The notes below the pieces were generated by a model. That model was not told the origin of the DNA. It did not search any database and worked only from the letters and a program-made list of their open reading frames with translations. A stretch of 64,000 bases of DNA, taken from contig NC_063157.1 in NCBI RefSeq assembly GCF_020921035.1, forward strand, positions 10,762,001 through 10,826,000, read 5' to 3'. This DNA comes from Rhodamnia argentea. Its lineage: Eukaryota > Streptophyta > Magnoliopsida > Myrtales > Myrtaceae. Made by a program: the position numbers and the translations under genes. Shown here in pieces: positions 1 through 64,000 of the stretch. The first letter of the stretch is position 1. Each line of letters starts with the position of its first letter.

Positions 1-380
1 TTAGCTCGTGGAATGTAGGGAAATGCTTCACACTAGGTGATGCAGTGAAGACTCTTTTACCAGAGATTTTTACGGACAAATCAGTCATCAATGAGGATTT
101 GTCTAAAACAGAAGTTGAGGATGACAAGAACGCTCCTTGTGTTTCTCAAGAGGACAACCAAGATGCGAGTGGAAGTGCCGAAGAGAGGACAGAAGAAATT
201 TGTGCAGCTATCAAGCCTCATTTTTCATCAAACACTGCTGAATTAAAGCTTTTAAGAATCCACGGCATTGAGCCAAAATTGGAGATACCTTTCTCTTGGG
301 TTGTGAACAACTTAATGCACCCTGAACATTTTCTTCACATTTGTGTGTTTATTAAACTTGCACAGGCAAATCCTCGATGA
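1..380 (+). CDS. ATG5: Autophagy protein ATG5, 3' end (partial)
   Basis: The frame is open from the window edge (codons start at base 3) to the TGA at 378-380. It encodes the carboxy-terminal part of ATG5, the partner covalently joined to ATG12; the ATG12-ATG5 conjugate, with ATG16, promotes lipidation of ATG8 on the growing autophagosome membrane in the cytoplasm. Recognisable family blocks are GKCFTLGDAVKTLLPEIF near the start and, after an acidic, variable linker, LEIPFSWVVNNLMHPEHFLH near the end, which is the most conserved stretch of the plant ATG5 C-terminal ubiquitin-like domain. The 5' part of the gene lies outside the window. No frame break is visible. The ending KLAQANPR is short, as in other plant ATG5 proteins. 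The next gene (sucrose synthase) converges on it from the other strand. Confidence 0.9.
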   Translation, partial: SSWNVGKCFTLGDAVKTLLPEIFTDKSVINEDLSKTEVEDDKNAPCVSQEDNQDASGSAEERTEEICAAIKPHFSSNTAELKLLRIHGIEPKLEIPFSWVVNNLMHPEHFLHICVFIKLAQANPR

Positions 381-789
381 CTATGGGTCTTATACTTGTT
401 TTTCCCGTTCTAGTCGTTATATCCTTGATCTCTTAGAATGAGAAATTTCTAGAATTCATTTGCTGTAAAGAAACTGTACAGAAAGTCACGATATAAATAC
501 GGGGGTCTCGGTATAGAAGACTCTCTTCACTTACTGTTTTGCTTTCTTTTGTTGTCTCTTCATTGTGGTCTACTCAACTATGACTTTGAATATATGTTAG
601 GGGCAGCTCTCCGATGGCCGGTGCAGTCAATCACTTTCTAGGTTGTGTTTGAGATTCTTTAGACGGAAGCCCTGGGGAGTCAGAATTCCTCTATGAGTAA
701 TCCGAGCATCAGATGAGCAATATCGTGGTGGCCACTTCTTAGAGAACATTTCCAGTGAAAATTCTTTTCAAGCCGGAAACATTCATAGC

Positions 790-792
<3 letters not shown>

Positions 793-842
<50 letters not shown>
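793..842. repeat. (AT)n microsatellite
   Basis: Uninterrupted AT dinucleotide run of about 25 units downstream of ATG5. Confidence 0.95.
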
Positions 843-844
<2 letters not shown>

Positions 845-1386
845 TTTTGATACATGGTCCCTGGAATAAATAGCTTTTTCTGGTCATTCATTTTGTGGCT
901 TCTGAATTTTGATTTCATTCAGTTGGGTCACTATTATTGGGTTTTGGAAACTCAGTTTCAAATTGATGTATTGGGGAAAAGGATGGGCGGCGCTATTTTG
1001 ACTCCTATTTTGACTAAAGCACTCATTGTTTTAGTTAAACGACCAAAACGCCGTCATCTCTCACTCTCTTCAAGTAATTGTTTCTTTTTCTATTAAACTA
1101 TTTGACAAAATTGTCTTTATTTCTATCGTCCATGTTGTCAGTTTCACAATATAAATACTCCAATATATTCAACAAAATCTCATCTTATCTTGCATTAACT
1201 TATCGCTTTCCCTCGAGAAGGTGGTTAATTTTATTATATATCTCATATTTTCAATCATATAACCTACATAGATTATTACAATTTTATATTAATGATGGCT
1301 ATAAGGCTCATCAATACACAATTAATTGTCTATTTTTTATCAAATGATTTGAGAGAAACTTTATTTCAAAGTTGGAAATTAAAATC

Positions 1387-1390
<4 letters not shown>

Positions 1391-1438
<48 letters not shown>
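1391..1438. repeat. (AT)n microsatellite
   Basis: Second uninterrupted AT run of 24 units, about 550 bases after the first. Confidence 0.95.
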
Positions 1439-1440
<2 letters not shown>

Positions 1441-3154
1441 AGCCAATCTTGACCTTGTCGGTGTTTTTTGTAAAAAAAAAATTATGGATTTTTAAAGTTA
1501 AGTATTTTTTATTTTGTGCTTTCTATTGAGCTTTTTGAATTTTAATCCGAATTGCAAGATGGAGATTGAGAATTTTGTTATAGATTCTTCACTATCAAGC
1601 CAACATTAAATTATTTCAAAAGAAAGTTTTAAGCATATTTTAAAGTTTTGATATACTTGCTCTAAGGTTGATTCTATAATCGATAATAGAACAACAAGAA
1701 GTTCTTGTTTTTTCCTTTTTGTGTTGATGTTTTGTTCATATGATCGATACGCTCTAAACATAAACATACTTGACATTTGATTATGTTTCCAACAAATTAG
1801 CCATTTCAATATTTTGTTCAATTTTTCTTTTCCATTGTTGATTACGATTGGCTAGATAATTAGATTGAATTTTAATCTTCAACTTTGAAATATAGTATCA
1901 AAATATTGATAAAAAATAGGTAATTCATTGTGTGCTTATAAGAAGTCTTATATAGGAAATTATAATATCCTATGTTGCTTTTGCGATTAAAAATACGAAA
2001 CCATAAATTAGATTTAACAAATTTCACTAGGCAAAGTGATAGCAGGATGCAAGATAAAATTGTCTCTTGTTGAGTATATGAAGCATTTATATTGGAAAAA
2101 TAACGAGAAAGATGATAGAAATAATATAGGTATTTGGTTAGCTTGATATAAAAACAAACAATAAATTGACGAGAAAAAGGAGGGTTTCGGTCATTTAAAT
2201 AAAAAAGGAGTGTCTTAACTAAAATGAAGGTGGAAATAGTGTCGCCCAAAAGAATATACGAATGACAAAGCTGAGCTCGAAGACTGAACGGGTTCGGGAG
2301 AAATCGGGCTTTTGTTATATATACGCTGCTACAACATGCAACAACGTGGGCCACACAAATTTGTTAGTGACCACCTATGGTCCATGCTGAGTTACCTAAG
2401 ACTACGAAAGCTTTTTACGTAGTTTTAAGAAAATAAGATTATTACAAAACTACGTCGTCTTTGTCCAGGACATTCCAGGAAAAGGTTTTCCTCTGGTCGA
2501 GTCATGTTCTGGGTTGCATAGCATTTGAGCTCTGTTATCGTTTATATAACCGGAAATGCTTGAACATGACCAAAGAAACAGAAAGGTTAATCAAATATTC
2601 AAATGGGAAAGGGTGTCAAAATGGGTAAGTGATTCAGTTTGATTGCAGGGGGGAGCCCAATGTTGCATGAAGTCAACATTAACGCATTAGTAGATTCTCT
2701 CCATGTCGTCTGTACAGTGCGTAGTTCTTATCGTGGTTGCTACTAGAACAAGCCTGCCGAATACTCTGTGGCAGAAGGTTTTGCTAGTGTTCCCAACGTG
2801 AATGTGTTGTATTTAGATACGTGATTCGAGTTCATTGATGCAACTGAATGCGCGTAAAGAAGCAAGAGGTAGTCAAGAATGCACGTCTTATTATTCCATT
2901 CTTTAGTTTCATATTATGACATTTTGGTGCTCAATGCATATAGGATTATACTCTCAGCAGCCAGACAATGACCGGGAAGGCTCTAAATTGCAGAGGATTG
3001 CCTGCAGTTTGAATCGATGTCTTCATCGCTTATTCCATTCCTCTAGGATCCCAGCAGTCTGAAAAGTCAAGCGCAATCAGGTTTCAGAATGCTGTCGCTC
3101 GCATCGCTGAGAGTGAATTTTATTTAAAATGGTAGCCGTAGGGCCACTGGATCC

Positions 3155-6100
3155 TTACTTTTGCAACCGCGACTGCGACCTCTTTGTGCTGCAAAACAAC
3201 AAAGCAAAATGCCTCAGCTTTCCACAGGAAATCCCGATAAGGCATGTGGTAGAAGGAATCTGATCCTATCATTCAATCGAGACTTGAAATGCGTCAAGAG
3301 CTGCAGCAATCATCTCAGGAAATTACCTCATTGTGGGCTGAGGTTTTGGCAGTGGCTTTGGTGCGGGTTGTTCGGGTTCATCGATTTTAATGGGAACAGT
3401 CTTCATCTGTTACATCAAAAATGAATTCCAGACCTTTATTTTTCTGAAGGGCATGAAGTTCTGTGGCATGCTCGTAGAGTAAAAGGGGGAAGTGAGCAGA
3501 GGAGTTACCGTGTTCCTGAGTTGAAGGCTATAGAACATCTGGATATATCTCTGCTTTGCTTGCTTCTGTTCTTTGTTCAGTTGCTTCCAAAAGGTATAGA
3601 TGCTTCCCATGTTCAACATCTTGTCTGCATATATTTTCCAGGTGTAGCTGCAAAGCAAATGAGTTTTGGTCAAGTCAATTCCATGGAAGTGTGCGGGATT
3701 TTCGCGAAGATTACACTTACCACTCATTAATGCGTTTCAAGCCCTCTGCAGATATCTTGTTCCAATGCTCACTGTCCACCTTACACTTCTCGAAGAAATC
3801 GGCAATTTTGTTGCTGGACTCTTCCCCATGATTGGGGTCAATGTGGAATCCAGACACTCCATCGACAATGATCTCAGCAGGGCCGCCTTGATTGGTGGCG
3901 AACGTGGGCAACCCACAGTTCATTGCCTCGATTACGGTCAGACCGAATGCTTCATAGAGAGCAGGCTGCACGAAAGCTCCCCTTGTATCTGCAATACATC
4001 GGTAGAGTTCTCCATTTCGGTACCGATCTGTCTGCGCTGCTATCCATCGGATCTGACCCTTGAGTTGGTACTTCTCTATCAACCCGTGCATCTTTCTTAT
4101 TTCAGCCATTTCTTCCCTATCTTTGGACTTGGAAGGATCAAAGAAGCCCCCAACAATGACAAGGTTAACCAAATTCCTGAGCCTTGCATTCTTCCCATAC
4201 CACTCTACTAGACCAGTTATGTTTTTCACTGTGTCGAGTCTTGCCATAGAGAAGATGATAGGTTTCTTCTTGTCCGCGAGATACCCACTATTGCGACAAC
4301 GGTCAAATACGATGGTGATTAAAGTGTAATAAGATAAATTGACACACACGTTTTGGAGCTCCGGACACGGCCTGGAATAGCAATACTTACATGTGCTCGT
4401 CATTGTCCACACGGCTGTACAGTAGCTCCTCGATTGCAGGATGGAATGATGTGACTCTTCTCTGTTTCTCCGAGTAAGGAAAATAAACAGATTGATCAGC
4501 CCCCGGAGCAACAATATTGAATTTAGGATCAAAGACATTGATGCCCGAAACAACTCTGCAGAGCCCTGGGAGTGTGAAGGCTGCGTGACTCTCGTATTGC
4601 CCAAGTCTATCTTTGCTGCAAATAGTAGCACCTAATCTTGAGAACTCTTTGATGATGCATATTAGGAATATACTTCATTTTTGTTGTTCATTTGACTAAC
4701 TTTGAAAGTGGTTTTTTTGCAGTAACGACATGGAAGATTATATGTTTAAGCTGAAAAACCGAAGGTTACGTTATTAGGATGTTCCTCTGACCTTCCAGCA
4801 ATCTCCTGGAATGTACTTGTTATGACGAAATCCGTTGCGTTCATCGCTATCGTATCGGCAATGAATTGGCATGAGAAGTGATACTTTGGGTCTAGCTCCT
4901 TCCACTTGACATCGGACTCTTCATACTTAGTCTTCTCCAGTGCATGCGCGATTGTTCCCTGGGTTTTCAGCACTCTAGAGTAGTCAATAATCGGAATTAG
5001 CACTTAGCTCGTGAACAGAAGAAGCAGTAAGGCACCTGAGTTATCCCGAGTTTACTAGCCATAAGCGACGCTACCAAATTCCCATCAGTGTAGTTTCCGA
5101 TTATAAGATCCGGTTTCCCTTCCATGTGATCTAGTATCTTAACAGTCGCATCCTGGTGAGCGACGACAGAAGGAAGGAAACCGTTATGCAAGAAAGAAGT
5201 TGATCAGGGATAATGGTTGATTTTGAATTTTGAATCCCTGCCTGGGTAAATCTCTCAAGGTACGGATATATGTCGAAACGAGAAACCCACTGACGAAGGA
5301 CCCCCTTCTCAGTCCTAAAGGGCACCCGAAGAATGTTGCAGTGCTTGGTCCCAATGATCGGTTCCACTTCCTGGTTGCATTTTGTACCACGAGCATCGGG
5401 GATAAGTCGTGTGACCTGTTACGTTGAAGAGACAATATGAAAAGCGACTCCTTAAACTGGCATATATTCACAGGAAAGTGGTTGCTCGCCATGTTCCGAA
5501 ACTGACCACGAGTATCTGCGGCTTCGCATTAATCCCTTGCTCCTTAATCCTGAGGAGCAACTCCTCTTCCAGGGCCCTCACTTGATCTAAAATGTAAACT
5601 ACCTGTTGTTGTCGCTAAATGTTTAGCAGGCTATGTAACAGAGAACATGGGTGGATAGGAGGATTGACGAGGATATTTACCTGCCCACCGGTATCTGGCA
5701 AGCCGAGCACATCCGCCTGGCCAAAATAACCATGGGGGGAAAATATCACAACATTGAATATCACTGGAAGCCTACTAAAGAATTTCTCCATGTTCGTTGG
5801 ATCTGGTGCTTGCAGTACTTCCGAGAGCGATCTGATCGTGTCCTTGGCTCTCTCCGCCGTAGCGCCCCAACCTTTCTCGAGGCCCCACTCCTTGAACCTA
5901 TCATTAATGATTGTTATAAACAGTGAAAATGTGCGTGGCATCGAATGTTGGTGAGCGACCTACTGGATTTATCCAAGGAAAAGTGAGAAACTACCTCATC
6001 TCAAAGTTTTGGAATGGGGTGTCTTTTGGAAGTGATGCAAGGGATGCCTCAGCTACAATCAGGGCCATCTGAAGCTTGGGTGCAGTGTCAAGTGTTTCAT

Positions 6101-7016
6101 TTATCATGAGATTCTGAAAATGAAGAACATTAAACGGGTTAGGAATTACATCTGCACTTATAGTTTTCGCGTAGTGTGAATCAGTTTTGCATACTTCTCC
6201 TTGATAATTGAGGGATGCTAGGAAATCCACAAGGGGTTGTGCACTGTCCGGCGTTCCGCTCAGCTTTGAGGAGAGGTACTTTGAGATGAAATCGACTCCT
6301 TTTCCGATAGATGAAGATAAGGTCAGGTGCGGAATGGTAATTTCGTAGGCTCCTAAGTCCACTTCCAGCGCATTCTCATCTTTTGCCCTGCCAAGAGAGG
6401 AAAAAATTGCTCTTGAGCCAGTAAAACACAAGAGTAGGTCATGTACTATGGTTCCAAACAGCATAAGATGAGTGGACGATGTCTAAAACCAAGGAGACTG
6501 CAAACCATTCTTCATCGTATATCATTTCCTTGAACTTCAAATAATCAGCAGTGCTGATGCCCTCCACCGACAGAGAGTCGGCACGGACTTTGACAAATTC
6601 CCAGCTTCCAGGACTCCGTCTGACAGCGAAAACAACGTGCGGGGGCACAACAAGGGCTTCCTGGGAAAAATGTTCGTGTTGCGATGCCTCAGTTGGGATG
6701 AAAGAGTCAATAATCATATCGACGGAGACCATTAGGAAAGAGAGAGAGAGAGAGAGAGCGTCTTAGGTGGGGATGAACGAACCTGAGTGTAAGAGAGGAT
6801 GTACCCGAGATCGCTGCCCAGGATGCGGTCCCTCTCCGTCTTGGCATCTACGACGCTTTCCATTTCATCCATCAAGTGGTGGAGTTTCATTGTCCTCCTC
6901 CCCTTTTCCATGTACTTCGCGAAGCACCTCTTCATGTGGTATCGGCTCTGGCTGAGCGCCTCGGGCATGCTGTTGGCGACCGGCTCCGTCTTCTTCAAGG
7001 AGGGGCTCGATTCCAT
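3155..7016 (-). CDS. Sucrose synthase, SUS5/6-type, 14 exons
   Basis: Reversibly converts sucrose and UDP to UDP-glucose and fructose, feeding callose or cellulose synthesis and sink metabolism. Exons on the minus strand: 7016-6783, 6660-6506, 6387-6195, 6113-5995, 5897-5681, 5602-5507, 5415-5242, 5152-5036, 4958-4792, 4615-4391, 4287-3721, 3647-3509, 3406-3327, 3188-3155. They sum to 2517 nt, 838 aa, with every phase consistent. The start at 7016 gives [20 protein letters not shown], a family-like N-terminus. The sucrose-binding [14 protein letters not shown] lies near residue 300. R582 and K587 (RLDTVKN) and the retaining glycosyltransferase E-X7-E pair at 678/686 (EAFGLTVIE) are intact. 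A proline-rich then basic tail (about residues 802-838, ending RSQSRLQK) exceeds the roughly 805-aa common isoforms and places it in the SUS5/6 (also called SUS6/7) clade. The intron after exon 7 appears to start with GC. No defect seen. Confidence 0.93.
6739..6758. repeat. (GA)n microsatellite in sucrose synthase intron 1
   Basis: Run of about ten AG units inside intron 1 (6661-6782). Confidence 0.9.
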
Positions 7017-7915
7017 TGGTTTATGAAAGACTCACAATTCTCACAAGTCTATGTTATTCATCCTCACAACGTTCCTTGCCATTTTATAGAACCGCCGAGG
7101 CATGGGCGTGGCTCATCGGTTAACCAGTCCTAATACATTTTAGAATTCTCCCACATCAAAAGAACATCTTCCTTAAAGTGAGAGAAGAGAAAAAGAAAAG
7201 AATCTCACAAATCTCATCTGAGAAAGATACGTTGTCCAAAAAAGGCGGGATGGCTTATTTGGGCTGCCCATCTCCCACATGTGATCATGAGCATCATTCT
7301 TTTCTTATCGTGACAGTAAGAAAGAACAAGAGGGTAGAGAGACATCAACGGCAGGCCCTTTTCTTGGCTTGTCTCATTGAAGCCGCCCATCAATCATGGT
7401 GGGAATCTTTGAGATTTCAGATTGACGGTGCTTGATCTTGTTTCTGCACCTTTTGCCATCAGGAGCAAGAAGGTGATGGAAAAAAGGAGAGTTCAAGACC
7501 AGACAGCTACGTGGGAATATCAAACTGCTGGTGTTGATAGAATGAATTTTGCAGTCCTAATCTAGAGGATCATTCTCATGCCCATTCTGATCTTTTTGGG
7601 GCACTTTATTCGGGTCTTGTCCATACCCGGAGCAGATGCCCTGAATCCTTCCTAGGTGTTTCTTCTAAACCAATCCCAGGGGACTCTCCCCAGCCCCGCA
7701 GCGCCTCGGCTCCATTCGCCCACATCGCGGCTTCGGGATCGTTCCAGACATTCCGATAAAAGGAGCATGCTTTCGAAATCGAATATAAAATACGTCGAAA
7801 TTGAAAAAGAAAAATGAAATTTTGGAAAAATTCACTGCCTAGAGAGTCTTCCCTTTTTCTAAATTGGGGTGGGCTACTTTGATTAAAATCTTAGAAAGGT
7901 TTTAAAGAGTCTTCG
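7017..7915. other. Upstream region of sucrose synthase
   Basis: No coding region is supported. It should carry the sucrose synthase 5' UTR and promoter (minus strand). I did not identify a specific transcription start or cis element. Confidence 0.4.
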
Positions 7916-7987
7916 CTAATCATTTCTACATCGATTGGGAACCCAAAATGAAGTCGGCGTTCTCGACATTCTCAAGACGTCGATTAA

Positions 7988-8182
7988 TTGTTTCTTGCAA
8001 TGTGGCTCAGTCACCTCGTCAGCTTCCATATCGCGGCGCTCGGATGTGTGCTCTTTGTTGCACCTCCATCCAAGCTGAACTGTAAGGAAGCCTCGATTCC
8101 CGTGGTGCTTATTATTATGGTGGCAGTGTTCCACGTCATCATCTTCACGATGTTGGGAAAGCGCCTCTCAACAAGTATTTGA
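7988..8182 (+). pseudogene. Relic of an unidentified membrane-protein gene (copy 1)
   Basis: A 64-residue frame with two hydrophobic segments around IAALGCVLFVAPPSKLNC and VVLIIMVAVFHVIIF. The first block is clearly related to IIALGCVLGIAPPSKLQC in the relic at 28580, so both descend from one gene family that I do not recognise. A further hydrophobic-then-basic stretch at about 8353-8465 (AMPFYLSFSKIVVQLKRSRA) in another frame may be another piece. No complete gene structure can be drawn. It lies between sucrose synthase and a Copia remnant. Confidence 0.4.
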
Positions 8183-8465
8183 AACTGTAGTACATAATTT
8201 TGCATTTGCCCCACATTCAGTAATAGTTGAATCTCTCTCTCTCACTTGTTTGAGAGAAATCTAAACCCGAAATTTTCTTTCTTCCTTCGTATGATATGTA
8301 TTTCTAAAAAAAACCAGAAAAACCCTTACGTCCTTGGCGTTGCTCATGTGCTGTTGAGACCGTGCTGGTTGCCATGCCTTTCTACCTCAGCTTCTCGAAG
8401 ATCGTGGTTCAGCTCAAGCGTTCGAGGGCCAAAATTACAGCCACGAAGAGGAGGCCGGATCAGTG

Positions 8466-8565
8466 ACCACTCTCCCTCGATCGGGGTCGGGGTCTGGGTT
8501 GGCGGCTCTCCCTCGGTCAGGGTTAGGGCCTCTCACTCGGCTAGGGAACACTCTCCCTCAGTTGG
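8466..8565. repeat. Degenerate GC-rich short tandem repeat
   Basis: Four or five imperfect copies of a motif like CTCTCCCTCGGTCGGG, more GC-rich than the surroundings. Confidence 0.5.
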
Positions 8566-8654
8566 CTTTTTGACTTCTCTGGTGACAATGCTCCTACTTT
8601 TTCTCTTTCAGCTGCCGATTTATTTTCTTCTGCAATTGATTGGTTCTCATCAAA

Positions 8655-9281
8655 TTATTTCATTTTTTTCATGAACCTCTTCTTCCACTTGCTTTGAATT
8701 TGGTAATTCAGCAGCTTGTGATGACCACCACGATGATAGTTTGTCGAATACCACATTTCTAAAAGTGGAACAACTCCCGGTTGTAGGATCACAACACTTC
8801 CATCATCATTGTAGCCCACAAATATGCAGTGAATTACCTTCTTATCAAATTTGCTGCATAGATGATATGGCACAAATGCATAGAAAACGCATCTGAATAC
8901 TCTAAAATGACACCCCTCTATGATTGGTATACCAATGGGTTTCACATTGCGGTACAACGTCTTGTGGGCCAATCACCACATAGTTTCCCGAGTCTGTGAA
9001 TTCTGACATGGATAATAGATTTTTCTTCATCCTGGGTACATGATATGCATTTTTCAGCTCAATTTGATGTGAGTTGGATTGGGGTGTTATCACCATTTGG
9101 CCGACATGATTAATCAGCAATCTTGAGTTATCAGCGGTGACAACTACTCGACCATTGATGTACTCAGACATATTTTTAAGTTTGCCTTGATCTCCGACCA
9201 TATGATTTGAACACCCTAAATAAATTATCAAATCAACATCATGATTGATCGATTTATGACTTATCGTGATGAGAGCCGTCG
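8655..9281 (-). pseudogene. Copia protease region and integrase/RT connector
   Basis: The minus-strand frame at 9260-8970 carries YLGCSNHMVGDQ, the aspartic-protease block in which the usual DSG triad reads YLG. This is followed by NAYHVPRMKKNLLSM, a block normally found downstream of the protease. A second frame (8972-8690) has CHFRVFRCVFYAFVP and KKVIHCIFVGYNDDG, found between integrase and reverse transcriptase. Everything between the two blocks is absent. The loss of the catalytic aspartate and the deletion show the element is dead. Confidence 0.8.
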
Positions 9282-9492
9282 TGTCACAACTCCTCCCTAG
9301 TCCCATATTGCCTAGGAGGAGGTCTTGGGAAGGCCTTATAAGCCGTGGGGTGCCCTTAGACTTGCAAGAGGCCTTTTCCGAGTATTGTATGGGCGACGTT
9401 TGGAGGAACAAAACCGTGAGGACTGTATGTCCAAAGTGGACAATATCTTACAAAGTGGCGCAGCGGAAGCGCGTGGTTCCCGTGCCGTTACA
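9282..9492 (+). mobile_element. Short TRIM-like (Cassandra-like) solo LTR nested in Copia
   Basis: A 211-base segment that begins TGTCACAAC and ends CCGTTACA interrupts the Copia coding region. It contains CCTTATAAG and the GGACAATATC block that I associate with short non-autonomous plant LTR elements of the Cassandra/TRIM kind. The flanks CGTCG and CATCG could be a diverged 5-base target duplication. No 5S-like internal promoter was verified, so the family name is tentative. Confidence 0.5.
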
Positions 9493-9634
9493 CATCGCAT
9501 CTTTTTAATTTGGTAGCAGAAATGGCCACGAGCTCTTCTTGTTCCTCGACGGCAATAGAGGCTTGGAAATCCCACTCCTCTTTGCTATCATTCTTCTTAG
9601 ATGCGGCAACATTGCCTTAAACTCTTTTAACTTA

Positions 9635-9676
9635 ACAATCTGTGGCAACATGACCGACTTTGCCGCAGATGAAACA
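9635..9676 (-). other. CCHC zinc knuckle of the Copia gag
   Basis: The minus strand reads CFICGKVGHVATDC, a textbook CX2CX4HX4C nucleic-acid-binding knuckle. It is in frame with an upstream TGA at 9677-9679, so it is cut off from gag. Confidence 0.9.
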
Positions 9677-10484
9677 TCATTCCTTTCGTCTTCTGTTGCT
9701 TTTATCTTCATTGCTATCTTTGTCGCAATTTTGCCAAGCTCCCCCTAGCCGATGGCTTGCCCCTTCCGGTCGCTTTTGCCGTTTTCTATAACTTTTCTTT
9801 TGTTTACCATCTCTATTACCTGCATTAGTCCTCCTCTTACTCTTGAACCCTCTTTTATTACTGAAGAGGACACTTTCGTCTTCCTTGACCAAGACCTTAG
9901 ACATTTGTTTATCTAAAGTCTCTTGGTTGGCCAATAAATTCTCTAACTCAGTCAGAGTTGGCACATTTGCCCATCCACGGGTTGCCATAACAATACCATT
10001 ATACTGCGATCTTAACCCATGAATGATAATTCCTCTCATTCTTGGCTCAAAGATGGCATTCTTAGGATCCAACTTTGAAATTTCATTACAAATAGATTTA
10101 ACTTTGGAGAAATATTGACTGAACGTCATATTTTGTGGCGACATCAAAAGTAGCTCATTCTCCAACCTTTGCCACTTGGGCATCTTTTGACCTCGCAAAA
10201 AGTGCTACCAAGTTATCCCATGCCTCCTTTGTAGTTTGCGCGCTCTTGATGTGTTGCATTAGGTCATCTTCAACAGTCCTTGCAAGAGCATAAGGAGATT
10301 TAGCCGCTTTAATGTTCCATTTCCTTAACTCGTCATCATTCATGGGTGGTGTGATGTTGTCGCCGCTAATGATATCCCACAAGTCTTGTCCCCGCAAGTA
10401 AAACTGCATGTGGGTACTCCAATTATTATAATTGAAGTTGTTGAGTTTCTTGACACTGTTCTTCGAACTTGAAATATATGCCAT
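9677..10484 (-). pseudogene. Copia gag (UBN2-type) in two frames
   Basis: The first frame (10484-10155) begins MAYISSSKNSVKKLNNFNY and carries the gag signature around YLRGQDLWDIISG and KEAWDNLVALF. The second frame (10198 down) continues with KMPKWQRLENELLLM, FSQYFSKVKSICNEISKLD and a long basic tail. These are the usual nucleocapsid/gag blocks of plant Copia elements. The two overlap by about 40 bases around 10155-10198, which indicates a frameshift in what was one ORF. It ends at a TGA (9677-9679) immediately before the zinc knuckle. Confidence 0.85.
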
Positions 10485-10645
10485 CTGACTTAGATATAAT
10501 GCATGGTACTACACCAATTAAGCTTGGTTCCAAACCAATCGATCATAGTCCCCGACTGTGTATTGGCAGAATTTTGGCATTCTCCGATCCCGACCGCTTG
10601 CACACGAACAATGGTCCCAAATAACCTAGGCTCTGATACTCCATA

Positions 10646-10995
10646 TTGAACTTAGGAAGCATCGGCTAGCCTTCAGAAGTGCCGATTAGGCTTCAAAAGT
10701 GTCGGCTAGGCCTTAGCAGCATCGGTGAGGTTCGGGTGTCGGTAACTCTCAACACAAGGAGAACACTCAAGGAATGTGATGAATATGCTATTTTATTTCT
10801 TATTGCACTACACAACTACTATAAGGTTTGCCTTTATATAAGCATAATACATTACTCTTGACTTGCCTCATAAACGACTCATAAATCTACCTAGCATTCC
10901 AAGGAAATAGAATCCTGGGAAATGACAAAATACGAAACACGAATAGTCACATTAACTAAACATCGAAAAACACGAATAGATACGGCTAACCAAGA
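10646..10995 (-). repeat. Probable 5' LTR of the Copia remnant
   Basis: Lies directly upstream (minus strand) of the primer-binding-like site. It contains a TATA-like TATATAAAGG on the minus strand near 10835-10845, as expected for an LTR promoter. With no second LTR in the window the outer boundary is approximate. Confidence 0.5.
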
Positions 10996-11104
10996 AGGAT
11001 CTAGAGAGAGATAAGTGGTGATTTCCGAAGAGAAAAACTCTCCTTTCATTCAATGAATATTTTTTTTTGTACATTTACAATACTCAATCCTATCATATAT
11101 ATAC

Positions 11105-12082
11105 ATGCCTGCTTTAATCATATCAACTATCACACCCTTGCAAGGATTAGATATAATTCTTCTGCATCTAATTAAATGCTTCTGATCTTCCGGTATAAAT
11201 GCATGATTATGTTCGGAAACATACTCTATCACCTCACAGACACCATTATCAACCTTAAATTTGATGTGAGCAAGACATCCAGATCTGACTTCACATCTCT
11301 CATACTTTTTTTTTGATCGGATGAGCAGACAGAATGCCCCTCACAATTACACATAAAAGTCCGTCGAGTTATTTCTCCTTTTCTATTTTTAACCGTATTA
11401 CCCTTCCTCACTCCAAATCCTTTGTCAACTGCATAGGCCACATACTTATGATATGCTTCAAGTTCATTTGAAAAAACCATCCCTAGTGCAAACTCAAAAC
11501 CTTTTTTCAAATCACGCATTACATGTGCAAGATGGGAAGTTTCATGCTACAACCAAATGGACAAAAAGTAATTAACGTAGTGCTTTTACAAGATAAATAA
11601 TATTTCATCCATTATTTAAGAAAGCAAATTATGTTTCACATAGTATAAGTGAAGAATTACCTCTGATTCAGCCATCCAATAACTTTACACGTGCAAGTTA
11701 ATTGATGGGATATATGACTTTGAAAGAGATAATTCTGTAGGTCCCTCCCGATCAAATACAAAACAAACTCTTTTGGAACACAATCATGAGAAATCAAAAG
11801 TAGCATGATACTGGGAAGTGTCTCTCTAGCATGAGAAATCAAACGCAACACACTTGTACACCACACATTCAAGAAAATATGCAGTACCTAAAATACATAT
11901 GGTGATATGCAGTACCGAAAACACATACGGTGAACAAATGCAGCACGAAAAGTAAATAAACCACAAGCAAAAAAAAAAAATCTCACTCATGTAAAAAAAA
12001 TACAATCGGATGCCAATTTGAGAAACCAACAGATAAGTTTTCCTGTATTCATTTTAATGGCATGAGAAAAGATCTCCAAATA
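11105..12082 (-). repeat. Left arm of a 0.98 kb inverted duplication (MULE transposase 5' part)
   Basis: Nearly identical to the reverse complement of 12785-13765. It carries the same start (minus ATG at 11675, MAESE), the same intron, and the FAR1-domain exon beginning at 11546 with MRDLKKGFEFALGMV. Differences are a few substitutions and the length of a poly-A run (9 versus 12), which puts each copy out of frame. It lies outside the MULE's left terminus at 12083, so it is a separate duplicated piece. Confidence 0.9.
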
Positions 12083-12784
12083 GAGAAAATATTGCATGAG
12101 TGAGATACTCTACGCTAGATTAATAAAAAATCATTAACTAATCGACGTGTGGCACGTCGGGTCCAACCGATCAGAATTTTGAAAAACGCAGGAGGTGATC
12201 TCCTGTTATCTCCCTTTGTTATCTCTCTCCCATACCCACCTAAGTTCATGATTCTGTTTCTCTCTCCAAGTTCACGACTTGGCCTCCCTCTCTCTCTCTC
12301 CAAGTTGGCTTCCTAGACCCGAGCTTCGGTCGACGACCACGCCGGCCTCTCGATCAAAAGCACGAGCGCTTCCTCCGCCATCTTGGAGCCCCCCTTTGCC
12401 ACCACCTCATCTCTCTCCAAGTCCTATCTCCCTTCTTTGATTGTGCTCGCGATTTTGCCTGTGATTTCGAGGCGAAAGCTTCGCTAACCCTGTCACCTCT
12501 CGTTAGGGTTTTCCTTCCTCCGTGTCGAACGAGTTCGGGTTACGGGAAGTCGCCGCCTCGGGTTAGGTTTTTCGTCCTTTGGCCCGACGACCTTCAAGTT
12601 AAGATTTTTTCCCCTCTTTCACCGAGTTGAGACTGTTTGGAAGAAATTTCAATGGGCGGCATTCGGTTGATAAGTTTCATCTTATAGAACTGCGTCCGTT
12701 TAATTGGCATATTTGCGAAAGAAAAAATTGGCGTCTAATTAGGTATTTTTTTAGGGGATTGAAATTTCATATACTCTAAAGGCT
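12083..12784 (+). repeat. Left terminal inverted repeat of the MULE
   Basis: Matches the reverse complement of the right end over about 700 bases, including the CCTCTCTCTC-rich tract and AACGCAGGAGGTGATCTCC. Weaker similarity continues inwards to about 13050. It is also the spacer between the two arms of the inverted duplication. Confidence 0.85.
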
Positions 12785-13765
12785 TATTTGGAGATCTTTT
12801 CTCATGCCATTAAAATGAATACAGGAAAACTTATCTGTTGGTTTCTCAAATTGGCATCCGATTGTATTTTTTTTACAAGAGTGAGATTTTTTTTTTGTTG
12901 CTTGTGGTTTATTTACTTTTCGTGCTGCATTTGTTCACCATATGTGTTTTCGGTACTGCATATCACCGTATGTATTTTAGGTACTGCATATTTTCTTGAA
13001 TGTGTGGTGTACAAGTGTGTTGCGTTTGATTTCTCATGCTAGAGAGACACTTCCCAGTATCATGCTACTTTTGATTTCTCATGATTGTGTTCCAAAAGAG
13101 TTTGTTTTGTATTTGATCGGGAGGGACCTACAGAATTATCTCTTTCAAAGTCATATATCCCATCAATTAACTTGCACGTGTAAAGTTATTGGATGGCTGA
13201 ATCGAAGGTAATTCTTCACTTATACTATGTGAAACATAATTTGCTTTCTTAAATAATGGATGAAATATTATTTATCTTGTAAAAGCACTACGTTAATTAC
13301 TTTTTGTCCATTTGGTTGTAGCATGAAACTTCTCATCTTGCACATGTAATGCGTGATTTGAAAAAAGGTTTTGAGTTTGCACTAGGGATGGTTATTTCAA
13401 ATGAACTTGAAGCATATCATAAGTATGTGGCCTATGCAGTTGACAAAGGATTTGGAGTGAGGAAGGGTAATACGGTTAAAAATAGAAAAGGAGAAATAAC
13501 TGGACGGACTTTTATGTGTAATTGTGAGGGGCATTCTATCTGCTCATCCGATAAAAAAAAAAAAGTATGAGAGATGTGAAGTCAGATCTGGATGTCTTGC
13601 TCACATCAAATTTAAGGTTGATAATGGTGTTTGTGAGGTGATAGAGTATGTTTCCGAACATAATCATGCATTTATACCGGAAGATCAGAAGCATTTAATT
13701 AGATGCAGAAGAATTATATCTAATCCTTGCAAGGGTGTGATAGTTGATATGATTAAAGCAGGCAT
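12785..13765 (+). repeat. Right arm of the inverted duplication
   Basis: Counterpart of 11105-12082 in opposite orientation. Similarity stops at GGCAT, after which the transposase gene continues here and unrelated AT-rich sequence follows in the left arm. Confidence 0.9.
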
Positions 13766-16230
13766 TGAAGGAACTAATACATATAAGTACCTATCAAACA
13801 ACACATGAGGAAGCAAAAACATGGGATTCATTCTGCGTGATTCTCAAAACTATATGCAGAGAAATAAAGCCAATGATATAAGTGGGGGAGATTGTCAAAG
13901 TCTTTTGAATCATTTTCATTGCATACAAATGCAAAACCCAATGTTTTTCTATGCTATACAGGTAGATCAAGAAGGCAGATTGACGAACTTATTTTAGAGA
14001 GATAGCTTGTCCAAATTTGATTATGACTATTTTGGTGATGTGTTGGTGTTTGATACTACATATCATACCAACAAATATAACTTAATATGTGCACCTTTTG
14101 TTGGGGTTAATCACCACTGGAATAATACTCTATTCGGCTGTGCATTTTTGTTGGATGAGATTGCTGAATCATTTATTTGATTATTTGAAGTGTTTTTGAA
14201 ATCTATCGAAAATAAGGCTCCGAAAACAGTACTCACAGATCAAGACCATGCCATGGAAAAAGCCATTAGAACGGTGTTCCCGAATACACAACATCGTCTG
14301 TGCACTTGGCACTTTGGGAAAAATGCCAATCAAAATATTTCACAACTTTACCATCAGCCTGATTTTAAGTATAAGTATTTCTTATCGCTTATGTATAGAT
14401 GTAGATCAGAGAACGAATTTGAATTTACTTGGAGGGAAATGGAAAAGGAGTGGGATACCGGGAATAACAGTTGGCTTCGGAGATTATATGAGCTTAGACA
14501 TAAGTGGAGTTCAGCTTTTGGTCGTGATATTTTTACATGTGGTATTCGCTCAAGTCAAAGGAGTGAGAGCACTAATGATGTCTTCCAATGTATGTCAACA
14601 AAGACATTGACTCTTGTAGAATTTGTCCACCACTATGAAGAATAGCTAAAACATATGAGAGAAATTGAAAGTCAAGATGATTATAGTTCTCGTGGGAAGC
14701 CCAAATTGCGGGTTAACCATGGGATCTTGACACAAGTTGCTTCATTGTATACTCGTACCATTTTTGAAAGGTTCAATAAAGAATTTTTGCAAAGTCTGTC
14801 GGTACAGATTTTAAGCACTACATTCGATGGATTGGTTTATGTATATACTCTCAAGTGTGTGGAGAGTCAACGTGAAAATGTTGTCACATTTAATGCTGCA
14901 GAATTTTCAATTTCTTGTGAATGCAGATTATTTGAATCAAAAGAGTGGTTGTGTCGCCATGCATTGCATGTATTGATTGCGAACACATCCGGCATGGGTA
15001 TTCTATCTTCCTATAATTTGAAAAGATGGACGAAGGGTGCTAAACAAGGGAGTGTGGATGATGAATCCAATCAAATGTCACCGAGTCTATCTAAATTCAA
15101 TTGTTTTTCCATGTTAATGCATGAAGCTTTTGAAGTGATGAGTTTGGGCTCCGAAGATGTAAATACCATGGGAATAACGAGGAAGAACTTGCAAAAAACG
15201 AAGGATGAAATTTTATCTTACAAGTCAAGTGTGGTTTTGAATGATGATGATATCGATGATTGTGATAATACGCCCTCTTTGTATGAGATTTCAGTATTGG
15301 ATCCCCTTCGAAGGAAAGGAAAGGGAACAAGTTATGGAAAGCTTAAAAGCTCAAGTGAGGAAAAAAAAAACATCTAAGAAAGGAGCACCTCCAATGCCAA
15401 TAGAAAGTCGAGGTGAGTGACATATTTTTCTAGTTAATATAATTAGTTAAATATTTTGCTAATATTACATGATGCCATATATCATATTTATTATTTTGTA
15501 TTGTAGAGTTGGTTGTCCATGCAACACATGATGAAACTCATTTTCAAGATTATTCGAATAATTCAGATCAGATACGAAGTGCCTTTTATCCTAGCAACAT
15601 CGGTGGTCCTACAGTAAATCTAAATTTTCATAATCAGGTGTCTCTTTTGGCCCTCCATTTTTTATTAACATTTTACTAATTTGGTCAAATTTTATGTAGG
15701 TGCAACCACCATACGTTATGCCGCCGGGGATTACGAATGGGTTTTGCCCATTCCCAAGCACGGTATTATTTGTTTGGTGTATTAACTTGTGTCTTATCTA
15801 CACTGCTTCTATCGACATAAGAAGCGCTTAATTTAGTTACATTCTGCTAATGGGGTCCTTCTTTTGTGTAGATGCAATCACCCTACATCATGCCGCCGGG
15901 GATTATGAATGGATTTTCTCCATTCACTAGTCAGGTGTTTATTATGAAAATCATTTTAGGTCCGGGTGTTATTCATCTTCTTATTGCTATTGTAATATAT
16001 ATATTGTCAATGGTTTCTCTTGGATAGATGTTGGAGTATCATAACAGATCTCATGGAACCATCTTGAGTCGGGTATGACTTGCCTTTTGTTGGTGAGGGA
16101 TTATTTGAGACATATATATCTAGGCATGTTGATTAGTGAAAGGTAAATATTTTTTTTTCTTTGTACAGGGGTGGCCATCAAACTCTTTTCAGCATCCTGG
16201 GATGAATGAACCAAGTGATTCCGAAGGTAC
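13193..16230 (+). pseudogene. FAR1-related MULE transposase, inactivated
   Basis: Would bind the element ends and catalyse cut-and-paste transposition. Exon 1 is 13193-13207 (MAESK); exon 2 starts at 13321 after an intron. Seen in order: a FAR1 zinc-binding domain (about 13385-13700), the MULE catalytic core with VFDTTYHTNKY and VLTDQDHAM, and a SWIM zinc finger CECRLFESKEWLCRHAL near 14930. Small 3' exons follow, including 15700-15762 and 15872-15934, which are a duplicated pair. Breaks: in-frame stops at 13806 (TGA), 13995 (TAG), 14178 (TGA) and 14643 (TAG), and frameshifts in poly-A runs near 13553-13564 and 15359-15370. The rest of the frame is well kept, so inactivation looks fairly recent. 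The upstream domain is also copied in the left arm at 11105-12082. Confidence 0.88.
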
Positions 16231-16674
16231 ATTGATTTCACCCTATTGAACATCGTCTTTAACTCTTTTGCCTTTTGTCATGTGAAGTTCAAAGTCACCA
16301 AGCTAACTATGCATCGACACTCCTACATTAGCATGCTTTTTCCTTCTCTTTATTTTTACAATGCATTAGAAGTGATCTTTTAACTCAACAATCAAACTTC
16401 TGACTTCGAGTGAAGACACGCCTGTGCATCTGGAAAATTCAAAAACAAAAGAATATGTTAGAAGTGGCTGCAGCGAACTTTAGTTGGTAGTCATAAAAGA
16501 ATGTGGTCATTTGAGCTATTTCCCGCTAGGTAATCAGGTGGTGGCAGTTGTGTTTATTGACATGAACGGTTCCTGTATATGATTCTTTAACGGTTGCTTC
16601 CAACTTCTCCAATCCCATGGGTTTACACTACATACATTGCATTGATCACGGGTTTTCAATCAAATCAGCTCCAG

Positions 16675-16895
16675 GGAGATGGAGAAGATAAACTTCTTCA
16701 ACGGTATACTGAAAAGTGACGTCTTCGTGGCCGTGCTCACTTGCACTGTTGTCGTCCAAATCATAATCAGTGAAAAACTAGAAACATTTGCAAACACATC
16801 CTCTAAGCTTGCAACAGTGGTTTGTCAGCATTTTACTTGGATTTCTGGGCATGCCAATTGCAATCGCTTTGATGATCCATGTGGGATCCGGATGA
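16675..16895 (+). pseudogene. Captured terminal exon of an autoinhibited Ca2+-ATPase (ACA-type)
   Basis: Preceded by an acceptor-like CTCCAG, the sequence reads EMEKINFFNGIL, VFVAVLTCTVVVQIII and FANTS, then, after a one-base frameshift, PLSLQQWFVSILLGFLGMPI and AIALMIHVGSG followed by TGA. These are the last two membrane segments (TM9 and TM10) of plant type IIB Ca2+-pumps, which export calcium using ATP. Only this exon, and probably part of the preceding intron and following 3' UTR, is present, on the same strand as the transposase and between the MULE ends. With no ATPase core it cannot be a pump; it is a transduplicated fragment. Confidence 0.85.
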
Positions 16896-17639
16896 CAAGG
16901 CCTGCAGTTTTAGCCTAAAACTAGGATTTTAGTTTTCATCACTTTATTTTTGCTTTTATTCGCCCTTTCTTGGTCATCGATTTGTAACTTTGAGCAAGTG
17001 GCCAGTTTTTGGTACTATAAAGCTTCTGAAGCTTCCAAAATTTAGGGCTCAAGTGGCTGCACAACTATGACTTTTGATATTCAATTTCCGACTTTCATGA
17101 ATGGCATTATTTTTAACGAGACCGTTGGTCTTATGCAATTGCCAACAGTTGACTATTATATGAACTTGAAGGTCCAGTCATAACTTGCACAATGTGACAA
17201 GCCAAGTGTACTAATGAGGAACGTTGAATCCAAACGTGACTTGTTTTCTAATGACTATGTTCCTCCCATTTTTGCCATGAGATACGTTTGGGGCTCACAT
17301 GGTCTGCTTGCTTGACATTATTCAATTTTAGTATGCATGTCTTTACTTTTTTATCTGTAAAAGTGAAGAAGAAATTTTGGGTAGGACCGTGGAATAATCC
17401 TACCAGAAATCTCAACCAAGATTCCTCAGCTAGATAAATCATTGCTAAAAAACGCCCATTGAATCCTGCTCTTGGTCAAGAGAAAGGGACTACCAAATTG
17501 CCAAAACAAGTGATAATTTTTCACTCAACCAAGCTGATAAAACCGCCAAGCCCGAGCAGCGATTGAATAAAATAAAAAAAAAGCCAGCAGTAAGTTCCAA
17601 AATATTATTCATATTGAAGGGGGTTCTAAAATCTCTGCC

Positions 17640-18515
17640 GCTACCGGAGAAATCAGATGCATACAGCACACATTCAAAGAAAACATGAAGCACCAAAACA
17701 GCATATGGTGACCAAAAACAAATAAACCACCAGCAAGCAAAAATCTCAATCCCCTAAAAAAATACCTAATCAGACGCCAATTTTTTTTTTTTTTTTTGCA
17801 AATATGCCAATTAAACGGACGTAGTTCTATAAGCTGAAATTTATCAACTAAATGCCGCCCATTGAAAATACCTAATCAGACGCCAATTTTTTTTTGCAAA
17901 TATGCCAATTAAACGGACGCAGTTCTATAAGATGAAATTTATCAACTAAACGCGCCCATTGAAATTTCTTCCAAACAATCTCAACTCGGTGAAAGAGGGA
18001 AAAAAAACCCTAACTTGAAGGTTGTCGGGCCAGAGGACGAAAAACCTAATACGAGGCGGCGACTTCCCCTAACCCGAACTCATCCAACGTAGAGGAAGGA
18101 AAACCCTAACAGGAGGCGACGGGGTAAGCGAAGCTTTCGCTTTGAAATCGCGGGCACAATCAAAGAAGGGAGATAGGACTTGGAGAGGGATGAGGTGGTG
18201 GCGGAGGGGGGCCCTGGGACAGCGGAGGAAGCCCTCGTGCTTTTGATCGAGGGGCCGGCGTGGTCGTCAAGTGAAGCTCGGGTCCGGGGAGCCAACTTGG
18301 AGAGAGAGGGGGAGGCCAAGTCGTGAACTCGGAGAGAGAAACAGAATCGTGAACTTGGGTGGGTGTGGGAGAGAGATAACGGAGGGGGATAACGGGAGAT
18401 CACCTCCTGCGTTATTCAAAATTCTGACGGCTGGGACCCGACGTACCACGTGTCGATCGGAGAATTGTTTTCTATTAATCCAGCGTGGAGTATCTCACTC
18501 ACGCAATATTTTCTC
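17640..18515 (-). repeat. Right terminal inverted repeat of the MULE
   Basis: Reverse-complement match to 12083 onwards: shared blocks include CACGACTTGGCCTCC and AACGCAGGAGGTGATCTCC. The inner part, about 17640-17760, still resembles the sequence just upstream of the transposase start. Confidence 0.85.
17763..17960. repeat. Tandem duplication inside the right TIR
   Basis: Two copies, about 95-110 bases each, of a segment running from CCTAATCAGACGCCAATTTT to CAACTAAA(T/C)GC. The left TIR has only one, so this duplication arose after the two ends separated. Confidence 0.8.
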
Positions 18516-18848
18516 AAGTTGTAATACTGCCTCGTTCTGAAATGTACAAAATATACAGAGCATCATTAGCCAAAACCGAAAGAAAAGATTTATCTATAGA
18601 GAGCAAGTGTTTATCTGCATTTACTGGTTAGTAAAATTACTATGAATGACCTTAGTTCAAAAGTTATAAATGTTTAAAAGCATGAAACTAGACGACGTCT
18701 TCTAAGCAAGAGTTTATGACGGGAGATACGAGTAGAAATACCCAATTAGTATTGATGGGAACTTAGATGCATGATAAATCTTTGTATTGAAGTCTTGATC
18801 AGCACATCTGTTATCCCCTTGGAAGGACAAGAGGCTGGCAAAAGGCAG

Positions 18849-19535
18849 GGAAAATTGTTCAAAGAGCTCTAAACTTTATTTCACGTTTGTCGGTTCAGTC
18901 TTAAACCTTTTAGTTTTACAAATTAAGTCATAAACATTTATATAGAGTCCATTGGTAGGAAATTGCTGACGTAGATGCCGGCCATCATAAAGGCACGACT
19001 AGCACTAATTTGGATATTTTTTAAATAATATTTTAATATTTCTAGATAGTTTTCTTAATGAATTTTTTTTTCCTTTTAATATTTCTTTTTCCCTCCGTTG
19101 AGCCTCGTCAATGGCCGGCGGAGGTTGTCGGCCCGCTGGGGTCGCCCTTACCTAGGCGGGAGTGGGCAACACTCACCGGGCCAGCAAGGGCGACCCTCGC
19201 CCAAGGTCGGTGAAGGCGGCCCTCATTTGAGCCCGGCAACCTGCGCCAGCCATTGATGAGTCCTGGCAGAGGAAGGAAAAAAATAAAGATGGAAAACAAG
19301 GAAAAAAAAAGAAGGAAATTTTTTTAAAAAAAGTTGTTAAAAAATTTCAAAAGAAATATTATAATGTTAATAAAAATTATTTACGTTAGCGCTAGTCGTA
19401 TCACGTAGAACAGCCGGCGTCCACGTCAATAATTTCTGGCTAAAATTAGAATGGACTTAATCAACAAAAAGTGTAAAGATTTAGAATTGAATTAGCAAAA
19501 ATGTAATAAATTTATAATTTTTTACATAATTTTCT
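18849..19535. mobile_element. AT-rich small element with inverted ends (family A, copy 1)
   Basis: Starts with AAAATTGTTCAAAGAG and a 'CGGTTCAGTC...AAACC...TTTAGTTTTAC' block, and ends with the reverse-complement-like block TTAGCAAAAATGTAATAAA...ACATAATTTTCTC. A GC-rich core lies at 19085-19265. The same end motifs recur at 20255, 23105 and 24133. No coding capacity is seen. Confidence 0.6.
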
Positions 19536-19568
19536 CTGGCTAAGGCATCATCGGTCGACGGGCAAAGA

Positions 19569-19572
<4 letters not shown>

Positions 19573-19632
<60 letters not shown>
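19573..19632. repeat. (AT)n microsatellite
   Basis: About 30 uninterrupted AT units. Confidence 0.95.
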
Positions 19633-19634
<2 letters not shown>

Positions 19635-19690
19635 ACTACCAAGGCAGGAAAGAATAAATCAAAGAGCAAATAGTACAAAGATAGTCCAGT

Positions 19691-20235
19691 TAAACATGAA
19701 TGAAACCTTATCCTGTAATTAGGAAAAGCGTTGATAAAAGCCCCAACAAACCGACCGCCAATACACCTTAAAGTCAACAATCCCTGAACAAAAAAGCACT
19801 CCGGCAAAATGCATAGGACAAACAATATCCCGCATAAAACAAGACTGTGATATGCCAATTTTTTTAAGGAAAAAAAAAAAGTGAAGCACTGTGACAGACA
19901 ATTCTGAATCTCCAACTTTTCAAGAGCAATGCAGTCAGTTCATTCAAATGGTTTATTACTAAATAACACTCTGAACACGAAATTAGGTGACACGGTTCAT
20001 TAAAATGGTTTATTATACATGCCTGTGATTGCTCGGGATCATAACTCAATGACATCGTATATCTCCACTTTCCCTTTTATATTCACTGAATTCTTCTCGA
20101 CACGTGAATGTTTGGAGCTTTCACTAGTCAGCATCGTAAATGCACTATTCCCATTTTCTAATCGGAGATTTTGCGAAGTAATGGATTTCGTATTAAATAG
20201 TTGTGTTTGAAAAATTGAATTTAATGTCTTCCAAA
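19691..20235. repeat. Dispersed repeat, segment B (copy 1)
   Basis: Matches 25883-26440 over about 540 bases, with shared blocks such as CCTGTAATTA(G/C)GAAAAGCG and TTTATTAC(T/C)AAATAACACTC. No coding function seen. Here segment B precedes segment A (20651-20776), the reverse of the order at 25.8 kb. Confidence 0.85.
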
Positions 20236-20254
20236 CTATATCCCATTCAAATTG

Positions 20255-20400
20255 GGAATATTGTCCAAAAAGTTCGAAATCTGTTAGACTTTTGTCGGTT
20301 CAGTCCTAAACCTTTATAGATTTTGCTAATTAAGTCCATCCAGCTAATTTTTGCCTGAAAATGCTAACGTGGACACCAATCATTCTATGTGACACGGTCG
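20255..20400. mobile_element. Family A small element, truncated
   Basis: Has the left-end blocks (TTGTCCAAAAAGTTC, CGGTTCAGTCCTAAACC, GCTAACGTGGAC) but no matching right end nearby. Confidence 0.55.
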
Positions 20401-20650
20401 GTTTTGTCATGGACAATTTTTAATATGATGTGTGTAATTCAAAAACGCTTATCAAAATTGAATTATCTAACTCGAGAACTAAGCATTCGTGTTTTCGGGA
20501 AGCGAAGTGTTTTACGGTTTCCAAAAGAGCGAGGGATAGATGCTTATGGAATTAAAATGTGTTTTAGGGATAATTTTAGGTTTCTTTCCCTATGTGGAAG
20601 TTTATTTAATCACATGCAACAACTTGGCAATTCGCTACCATAAGAAAAAA

Positions 20651-20776
20651 TGGGATTGGTTCAATACAGACGAATAAATGGATGGACATGATGATGGATG
20701 TCACTATATTTAGTAATCTTTGTAGTAAATCGTTGTCAAGATATTTGATTTAATGATGTTTTTTCGTCTAAAGTAG
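20651..20776. repeat. Dispersed repeat, segment A (copy 1)
   Basis: Matches 25771-25880, sharing GATTGGTTCAATACAGACGA and ATGATGTTTTTTCGTCTAAA, with an 8-base length difference in the ATGGATGGACATG region. Confidence 0.85.
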
Positions 20777-21980
20777 ATATCGTATCTGGACTTTTTCCGA
20801 AACTAGGCTCTTAAGAAAATTATTTTCCAATTTAGCTTTATACTATGATATTATCCAGGATATCAGCATTTGCACAGAATATAGACTTCTAAATACAATA
20901 TTATTAGGTAAAACAAAGATAAGAATCATTTACTTCAATTTGTGATCAATTCTCCATAATTAGCGAGGTGATAACTCAGCATTGAGCAGAGGACAAAAGC
21001 TCATATGATTTGACTATGATGAAAAGGAAGTCGAATTTCATATCCCACCAAAAGATAGTTGCGGCTTCCTAAGAGAAAAAATCCTCAACCAAACTACTCA
21101 TATTCTCACCATTCCGTTAGAAATGAGTGACAAATCATAGCACTCTTCCAAAGTCCACATAGTGGATGGATCTTGCCACATCCGAAGCCTTAACTCTATA
21201 GGGATAGACGATTTCATGTTCCTTGTATCCAAAAACATCAAAAGGATACTCTCCAACTATCCTCGAGTAAAATTGGATCTCCAAGTAGTATCGATGTGCC
21301 TATAAAATAAGCACTAGGGCTGTCAACATGATCTCCAGTCATTAACTTCCAGTCAAGCAGAACGTATTCGTGCATGTGATTTTTTGCAATACACCTGAAA
21401 GAAACATTTCAGGTGTTATTGATTCAACATATGTGGAGAATACCCTTTTTGCTACAAGGGAAAACACGTTGGCCTAAACGATACAAGTTGAAACAATCGC
21501 CTTGATGGCTCCTAAGAAGCTTGCACAAATAGCTAAGATAAGAAACTTCTCATGAGAAGTTCTACATAATCATAAGACAATTGTTTTCTAGGACAAACTT
21601 GCCTTAGGGTTGTATATGAATAAATCGGTAAGCTGCATTAAAAAATCTTGCAGTGAGAAGAATTGGTAGATATAACTTTTTCTTTTCTCATGCATCTATT
21701 ACCATAGTTCAATTGATACAAACGAAAAAAAAATACAAAGAAGATGGTACAAAAAGCAAACAAATCTGCAAAACCATGTTGTTTTTTTGCACATGGACAT
21801 AATAATCAACGGCTTTGTTCATTAACACGACCTGCGACATAAATAATAACCAAATTGGTACGCAAACCTTAAAGCTGCGTCTCTCAAACTGGAGATGCCA
21901 AACATATTGCGGATGTACACTAAGCTATCGTCGTCGAGTGTCTTCTCCTTCTAAGATCAGGAGGGTGGGCGAGAGGAGAA
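20777..21980. other. AT-rich region without a supported gene
   Basis: A minus-strand stretch around 21010-21400 has short coding-like frames broken by stops, behind an acceptor-like CTTTCAG. I do not recognise a family. Nothing else is seen. Confidence 0.3.
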
Positions 21981-21989
21981 GAGTGCGAA

Positions 21990-22315
21990 GAAGAGGAAGA
22001 AGGAGGAGGAGGAGGCCAACGAGGATGCGAAGCGGATCGGCGAGCCAGTTCAGTTTTCTGGCAACGAGAGGGGGCGGACGAGCCATTACATTGCATTCAA
22101 ACACAAGGGAAATCAATACAGTGAGTATTTGCTTTTTCATCGGTGATTCTACCTTGGACGGTGTTGTTCGTTTACTCACATGCTCGTATTGATTTCCATG
22201 TGTTTGAACGCCTCGTACATGGCTCCTCCGCCCTCTCCACCTTACCGCCTTGCCGATCAGCTTTGCATCCTCGTCAGCCTCCTCCCCCTCCTCCCCCTCT
22301 TTGCATTTGGCCGTA
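21990..22315. repeat. Imperfect inverted repeat (foldback) of about 130-base arms
   Basis: The minus strand of about 21990-22130 and the plus strand of about 22180-22315 are related: both read GTATTGATTTCC(C/A)TTGTG-like, then a 'CGATC(C/A)GCTT(C/T)GCATCCTCGT' block and CCTCCTCC runs. The two arms can pair, leaving a loop of about 50 bases. The arms are clearly diverged, so pairing is imperfect. Confidence 0.6.
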
Positions 22316-23104
22316 CCCTGAGAGAAACAGAAATATTTACAAGATATATGGGATTTGGATCTAAGATCAGGTTGGTTATGGGAGACCTATTTAAGTCTAT
22401 TCTCACCAATCATAAATTAATAGGAATTATCTTTGTCAATTACAACAGCAATTATCGTTGATAATTTATTTGACTGAATATTTCAAAATTTAAAGTAACA
22501 GGGACTTAATTTATTTATTTTACATGATTGTGGTGTAATTATCCGACGTATATATTAACAAGTTATCTCGTTCAGAGTAATCTATAATTATGTGTTTGTC
22601 ATATGGGAAATTATTTTCCTTTATAAAACTAATGTAACTATTTTTTCTGTATTTGCTTAGATTTGTTCTCTAATATTCATTTACTCATGAAAGCGACATC
22701 TAACTTTTCGAATAATCCTTTAACACAATTTATTAGTAAAATATTGGCTGATAATCTAAATTTCCAGTAATTTTCGCCTACTCGGCGAGAAAGAATGCCA
22801 AGGTGGACTCTCCGTTTCCTTGATTTCAGGAATAATTGTTGGGGTTTTTGAGTCGTCCACTTCATTATTGCATCTTATTGGATTTTTTTTTAACGATCTT
22901 ATTGGGTTTGATAAGGTAGAATTCCTGCCCATTTTTGTTAGAGCTATTGTCCTGTAGTTTCGCCGAAATTACTGACTTATACTTGATGTTCAATGATTCG
23001 TCGCTTCGTGATCTTAGGTCAGAAATGGGGAATATATGTATGCATTACGTAAATAGTGGATGAACTCAATATCTTTAACCTAAGCAAATAATTAAAAAAT
23101 ACAA

Positions 23105-23275
23105 TTAAAAAATATTCACGTCAATGCCGGCAATGCTATGTTAGCGTCGGCCAGTCAAAATTGGCCGAACGGACCGAAATGGCACAAATATAACAATTTT
23201 AAAACTAAATTAAAAAAGAAATTATTTATGACTGAATTAACACAATTATAATAGGTTTATAGCCTTTTTTTTAAT
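23105..23275. mobile_element. Family A small element, right-end fragment
   Basis: Contains the right-half blocks (CACGTCAATGCCGGC, AAAATTGGCCGAA(C), TAATAGGTTTATAG) in the order seen in the fuller copy at 24133. Confidence 0.5.
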
Positions 23276-23694
23276 GATTTTTACGGTGAAATGGGCTAGA
23301 AATGGGTCATTCGGAACAAGAGTCAATTAAGAGATCTAGCTTTGGCATGTTGAAAGAAATGACCAAAAACCCGTCATAAGAATCTAATCCATCATCATGG
23401 CATCTCTCTTTAGCAGTGAATGATTGCCGATTTTAGGTTTTGAGATTTGTTCTCGTTAGGGCAACTCCAAAAAAAGGCTCAAGAATAACGATTTGGATAC
23501 ATAGGTCGAACAAAGAAGTTGGCTATACTCGCAATTTGAATAACTCATCAATGTTTTAATCCTCTTCTTTTGGGCTAATTAATACATTTGTACCTTAAAC
23601 TTTGGACTTTCTTTGCCAGATTATGTCTTACGAATATTCGCGAGATTGGATTTGTAGTCAATTCCACAATATAAAGGGGCCAAATAAAGTACAT

Positions 23695-23765
23695 GCTAAT
23701 TTGGACCCAAAAAAAAGTACATGCTAATTGTGTCCAAAAAAAAAAAAAAGTACATGCTAATTAGG
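23695..23765. repeat. Short tandem repeat of AGTACATGCTAATT
   Basis: Three copies of AGTACATGCTAATT, two of the three preceded by A-rich runs of different length. This looks like local slippage duplication. Confidence 0.85.
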
Positions 23766-24132
23766 GCTGCTTTCTCACTCGTGCGAATAAGCAAAGACGG
23801 CTCAATCCAAGTGTAGCCTGTCTATTGTTTGGATTTGAAGAATATTAGCAAGGTTGGCTAGCTATTCATTTTATAAGTGATTTTTCATAAAGAAGATGGA
23901 TATCAAGATTGACTCACCGATTGGTAATGCACAATTAGTTGTTCACTTACTCGAAAAATAATTGGGCGATCACTCTAATTGAGGTCGGCAATAGAGTTGG
24001 TAAATATACAAAAAAAATTGTCAAATGAAGCAAATTAAAATGGAAACTCAATTAAAAACTTGGCAAATTAGAAAATAATCAAATAAACGTTAGTATAAGC
24101 AATATAGATGGATTGTGGTGACTCAAAATGAA

Positions 24133-24619
24133 GGGAACATTATCCAAAAAGTCACAAATATAGTACTGCCAATTCAATCACAAATCTTTTAATTTTGCAG
24201 ATTAAGTCCTAAACTATTTCATATTATGCTAATTGAGTCCATCCGACCATAGGAAAAAAACAAAGAAAATAAGTTTAAGGAACGCCCAAATCTCAGCCAA
24301 GCTGCCTCGCCTATGGCCGTGATGGTTTGGTTGAGGCAAGACAAAGGGGTATCCCGGGCACAACAAGGAATATTATAAAGAAAAAGAAAAAAAAATGTTG
24401 AAAAAAATACTAAAATATTATTAAAAATTATCCATGATAGTGCTACCCATGTCACGTAGGACGGCTAGAATCCACGTTAGCATTTTTAGCTAAAATTGGC
24501 CGAATAGACTCAATTGGCAAAACATGAAGATGTTTAGTATTCAATTGACAAAATTAAAAGGTTTAAGGCTGAATTGAAAAAAGTATAATAGGTTTTGTAC
24601 TTTTTAGACAATTTTTCCC
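24133..24619. mobile_element. Family A small element with TIRs, fullest copy
   Basis: The left end GGGAACATTATCCAAAAAGT and the right end (reverse complement GGGAAAAATTGTCTAAAAAG) form terminal inverted repeats. Both continue with the AATTCA(A/G)(T/C)C...AAACCTTTTAATTTTG block for about 100 bases. It is non-coding, about 487 bases long. Long TIRs suggest a Mutator-like MITE, but no clear target duplication was found. Confidence 0.65.
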
Positions 24620-24959
24620 AAAACTAGTAGTGATTAGTTAATTAAATGATGGTTGGTCATTTAAAGATATAGTCAGCAAATTGAGGTGTTAGTAAGGAAT
24701 GTAAATAAAAGTTCATAGAATGATAAGAGAAGCTTGTTTTTATCGAAAATAAGAAACTTGTTAATTAAAAAGAAAAGGAATAAAAGTCGATAAACAATTG
24801 TCTGTAAAATACTCTGAACTTATATGGTAAAAGTTCTCTAGTGTTTCCGCTGTCATTCTTCGTAACTTGAATTTGGCCCTTCAAGTTATCATTCTTCATG
24901 TCCATTTTTACATCCCCTCAAATTCATAACATGTGCGTGCTTTACATGTCACATGTACG

Positions 24960-25640
24960 TAGATGTGGCCACGGGCTGTGAACCACCGGTTCCGGTTTGT
25001 GGCCACGATGAAACCGAAACCGGCCCTTGAAGGAGCGGTTCCGGTCTGGTTCGGAACCGCCGGTTCCGGGCTAGTTCATGGCCCGGTTCCGATTCCGAAT
25101 TTAAAATTTAATTTGAAATTAAAAATTAAAAAATTATCAATTGTAAATTATAGTCAAATTGTACATTATAATTAAATTTAGGGGGGAAAAAGGGAGAGGG
25201 AATGGACTTGAACTTAATAAATTATCATTAAGCGCCTACATATCTTTTTGGGAATAGAAGAATCGAAGCCTATGTAGTTCTTTTCCCTTTGATAACCTCA
25301 ACTTACCTCATCATCAATCGTCGCTACTTGTTGTGGTACCTGTGGTGGTGGTATCTCCACTATCATCATTGAAGAATTCATCGTCTCAATCCAGCTCTTG
25401 TTGTTGAAATTTAGCATTTGTCCAATCATGAACACAAGCTTGAGCCTCCACCGCATCCGAATTTAATCTTGACCGGCGATCGTCCAAATTAATCCTCCAA
25501 AGCTAAATACTTGTTCAATCGCAACTATTGAAGAAGGAATTGCTAACATCTGTCTTGCGATGAGGCAAGGACCGAGAATTGGGTTGAATGAATCTTCCAC
25601 CACTTCAAAATTTTGAAATCTGTGCTGTATTCGGAATCAC
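24960..25640 (-). mobile_element. hAT transposon remnant (3' end with hATC domain)
   Basis: On the minus strand, about 25620-25380 encodes SFNPILGPCLIARQMLAIP then, after a frameshift, LDDRRSRLNSDAVEAQACVH and DWT. This is the dimerisation domain found at the C-terminus of plant hAT transposases. Downstream comes a subterminal region rich in GGTTCCGG-type motifs (24985-25085) and an end TAGATGTGGCCACGGGC, typical of this hAT group. The 5' part of the transposase and the other end are missing, so it cannot move on its own. Confidence 0.75.
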
Positions 25641-25770
25641 GGAACTAAAAAACAATGGTTAAATAATTTTCTAATTCAGAAATATTACTTGTTGCTCCTT
25701 TTTATCTTTTTTATTTATTAATTAGCAGATTATACCATCTACTAAGTCTACCACTCTCCTCCATTTGTGA

Positions 25771-26440
25771 TTGGTTCAATACAGACGAATAAATGGACAT
25801 GATGATGGATGTCACTATATTTAGTAATCTTTGTAGTAAATCATCGTCAAGATATTTGATTTAATGATGTTTTTTCGTCTAAAACATGAATGAAACCGTA
25901 TCCTGTAATTACGAAAAGCGTCGATAAAAGCTGCAACAAACCAACCGATGTACCTTAAAAGCCAATCCCTGACCAAAACCACTCCGGGAAAATGCATAGG
26001 ACAATTCGACCAAAAAAATTTGCATAGGACAAACAATATTCCCCATAAAACAAGACTGCGATATGCCAATTTGCAAAAAAAAAAAAAAAAAATTTTTGAA
26101 GCACAGGCAATTCCGAATCTCCAACTTTTCAAGACTAATGCAGTTCATTAAAACGGTTTATTACCAAATAACACTCTGAACACGAAATTAGGCGACACGA
26201 TTCATTAAAATGCTTTATTATATTTGCCTGCGGGATCATAACTCAATGACTTTGTATATCTTCCTGTTTCCTTTTCATATTCAATGAATCCTACTCGGCA
26301 CACGAATGTTTGGAGCCTTCACTCGTTAGCAAACTAGGTACACCTATCCCATTTTTCTAATTGGAGATTTCCGATGCAACGGACTCCGAATTAAATAGTC
26401 GTGTTTAAGAAGCCGAAGTTAACGTCTTTCAAATCGTCCG
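25771..26440. repeat. Dispersed repeat, segments A and B contiguous (copy 2)
   Basis: 25771-25880 matches 20651-20776 and 25883-26440 matches 19691-20235. The two parts are adjacent here but swapped and separated in the other copy. A short extra insert lies around 26004-26030. Confidence 0.85.
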
Positions 26441-27041
26441 CCCATTTTACACCTACTTCCAAATTTTAGATCTCAGATTATTATGATTGCCGATCTTAAT
26501 TCTTTCAATACTATATTTTTGACAGTCCGTACATTTCTAATTGGTAACATACCATGCGTGCAATTTTTTTTTCCCGAATGAACAGTGTGGATTGCCGACT
26601 AATATCTTTTAACGGTGGCCATCGTTTCATACGGTTAGCTCAGAATTTTAGATACTAAATTTTGCGTTATCACGGCGTACACTGTTGGGTGGAGTCTGAG
26701 TTCCATCGTCGATGGAACAGATTTGGAACTTTTAATTAATTAATTAATTAGGTTGTTAAAAATACCTAGATTCACTTAAAAGGAAAAAAAAATGCTTTTT
26801 GTTGTCCTTTTTTGTCTTTACATGAGACAGGTGGTCTCATTAAAGTTGCAAATATATTTTCGATAATTATGGATCATTAATATTAACAAAGTCTCTTTCA
26901 CGAAAATGGACATTCAAAATTTCAAACCTCTGCCCAAATTCTCATGGAGTTACAATCCGTGCAAACCACTTCACGAAAGCCAGCTGTCCAAGAAGGACAA
27001 CCGTCGAGGGAAAATGAGGGGGAACAAATTCAGAGAATCAA

Positions 27042-27042
<1 letters not shown>
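26441..27042. other. AT-rich region without a supported gene
   Basis: Nothing recognisable on either strand. Confidence 0.4.

Positions 27043-27088
<46 letters not shown>
27043..27088. repeat. Compound (AT)n(GT)n microsatellite
   Basis: AT run passing directly into a GT run. Confidence 0.95.
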
Positions 27089-27099
27089 AGAGATTTTAA

Positions 27100-27795
27100 G
27101 GCTCCGTTTGTTTCACAGAAAATGCGAAATATTCGAAAATTATGTTTCGAAAATTATTTTTCGGAAAAATGACAATGCATTTCGTTCTTTGGCTAAGATA
27201 TAAAAAAGATCGGGAAAATATTTTCTGTCTTTGGTACGTGAAATCGGATTTAATTTTCCCACATGCACTACTTTTAGTATTTTTTATTTCTCATTTTCAT
27301 TTTTTTAATTTTAAAAATAAAATCAATCTTTCATAATTATTTATCTTTTTGCTTTTCTCCTTTTTTTTATTTTTTTCACTAGCCACAGTGACGACTGTCG
27401 AGTAGCTAGCAAGCTTGAGGCTTGCCGGTCTCGCCCACCGATTGAACCTCGAGCTCGCCGGCTCGCGTCATGGCCTATCGTCGAGCTTTCGGCCGTCTCT
27501 AAGGTTTGCGGCGGTGGAGGAAGGAGGAAGAAGGAGAAAGAAAAAGAAAACAAGATAAGAAAAAAAAAAAAAAATAGTATAAAAGCAAATAAATGTAAAG
27601 GAATTAAGGGAGCAAAGATGAGGGAAAATGTTTTCCTTTTCTCAAAAAGAGAAAAATATATTTTTCCCACTTTTGAAGGAGGTTTTTCATGGGTGGAAAT
27701 TTTTTTCCTATACTAGTTAATTTTCCACGAACCAAGCACCGAAAAATCCGAAAACCGTTTTCCCGAAAGTTATTTTTTGGGAAACAAATGGAGCC
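27100..27795. mobile_element. MITE-like element with GGCTCC(G/A)TTTGTTTC ends
   Basis: The left end GGCTCCGTTTGTTTCAC and right end (reverse complement GGCTCCATTTGTTTCCC) form terminal inverted repeats that extend through related TTTTCC-rich sequence. About 696 bases, non-coding. This end motif is common in plant DNA-transposon derivatives. Flanks TAA and AAA give no clean target duplication. Confidence 0.7.
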
Positions 27796-28579
27796 AAAGT
27801 GTGCTGACACGACCAAAATTTTCGGAATTTTTATTATAATTTCGATTTTTGGGTTTTATATTCGAAAGATAAAAATTCTTGAGCTTTTTTTTTTTTCGTA
27901 TGACACATGTTAATTTGAATGTTATCTTATGAGTTAGTGTTATTTCATTTGATTTCACTTTTCTCTGTTTTGATTTGGGAAAAAAAATGGTAGAAGTTAA
28001 AATGTGTAAGAAATGAAAGAATTAGAATGCCAATGCGATGCACAAGGTCTTGCTCTATTTAACATTTGCTTTTCACGTTAATGGAGTGTGTGTCTCCCAC
28101 CCACGTTAGTGTTCTAAAAATGATGTCCGGATTATTTCGATAGACATTAGCTTGATAGTAATTATATCGCCCAAGAATTATCAAAACAACTTACCGTGAA
28201 GGCGTGAATGTAACATATATTTGCAATATCTAATCGAAGATTCGTCAAATAGCTATTTTGGGTGCCAAATAATATCGATTCGTACGAGATCAGACAATTA
28301 AGCAGAGGAATTAGTATCTTTTTATGTTTATCAAAGTGTCTGCATTTTTCCACAACTTAATCGCGATTTTTTTTTTTTCATTTGTTGTAAATTTGTAATT
28401 ATTGCGCAAATGGGTTTTGAATAATAAAGGTATTATCCGGTTCATTATGCTGACAAAATAAACAGTGGTTTTTATGAAAACGCTTGTAAAAAAGACAAGA
28501 TACTAAAGATTGATTACTCCAGTACATTCCGCCCCCTCCTTTACTCCTCAGCCTCTTCTTGTTCTTATTTTCACCGTCG

Positions 28580-29049
28580 ATGGCGACCAAGAAAGCACCT
28601 ATTGAGAACTCGAAGACTTCCGTGAATCGTCTGTGGCGCCGGCTCGGCCAAATCATCATTCTACATATCATCGCACTTGGATGCGTGCTGGGGATTGCTC
28701 CTCCATCCAAGCTGCAGTGCTCTGACGTTTGGATGGTTGTGCTGCTGCTCTTGCTTATGGTCGCCAGCGCCCACTCCCATCAGCTTCATCATGCTGGTGC
28801 TGCGCCTCATGCAGACGCATGCAGAGCACGAGGATGCGAAGGCCCAGCTGGAGCATACTGAGCACCACCGCACGGTTTGTGGCCGGGAAGAATCGCGCCG
28901 CAAGGAGAGGCTGCAGGAGCCGCATCGCATGTGCCACTCTCGCCGGACTGTCCTTTGTCACCTCCCCGTGTGCTATTATTGCTGGGATTTCTCGGTGCTT
29001 AGCTTGTTCAGACGTCGAGGGAAAAAATGTATGCAGTGGCTATCGGTGA
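28580..29049 (+). pseudogene. Broken membrane-protein gene (copy 2)
   Basis: Begins MATKKAPIENSKTSVNRLWR and continues with a hydrophobic block IIALGCVLGIAPPSKLQC, then a leucine-rich segment VVLLLLLMVASA. After a frameshift near 28770, ISFIMLVLRLMQTHAEHEDA and a charged, coiled-coil-like stretch follow. A third frame holds another hydrophobic piece (about 28935-29010). The first block matches the relic at 7988. I do not recognise the family. The good start and several apparent frame breaks suggest a gene that has decayed, unless short introns explain the shifts. Confidence 0.45.
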
Positions 29050-29437
29050 ACCATACATTTCGAGCCCCTTCTTTGCCCACACGGCCGCGGAAGTTGCGGC
29101 TTTAGGACTTTCGTAGTCGAGTTTTCGATTAAAAGAAAGGGCTACTTACTCGAGGCAAGTAAATCGAAATATCATCTTCAATGATAACACTAAGATATTG
29201 ACGACCATGATTCATTTTCATTGTTATAAAGTTTATATAGCTCAACGGAAAACTCAGCCAAAGAAAGCAAAGACTAGTTATACATAAATGCAATTTTTAA
29301 CTCTTTCAATGCAACTGCAAGTGCTCTTTCAATGCATCTGGAAAGAGTGCAAGAGAGAACAGAATAAATCAATAGGAACTGTTTGCTCGAGATGAGTCGG
29401 CGAGATTACCCTTGCCGAGGGTCCAAGTGCATTGAAT

Positions 29438-32400
29438 CTACTTCCAAGTCGATCCACCAAGTCTAATAACTTCTTCACCTTCACTATTCCCTCTTGGAAT
29501 CCTTTCCATAGTAGAACCTCCTTTCTGATCGCTTGCGTCGCCGTACAGATCCCTCAGCTTGGCTAGATTCAGAGATGCAGTGGTCTTCTCCTTGACTCCG
29601 TCTTTCTGTGGACTGTGATGATTACGGTCAAGATGTGCGCTGCCATCTCGCAAACTCTGACTCAGGCTTCTGCTCCGACTTCGACTCCGGCTCCTGCTCC
29701 TCCGAGAATCCCTGCTGCGCTTCTCATAATCCGCTCTGGTTTCTCTCTCTGCATACCTGGATCTACGGTCCGAATCACGCCTGTCCCGTTCTCGATCGCG
29801 ATCCCTCAATCTCTCTCTATCTCGATCCCGATATGTATCACGTGCACGATCCCTGTCCCTATCTCTTTCTCGGTCTCGTTCCCTTTCACGATCTCGATCA
29901 CGGCCATAGTCGCGATCCCTCTCCCTTTCTCGATCACGTTCACTGCGATGTCTCTCTCTATCGCGATCCCTATCTCGGTCTCTATCCAATTGTGTGTCCC
30001 TCTCTGGATATTCTCGATCATCACGGCTCTGGCTGCGACGGCTAGGAGATCTTCGCAGATCATCGCCACCACCTTTTTCATAAGGAGGTACTGGTAAGGT
30101 GCGACGAACAGGGGAGGAATCTCTAGTCGATGCTCGATGAGGAGCCCTCTGACCGAAAGACACAGAAAGAGAAGCTTTCACAGAAGGTGGTCGTCGAGCA
30201 GTCTCCTCAGACCCATGACGAGTCGTATCCCCTGTCACACCAGAATGCTTGGAAGGAAGCTTCATCTTTTCAAGATTAGCAACAATCTGCCGCAGAACTG
30301 GGACGGGAATTCTAGGAAAGAGAGTATCAAAATAGTACTGCAGCAGAAACAATGCATTTGTCATGATATTGCTTTAGAGACTCAACGAAAATATCAAAAT
30401 ATGAGAAAGAGACCAAGACAGAGTTAAAGCATGCGCTATCCTGATCCAATGGTCAGTGTACAAATCATTACCAGTAACATTGCTCAGCCAAACAGATCAC
30501 AAAGGTGAACACCAAACAAATAAGTAGAGTGGATAACTGCAAGATTACATGTGCTGACTGGCAAAAAGTACTATCAATCTATGTAAAAAGAACAACTATA
30601 TACCTTCTATCACACTCAGGTCAGCGAAAAAACAACTTTGGCTCATTCGGAATCTATTATAGATATGACTTTCCATCAATCAAGAGTTACAGAATGAGGG
30701 TCCCCATAGAAAACAGCACACACTCATGATCAGAAAGCAAACTAGAGATTGGGACAGCTTACCTGTCCAAGAAGCAAATCGCGCACATACACACCCATTG
30801 TGGTCATTCGCCCATTTGATCCTGGAGAAAATTCCTAAAAACAATCCCCAGTCAACAGTATGTAATTATATCAAAACCATAAAGTCCACATGACCATCCA
30901 GAAAATAATTCTTCCTAGTGAAAACCACAAACCATACAGTTCCTAAGAACACAAAGCGGTAATAATAGATTTAGTCCTAACAAAAGTTAATCGGAGAACT
31001 ACATCCAGAATAGCATTCTCAGACTACATATAAGTCTTCTTTTCAAAAAAGTTATTTCATGTCAAACAGCAACGGAGAAAATACTACCAAATTCACATGA
31101 GTCATAGCACCTGCAAGAGAGAATTTGAGCAAGGGGACTTCAGATTTCAAATATGTACTCGCCTCATATTACATTTCCCAGTTCCAGATTGGATCCATCA
31201 ATGGTTGGGCATCATACCCACCCACACCAAAATCAATGCTCGGCTAGCTGCTTTCTGATGACTGTTTCAGACATTTTCAAACCAAAAGTACTTCTCACTA
31301 AGTAATGAACCAAGTGAAAAAAAGAAAAAAAAGTGTAACACAGATCATTGATCCTCCAAAGGAAAGAGATCACACAAAGATAGAAAAGGCACAGATCTTA
31401 GCTCTAGATATAGCAAAAATAAATTGAGAGACTGCTCTCATCAGATGCACCAACACTAAAGAGAAGGGAAAAGATAAAAGAGAACAATATAAAGAAATGC
31501 AAAAGTAATGCGATAAACCTTAATTGCAACATGTGACCATCATAATAACGTTTCCCAAAACATTCTCAGGAAGCAGATAGACTGAAAAATAAATTTAAGA
31601 ATAGTGCAAGTCATTTGTTTTGTTACAGGAAAATTTGATTGGTGCAAACAACTTCATAACATTAGGGGTTCACCACAAATAAGGAAAGTTGAAGACAACG
31701 GATATTTGTAATTATGTAAGAGCCTCAGATAGGCGAGTCAGACTTTAGGAACCCAACTAGTTATCCAATAGAATGGAATGAACTTAACATCAAAATTTTC
31801 AGTATCTTGTGAGCAATGAACTATCAATACACAGAAAACCAGTCTGTCCGCTTCAGACGACAGCGCAGAGCCACATGCTGCAGTATCTAATTCATCCCAA
31901 CAGAACCAAAAGCTCCTCAAGCTGTTTAGCATAAAACTATGACATCTTGTAATAACACTCTTTCCAATAGTTAAGTTGGCTTAAGTTGCCCATGTTTACA
32001 TTCTGCATTTACTAAACATAACATCCTAACACGAAGAAGTGCTTCAGCATACTATACAAAACAACCATAAACAGTCAAGGCAAAGTTGCAGGTACCTCAT
32101 CATCTTTAACATATGGCTCACACCAACTCCATAAGGTCTTAGGATCCGCAGCATATCTCAAGTACAGAAATCCAATCTGCAAAGTTTCTGGAAATGTGAG
32201 CACCAGCATATGCATAACAAAAGGCTAACAGCAACATAAAATAGGATTGCAGAAGAAAGAGCATTGTGACGACGTGTACGAATTTCTCATGTTGTTAGCT
32301 AACCTAGATGTGAAATGCAGGCTAGTCTACTTTAACGTAAAATGAAGAGCTGTGGCGGACTATAGAGTGAGGGCATTAAAATTGAGAGGGCTTCTTGGAA

Positions 32401-33904
32401 AGCCACAATTATGCATATGCATTTTTTTTATGTAAGCCCTTCCTCCAAGCAAACGGAAGAACTTACAGCAAGAAAAAACTGGGAAAATTTTGTAAGGGTC
32501 CCATTCACCAAAGCTAAAAGGCCCAATACGTAAATACATGGAAGACCTAATATCCCTTCCAAAGTTAAATATCCCTCATGTGTTCTTGTCTTTCCTGATT
32601 CTAATACATCATCTTTTCTTATATGCACTTCCAGAATACCATATGAGAGAGAGAGAGAGAGGAGCCAATTTAGGCATTACCTTTCCACATTGAAACAACA
32701 TGTTAGTTACATTTCTAACCAAATAGAGAGTTTCTAAGGATGACGGAAGCTTACGCTCTAATTACTTCCCCAGTAAAAGAGACCTTCTGCTTCAGTTTCC
32801 CACATTCATGAGGAATTTTCAAAATTTGGTAGGAATGATTCTGCATCTTTGAGTTGTCATTTTCAATAGCTACAGGGAGTCCATGAGAATCAGAATGTGC
32901 GAAGATTTTCAGGGGTAAAAGCGAAATTTATCGCTGAATAGTTCATCAAGCAATTTGGGTTATCTTATGCACAATTTAAGAACAAAGGGAATTGGGATTC
33001 ACACAAGCTGATTTCTGCAAAATATGGCCAAGTCAAGCTGCATGGACATAAAGGTGAAGAATCAGACATCTTTTTTCATAATTAAGCAGAAGGTAGACAT
33101 GAAAATGCCCATTCATCTAGTGGTTTGGAGTTTGCTATGCTTCTAGCAATCATGTTCTTGTTAGACCATAAGAATTTTCAAAGAAGGCGTCATTTTCACA
33201 AGTAGTACCCACTAAAAACTGAAGGTTCGCACGTGGTATGTGTTAGTAAAAGCATTAACTGGTACCGAATATTTAAGCAGTTGGCCTAATTTGGAGATCT
33301 TATGATGAATCTTTTTATGAACTTGTACTGACATCATCCTCCACAAGGCTCTTCTCTGTAATGGTGATTGTCCCTTCAAAAGCATCTTATTGAAACTTTA
33401 CTGTAAATTCTGCCTACTTAACTAAAAGAAAACAGCCCAAGATATGGACAATGGGTATTGGAAAAATATGCAGCAAATAAAAACATGTGTGAAGAATCTT
33501 CAAGATCTCTGAACCATCAGAATCCAAATAGCTCATGGTTCAATATTCCATAGTGCTGATCCAGAAACAATTCAGCAAGTAGATATAAAACGGAAGCAAG
33601 GCAAGACTGCACTTACCGCCCTTATATAAGGAGAATCTGTGTGCTTTAAGAGACCATGCATTTGTTTGACAGTGAGTTTCATGGTGAAGAACTTGTACAG
33701 AAGACAAAATGCTGTTGAAGGACCACGGCAGTTTCCGGTCATCCATGGCTCCACGTGATCAACTTGATTGTAGATTTCATCAATCACTTCATGGTAAGTC
33801 TTCAAACGATACAGCTCCTTGAAGTAATCTGAAGAGAGGATATTCATACACAGGACCTTCTCTAGCAATGAATCAATTGGTCTACCACTCGTTTGTACCT
33901 CCAT
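29438..33904 (-). CDS. PRP38: Pre-mRNA-splicing factor PRP38 (38B-like) with RS tail
   Basis: PRP38 proteins join the spliceosome before its catalytic activation. Minus-strand exons are 33904-33617, 32176-32096, 30834-30763 and 30337-29438, all phase 0; total 1341 nt, 446 aa. The PRP38 domain fills about residues 1-180: GRPIDSLLEKVLCMNILSSD, HVEPWMTGNCRGPSTAFCLL, IGFLYLRYAADPKTLW, MTTMGVYVRDLLLGQYYFDT. The last exon adds a long arginine-rich tail of RD/RE/RS dipeptides (roughly residues 240-380), usual for the 38B-like branch, and ends GGSTWK. A 5' UTR intron is likely (donor beside 34617, acceptor beside 33954). Start M at 33904 gives MEVQTSGRPIDS, as in the family. This is the only full copy; its promoter and first five codons are repeated in the downstream array. 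Confidence 0.93.
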
Positions 33905-34740
33905 AATTCTTTTTTATCTAATATGTGCCTCAACTTACACAAATGTTTACTTTTCTGCAACACGGTGTTACGCGGAATCACAAGTCCATACTGCAAAATA
34001 CCATGAACCAAACTAGTATCAATGTGGGATAGAATTACTGGGCAAAGAAAGCGTAAAAAAGAAAGGGTATGCACCATAACAAATGTACTCACAAAAGAAT
34101 TCTACAACACAAGCAAAAAGGAGACAGGAAAGTAAGGAATTCCTACAACTACACCCAAAAAAAAAATATGTTTTTTTCAATAAAACAATGAAACTCGGAA
34201 AAGCAAGATCCGCTAGACGAACATAACATCGATTCTAGAATCCGCCCAATTGAGCCTTTCATTAAAAACGACGGAAAGAAAAACCAACAATTTGAAGCAA
34301 GCAGCATATTTCAAATTACCTTCAAATCAATTTTCTCGACCACGAAAAGGAAACACCAAGCAAGTAAGAAGCTCCATCTTCCCCCCAAAAAGTATTACGA
34401 AGAGCGAGCTCCAATTATTCTAGGGAAAAGGTAAATCAGAAGAACAACATATGAAGAATCTATCATGCCGATGAGGGCATTCCAAAACTTGAGTGGAAAA
34501 CAGCAAAATTCGTCAAACTACTCAAATTACGACCAATCAAGCGAACTTCCACAGGCGGGTTGGAGAAACGGGTGAAACTAATGCGCAAAGAGAGAGGAAG
34601 AGCAGCGAGTACATACCGATTAGAATCAAATGAAACGCTCGATCGATTGAGAGATACGCACGAAGAGAAGTATGCAAAACCCTAGAAATGAGCTCGCACT
34701 GCATTAGAATTTAACTCTGCTAGTTTGGAGCGAACCGCAC
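33905..34740 (-). promoter_or_regulatory. PRP38 5' UTR, leader intron and proximal promoter
   Basis: The minus strand shows a leader donor ATCG|GTATGT at 34617/34616 and an acceptor TTGCAG before 33954, giving a leader intron of about 660 bases. The transcription start is expected near 34680-34730. It lies at the left end of tandem unit 1 and recurs in units 2 and 3. Confidence 0.55.
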
Positions 34741-34930
34741 AATGAGCCTTATAAACCGACCGGTCCGGTCTTGGATGACTTTAGGATCGTACCGCTATCC
34801 GGCCCAACCAGTACAAAAAGAAATTATTCTGAATCTTAATAAAATTTATGAATGGGTGCAAACAAATTGAAACGATCTTGAATATTAACATTAATGTTTT
34901 GGGAGTAAATGAAAAACTAGAAATTTTAAT

Positions 34931-35340
34931 GTCTTTCAGGACATTAAAGCGAACCGGACAATGACTCGGTTATCAAATTAAATGATTCGGCCTTAAATTT
35001 CAATAAGTATTTAGGGAAACTTTTTTTAGACTATTCGGCCCAAATAAAGAAATTATTTTTAAACTGGTCTTTCGGGACATTAAAGCCAACCGGATAGTGA
35101 CTCGGTTATCGAACCAAATGATTCGGCTGCAAATTTTAAAGAGTATTAAGGAAAACTTTTTTTTTTTAATGACTATTCGGCCCAAATAAAGAAATTATTC
35201 TTTAGCTAGTCTTTCGAGACATTAGAGCTAGCCGGACAGTGACTCAATTATCAATCCAAGCTGCCCGGCCACAATTTCAAGGATGAGTTTGAGAAATTGC
35301 TTATGACTATTTGGGGGTGTCAATGCGCGAATCGGATTGG
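34931..35340. repeat. Degenerate tandem repeat, period about 136-142 bases
   Basis: Three copies beginning GTCTTTC(A/G)(G/A)GACATTA(A/G)AGC at 34931, 35067 and 35209. Each continues with 'GTGACTCGGTTATC' and a 'TTCGGCC' block. A fainter relative occurs near 36390. Repeated in the other units at about 45241-45650 and 56057-56470. Confidence 0.8.
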
Positions 35341-35807
35341 GTATACACGATACCCGACGCGACCCAAAACTAAATGACGCCGAGCTCTAACTCGTTCCAA
35401 TATCGAATTATATATGTCTGAAATCTTCAGGTCGGGCCGGTCGGGTTACACTTTTTTTTTTTTTTTAATCTCCCAATTTGAATTGGACCTAACACTACCA
35501 TCCACGGCCGCAGCTATTGGGGTCAAGTTTGAATTGGACCTAACACTAACAATGGCCTAGACAAACAAGCTCAAAGTCCCTCTTTCTTATTGGCGTGACC
35601 ATCCACTTCTTCCTGATCACAATCATCATGATTCATGAACCTCTTCATCGTCCTCCAAGTTAAAAAAAAATCCAAAAAGAGGGTTGCTCAAAATGTCATT
35701 ATTCTTATTATTGTACGCAATCAACCCATACTCATCCTCGAAAGCGCAAATCGACCTTGCCATCGTTCTTCGACATTTCATATCACTGTAGGGCTTTACC
35801 ACGATAC

Positions 35808-35975
35808 CGCACTCCACGATCTCCACCGATGACAACTCCACGATTTCTAGTTTTTGTGGTTTTTTTTTTTTTTTTGGCCCTCGCATCCTCTATCCCAGCA
35901 ATCCACGATCTCCACCGATGACAACCGCCGAGTTGGAGTTGTCATCAGTGGAGATTGTGGAGTCCGACTTGACCT
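35808..35975. repeat. Hairpin-forming inverted repeat (unit 1)
   Basis: ATCTCCACCGATGACAACTC and its reverse complement (with one or a few mismatches) face each other across about 100 bases. Unit 1's stem is slightly less perfect than in units 2 and 3. Confidence 0.75.
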
Positions 35976-36835
35976 GGTTCAAAGAGGAGAGCTTGGGCCG
36001 TCGATTGCGGAAGTTAGAGTCGGGGCTCGTGGTTTTCAAATTGTAGAGAGGAAGGTGTGATCAATGGAGATTAAGGCTCGTACTTTTCAAATCGGAAGAA
36101 TTTCAACAACAAAAAAAGGAAAATAAAGGTTCCCGACTCTACCCGAATGGTCGAAAAACCCAGCACTTGACCCTTCCTCGAAGAAGACCATGGCCCAACC
36201 CTAAAATACCCTAAACTCGGCATGGGCTTTTTTGACAGCCCTATGACTATCTAGCCCATATAAAAAAGTTTATGAATGAATTCAAAGAAATTGACTTTGA
36301 ATGTTAACATTAATATGATATTTTAAGTCAATGAAACACTAGGAACTCCTATTTTGAGCTCGTGCTCATGCTTGCGTTAGAATTTTTCTAGCTAGTTTCC
36401 TAATACATCGGAGCTAATCGGGCAGTAACACAATTATCAAACCTGATCATCCAGCGACAAATTTGGAGAGTAAGTTTTGGAAGTTGCTTATAACTATCAA
36501 CAAAAAAATAAATAACCTAAATTTTAAGAAAAGTTAGGAGTGAAATTGAATAAATTTAAACGACTATAATTTTAACATTAATGTGACTTTGAATATTTTA
36601 GGTGCTAAACATCAAGAAAAAAAATCAAATCTTAAGCACCGTTATGCTAGCAAAATCCTTTAATAAAAATCAAATTTTAATTAAAAGACCGTTATGTTAG
36701 CAAAGTCCTTTAAAAAAAGCATGTCATTCAAAGATTTCACTTCAAAATTTGATAGTCGCTGGTGGTCAAGAATAAAAGAATTCCAATTAGTATGGAAGAG
36801 TTAAAAAAAAAAAAAAGCAAATTGCTTTCTAATCT

Positions 36836-37096
36836 ATGAATAAAGTTCCAGTTCATTCGGATACGAAACGAAAATGGCAATTCGTTATGAGCACAATACG
36901 ATGTTACGAAGATAAAATGGCTTTCGTCATTCCAATGCCAATTCCAAATTCGATATCCATTCTATTCTTTGCTATAATCTACGCTTACATTATTGATTCG
37001 GCATATTCATTCAAAGAATTTATTCAAGAAATGAGCAGTCTTATTTCCTACTTTGCCCAATTTATTTCTCTTGAAACCTATTTTCGTTTTGGTTAA
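36836..37096 (+). other. Unidentified hydrophobic ORF (unit 1, shortened)
   Basis: 86 codons with a hydrophobic middle (PNSISILFFAIIYAYIID) and a charged start. I do not recognise it. Compared with unit 2 the only change is CAA to TAA, which ends it six codons early. The three array copies differ by five substitutions in this ORF and all alter the protein, which argues against a constrained coding gene. An acceptor-like TTCCAG at its start leaves open a terminal exon. Confidence 0.3.
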
Positions 37097-37454
37097 GGAG
37101 ATGAATATAACTAACAGCAATCACGGTACCGTCCACCTCAGTGTCCTAATCTGCTGCTGTTTGATCCTTGATCTGAAGGATGACATTTATGAAGCAAATC
37201 CCATATGATACAGACTTATTTTGACTGTAACGAGTCATCTCTCTCTCTCTCTCTCACCAAAATGCTTCTATGGTACACTTGCAAAACCATATAAACTATG
37301 CTCTCGAAAACCCTCTGGGGAAAACCCGCGACGCAGGCGGAGCAAATGGCTTATTTGCACTCAAGAGGAAGAACCAAAAGGTGGGGGGGTGGAAACCTGA
37401 GGCTGTTTCTATAATGGCTAGTGCAATGAAAAAAGATGCCGCACACGTTGTCTG

Positions 37455-39167
37455 TCACTTGATGGGCTTCAAGGGGTGACAATGCTGATGGAAGCTGTAG
37501 AGCTGATGGGTGCAATACATGCAGGTCCAGCATTTGCTGCTCAACATCCGGAATGCCGGCTCTCTAGGGATGGTCAAGGGCCTGCTCGATCTGCCACAAC
37601 AAGAACCTGGTTAAGAATTTAGTCCCTGCTCCCCAAGTAGCTGTCATTGTCTAGGCCCTGTTCTGCGTTTTCTAGAGAGAGCGATCCTATTTATTCTTTC
37701 TGAAGCTCGTGCTTCTCGAGACCGATCACACTCGTATGACAATGTGAATCCAGATTTGGGCAAGATCTGAAATTTTACCTCTGTGGGTAGAAGGGCCTGT
37801 CGAACAAGGGCATTAACTGGGCTCTGGGAATCATCTCTTTTCTCAGCAGCCGTATCTCTTCCTCTTCGATCATCTGCTAATTGATAAATTCATATTAGAA
37901 GTGGAAGTGCATTTCATGAAGATCTGGAACTTGTCAGATACCATCTCAATTCCTTTCTACACCTTTTGCAACTTCTCTTCGTGTTTCTTCTGTTTCTCCA
38001 TGAGGTACAGCTTGGTCGCAACCTGCTTGTGGTGCCCCATTAGAAAACTTAAAGAGAACGACTTACTCAATTGAAATCTTTATTCTATTGATCAAGAGCA
38101 CTAATCGACTTCCACTTGATACACACACTACATGCGCATGATGTCATGATGGATGAACGATGAAGACTCACCGAGTAATTGAACATCGCACGTTTGGCAG
38201 CTCTCTGTTGTGTGTGGAGTTTCACATCTACAGGCTTGGTATTTTCTTTTGCAGAAGGCTTTTGAGTAGCCTAAAGAGGAACATGCAGCCTTGTTGATTG
38301 AGAGACCTAGAGAGAGTTGAAATGCAGAAAAGAGATTTTACCTTCGATTTATCAGCAGAAAGTTGCTCTTTGACTTCATCCTTTGCCTGTGGATATAAAG
38401 TAATACTTTGATCAGTTTGTTCTCTTCTTTCAGTAAGCTGGGTGATTGACAGCTAGCAAAGAGAGTTATGATGAAGGATGACTCTAAGATACAGCAAAAC
38501 ATCAATTTCTAGAAGGAGGTGGACACTGGACATGCTCAGAATATCATGGAGCACATCGAGAGGCAGACTCAATAAACATAAAAAGCGAAAGTAAGCATCG
38601 AGCGCTCAATTTTTCCTGTTCATGTCTGCTCGCAAACTACTCGGCATTGTAAAGCAGATCTCTTATGTCGATTATCTGGAACAGATTGGAGAAATGACTT
38701 GCAATATGGTATGTCGTCCTGACATCATAAGTGTGGCAGTGTCGTCTATGTCTTCCGGCAAGCAGTAAATGATCAAGCAATTAACCGAAAGGTCAACTTA
38801 GACTGGAAGACCATGTGTGTAGTGTCGTCATAGTTTATACGCAACTAGGCTTCTCTGCTGCACACGCTTTTCGCGCGGAGTCAGGCAGTGGATACTACCA
38901 GAGTATGTCCCTGAAAGACAGAACTTGCTCTTCCAGAAGTGTAGATTCATTTTTACTCACCATTCCTCTGGCACTGGCAGCGGAACTCCAAGGAAGAGCA
39001 GACTCCGAGCCTACCTTCACAAATTTCTTAGTATCGCCAAAACAAAGAGGAAAGCCAATCAGTATCGGCATCGGCTATAGAGCGTTAAAATAATCAGGAC
39101 AAGAAAAGGGACATGACAGCAAATAACCAACAACCTTAAGTGCAGATTGGGCATGTGGTTTCTCCAT
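37455..39167 (-). CDS. TPX2-family (WVD2-like) microtubule-associated protein, unit 1
   Basis: TPX2-domain proteins bind and bundle microtubules. Exons on the minus strand: 39167-39135, 39074-38961, 38386-38342, 38270-38172, 38022-37963, 37873-37779, 37590-37455; total 582 nt, 193 aa, all phases consistent. Family blocks: KKFVKVGSESALPW near residue 35, KLHTQQRAAKRAMFNY near 90, a charged helix KLYLMEKQKKHEEKLQK, EEEEIRLLRKEMIPRAQ and PLFDRPFYPQR, then RPLTIPREPAF. The start at 39167 (MEKPHAQ) is the best visible one but uncertain: the frame is open a little further upstream and an acceptor-like CTCAG precedes it, so a 5' coding exon could exist. Of the three copies this one alone keeps the IPREPAF tail in frame. 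Confidence 0.75.
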
Positions 39168-39289
39168 GTGCTTGGCTTGGATGTGACTGAGATGCCAGGG
39201 AATCGGAGTGAAATATATAGAGGAGAGGCCTGGAGGAAGTTTGGAGATTGGTACTTGTCCTGGAGGAGCTCATTCATGTCTGTTGCCAT

Positions 39290-41286
39290 ATCACCAGCAT
39301 TCTTCAGGAATTTGCAGTGCCTTTCATTTCCACCAACCTGTCTGATTGAATCTCCCTCTCAACATATACTCTTCTTATCAGTTGCTTCAGATCTCCACTA
39401 GTCGTTTTGTTCTGCTTTTTGAAGTTAAAGTTTTCACAGCTCGCTCCCCGAATCAGAACTCCGTCTCATTGAATTTTTACTTTCCATTTGAACAACGTAC
39501 TAAATGAGTGATAACAAATTGTATTCGCAATGCATCTGGAAGTATTTTCAAGTTGATTATGCAGGGGTGAGGCGTGAGACCAAGTTATGTAGTAAATACT
39601 ATTGAGATAATCAGTACAGTTGTTTAATAAGTACCCCTGAAGCACTCGTTAACAAATTATTTATGCTACTTTAGATGACTAGGAACTCTACCTTCAATGG
39701 GTAAACTCCAGTTAGATGATACGACTCTTCACTAACCCCACAGACCAGATAAGATGCGAGCCGAAGCATGGGTGAGTGGCTCAAACATGAACTTGTTTGC
39801 AATTGGAATACAAAAGCTCACGGGACGGGGTAACCTTTCGTATACTGGCCATGGCGACCGTTCTGCATCTCTAGCTTTACGCATCCACGATGTTTTATGA
39901 CAATCGCGCGAATCGGTAGAGCACGAACAAAAATCCGAGTCAAGTTATGCCGACTGCGATCTGCACTAATTGCAGCCATGACACTGGTCCAAAGAAGCGA
40001 AAGTTTGAACCACATGTCGTTTACATATCCGGTTCTCAAAGTTTTCTTGATGGAGCCGTTATCCAACCGTGAAACGCATAAGATGACTGAGGGAAGGGCT
40101 GGTCTGGAGTGTCCCTTTTTGGCTTTTACTATGAAATGGGATAAGAAGAGGCGTGTCTATTTCTAGTTAGGTCGAGAATCGAAAAATTAACCAACTGATA
40201 TAGTGCCGCGCATGCTTCCTTTTGAAGTTTGGGGACCCCCAAGTTTCCTTTAATGCAAGATGGGGAAAGCTTAAGTAGTTTTTTATGTGATAATGATGAT
40301 CAAAGACAACTCTCTTCATTCACAATAGAATTGTCAATGTTTTGTCTTGGATCTCATGCTTGTTTGTCAAATTGAGGGAAATCTTCTATCAAGGTTTTCC
40401 GTTTGTGGAAATCGCTTTATGCAGGTTGCTTTTCCAACAAGGAACAAGGACGTATGGATGTAACACTCATTTAACATCCTGGGCGACCAGGCTGGGTTGG
40501 CACCATATTTTTCTTTCATGATCTTAAAGATCCATAATCTCCTGGAAGCATCTCAAGAGATTACGGTTAGTCCATCGCAAAAACTGCGCTTGTATAGGCG
40601 TAGTCGAATAGTCACACGACTCGAGATTAGCATAGAACAATACGGAACAAAACTGTGGAGGTCGATTGAGAAGGATCCGACTAATTGAAATAGGAAAATT
40701 CCTTGCTTTGAGACCTTGCAAAATTATGAGGATCATCAATCCCAACACTAAAAAATTTTATAAAGTGGTCTACCATGTGGTCATGGATTTGCTTCTTTCG
40801 CAGTCTACTCATTTATCAATAGTATCCAAGGACAATGCTGCTGTAGAGAATTTGTGTTGTCAATATCTTCAATACATATTCCCCAATTTTGTGTTAATCG
40901 TAATTGACCTTCAGGCTGGAGGATAGGGTTCTATGGTCCAGAAAGTCAAGTACAAGCACGAGCTCTTTTTCTACCACTTGGAAAAACAATATGAGACGGC
41001 ATGTCATGTCCGATAACACTAAAATCGCATTCCGAAACATGAAAGTCAACCTTGTTATTGTAGCTCTTTTGGTAAGAAGAATGCCAGCGACAATGTTGGT
41101 TCCACGTTAACTCCGCAGTGAATCCACAGATTGCCGGTGGGGGTACAACATTCATGTTTTACAATAGATTATGCCAGTCCAAGCTTAAAGCCAGTCTACT
41201 TGGCATTCTCTAAATCAGCTAGCTGCCTTTTGTCGAAGTAACTGCCGTCCAAAACTTTGTCAAGTTTTGCTGTAAACACAAGTCAA
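39290..41286. other. Spacer between the TPX2-family gene and COX11, unit 1
   Basis: No gene is supported on either strand. It should contain the TPX2-family promoter (left) and the COX11 3' UTR (right). The short ORFs recur in other units only because the sequence is duplicated. Confidence 0.4.
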
Positions 41287-43175
41287 TCAGTCCTCAGATA
41301 CCTTGAAAAATGTATATGACAAAACCAAGTTATTGATGCCATCCATTCTAGGATCGGTTTCGAACTCAGGGTCGATGTAAAAAAACACCTGCATATATGA
41401 GAACGCATCCACTGTTAAAAATTTGTATTGTCTCTAAAGTCCATCTTAGAAAAGTATCAGAAGACCAGGAATATCATACTTACAGGCATATCAATTTGTT
41501 CTCCCGGAAGTAGCCGCTGCTCTTCAAAGCAAAAGCACTGTATTTTGTTGAAATAAACTGCCGCCTGCAACACGTTAGACAAATTTAGCCAGAACAAACC
41601 TCAATTGTCAAGGGTAAAGCAACCTTGATGGACATGCTCTCACACTTAAGTTGTCTGCTGGATGAATCACCCCAATGAGCAAAGTATTAACAGATTTAGA
41701 GATAATGATGCACATTCACAGATGGCTGGTATTAGTCGAAAAAGTACATGAAGCGTCCATTTTATTGGGGCAATGAATGTTAGCCAGCAGTACCTTCATG
41801 GGAGTAACATTGTATGTGGAAACGCCAGTTATTGGTGCTGAACTGCGATTTTCAGCAGTATAAAATGCAAGAGCACTTTCTCCAGGCTTGACCCTTACCT
41901 GCAAAAATAAGTCAAGAATGTTGCCTCTGTCCCTTTGATATGGGCAAACAACTTATGAGAACAGAGCATCCTAGGCAATGATCTTGAAATGAAAAACCTC
42001 TCTTTGGGTGGGAGTAAACTTCCATGGCATCCCATCAGCCACATCAGCATTAAACTGCACCGCAATCTCCCTGTGGCAAAATCCATATTCTCAAAATAAG
42101 CAATACACTAAGAATAGACTGAAAAATTAAATAAATAATAAAAACCTCTATGTGCATCTAAAAACAGTATTGGAGTAAGTAAACTAGCTATTGGTATGTA
42201 ATTTCTCATCCATTATGCCGACAGAATGATCAGAAGGACAATATCTCCCGCCCTCACTTCCTTTTTCTTCCTCTGATGATGAGGAAGCCTACCTCGGAAA
42301 CCATAAAATGATCTTAAAAACACAAACCGCCCTAAAAACCTCCCTCCCTTTCTTTTTCTTCCTCCAATGATGAGGAAGCCTACCCCCGGAGACCATAAAA
42401 TGATCTTAAAAACCACAATGCCTTATATAACTTGTTTCAAGAAAAAGTATTTCCTGAAACCCAGCCAAGTATCCTACCAGCAAGAATCAGAAACTGAAAT
42501 GCTATGCAAAATGATAAACAGGCTCTCTGGCACAACAAAGATCACTAGAAACCACCCTGAGGTAGAAGCAACTTTCGCAATCACCAAGCAGAACACTCAA
42601 CAATAGACCCATACCTTGTGGTGACAGTCCCATCATTAGCATGTCGGGCAATTTTTTCTTCGACAGTCTAAACATAGCAGAGTCAATTCATGATCAGCCA
42701 GAGTTGTCAAAAGAAATATAAACTAAAAATACAGAGTACATCATGCAATGAACAAATGAAAAGCTCAAATCTGACCTCACGTCGTTGAATAGTGCCACCA
42801 TACCCAGTAGCCTGACAGAATCTCCTATACAAAGGTACAGCCGCATAACTACTTCCCACCATTGCGAGGACCAGAGCTGTCAGGTATAGAAGCATTTTTC
42901 GAGATTTTTGTTCTGTGGAAGAAGCATGCGAGGCATAGTAGCGATGGGTACTGAATATAGAACTGGATTTCCTACTATATACAGAACCATTTGGAAACTC
43001 ATAAGACTTGTTAGTTGACCAGGTACTAAATCTGCATCTTCGTACTAAGCACCATACATCGCTAACAGAAGGTCGCCCACATCCAGAGACAGATCGTGCA
43101 TGACAGAAACCTAGCCCAGGAATCCCATGTTTGAACCTATACAACAATCACAATTTGCAATCAATAGGGAATGGA

Positions 43176-43216
<41 letters not shown>

Positions 43217-43451
43217 AAGCAGAGTCTTGAAGTTAGTCCTCTTTTTCCTTTTGCTCATGGAAAGGTTGGCAAATTTGTAATTCAGCAATTATGAAAAGTT
43301 TTCTGACATGTTCATCACACAAGTGGCTAAAATATGCTGATTCAAAAGTTCTGCAGTAGGGGTATACTTACTGAGAACCAAGAGGTGAATGTGGTATCTT
43401 AACAAGGTTTGCTGACAGAAGATATCTTCTACTAAGCTTTGACAATGACAT
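41287..43451 (-). CDS. COX11: Cytochrome c oxidase assembly protein COX11, unit 1
   Basis: COX11 sits in the mitochondrial inner membrane and delivers copper to the CuB site of subunit 1. Minus-strand exons: 43451-43372, 43136-42776, 42667-42615, 42070-41998, 41898-41794, 41564-41484, 41388-41287; 855 nt, 284 aa, phases all agree. A basic, serine-rich N-terminus ([15 protein letters not shown]) fits mitochondrial import. One membrane helix spans about 108-126 ([13 protein letters not shown]), followed by [18 protein letters not shown] with Cys134. The copper-binding CFCF motif has Cys234 and Cys236. Other family blocks: [54 protein letters not shown]. The end is FFKVSED. No defect. Two further copies follow in the array. 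Confidence 0.95.
43176..43216. repeat. (GAT)n microsatellite in COX11 intron 1, unit 1
   Basis: About 13 GAT units; the copy in unit 2 (54011-54036) is 15 bases shorter. Confidence 0.95.
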
Positions 43452-44191
43452 GTTTAGGAGAGACTAGAACCGAATAAAAGAGGCAGTAAGTGACATATGA
43501 AAAAAGGACTCAGAAAGGAAAGAAAAGAAAGAAAGATCATCAAAATTTAAATTCCACTAAAGTACTCCATGGCAAAAGGAAAAACAAGAATAGTTGCACA
43601 AAAAAGTTAACCATGTCTCTGATTTCTTCAGTTTCATTGTTCGGTAGGTTAGTACGACACCACTTTGCGTTAGAAAGCCCACCCACAATGGACGGATCTG
43701 AACGCAAGCCTACGAAACTGACATTGAATGACCTCAAATTGAAGGATACTAACACGTTCAAACAGACAGCTCTAGCCCATCGTCTATTTGTTTTAAGCGG
43801 ATGCCAAACCAAATGGATGAACAATAGTCTCACTAAGATGGCATAAAAGCCCTCTTTTTATCTCGTGGATGCTTCCCAAACTCAAGCAACAACCGCAAAT
43901 AAACAAAGGAACGAAACCCTCCAAAAGGTTCAGTCCGCCCAAAGAAATCAGCACAAGACAACTTCAAGCAATTTCCGGTATGGGCTTCATTTTGATTCTT
44001 TCGATGCATTTCCAGCACAAGCCAACCACAACCACCATATCAAAATTGACGAAATTCCAGAACTTCACTACAACATTCCCCTGGACGGGGACTAGGAGTC
44101 AATGAACCTCCGTGGATGGCATGTAACATGGGGGGGCATGTAATGCATGGCATAGTAAGATATCAAAGGGACATTTATGCAATATCAAAGG
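43452..44191 (-). promoter_or_regulatory. COX11 upstream region and array junction
   Basis: 740 bases between the COX11 start and the copied PRP38 first codons. It should hold the COX11 5' UTR and proximal promoter. No gene is seen. The 3' neighbour across the join is a PRP38 promoter copy pointing the same way. Confidence 0.5.
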
Positions 44192-45060
44192 GTTTGTACC
44201 TCCATAATTCTTTTTTATCTAATATGTGCCTCAACTTACACAAATGTCTACTTTTCTGCAACACGGTGTTACGCGGAATCACAAGTCCATACTGCAATAT
44301 AGGATGAACCCAACTAGTATCAATGTGGGATACAATTACTGGGCAAAGAAAGCGTAAACAAGAAAGGGCATGCACCATAACAAATGTAGTCACAAAAGAA
44401 TTCTACAACACAAGCAAAAAGGAGACAGGAAAGTAAGGAATTCCTACAACTACACCCAAAAAAAAAATATGTTTTTTTCAATAAAACAATGAAACTCGGA
44501 AAAGCAAGATCCGCTAGACGAACATAACATCGATTCTAGAATCCGCCCAATTGAGCCTTTCATTAAAAACGACGGAAAGAAAAACCAACAATTTGAAGCA
44601 AGCAGCATATTTCAAATTACCTTCAAATCAATTTTCTCGACCACGAAAAGGAAACACCAAGCAAGTACGAAGCTCTATCTTCCCCCCAAAAAGTATTACG
44701 AAGAGCGAGCTCCAATTGTTCTAGGGAAAAGGTATATCAGAAGAACAACATATGAAGAATCTATCATGCCGATGAGGGCATTCCAAAACTTGAGTGGAAA
44801 ACAGCAAAATTCGTCAAACTACTCAAATTACGACCAATCAAGCGGACTTCCACAGGCGGGTTGGAGAAACGGGTGAAACTAATGCGCAAAGAGAGAGGAA
44901 GAGCAGCGAGTACATACCGATTAGAATCAAATGAAACGCTCGATCGATTGAGAGATACGCAGGAAGAGAAGTATACAAAACCCTAGAAATGAGCTCGCAC
45001 TGCATTAGAATTTATCTTTGCAAGTTTGGAGCGAACCGCACGATGAGCCTTATAAACCGA
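44192..45060 (-). pseudogene. Truncated PRP38 5' copy (unit 2)
   Basis: Copy of the PRP38 promoter, leader exon with its donor, leader intron and first four codons. The frame then reads out of the copy as MEVQTL and stops. It points towards COX11 of unit 1. It cannot make PRP38. Confidence 0.9.
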
Positions 45061-46109
45061 CCGGTCCGGTCTTGGATGACTTTAGTTTAGGATCGTACCT
45101 ACCACTATCCGGCCCAACCAGCACAAAAAGAAATTATTCTGAATCTTAATAAAATTTATGAATGGGTGCAAACAAATTAAAACGATCTTGAATATTAACA
45201 TTAATGTTTTGGGAGTAAATGAAACACTAGAAATTTTAAAGTCTTTCAGGACACTAAAGCGAATTGGACAATGACTCGGTTATCAAATCGAATGATTCGG
45301 CCTTAAATTTCAAAAAGTATTTAGGGAAACTTTTTTTAGACTATTCAGCCCAAATAAAGAAATTATTTTTAAACTGGTCTTTCGGGACCTTAAAGCGGAC
45401 CGGACAGTGACTCGGTTATCGAACCGAATGATTCGGCCGTAAATTTTAAAGAGTATTTAGGGAAACTTTCTTTTTTTATTATTGTTCACCCCAAATAAAG
45501 AAATTATTTTTTAGCTAGTCTTTCGAGACATTAGAGCAAGCCGGACAGTGACTCAATTATCAATCCAAGCTGCCCAGCCACAATTTCAAGGATGAGTTTG
45601 AGAAATTGCTTATGACTATCCGGGAGTGTTAATGCGCGGATCGGGGTTGGGTATATACACAATACTTGATACAACCCAGAACTAAATGACACTGAGCTCT
45701 AACTCGTTCCAATATCGAATTATATATGTCTGAAATCTTCAGGTCGGACCGATCGGGTTACGTTTTTTTTTTTTTTTAAATCTCCCAATTTGAATTGGAC
45801 CTAACACTACCATCCACAGCCGCAACTATTGGGGTCAAGTTTGAGTTGGACCTAACACTAACATTGGCCTGGACAAACAAGCTCAAAGTCTCTCTTTCTT
45901 ATTGGCGTGACCATCCACTTCTTCCTGATCACAATCATCATGAACCTCTTCATCGTCCTCCAAGTTCAAAACATCCAAAAAAGAGGTTGCTCAAAATGTC
46001 ATTATTCTTGTTATTGTGCGGAATCAACCCATACTCATCCTCGAAGCTCAAATCGACCCCGCCATCGTTCTCCGACATTTCATATCACTGTAGGGCTTCA
46101 CCACGATGC

Positions 46110-46270
46110 CGGACTCCACAATCTCCACCGATGACAACTCCACGATTTCAGGTTTTTGTGGTTTTTTTTTTTTTTTTTTTGCCCTCGCATCCTCTATCCC
46201 AACAATCCATGATCTCCACCGATGACAACCGCCGAGTTGGAGTTGTCATCGGTGGAGATTGTGGAGTCCG
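46110..46270. repeat. 33-base perfect inverted repeat (unit 2)
   Basis: Arms 46110-46142 and 46238-46270 are exact reverse complements (core ATCTCCACCGATGACAACTC), separated by about 95 bases that hold another partial copy of the same motif and a T-run. Confidence 0.9.
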
Positions 46271-46859
46271 ACTTGACCTGGTTCAAAGAGGAGAGTTGGG
46301 GCATCGATTGTGGAAGTTAGAGTCGGGGCTCGTGCTTTTCAAATTAGAGAGAGGAGGGTGTGATCGATGGAGGTTAAGGATCGTATTTTTCAAATCGAAA
46401 GAATTTCAACAACGAAAAAGGGAAAAAAAAAAAAGTTCCCAACTCTACCCTAATGGTCGGAAAACCCAGCATTCGACCCTTCCTCGAAGACGACCATGGC
46501 CCAACCCTAAAATACCCTAAACTCGGCGTGGGCTTTTTTGACAGCCCCGGGACTATCTAGCCCATATAAAAAAGTTTGTGACTGAATTCAAAGAAATTGA
46601 CTTTGAATGTTAACATTAATATGATATTTTAAGTCAATGAAACACTAGGAACTCCTATTTCGAGCTCGTGCTCATGCTTGCATTAGAATTTTTCTGGCTA
46701 GTTTCCTAATACATCGGAGCTAATCGGGAAGTAACACAATTATCAAACCTGATCGTCCAGCGACAAATTTGGAGAGTAAGTTTTGGAAGTTGCTTATAAC
46801 TATCGACAAAAAAATAAATAACCTATATTTTAAGAAAAGGTAGGAGTGAAATGGAATAA

Positions 46860-47381
46860 AGCCATGTTTGGTTCAGCATTTGGCCAAAGGTGTTTGAGAA
46901 AATGCAAATACCTTTGGGTTAAAGGTCTTTTTTTAAAATGCAAGTAGTGTTTGGTAAAGTGTATTTTAAAGACACATTTGGAAAGTAACTTTGATGTAAA
47001 TGTTGTTTGGTGAAAAATGAACTTTGTAAAATATTTTTTCTTTTTGAAAAAAAAAGGCTGTGGCGACCTATGACCTGTTGCAGCAACCGGTCGGCAACCA
47101 ATGGCGGCGGCGGCCAATGGGCGATGGCAATGGGTGGTGGCGGCAAGCGAAGGTGACAAAATTAAAATAATAAAAAAAATTAATTGCATTTTCCAAAAGG
47201 CCTTTAGCCCAAAGTACCTCTATAGGTTAGAGGTACTTTGGGTTAAAGGACTTTGGAGAGCATTTGAGATACAATTACATCTCCTCAAAGTGAGCCAAAA
47301 AATGAACCAAATACCATTTGCATTTGGCCAAGGGATTTTAGAGCCCTAATGCTTATTTTCAATCTTGAACCAAATAAGGCT
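46860..47381. mobile_element. Tourist-like MITE with TAA target duplication (unit 2)
   Basis: Ends AGCCATGTTTGGTTCA and (reverse complement) AGCCTTATTTGGTTCA, flanked by TAA (46857-46859 and 47382-47384). Unit 1 has the empty site GAATAAATTT at 36549-36558. The 3-base TAA duplication and end sequence fit PIF/Harbinger-derived MITEs. Non-coding. Confidence 0.9.
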
Positions 47382-47666
47382 TAAATTTAAACGACTTTAA
47401 TTTTAACATTAATGTGACTTTGAATATTTTAGGTGCTAAGCATCAAGAAAAAAATCAAATCTTAAGCACCGTTATGCTAGCAAAGTCCTTTAATAAAAAT
47501 CAAATTTTAATCAAAAAACTGTTATATTAGCAAAGTTATTTTAAAAAAACAGGTCATTTCAAAGATTTCACTTTAGAATTTGATAGTCACCGGTGGTCAA
47601 GAATAAAAAATTCCAATTAGTATGGAAGAGTTAAAAAAGAAAAAAAAGCAAATTGCTTTCTAATCT

Positions 47667-47945
47667 ATGAATAAAGTTCCAGTTCATTCGGATACGAAAC
47701 GAAAATGGCAATTCGTTATGAGCACAATACGATGTTACGAAGATAAAATGGCTTTCGTCATTCCAATGCCAATTCCAAATTCGATATCCATTCTATTCTT
47801 TGCTATAATCTACGCTTACATTATTGATTCGGCATATTCATTCAAAGAATTTATTCAAGAAATGAGCAGTCTTATTTCCTACTTTGCCCAATTTATTTCT
47901 CTTGAAACCTATTTTCGTTTTGGTCAAGGAGATGAATATAACTAA
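47667..47945 (+). other. Unidentified hydrophobic ORF (unit 2, full length)
   Basis: 92 codons, ending YFRFGQGDEYN. Longer than unit 1's by six codons because CAA is intact. See unit 1 for the composition. Confidence 0.3.
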
Positions 47946-48397
47946 CAGCAATCACGGTACCGTCCACCTCAGTGTCCTAATCTGCTGCTGTTTGATCCTT
48001 GGTCTGAAGGATGACATTTATGAAGCAAATCCCATATGATACAGACTTATTTTGACTGTAACGAGTCATCTCTCTCTCTCTGACTCTTTCTCACCAAAAT
48101 GCTTCTATGGTACACTTGCAAACCATATAAACTAAGCTCTTGAAAACCCTCCGGGGAAAACCCGCGACGCAGGGGGAGCAAATGGCTTATTTGCACTCAA
48201 GAGGAAGAAACAAAAGGTGGGTGGTGGAAACCTGAGGCTGTCTCTCTAATGACTAGCTTAATGAAAAAAGATGCCGCACACGTTGTCTGTCACTTGATGG
48301 GCTTGAAGGGTGACAATGCTGATGGAAGCTGTAGAGCTGATGGGTGCAATACATGCAGGTCCAGCATTTGCTGCTCAACATCCGGAATGCCGGCTCT

Positions 48398-50003
48398 CTA
48401 GGGATGGTCAAGGGGCCTGCTCGATCTGCCACGACAAGAACCCGGTTAAGAATTTAGTCACTGCTCTCCAAGTAACTGTTAGTGTCTAGGCCCGCTCTGC
48501 GTGTTTTAGAGAGAGCGATCCTATTTATTCTTTCTGAAGCTCGTGCTTCTCGAGACCGATCACATTCGCATGACAACGTGAATCCAGATTTGGGCAAGAT
48601 CTGAAATTTTACCTCTGTGGGTAGAAGGGCCTGTCGAACAAAGGCATTAACTGGGCTCTGGGAATCATCTCTTTTCTCAGCAGCCGTATCTCTTCCTCTT
48701 CGATCATCTGCTAATTGATAAATTCACATTAGAAATGGAAGTGCATTTCATGAAGATCTGGAGCTTGTCAGATACCATCTCAATTCCTTTCTACACCTTT
48801 TGCAACTTCTCTTCGTGTTTCTTCTGTTTCTCCATGAGATACAGCTTGGTCGCAACCTGCTTGTGGTGCCCCATTAGAAAACTTAAAGAGAACGACTTAC
48901 TCAATTGAAATCTTTATTCTATTGATCAAGAGTCCTAATCGACTTCCACTTGATACACACACTACATGCGCTTGATGTCGTGGTGGATGAACAATGAAGA
49001 CTCACCGAGTAATTGAACATCGCACGTTTGGCAGCTCTCTGTTGTGTGTGGAGTTTCACATCTACAGGCTTGGTATTTTCTTTTGCGGAAGGCTTTTGAG
49101 TAGCCTAAAGAGGAACATGCAGCTTTGTTGATTGAGAGACATAGAGAGAGTTGAAATGCAGAAAAGAGATTTTACCTTTGATTTATCAGCAGAAAGTTGC
49201 TCTTTGACTTCATCCTTTGCCTGTGGATATAAAGTAATACTTTGATCAGTTTGTTCTCTTCTTTCAGTAAGCTGGGCGACTGAAAGCTAGCAAAGAGAGT
49301 TATGATGAATGATGACTCTAAGATATAGCAAAACATCAATTTCTTAAAGGAGGTGGACACCGGACAGGCTCAGAATATCCTCGAAGCACATCAAGAGGCG
49401 GACTCAATAAACATAAAAAGAGAAAGTGAGCATTGAGCACTCAATTTTTACTGTTCATGTCTGCTCGCAAACTACTTGGCATTGTAAAGCAGATCTCTTA
49501 TGTCGATTATCTGGAACAGATTGGAGAAATATGACTTGCAATATGGTATGTCATCCTGACATAATAAGTGTGGCAGTGTCGTCTGTGTCTTCCGGCAAGC
49601 AGTAAATGATCAAACAATTAATCGAAAGGTCAACTTAGACTGGAAGACCGTGTGTGTAGTGCTGTCATAGTTTATACGCAACTAGGCTTCCCTGCCGCAC
49701 ACGCTTTTCGCGCGGAGTCAGGCAGTGGATGCTACCCGAGTATGTCCCTGAAAGACAGAACTTGCCCTTTGAGAAGTGTAGATTCATTTTTACTCACCAT
49801 TCCTCTGGCACTGGCAGCGGAGCTCCAAGGAAGAGCAGACTCCGAGCCTACCTTCACAAATTTCTTAGTATCGCCAAAACAAAGAGGAAAGCCAATCAGT
49901 ATTGGCATCGGCTATAGAGCGTTTAAATAATCAGGACAAGAAAAGGGACATGACAGCAAATAACCACAACCTTAAGTGCAGATTGGGCATGTGGTTTCTC
50001 CAT
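48398..50003 (-). CDS. TPX2-family protein, unit 2, frameshifted tail
   Basis: Same seven exons as unit 1 (50003-49971, 49911-49798, 49220-49176, 49104-49006, 48856-48797, 48707-48613, 48425-48398). An extra C in the last exon (CCCC instead of CCC) changes the reading from RPLTIPREPAF to RPLDHP and a stop, giving 157 aa instead of 193. The TPX2 core through FDRPFYPQR is kept, so the product may still bind microtubules. Confidence 0.7.
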
Positions 50004-52122
50004 GTGCTTAGCTTGGATGTGACTGAGATGCGAGGGAATCAGAGTGAAATATATAGAGGAGAGGCCTGGAGGAAGTTTGGAGATTGGTACTTGTCCTGGA
50101 GGAGCTCATTCATGTCTGTTGCCATATCACCAGCATTCTTCAGGAATTTGCAGTGCCTTTCATTTCCACCAACCTGTCTGATTGAATCTCCCTCTCAACA
50201 TATACTCTTCTTATCAGTTGCTTCAGATCTCCACTTGTCTTTTTGTTCTGCTTTTTGAAGTTAAAGTTTTCACAGCTAGCTCCCCGAATCAGAACTCCGT
50301 CTCATTGAATTTTTACTTTCCATTTGAACAACGTACTAAATGCGCGATAACAAATTGTATTCGCAATGCATCTGGAACTATTTTCAAGTTGATTATGCAG
50401 GGGTGAGGCGTGAGACCAAGTTATGTAGTAAATACTATTGAGATAATCAGTACAGTTGTTTAATAAGTACCCCTGAAGCACTCGTTAACAAATTATTTAT
50501 GCTACTTTAGATGACTAGGAACTCTACCTTCAATGGGTAAACTCCAGTTAGATGATACGACTCTTCACTAACCCCACAGACCAGATAAGATGCGAGCCGA
50601 AGCATGGGCGAGTGGCTCAAACATGAACTTGTTTGCAATTGGAATACAAAAGCTCACGGGACGGGGTAACCTTTCGTATACTGGCCATGGCGACCGTTCT
50701 GCATCTCTAGCTTTACGCATCCACGATGTTTTATGACAATCGCGCGAATCGGTAGAGCACGAACAAAAATCCGAGTCAAGTTATGCCGACTGCGATCTGC
50801 ACTAATTGCAGCCATGACACTGGTCCAAAGAAGCGAAAGTTTGAACCACATGTCGTTTACATATCCGGTTCTCAAAGATTTCTTGATGGAGCCGTTATCC
50901 AACCGTGAAACGCATAAGATGACTGAGGGAAGGGCTGGTCTGGAGTGTCCCTTTTTGGCTTTTACTATGAAATGGGATAAGAAGAGGCGTGTCTATTTCT
51001 AGTTAGGTCGAGAATCGAAAAATTAACCAACTGATATAGTGCCGTGTATGCTTCCTTTTGAAGTTTGGGGACTCCCAAGTTTCCTTTAATGCAAGATGGG
51101 GAAAGCTTAAGTAGTTTTTTATGTGATAATGATGATCAAAGACAACTCTCTTCATTCACAATAGAATTGTCAATGTTTTGTCTTGGATCTCACGACTGTT
51201 TGTCAAATTGAGGGAAATCTTCTATCAAGGTTTTCCGTTTGTGGAAATCGCTTTATGCAGGTTGCTTTTCCAACAAGGAACAAGGACGTATGGATGTAAC
51301 ACTCATTTAACTTCCTGGGCGACCAGGCTGGGTTGGCACCATATTTTTCTTTCATGATCTTAAAGATCCATAATCTCCTGGAAGCATCTCAAGAGACCAA
51401 GATTAGTCCATCGCAAAAACTGCGCTTGTATAGACATAGTCGAATAGTCACACGACTCGAGATTAGCATAGAACAATGCAGAACAAAACTGTGGAGGTCG
51501 ATTGAGAAGGATCCAGCTAATTGAAATAGGAAAATTCCTTGTTTTGAGACCATGCAAAATTACGAGGATCATCAATCCCAACACTAAAAAATTTTATAAA
51601 GTGGTCTACCATGTGGTCATGGATTTGCTTCTTTCGCAGTCTACTCATTTATCAATAGTATCCAAGGACAATGCTGCTGTAGAGAATTTGTGTTGTCAAT
51701 ATCTTCAATACATATTCCCAAATTTTGTGTCAATCGTAATTGACCTTCAGGCTGGAGGATAGGGTTCTATGTTCCAGAAAGTCAAGTACAAGCACTAGCT
51801 CTTTTTCTACCACTTGGAAAAACAATATGAGACGGCATGTCATGTCCGATAACACTAAAATCGCATTCCGAAACATGAAAGTCAACCTTGTTATTGTAGC
51901 TCTTTTGGTAAGAAGAATGCCAGCGACAATGTTGGTTCCACGTTAACTCCGCAGTGAATCCACAGATTGCCGGTGGGGGTACAACATTCATGTTTTACAA
52001 TAGATTATGCCAGTCCAAGCTTAAAGCCAGTCTACTTGGCATTCTCTAAATCAGCTAGCTGCCTTTTGTCGAAGTAACTGCCGTCCAAAACTTTGTCAAG
52101 TTTTGCTGTAAACACAAGTCAA

Positions 52123-54271
52123 TCAGTCCTCAGATACCTTGAAAAATGTATATGACAAAACCAAGTTATTGATGCCATCCATTCTAGGATCGGTTTCAAA
52201 CTCAGGGTCGATGTAAAAAAACACCTGCATATATGAGAACGCATCCACTGTTAAAAATTTGTATTGTCTCTAAAGTCCATCTTAGAAAAGTATCAGAAGA
52301 CCAGGAATATCATACTTACAGGCATATCAATTTGTTCTCCCGGAAGTAGCCGCTGCTCTTCAAAGCAAAAGCACTGTATTTTGTTGAAATAAACTGCCGC
52401 CTGCAACACATTAGACAAATTTAGCCAGAACAAACCTCAATTGTCAAGGGTAAAGCAACCTTGATGGACATGCTCTCACACTTAAGTTGTCTGCTGGATG
52501 AATCACCCCAATGAGCAAAGTATTAACAGATTTAGAGATAATGATGCACATTCACAGATGGCTCGTATTAGTCGAAAAAGTACATGAAGCGTCCATTTTA
52601 TTGGGGCAATGAATGTTGGCCAGCAGTACCTTCATGGGAGTAACATTGTATGTGGAAACGCCAGTTATTGGTGCTGAACTGCGATTTTCAGCAGTATAAA
52701 ATGCAAGAGCACTTTCTCCAGGCTTGACCCTTACCTGCAAAAATAAGTCAAGAATGTTGCCTCTGTCCCTTTGATATGGGCAAACAACTTATGAGAACAG
52801 AGCATCCTAGGCAATGATCTTGAAATGAAAAACCTCTCTTTGGGTGGGAGTAAACTTCCATGGCATCCCATCAGCCACATCAGCATTAAACTGCACCGCA
52901 ATCTCCCTGTGGCAAAATCCGTATTCTCAAAATAAGCAATACACTAAGAATAGACTGAAAAATTAAATAAATAATAAAAACCTCTATGTGCATCTAAAAA
53001 CAGTATTGGAGTAAGTAAACTAGCTATTGGTATGTAATTTCTCATCCATTATGCCGACAGAATGATCAGAAGGACAATATCTCCCGCCCTCACTCCCTTT
53101 TTCTTCCTCTGATGATGAGGAAGCCTACCTCGGAAACCATAAAATGATCTTAAAAACACAAACCGCCCTAAAAACCTCCCTCCCTTTCTTTTTCTTCCTC
53201 CAATGATGAGGAAGCCTACCCCGGAGACCATAAAATGATCTTAAAAACCACAATGCCTTATATAACTTGTTTCAAGAAAAAGTATTTCCTGAAACCCAGC
53301 CAAGTATCCTACCAGCAAGAATCAGAAACTGAAATGCTATGCGAAATGATAAACAGGCTCTCTGGCACAACAAAGATCACTAGAAACCACCCTGAGGTAG
53401 AAGCAACTTTCGCAATCACCAAGCAGAACACTCAACAATAGACCCATACCTTGTGGTGACAGTCCCATCATTAGCATGTCGGGCAATTTTTTCTTCGACA
53501 GTCTAAACATAGCAGAGTCAATTCATGATCAGCCAGAGTTGTCAAAAGAAATATAAACTAAAAATACAGAGTACATCATGCAATGAACAAATGAAAAGCT
53601 CAAATCTGACCTCACGTCGTTGAATAGTGCCACCATACCCAGTAGCCTGACAGAATCTCCTATACAAAGGTACAGCCGCATAACTACCTCCCACCATTGC
53701 GAGGACCAGAGCTGTCAGGTATAGAAGCATTTTTCGAGATTTTTGTTCTGTGGAAGAAGCATGCGAGGCATAGTAGCGATGGGTACTGAATATAGAACTG
53801 GATTTCCTACTATATACAGAACCATTTGGAAACTCATAAGACTTGTTAGTTGACCAGGTACTAAATCTGCATCTTCGTACTAAGCACCGTACATCGCTAA
53901 CAGAAGGTCGCCCACATCCAGAGACAGATCGTGCATGACAGAAACCTAGCCCAGGAATCCCATGTTTGAACCTATACAACAATCGCAATTTGCAATCAAT
54001 AGGGAATGGAATGATAATGATGATGATGATGATGATAAGCAGAGTCTTGAAGTTAGTCCTCTTTTTCCTTTTGCTCATGGAAAGGTTGGCAAATTTGTAA
54101 TTCAGCAATTATGAAAAGTTTTCTGACATGTTCATCACACAAGTGGCTAAAATATGCTGATTCAAAAGTTCTGCAGTAGGGGTATACTTACTGAGAACCA
54201 AGAGGTGAATGCGGTATCTTAACAAGGTTTGCGGACAGAAGATATCTTCTACTAAGCTTTGACAATGACAT
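52123..54271 (-). CDS. COX11: COX11, unit 2
   Basis: Complete second copy: exons 54271-54192, 53971-53611, 53502-53450, 52906-52834, 52734-52630, 52400-52320, 52224-52123, again 284 aa. It differs from the unit 1 protein by at least VGG for VGS in the membrane helix and R for W in the presequence-like region; the CFCF site and all splice sites are kept. Both copies therefore look functional. Confidence 0.95.
54011..54036. repeat. (GAT)n microsatellite in COX11 intron 1, unit 2
   Basis: Shorter allele of the unit 1 run, with a GATAATGAT interruption at its start. Confidence 0.9.
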
Positions 54272-55007
54272 GTTTAGGAGAGACTAGAACCGAATAAAAG
54301 AGGCAGTAAGTGACATATGAAAAAAGGACTCAGAAAGGAAAGAAAAGAAAGAAAGATCATCAAAATTTAAATTCCATTAAAGTACTCCATGGCAAAAGGA
54401 AAAACAAGAATAGTTGCACAAAAAAGTTAACCATGTCTCTGATTTCTTCAGTTTCATTGTTCGGTAGGTTAGTACGACACCACTTTGCGTTAGAAAGCCC
54501 ACCCACAATGGACGGATCTGAACGCAAGCCTTCGAAACTGACATTGAATGACCTCAAATTGAAGGATACTAACACGTTCAAACAGACAGCTTTAGCCCAT
54601 CGTCTATTTGTTTTAAGCGGATGCCAAACCAAATGGATGAACAATAGTCTCACTGAGATGGCATAAAAGCCCTCTTTTTATCTCGTGGATGCTTCCCAAA
54701 CTCAAGCAACAACCGCAAATAAACAAAGGAACGAAACCCTCCAAAAGGTTCAGTCCGCCCAGAGAAATCAGCACAAGACAACTTCAAGCAATTTCCGGTA
54801 TGGGCTTCATTTTGATTCTTTCAATGCATTTCCAGCACAAGCCAACCACAACCACCATATCAAAATTGACGAAATTCCAGAACTTCACTACAACATTCCC
54901 CTGGACGGGGACTAGGAGTCAATGAACCTCCGTGGATGGCATGTAACATGGGGGGGCATGTAATGGCATAGTAAGATATCAAAGAGACATTTATGCAATA
55001 TCAAAGG

Positions 55008-55880
55008 GTTTGTACCTCCATAATTCTTTTTTATCTAATATGTGCCTCAACTTACACAAATGTCTACTTTTCTGCAACACGGTGTTACGCGGAATCACAA
55101 GTCCATACTGCAATATAGGATGAACCCAACTAGTATCAATGTGGGATACAATTACTGGGCAAAGAAAGCGTAAACAAGAAAGGGCATGCACCATAACAAA
55201 TGTAGTCAAAAAAGAATTCTACAACACAAGCAAAAAGGAGACAGGAAACTAAGGAATTCCTACAACTACGCCCAAAAAAAAAATATGTTTTTTTCAATAA
55301 AACAGTGAAACTCGGAAAACCAAGATCCGCTGGACGAACATAACATCGATTTTAGAATCCGCCCAATTGAGCCTTTCATTAAAAACGACGGAAAGAAAAA
55401 CCAACAATTTGAAGCAAGCAGCATATTTCAAATTACCTTCAAATCAATTTTCTCGACCACGAAAAGGAAACACCAAGCAAGTACGAAGCTCCATCTTCCC
55501 CCCAAAAAGTATTACGAAGAGCGAGCTCCAATTGTTCTAGGGAAAAGGTATATCAGAAGAACAACATATGAAGAATCTATCATGCCCATGAGGGCATTCC
55601 AAAACTTGAGTGGAAAACAGCAAAATTCGTCAAACTACTCAAATTACGACCAATCAAGCGGACTTCCACAGGCGGGTTGGAGAAACGGGTGAAACTAATG
55701 CGCAAAGAGAGAGGAAGAGCAGCGAGTACATACCGATTAGAATCAAATGAAACGCTCGATCGATTGAGAGATACGCAGGAAGAGAAGTATACAAAACCCT
55801 AGAAATGAGCTCGCACTGCATTAGAATTTATCTTTGCAAGTTTGGAGCGAACCGCACGATGAGCCTTATAAACCGACCGG
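55008..55880 (-). pseudogene. Truncated PRP38 5' copy (unit 3)
   Basis: Second copy of PRP38 promoter, leader and first codons, again ending MEVQTL. It faces COX11 of unit 2. Confidence 0.9.
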
Positions 55881-56935
55881 TCCGGTCTTGGATGACTTTA
55901 GTTTAGGATCGTACCTACCACTATCCGGCCCAACCAGCACAAGAAGAAATTATTCTGAATCTTAATAAAATTTATGAATGGGTGCAAACAAATTAAAACG
56001 ATCTTGAATATTAACATTAATGTTTTGGGAGTAAATGAAACACTAGAAATTTTAAAGTCTTTCAGGACACTAAAGCGAATTGGACAATGACTCGGTTATC
56101 AAATCGAATGATTCGGCCTTAAATTTCAAAAAGTATTTAGGGAAACTTTTTTTAGACTATTCAGCCCAAATAAAGAAATTATTTTTAAATTGGTCTTTCG
56201 GGACCTTAAAGCGGACCGGACAGTGACTCGGTTATCGAACCGAATGATTCGGCCGTAAATTTTAAAGAGTATTTAGGGAAACTTTCTTTTTTTATTACTG
56301 TTCAGCCCAAATAAAGAAATTATTCTTTAGCTAGTCTTTCGAGACATTAGAGCAAGCCGGACAGTGACTCAATTATCAATCCAAGCTGCCCAGCCACAAT
56401 TTCAAGGATGAGTATGAGAAATTGCTTATGACTATCCGGGAGTGTTAATGCGCGGATCGGGGTTGGGTATATACACGATACTTGATACAACCCAGAACTA
56501 AATGACACCGAGCTCTAACTCGTTCCAATATCGAATTATATATGTCTGAAATCTTCAGGTCGGACCGATCGGGTTACGTTTTTTTTTTTTTTTAAATCTC
56601 CCAATTTGAATTGGACCTAACACTACCATCCACAGCCGCAACTATTGGGGTCAAGTTTGAGTTGGACCTAACACTTACATTGGCCTGGACAAACAAGCTC
56701 AAAGTCTCTCTTTCTTATTGGCGTGACCATCCACTTCTTCCTGATCACAATCATCATGAACCTCTTCATCGTCCTCCAAGTTCAAAACATCCAAAAAAGA
56801 GGTTGCTCAAAATGTCATTATTCTTGTTATTGTGCGGAATCAACCCATACTCATCCTCGAAGCTCAAATCGACCCTGCCATCGTTCTCCGACATTTCATA
56901 TCACCGTAGGGCTTCACCACGATGCCGGACTCCAC

Positions 56936-57083
56936 AATCTCCACCGATGACAACTCCACGATTTCAGGTTTTTGTGGTTTTTTTTTTTTTTTTGCCCTCG
57001 CATCCTCTATCCCAACAATCCACGATCTCCACCGATGACAACCGCCGAGTTGGAGTTGTCATCGGTGGAGATTGTGGAGTCCG
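56936..57083. repeat. 33-base perfect inverted repeat (unit 3)
   Basis: Arms 56936-56968 and 57051-57083, identical to those of unit 2 with a slightly shorter loop. Confidence 0.9.
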
Positions 57084-57644
57084 ACTTGACCTGGTTCAAA
57101 GAGGAGAGTTGGGGCATCGATTGCGGAAGTTAGAGTCGGGGCTCGTGCTTTTCAAATTAGAGAGAGGAGGGTGTGATCGATGGAGGTTAAGGATCGTATT
57201 TTTCAAATCGAAAGAATTTCAACAACATTCGACCCTAATGGTCAGAAAACCCAGCATTCGACCCTTCCTCGAAGACAACCATGGCCCAACCCTAAAATAC
57301 CCTAAACTCGGCGTGGGCTTTTTTGACAGCCCCAGGACTATCTAGCCCATATAAAAAAGTTTGTGAATGAATTCAAAGAAATTGACTTTGAATGTTAACA
57401 TTAATATGATATTTTAAGTCAATGAAACACTAGGAACTCCTATTTCGAGCTCGTGCTCATGCTTGCGTTAGAATTTTTCTGGCTAGTTTCCTAATACATC
57501 GGAGCTAATCGGGAAGTAACACAATTATCAAACCTGATCGTCCAGCGACAAATTTGGAGAGTAAGTTTTGGAAGTTGCTTATAACTATCGACAAAAAAAT
57601 AAATAACCTATATTTTAAGAAAAGGTAGGAGTGAAATGGAATAA

Positions 57645-58159
57645 AGCCATGTTTGGTTCAGCATTTGGCCAAAGGTGTTTGAGAAAATGCAAATACCTTT
57701 GGGCTAAAGGCCTTTTTTTAAAATGCAAGTAGTGTTTGGTAAAGTGTATTTTAAAGACACATTTGGAAAGTAACTTTGATGTAAATGTTGTTTGGTGAAA
57801 AATGAACTTTGAAAAATATTTTTTCTTTTTGAAAAAAAAAAGCTGTGGCGACCTACGACCTATTGCGGCAACCGGTCGGCAACTAGTGGCGGCGGCGGCC
57901 AATGGGCGATGGCAATGGGTGGTGGCGGCAAGCGAAGGTGACAAAATTAAAATAATAAAAAAAATTAATTGCATTTTCCAAAAGGCCTTTAGCCCAAAGT
58001 ACCTCTATAGGTACTTTGGGTTAAAGGACTTTGGAGAGCATTTGAGATACAATTACATCTCCTCAAAGTGAGCCAAAAAATGAACCAAATACCATTTGCA
58101 TTTGGCCAAGGGATTTTAGAGCCATAATGCTTATTTTCAATCTTGAACCAAATAAGGCT
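57645..58159. mobile_element. Tourist-like MITE (unit 3)
   Basis: Same insertion at the same site as in unit 2, flanked by TAA, seven bases shorter. This shows it was inherited by duplication and not inserted independently. Confidence 0.9.
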
Positions 58160-58444
58160 TAAATTTAAACGACTTTAATTTTAACATTAATGTGACTTTG
58201 AATATTTTAGGTGCTAAGCATCAAGAAAAAAAATCAAATCTTAAGCACCGTTATGCTAGCAAAGTCCTTTAATAAAAATCAAATTTTAATCAAAAGACTG
58301 TTATATTAGCAAAGTTATTAAAAAAAAAAGGTCATTTCAAAGATTTCACTTTAGAATTTGATAGTCACCGGTGGTCAAGAATAAAAAATTCCAATTAGTA
58401 TGGAAGAGTTAAAAAAGAAAAAAAAGCAAATTGCTTTCTAATAT

Positions 58445-58723
58445 ATGAATAAAGTTCCAGTTCATTCGGATACGAAACGAAAATGGCAATTCGTTATGAG
58501 CACAATACGATGTTACGGAGATAAAATGGCTTTCGTCATTCCAATGCCAATTCCAAATTCGATATCCATTCTATTCTTTGCTGTAATCTACGCTTACATT
58601 ATTGATTCGGCATATTCATTCAAAGAATTTATTCAAGAAATGAGCAGTCTTATTTCCTACTTTGCCCGATTTATTTCTCTTGAAACCTATTTTCGTTTTG
58701 GTCATGGAGATGAATATAACTAA
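58445..58723 (+). other. Unidentified hydrophobic ORF (unit 3)
   Basis: 92 codons. Relative to unit 2 it has four substitutions (E to G, I to V, Q to R, Q to H), none silent. Confidence 0.3.
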
Positions 58724-59175
58724 CAGCAATCGCAGTACCGTCCACCTCAGTGTCCTAATCTGCTGCTGTTTGATCCTTGGTCTGAAGGATGTCATTTATG
58801 AAGCAAATCCCATATGATACAGACTTATTTTGACTGTAACGAGTCATCTCTCTCTCTCTGACTCTTTCTCACCAAAATGCTTCTATGGTACACTTGCAAA
58901 CCATATAAACTAAGCTCTCGAAAACCCTCCGGGGAAAACCCGCGACGCAGGGGGAGCAAATGGCTTATTTGCACTCAAGAGGAAGAAACAAAAGGTGGGT
59001 GGTGGAAACCTGAGGCTGCCTCTCTAATGACTAGCTTAATGAAAAAAGATGCCGCACACGTTGTCTGTCACTTGATGGGCTTGAAGGGTGACAATGCTGA
59101 TGGAAGCTGTAGAGCTGATGGGTGCAATACATGCAGGTCCAGCATTTGCTGCTCAACATCCGGAATGCCGGCTCT

Positions 59176-60781
59176 CTAGGGATGGTCAAGGGGCCTGCTC
59201 GATCTGCCACGACAAGAACCCGGTTAAGAATTTAGTCACTGCTCTCCAAGTAACTGTTAGTGTCTAGGCCCGCTCTGCGTGTTTTAGAGAGAGCGATCCT
59301 ATTTATTCTTTCTGAAGCTCGTGCTTCTCGAGACCGATCACATTCGCATGACAACGTGCATCCAGATTTGGGCAAGATCTGAAATTTTACCTCTGTGGGT
59401 AGAAGGGCCTGTCGAACAAAGGCATTAACTGGGCTCTGGGAATCATCTCTTTTCTCAGCAGCCGTATCTCTTCCTCTTCGATCATCTGCTAATTGATAAA
59501 TTCACATTAGAAATGGAAGTGCATTTCATGAAGATCTGGAACTTGTCAGATACCATCTCAATTCCTTTCTACACCTTTTGCAACTTCTCTTCGTGTTTCT
59601 TCTGTTTCTCCATGAGATACAGCTTGGTCGCAACCTGCTTGTGGTGCCCCATTAGAAAACTTAAAGAGAACGACTTACTCAATTGAAATCTTTATTCTAT
59701 TGATCAAGAGTCCTAATCGACTTCCACTTGATACACACACTACATGCGCTTGATGTCGTGGTGGATGAACAATGAAGACTCACCGAGTAATTGAACATCG
59801 CACGTTTGGCAGCTCTCTGTTGTGTGTGGAGTTTCACATCTACAGGCTTGGTATTTTCTTTTGCGGAAGGCTTTTGAGTAGCCTAAAGAGGAACATGCAG
59901 CTTTGTTGATTGAGAGACATAGAGAGAGTTGAAATGCAGAAAAGAGATTTTACCTTTGATTTATCAGCAGAAAGTTGCTCTTTGACTTCATCCTTTGCCT
60001 GTGGATATAAAGTAATACTTTGATCAGTTTGTTCTCTTCTTTCAGTAAGCTGGGCGACTGAAAGCTAGCAAAGAGAGTTATGATGAATGATGACTCTAAG
60101 ATATAGCAAAACATCAATTTCTTAAAGGAGGTGGACGCCGGACAGGCTCAGAATATCCTCGAAGCACATCAAGAGGCGGACTCAATAAACATAAAAAGAG
60201 AAAGTGAGCATTGAGCACTCAATTTTTACTGTTCATGTCTGCTCGCAAACTACTTGGCATTGTAAAGCAGATCTCTTATGTCGATTATCTGGAACAGATT
60301 GGAGAAATATGACTTGCAATATGGTATGTCATCCTGACATAATAAGTGTGGCAGCGTCGTCTGTGTCTTCCGGCAAGCAGTAAATGATCAAGCAATTAAT
60401 CGAAAGGTCAACTTAGACTGGAAGACCGTGTGTGTAGTGCTGTCATAGTTTATACGCAACTAGGCTTCCCTGCCGCACACGCTTTTCGCGCGGAGTCAGG
60501 CAGTGGATGCTACCCGAGTATGTCCCTGAAAGACAGAACTTGCCCTTTGAGAAGTGTAGATTCATTTTTACTCACCATTCCTCTGGCACTGGCAGCGGAG
60601 CTCCAAGGAAGAACAGACTCCGAGCCTACCTTCACAAATTTCTTAGTATCGCCAAAACAAAGAGGAAAGCCAATCAGTATTGGCATCGGCTATAGAGCGT
60701 TTAAATAATCAGGACAAGAAAAGGGACATGACAGCAAATAACCAGAACCTTAAGTGCAGATTGGGCATGTGGTTTCTCCAT
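59176..60781 (-). CDS. TPX2-family protein, unit 3, frameshifted tail
   Basis: Exons 60781-60749, 60689-60576, 59998-59954, 59882-59784, 59634-59575, 59485-59391, 59203-59176. It shares the extra C of unit 2, so it also predicts 157 aa. It additionally differs by N for S in the ALPWSS region. Confidence 0.7.
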
Positions 60782-62884
60782 GTGCTTAGCTTGGATGTGA
60801 CTGAGATGCGAGGGAATCAGAGTGAAATATATAGAGGAGAGGCCTGGAGGAAGTTTGGAGATTGGTACTTGTCCTGGAGGAGCTCATTCATGTCTGTTGC
60901 CATATCACCAGCATTCTTCAGGAATTTGCAGTGCCTTTCATTTCCACCAACCTGTCTGATTGAATCTCCCTCTCAACATATACTCTTCTTATCAGTTGCT
61001 TCAGATCTCCACTTGTCTTTTTGTTCTGCTTTTTGAAGTTAAAGTTTTCACAGCTAGCTCCCCGAATCAGAACTCCGTCTCATTGAATTTTTAGTTTCCA
61101 TTTGAACAACGTACTAAATGCGCGATAACAAATTGTATTCACAATGCATCTGGAACTATTTTCAAGTTGATTATGCAGGGGTGAGGCGTGAGACCAAGTT
61201 ATGAAGTAAATACTATTGAGATAATCAGCACAGTTGTTTAATAAGTACCCCAGAAGCACTCGTTAACAAATTATTTATGCTACTTTAGATGACTAGGAAC
61301 TCTACCTTCAATGGGTAAACTCCACTTAGATGATACGACTCTTCACTAACCCCACAGACCAGATAAGATGCGAGCCGAAGCATGGGTGAGTGGCTCAAAC
61401 ATGAACTTGTTTGCAATTGGAATACAAAAGCTCACGGGACGGGGTAACCTTTCGTATACTGGCCATGGCGACCGTTCTGCATCTCTAGCTTTACGCATCC
61501 ACGATGTTTTATGACAATCGCGCGAATCGGTAGAGCACGAACAAAAATCCGAGTCAAGTTATGCCGACTGCGATCTGCACTAATTGCAGCCAAGACACTG
61601 GTCCAAAGAAGCGAAAGTTTGAACCACATGTCGTTTACACATCCGGTTCTCGAAGTTTTCTTGATGGAGCCGTTATCCAACCGTGAAACGCATAAGATGA
61701 CTGAGGGAAGGGCTGGTCTGGAGTGTCCCTTTTTGGCTTTTACTATGAAATGGGATAAGAAGAGGCGTGTCTATTTCTAGTTAGGTCGAGAATCGAAAAA
61801 TTAACCAACTGATATAGTGCCGTGCATGCTTCCTTTTGAAGTTTGGGGACCCCCAAGTTTCCTTTAATGCAAGATGGGGAAAGCTTAAGTAGTTTTTTAT
61901 GTGATAATGATGATCAAAGACAACTCTCTTCATTCACAATAGAATTGTCAATGTTTTGTCTTGGATCTCACGCTTGTTTGTCAAATTGAGGGAAATCTTC
62001 TATCAAGGTTTTCCGTTTGTGGAAATCGCTTTATGCAGGTTGCTTTTCCAACAAGGAACAAGGATGTATGGTGCGAGCGTGATTGGCACTATGTTTTTCT
62101 TTCATGATCTTAAAGATCCATAATCTCCTGGAAGCATCTCAAGAGACTACGGTTAGTCCATCGCAAAAACTGCGCAAAAACTGCGCTTGTATAGACATAG
62201 TCGAATAGCCATATGACTCGAGATTAGCATAGAACAGTGCGGAACAAAACTGTGGAGGTCGATTGAGAAGGATCCGGCTAATTGAAATAGGAAAGTTCCT
62301 TGCTTTGAGACCATGCAAAATTACAAGGATCATCAATCCCAACACTTAAAAATTTTATAAAGTGGTCTACCATGTGGTCAAGGATTTGCTTCTTTGGCAG
62401 TCTACTCATTTATCAATAGTATCCTAGGACAATGCTGCTGTAGAGAATTTGTACTGTCAAGATCTTCAATACATATTCCCCGATTTTGTGTTAATCGTAA
62501 TTGACCTTCAGGCTGGAGGATAGGGTTCTATGGTCCAGAAAGTCAAGTACAAGCACTAGCTCTTTTTCTACCACTTGGAAAAACAATATGAGACAGCATG
62601 TCATGTCCGATAACACTAAAACCGCATTCCCAAACATGAAAGTCAACCTTGTTATTGTAGCTCTTTTGGTAAGAAGAATGCCGGAGACAATGTTGGTTCC
62701 ACGTTAACTCCGCAGTGAATCCACAGATTGCCGGTGGGGGTGCAAACTTTCATGTTTTACAATAGATTATGCCAGTCCAAGCTTAAAGCCAGTCTACTTG
62801 GCATTCTCTAAATCAGCTAGCTGCCTTTTGTCGAAGTAACTGCCGTCCAAAACTTCGTCAAGTTTTTCTGTAAACACAAGTCAA

Positions 62885-64000
62885 TCAGTCCTCAGATACC
62901 TTGAAAAATGTATATGACAAAACCAAGTTATTGATGCCATCCATTCTAGGATCGGTTTCAAACTCAGGGTCGATGTAAAAAAACACCTGCATATATGAGA
63001 ACGCATCCACTGTTAAAAATTTGTATTGTCTCTAAAGTCCATCTTAGCAAAGTATCAGAAGACCAGGAACATCAAACTTACAGGCATATCAATTTGTTCT
63101 CCTGGAAGTAGCCGCTGCTCTTCAAAGCAAAAGCACTGTATTTTGTTGAAATAAACTGCTGCCTGCAACACGTTAGACGAATTTAGTCAGAATAAACCTC
63201 AATTGTCAAGGGTAAAGCAATCTTGACGGACATGCTCTCTCACTTAAGTTGTCTGCTGGATGAATCACCCCAATGAGCAAAGTATTAACAGATTTAGAGA
63301 TAATGATGCACATTCACAGATGGCTCGTATTAGTCGAAAAAGTACATGAAGCGTCCATTTTATTGGGGCAATGAATGTTGGGCAGCAGTACCTTCATGGG
63401 AGTAACATTGTATGTGGAAACGCCAGTTATTGGTACTGAACTGCGATTTTCAGCAGTATAAAATGCAAGAGCACTTTCTCCAGGCTTGACCCTTACCTGC
63501 AAAAATAAGTCAAGAATGTTGCCTCTGTCCCTTTGATATAGGCAAACAACTTATGAGAACAGAGCATCCTAGGCAATGATCTTGAAATGAAAAACCTCTC
63601 TTTGGGTGGGAGTAAACTTCCATGGCATCCCATCAGCCACATCAGCATTAAACTGCACCGCAATCTCCCTGTGGCAAAATCCGTATTCCCAAAATAAGCA
63701 ATACACTAAGAATAGACTGAAAAATTAAACAAATAATAAAAACCTCTATGTGCATCTAAAAACAGTATTGGAGTAAGTAAACTAGCTCTTAGTATGTAAT
63801 TTCTCATCCATTATGCCAACAGAATGATCAGAAGGACAATATCTCCCGCCCTCACTCTCTTTTTCTTCCTCTGATGATGAGGAAGCCTACCTCGGAAACC
63901 ATAAAATGATCTTAAAAACACAAACCACCTTAAAAACCTCCCTCCCTTTCTTTTTCTTCCTCTAATGATGAGGAAGCCTACCCTGGAGACCATAAAATGA
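62885..64000 (-). CDS. COX11: COX11, unit 3 (5' part beyond the window)
   Basis: Visible exons 63668-63596, 63496-63392, 63162-63082 and 62986-62885 encode the intermembrane-space domain with the CFCF copper site; exons 1-3 lie beyond the edge. One coding change is visible (SSVPITGV for SSAPITGV). No break is seen, so this is probably a third working copy. Confidence 0.9.

Follow-up and report, generated by a model that had tools for sequence, protein, structure and literature searches.

The MULE locus and its inverted duplication

The DNA analysed here, referred to as the window, is a stretch of 64,000 nucleotides from Rhodamnia argentea (C8:10762001-10826000 of the assembly searched, which comprises 346.7 Mb in 74 contigs). 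It carries a decayed FAR1-type MULE and, directly outside the left TIR of this element, a second and inverted copy of the 5′ end of the same element. The following features were assigned at the locus:

11027..11106, minus strand: truncated LTR-like repeat in the left flank, overlapping the left arm by 2 nt (AT) at the join
11105..12082, minus strand: left arm, reverse complement of 12785-13765 with 98.6% identity; inverted MULE 5′ leader, start codon, intron 1 and FAR1 domain (Pfam FAR1 in two frames), adjoining the outer TIR end
12083-18515: decayed FAR1-type MULE; TIRs 87% identical, both ending in GAGAAAATATTGC
12083..12767, plus strand: TIR-L, with the terminus GAGAAAATATTGC at 12083 and 87% identity to TIR-R; forms the spacer together with 12768-12784
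12768..12848, plus strand: leader segment S, which holds the inner arm break 12784/12785
12785..13765, plus strand: right arm, i.e. the MULE's own 5′ leader, ATG 13193, intron 1 and FAR1 domain
13193..15377, plus strand: decayed transposase gene (Pfam FAR1, MULE, SWIM)
17741..18515, minus strand: TIR-R; about 98 bp within it are duplicated in tandem
18516..18524, no strand: right-flank 9-mer, with no target-site duplicate left of TIR-L or of the left arm

Self-BLAST of the window aligned 12785-13765 with 12082-11105 on the minus strand over 981 columns with 11 mismatches and 3 gap columns (98.57% identity). The same arms were recovered by a repeat finder as three ungapped pieces and were also matched base by base; 705 of the 955 24-mers of the left arm recur in the right arm, and the two arms occupy separate positions in the assembly (C8:10773105-10774082 and C8:10774785-10775765). 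They enclose a spacer of 702 nt (12083-12784), which consists of TIR-L (12083-12767) and 17 further nucleotides. These data confirm that the inverted duplication is real and that it is, as the initial annotation had described it, a near-perfect duplication of a MULE transposase 5′ end around its TIR. The FAR1 domain, which the same annotation had placed inside the arms, was indeed detected there by Pfam, with both domain halves present in each arm and split over two different frames in both. The start codon of the right arm is ATG 13193, that of the left arm has its A at 11675 on the minus strand. Perfectly paired stretches between the arms reach 235, 134, 127 and 107 bp, compared to a longest exact inverted match of 13-17 bp by chance (20 first-order Markov shuffles of 8001-20000). 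A transcript crossing both arms could, as had been proposed, fold into a stem of about 980 bp.

Over 978 columns, 7 transitions and 4 transversions separate the arms (K2P 0.0113), and ten differing columns lie in the outer arm part common to relatives. With the closest relatives (L009-L012) as reference, the right arm deviates at 13205, 13394, 13502, 13538 and in the A run 13553-13555, the left arm at 13204 and 13333, while 13631 is mixed. These private changes indicate that both arms were altered since the duplication. As TIR-L and TIR-R have diverged to a K2P of 0.125, the duplication, with 0.011 between its arms, must be much younger than the TIR divergence. Substitution rates of 0.7-1.3e-8 per site and year would give the palindrome an age of roughly 0.4-0.8 million years, provided that these rates apply and gene conversion played no part.

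The transposase gene is a pseudogene, with a frameshift in an A run near 13545-13570 and main-frame stops at 13806, 13995, 14178 and 14643 according to three-frame translation; splice-like sites read from the letters around 13208-13320 delimit intron 1. Long TIRs of about 0.7 kb together with the MULE domain (PF10551, 5.4e-12) and the SWIM domain (2.6e-5) place the element in the Mutator superfamily despite the absent TSD. The right-flank 9-mer AAGTTGTAA and the 9-mer CTCCAAATA left of TIR-L differ at 8 of 9 bases, and the left side is rearranged. Clear 9-bp TSDs are also absent in those relatives in which both ends were compared, namely L010, the segmental duplicates L011/L012, and L013, where the 9-mers are at most partly alike; these elements may be either old or the products of unusual integration. 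One candidate structure, a nested insertion of the MULE with a 9-bp TSD, was rejected: among 9-mers starting at 8001-12084, compared with the right-flank 9-mer at seven offsets, the best match at the correct offset had 2 mismatches and lay at unrelated places.

At the outer TIR end (12082/12083), the left arm is fused without overlap to the outermost base of TIR-L. Homology in the relatives L009, L010, L011/L012, L013 and L033 ends at the equivalent of 12083 or a few bases off, with other DNA outside. The inner break (12784/12785), by contrast with this exact join, falls at an unremarkable place within segment S, which lies between TIR and start codon in L033 (1863-1937) and L014 (3714-3773). 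The order in L033 (C3:2566501-2570500) is TIR, about 236 bp, S, about 270 bp and a segment matching 12848-13058. From this leader order it follows that the window element has two deletions and that 12785 is no natural element end; one of these leader deletions is present in both window arms and therefore predates the palindrome. The possibility that the arms belong to two chimeric elements carrying a TIR-like segment twice in the leader was ruled out by the leader order of L033 and L013/L014.

On its outer side, the left arm is joined to the truncated repeat. The genome query with this repeat matched at least 34 other places over 11027-11103 (best 40 of 41 candidates scored); as this query ended at 11104, these matches alone do not show the cut at the arm. 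We regard the repeat as LTR-like, because many copies occur in same-strand pairs roughly 4-5 kb apart. Six copies inspected in longer context (L034, L044-L048) all diverge where the window turns into the arm. Element sequence in window 1-11104 is limited to one 18-mer match (E 0.54), and no TIR was found there; a left MULE copy continuing past the repeat fragment was thereby ruled out.

Two further features of the window were recorded. Remains of a copia-type retrotransposon lie at 8905-10204 on the minus strand (Pol_BBD 1.3e-15; a weak gag match, E 0.073). Positions 33891-64000 consist of units of about 10.8 kb repeated in tandem and 96-99% identical to each other, and contain a reading frame that we take to be COX11-like.

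Inverted 5′ ends elsewhere in the family

The initial annotation had suggested a search of the genome for relatives of this MULE. The left arm matched at least 45 places, corresponding to at least 38 loci (best 40 of 61 candidates scored; loci counted by hand), and beyond the window arms the best listed matches were 89-91% identical, over the outer 703 nt only. The search yielded two relatives, L012 and L022, with uninterrupted transposase frames and two loci, L014 and L019, with Mu killer topology. L012 encodes 712 aa without interruption (FAR1 8.8e-15, MULE 6.5e-29, SWIM 5e-5), L022 an uninterrupted FAR1-MULE-SWIM frame of 703 aa; they have 58 and 31, respectively, of 958 21-mers in common with the left arm.

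Opposite-strand pairs of matches lie side by side in 3 of the 38 listed loci: the window, L014 at C10:11.92 Mb and L019 at C2:26.75 Mb. One more locus with an inverted 5′ end, at C11:19.10 Mb, surfaced through the search with the L019 arm, so that such loci number at least 4 of 38, of which 22 were looked at in their sequence context. Self-alignment of 20 loci in 10-kb contexts found long inverted arms bearing transposase sequence in two of them, L014 and L019. The three loci outside the window are:

C10:11914001-11924000, about 1964-8585 (L014): palindromic MULE with Mu killer topology
C2:26750001-26760000, 1958-6382 (L019): bounded palindromic element; flanking 9-mers ATCAGTTAT and GTCAGTTAT, 8 of 9 alike
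C11:19095801-19104900 (L049-L051; the C11 copy): arms at 19097047-19098360 and 19102263-19103584

As a control, the 3′ part of the gene (14646-15374) was searched in the same way; it matched at least 44 places at no fewer than 40 loci (best 40 of 42 candidates scored), none of them with a nearby opposite-strand partner. The resulting ratio of inverted pairs, 4 of 38 loci for the 5′ end versus 0 of 40 for the 3′ part, is suggestive only, and the fourth 5′ locus came from an extra look beyond that given to the control.

The arms of L014 have diverged to a K2P of 0.217 over 1481 columns. Relatives that reach the inversion align to both arms and break at 5763-5784, mostly at 5773/5774, and related TIR sequence is present at both outer ends. 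That L014 might be a multi-copy element was rejected, its full arm being matched by its own two arms only. For L019, the K2P between the arms is 0.186 over 1238 columns. Searching with its arm revealed two further palindromic places, C3:24.47 Mb (L041) and C3:16.34-16.36 Mb (L042/L043), which are segmental duplicates of each other, flanks included. No similarity was seen between the DNA flanking L019 and that flanking L041, i.e. these are unrelated sites. The arm tree groups the left arm of L019 with the right arms of the C3 copies and the right arm of L019 with their left arms (95/96), which implies that the palindrome is older than the split. Judged from this grouping, the L019-type palindrome was probably mobile and moved as a unit.

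The inverted copies at C11 are 94.3% identical over 1322 columns and separated by 3.9 kb that contain a full-length transposase region. Composed of TIR and leader, these arms extend into the gene as far as the position matching window 13163-13425. In a sibling at C1:36.26 Mb (94%), the inversion at the other end comprises no more than the first 292 of 560 bases; the remaining 268 are thus part of a TIR extension in the C11 copy, whose right TIR is prolonged by inverted leader and gene start. The terminus motif was not found at the right end of the C11 copy. If a sense transcript of this copy read through, its tail would be antisense to its own 5′ end.

In the family tree, the two arms of every palindrome group together, each palindrome at a place of its own, with a support of 100/100 for the window and L019 and of 89/81 for L014, a fork below the starred support level of the tree tool; the C11 copy was not part of this tree. 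Because the arms are sisters within each palindrome, less firmly so in L014, the inversions appear to have arisen repeatedly, although of the three changes that the palindrome label needs on the tree the well-supported branches force only two. The inversion points, which all differ (TIR tip; about 14660; about 13403-13540; the C11 type), also favour separate events.

Other rearrangements were seen among the listed relatives. L013 contains a 305-bp tandem duplication of TIR end and flank (6034-6338 / 6337-6641), and short self-palindromic inserts without transposase sequence lie within the transposase copies of L013 (3798-4259) and L024 (6648-6976). The match lists for C3:12018158-12018369, C3:12058436-12058648, C8:3464979-3465063 and C8:3615465-3615549 suggest two inverted TIR ends each, in a MITE-like arrangement.

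Origin and possible activity of the window palindrome

We consider the palindrome of the window to be the scar of an aberrant transposition in a decayed FAR1-type MULE, a reading to which we assign a probability of about 0.6. The transposase would have cut the element at its TIR-L end. The cut end would then have joined the 5′ leader of a sister copy (end-to-internal-site transposition) or would have been repaired by copying about 1 kb of the element in reverse; both routes are compatible with the data at hand. Finally, the chromatid would have been closed by end joining to a resected left flank. Such a scar is pointed to by the exact join at the TIR tip, the arbitrary break in the leader and the truncated left repeat with its 2-nt overlap. 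Among the at least 45 places listed, none other matches the full arm length, which looks like a single local event, and the two arms are sisters in the tree. The absent TSD is weak evidence for a scar, since comparable relatives also lack a clear one. Passages of PMC4270019 describe for maize Ac/Ds that transposon ends join replicating DNA, that copying is aborted and that closure occurs by microhomology joining; a MULE precedent for exactly such a product was not found in the literature searched. As a counterpoint, the inverted 5′ ends at three more loci of the family could mean that more than accident is involved.

The same breakpoints could conceivably have been left by a MULE that jumped into the leader of an oppositely oriented, near-identical copy, the rest of which was later lost on the right side. 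A TIR terminus at an arbitrary site in S is what one side of a normal insertion is expected to look like, and the leader is a plausible target, given the preference of Mutator elements for inserting into gene 5′ ends. We nevertheless judge such a nested insertion unlikely: the right flank from 18516 onwards corresponds neither to the remainder of S nor to the 9-mer next to TIR-L, TIR-R is no hybrid with TIR-L, their differences being spread over the whole length, and the listed matches contain no second near-identical element, the best others reaching 91%. A further possibility is an artefact of library or assembly, some libraries being known to yield inverted chimeras. Fold-back chimeras, however, have identical arms and little or no spacer, whereas here the spacer measures 702 nt and the 11 substitutions show a natural 7:4 mix of transitions and transversions, so that one arm is not the verbatim duplicate of a single read. 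With arm-private changes relative to the related elements, and breakpoints at a TIR end and within a repeat, we regard an artefactual origin as very improbable.

Alternatively, the locus might work as a Mu killer-like silencer, in which a crossing transcript would form a hairpin of about 980 bp, or a shorter one of the leader, and the resulting siRNAs would act in cis and, on relatives, in trans. The stem is near-perfect over 5′ leader, start codon and DNA-binding domain, L012 and L022 with their uninterrupted frames offer possible targets, and inverted 5′ ends recur within the family. By analogy with the antisense promoter described for intron 1 of Mu killer and MuDR, transcription from a similar promoter in the right arm would cross TIR-L and enter the left arm. 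The central position of the TIR argues against this function: with the TIR between the arms, an inward promoter in TIR-L would give only sense RNA of the right arm, and a hairpin needs a transcript that crosses both. The potential precursors, again by analogy, would be an antisense transcript from TIR-R over about 5 kb or a transcript from the intron-1 promoter. From the left, no promoter reading into the palindrome was seen by eye in the letters, and the TATA-like stretch read from the letters of 11027-11106 lies on the opposite strand, directed away from the arm. Furthermore, the closest listed relatives match only the outer part of the arm at 89-91%, and in L014 and L019 the K2P between the arms has risen to 0.19-0.22. 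As this divergence is about that of ordinary family members, there is no sign that stems are maintained or complementarity is kept. A working silencer therefore appears doubtful to us. The window product may be seen, from its sequence, as a potential source of long hairpin RNA, at a locus that most likely is silent or weakly transcribed and not a dedicated silencer.

Extending this idea to the family, one may speculate that FAR1-type MULEs in this genome repeatedly invert their own 5′ ends (window, L014, L019, C11), one of these inversions being mobile, and that the products act as self-generated hairpin silencers, which we hold to be quite improbable. If this were true, Mu killer would be one case of recurrent self-triggered silencing by plant transposons, and the window copy its youngest, inside-out form. 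One MULE family in one genome presents four loci with inverted 5′ ends, of differing ages and layouts, together with relatives that have uninterrupted transposase frames, and this recurrence lets one ask whether such accidents regularly seed transposon silencing. It is the recurrence that is worth following; the palindrome of the window itself is a real, unusual rearrangement, most likely of sober origin.

Comparison with Mu killer and other systems

Foldback transposons include FARE and SoFT, and Tm1 is reportedly a Mutator/Foldback element. They resemble the L019 type, in which a near-whole palindromic MULE is found at two unrelated sites. The palindrome of the window, unlike them, is not a bounded mobile one and has no outer termini, and the arms of L019 differ from them in bearing transposase coding sequence. 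Passages of Ferguson and Jiang (PMC3310237) describe MULEs with additional tandem or solo TIRs in TSD-bounded elements, with an internal TIR lacking a TSD and an origin that is unclear, and state that acquired sequence can become part of extended MULE TIRs. The window locus shares with these elements a MULE TIR located internally in a rearranged structure, without TSD at the internal TIR, as far as those passages describe them, but differs in that its TIR is flanked by inverted transposase copies and that its left outer end is missing. The C11 copy, whose TIR is extended by leader and coding sequence, resembles the extended TIRs described there. The Composite Insertions of Ac/Ds, as presented in passages of PMC4270019, likewise combine a transposon end with duplicated nearby sequence and closure by microhomology, but they arise from Ac/Ds and involve two nearby elements, whereas the window locus contains a single MULE and an inverted 1-kb copy. 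Palindromes of this kind are not mentioned in the passages of PMC4858842 that we consulted. In the literature searched, which covered few subscription journals, no report from outside maize was seen of recurrent palindromes resembling Mu killer.

Accounts of Mu killer usually treat it as a one-off accident in a single maize line, and the transposase MURA carries the MuDR-type DNA-binding domain. This domain was not listed by Pfam for the window (E up to 0.1) or for the relatives with intact frames (E up to 0.01). The initial annotation had likened the palindrome to Mu killer, stating that the latter silences MuDR through a hairpin RNA. The passages of PMC2563033 agree with this statement, describing Mu killer as a perfect 2.4-kb hairpin processed to 26-nt siRNAs and as a single derivative. 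Those of PMC3440606 do not: they link silencing to short antisense RNAs of 0.65 and 0.74 kb, which are unable to form large hairpins, and place a promoter for antisense transcription in the first intron of mudrA. The hairpin model is thus disputed for Mu killer itself. Regarding structure, the Mu killer of the PMC3440606 passages carries TIRA at either outer end, has an inversion of about 1.3 kb of mudrA in its interior and lies between amy4 and acm1. The parallel holds insofar as the window also contains a partial inverted duplication of the transposase 5′ part with TIR sequence and the potential for a long hairpin. It fails in topology and descent, because the palindrome of the window is inside out, with a central TIR and no outer TIRs found in window 1-11104, its transposase is of FAR1 type and not derived from MuDR, its arms measure 0.98 kb as compared to about 1.3 kb of mudrA, and its parent element is a pseudogene. 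L014 and L019, which like Mu killer are inverted within the transposase and carry TIR sequence on either outer side, would, judged by this layout, deserve the Mu killer label better than the palindrome of the window.
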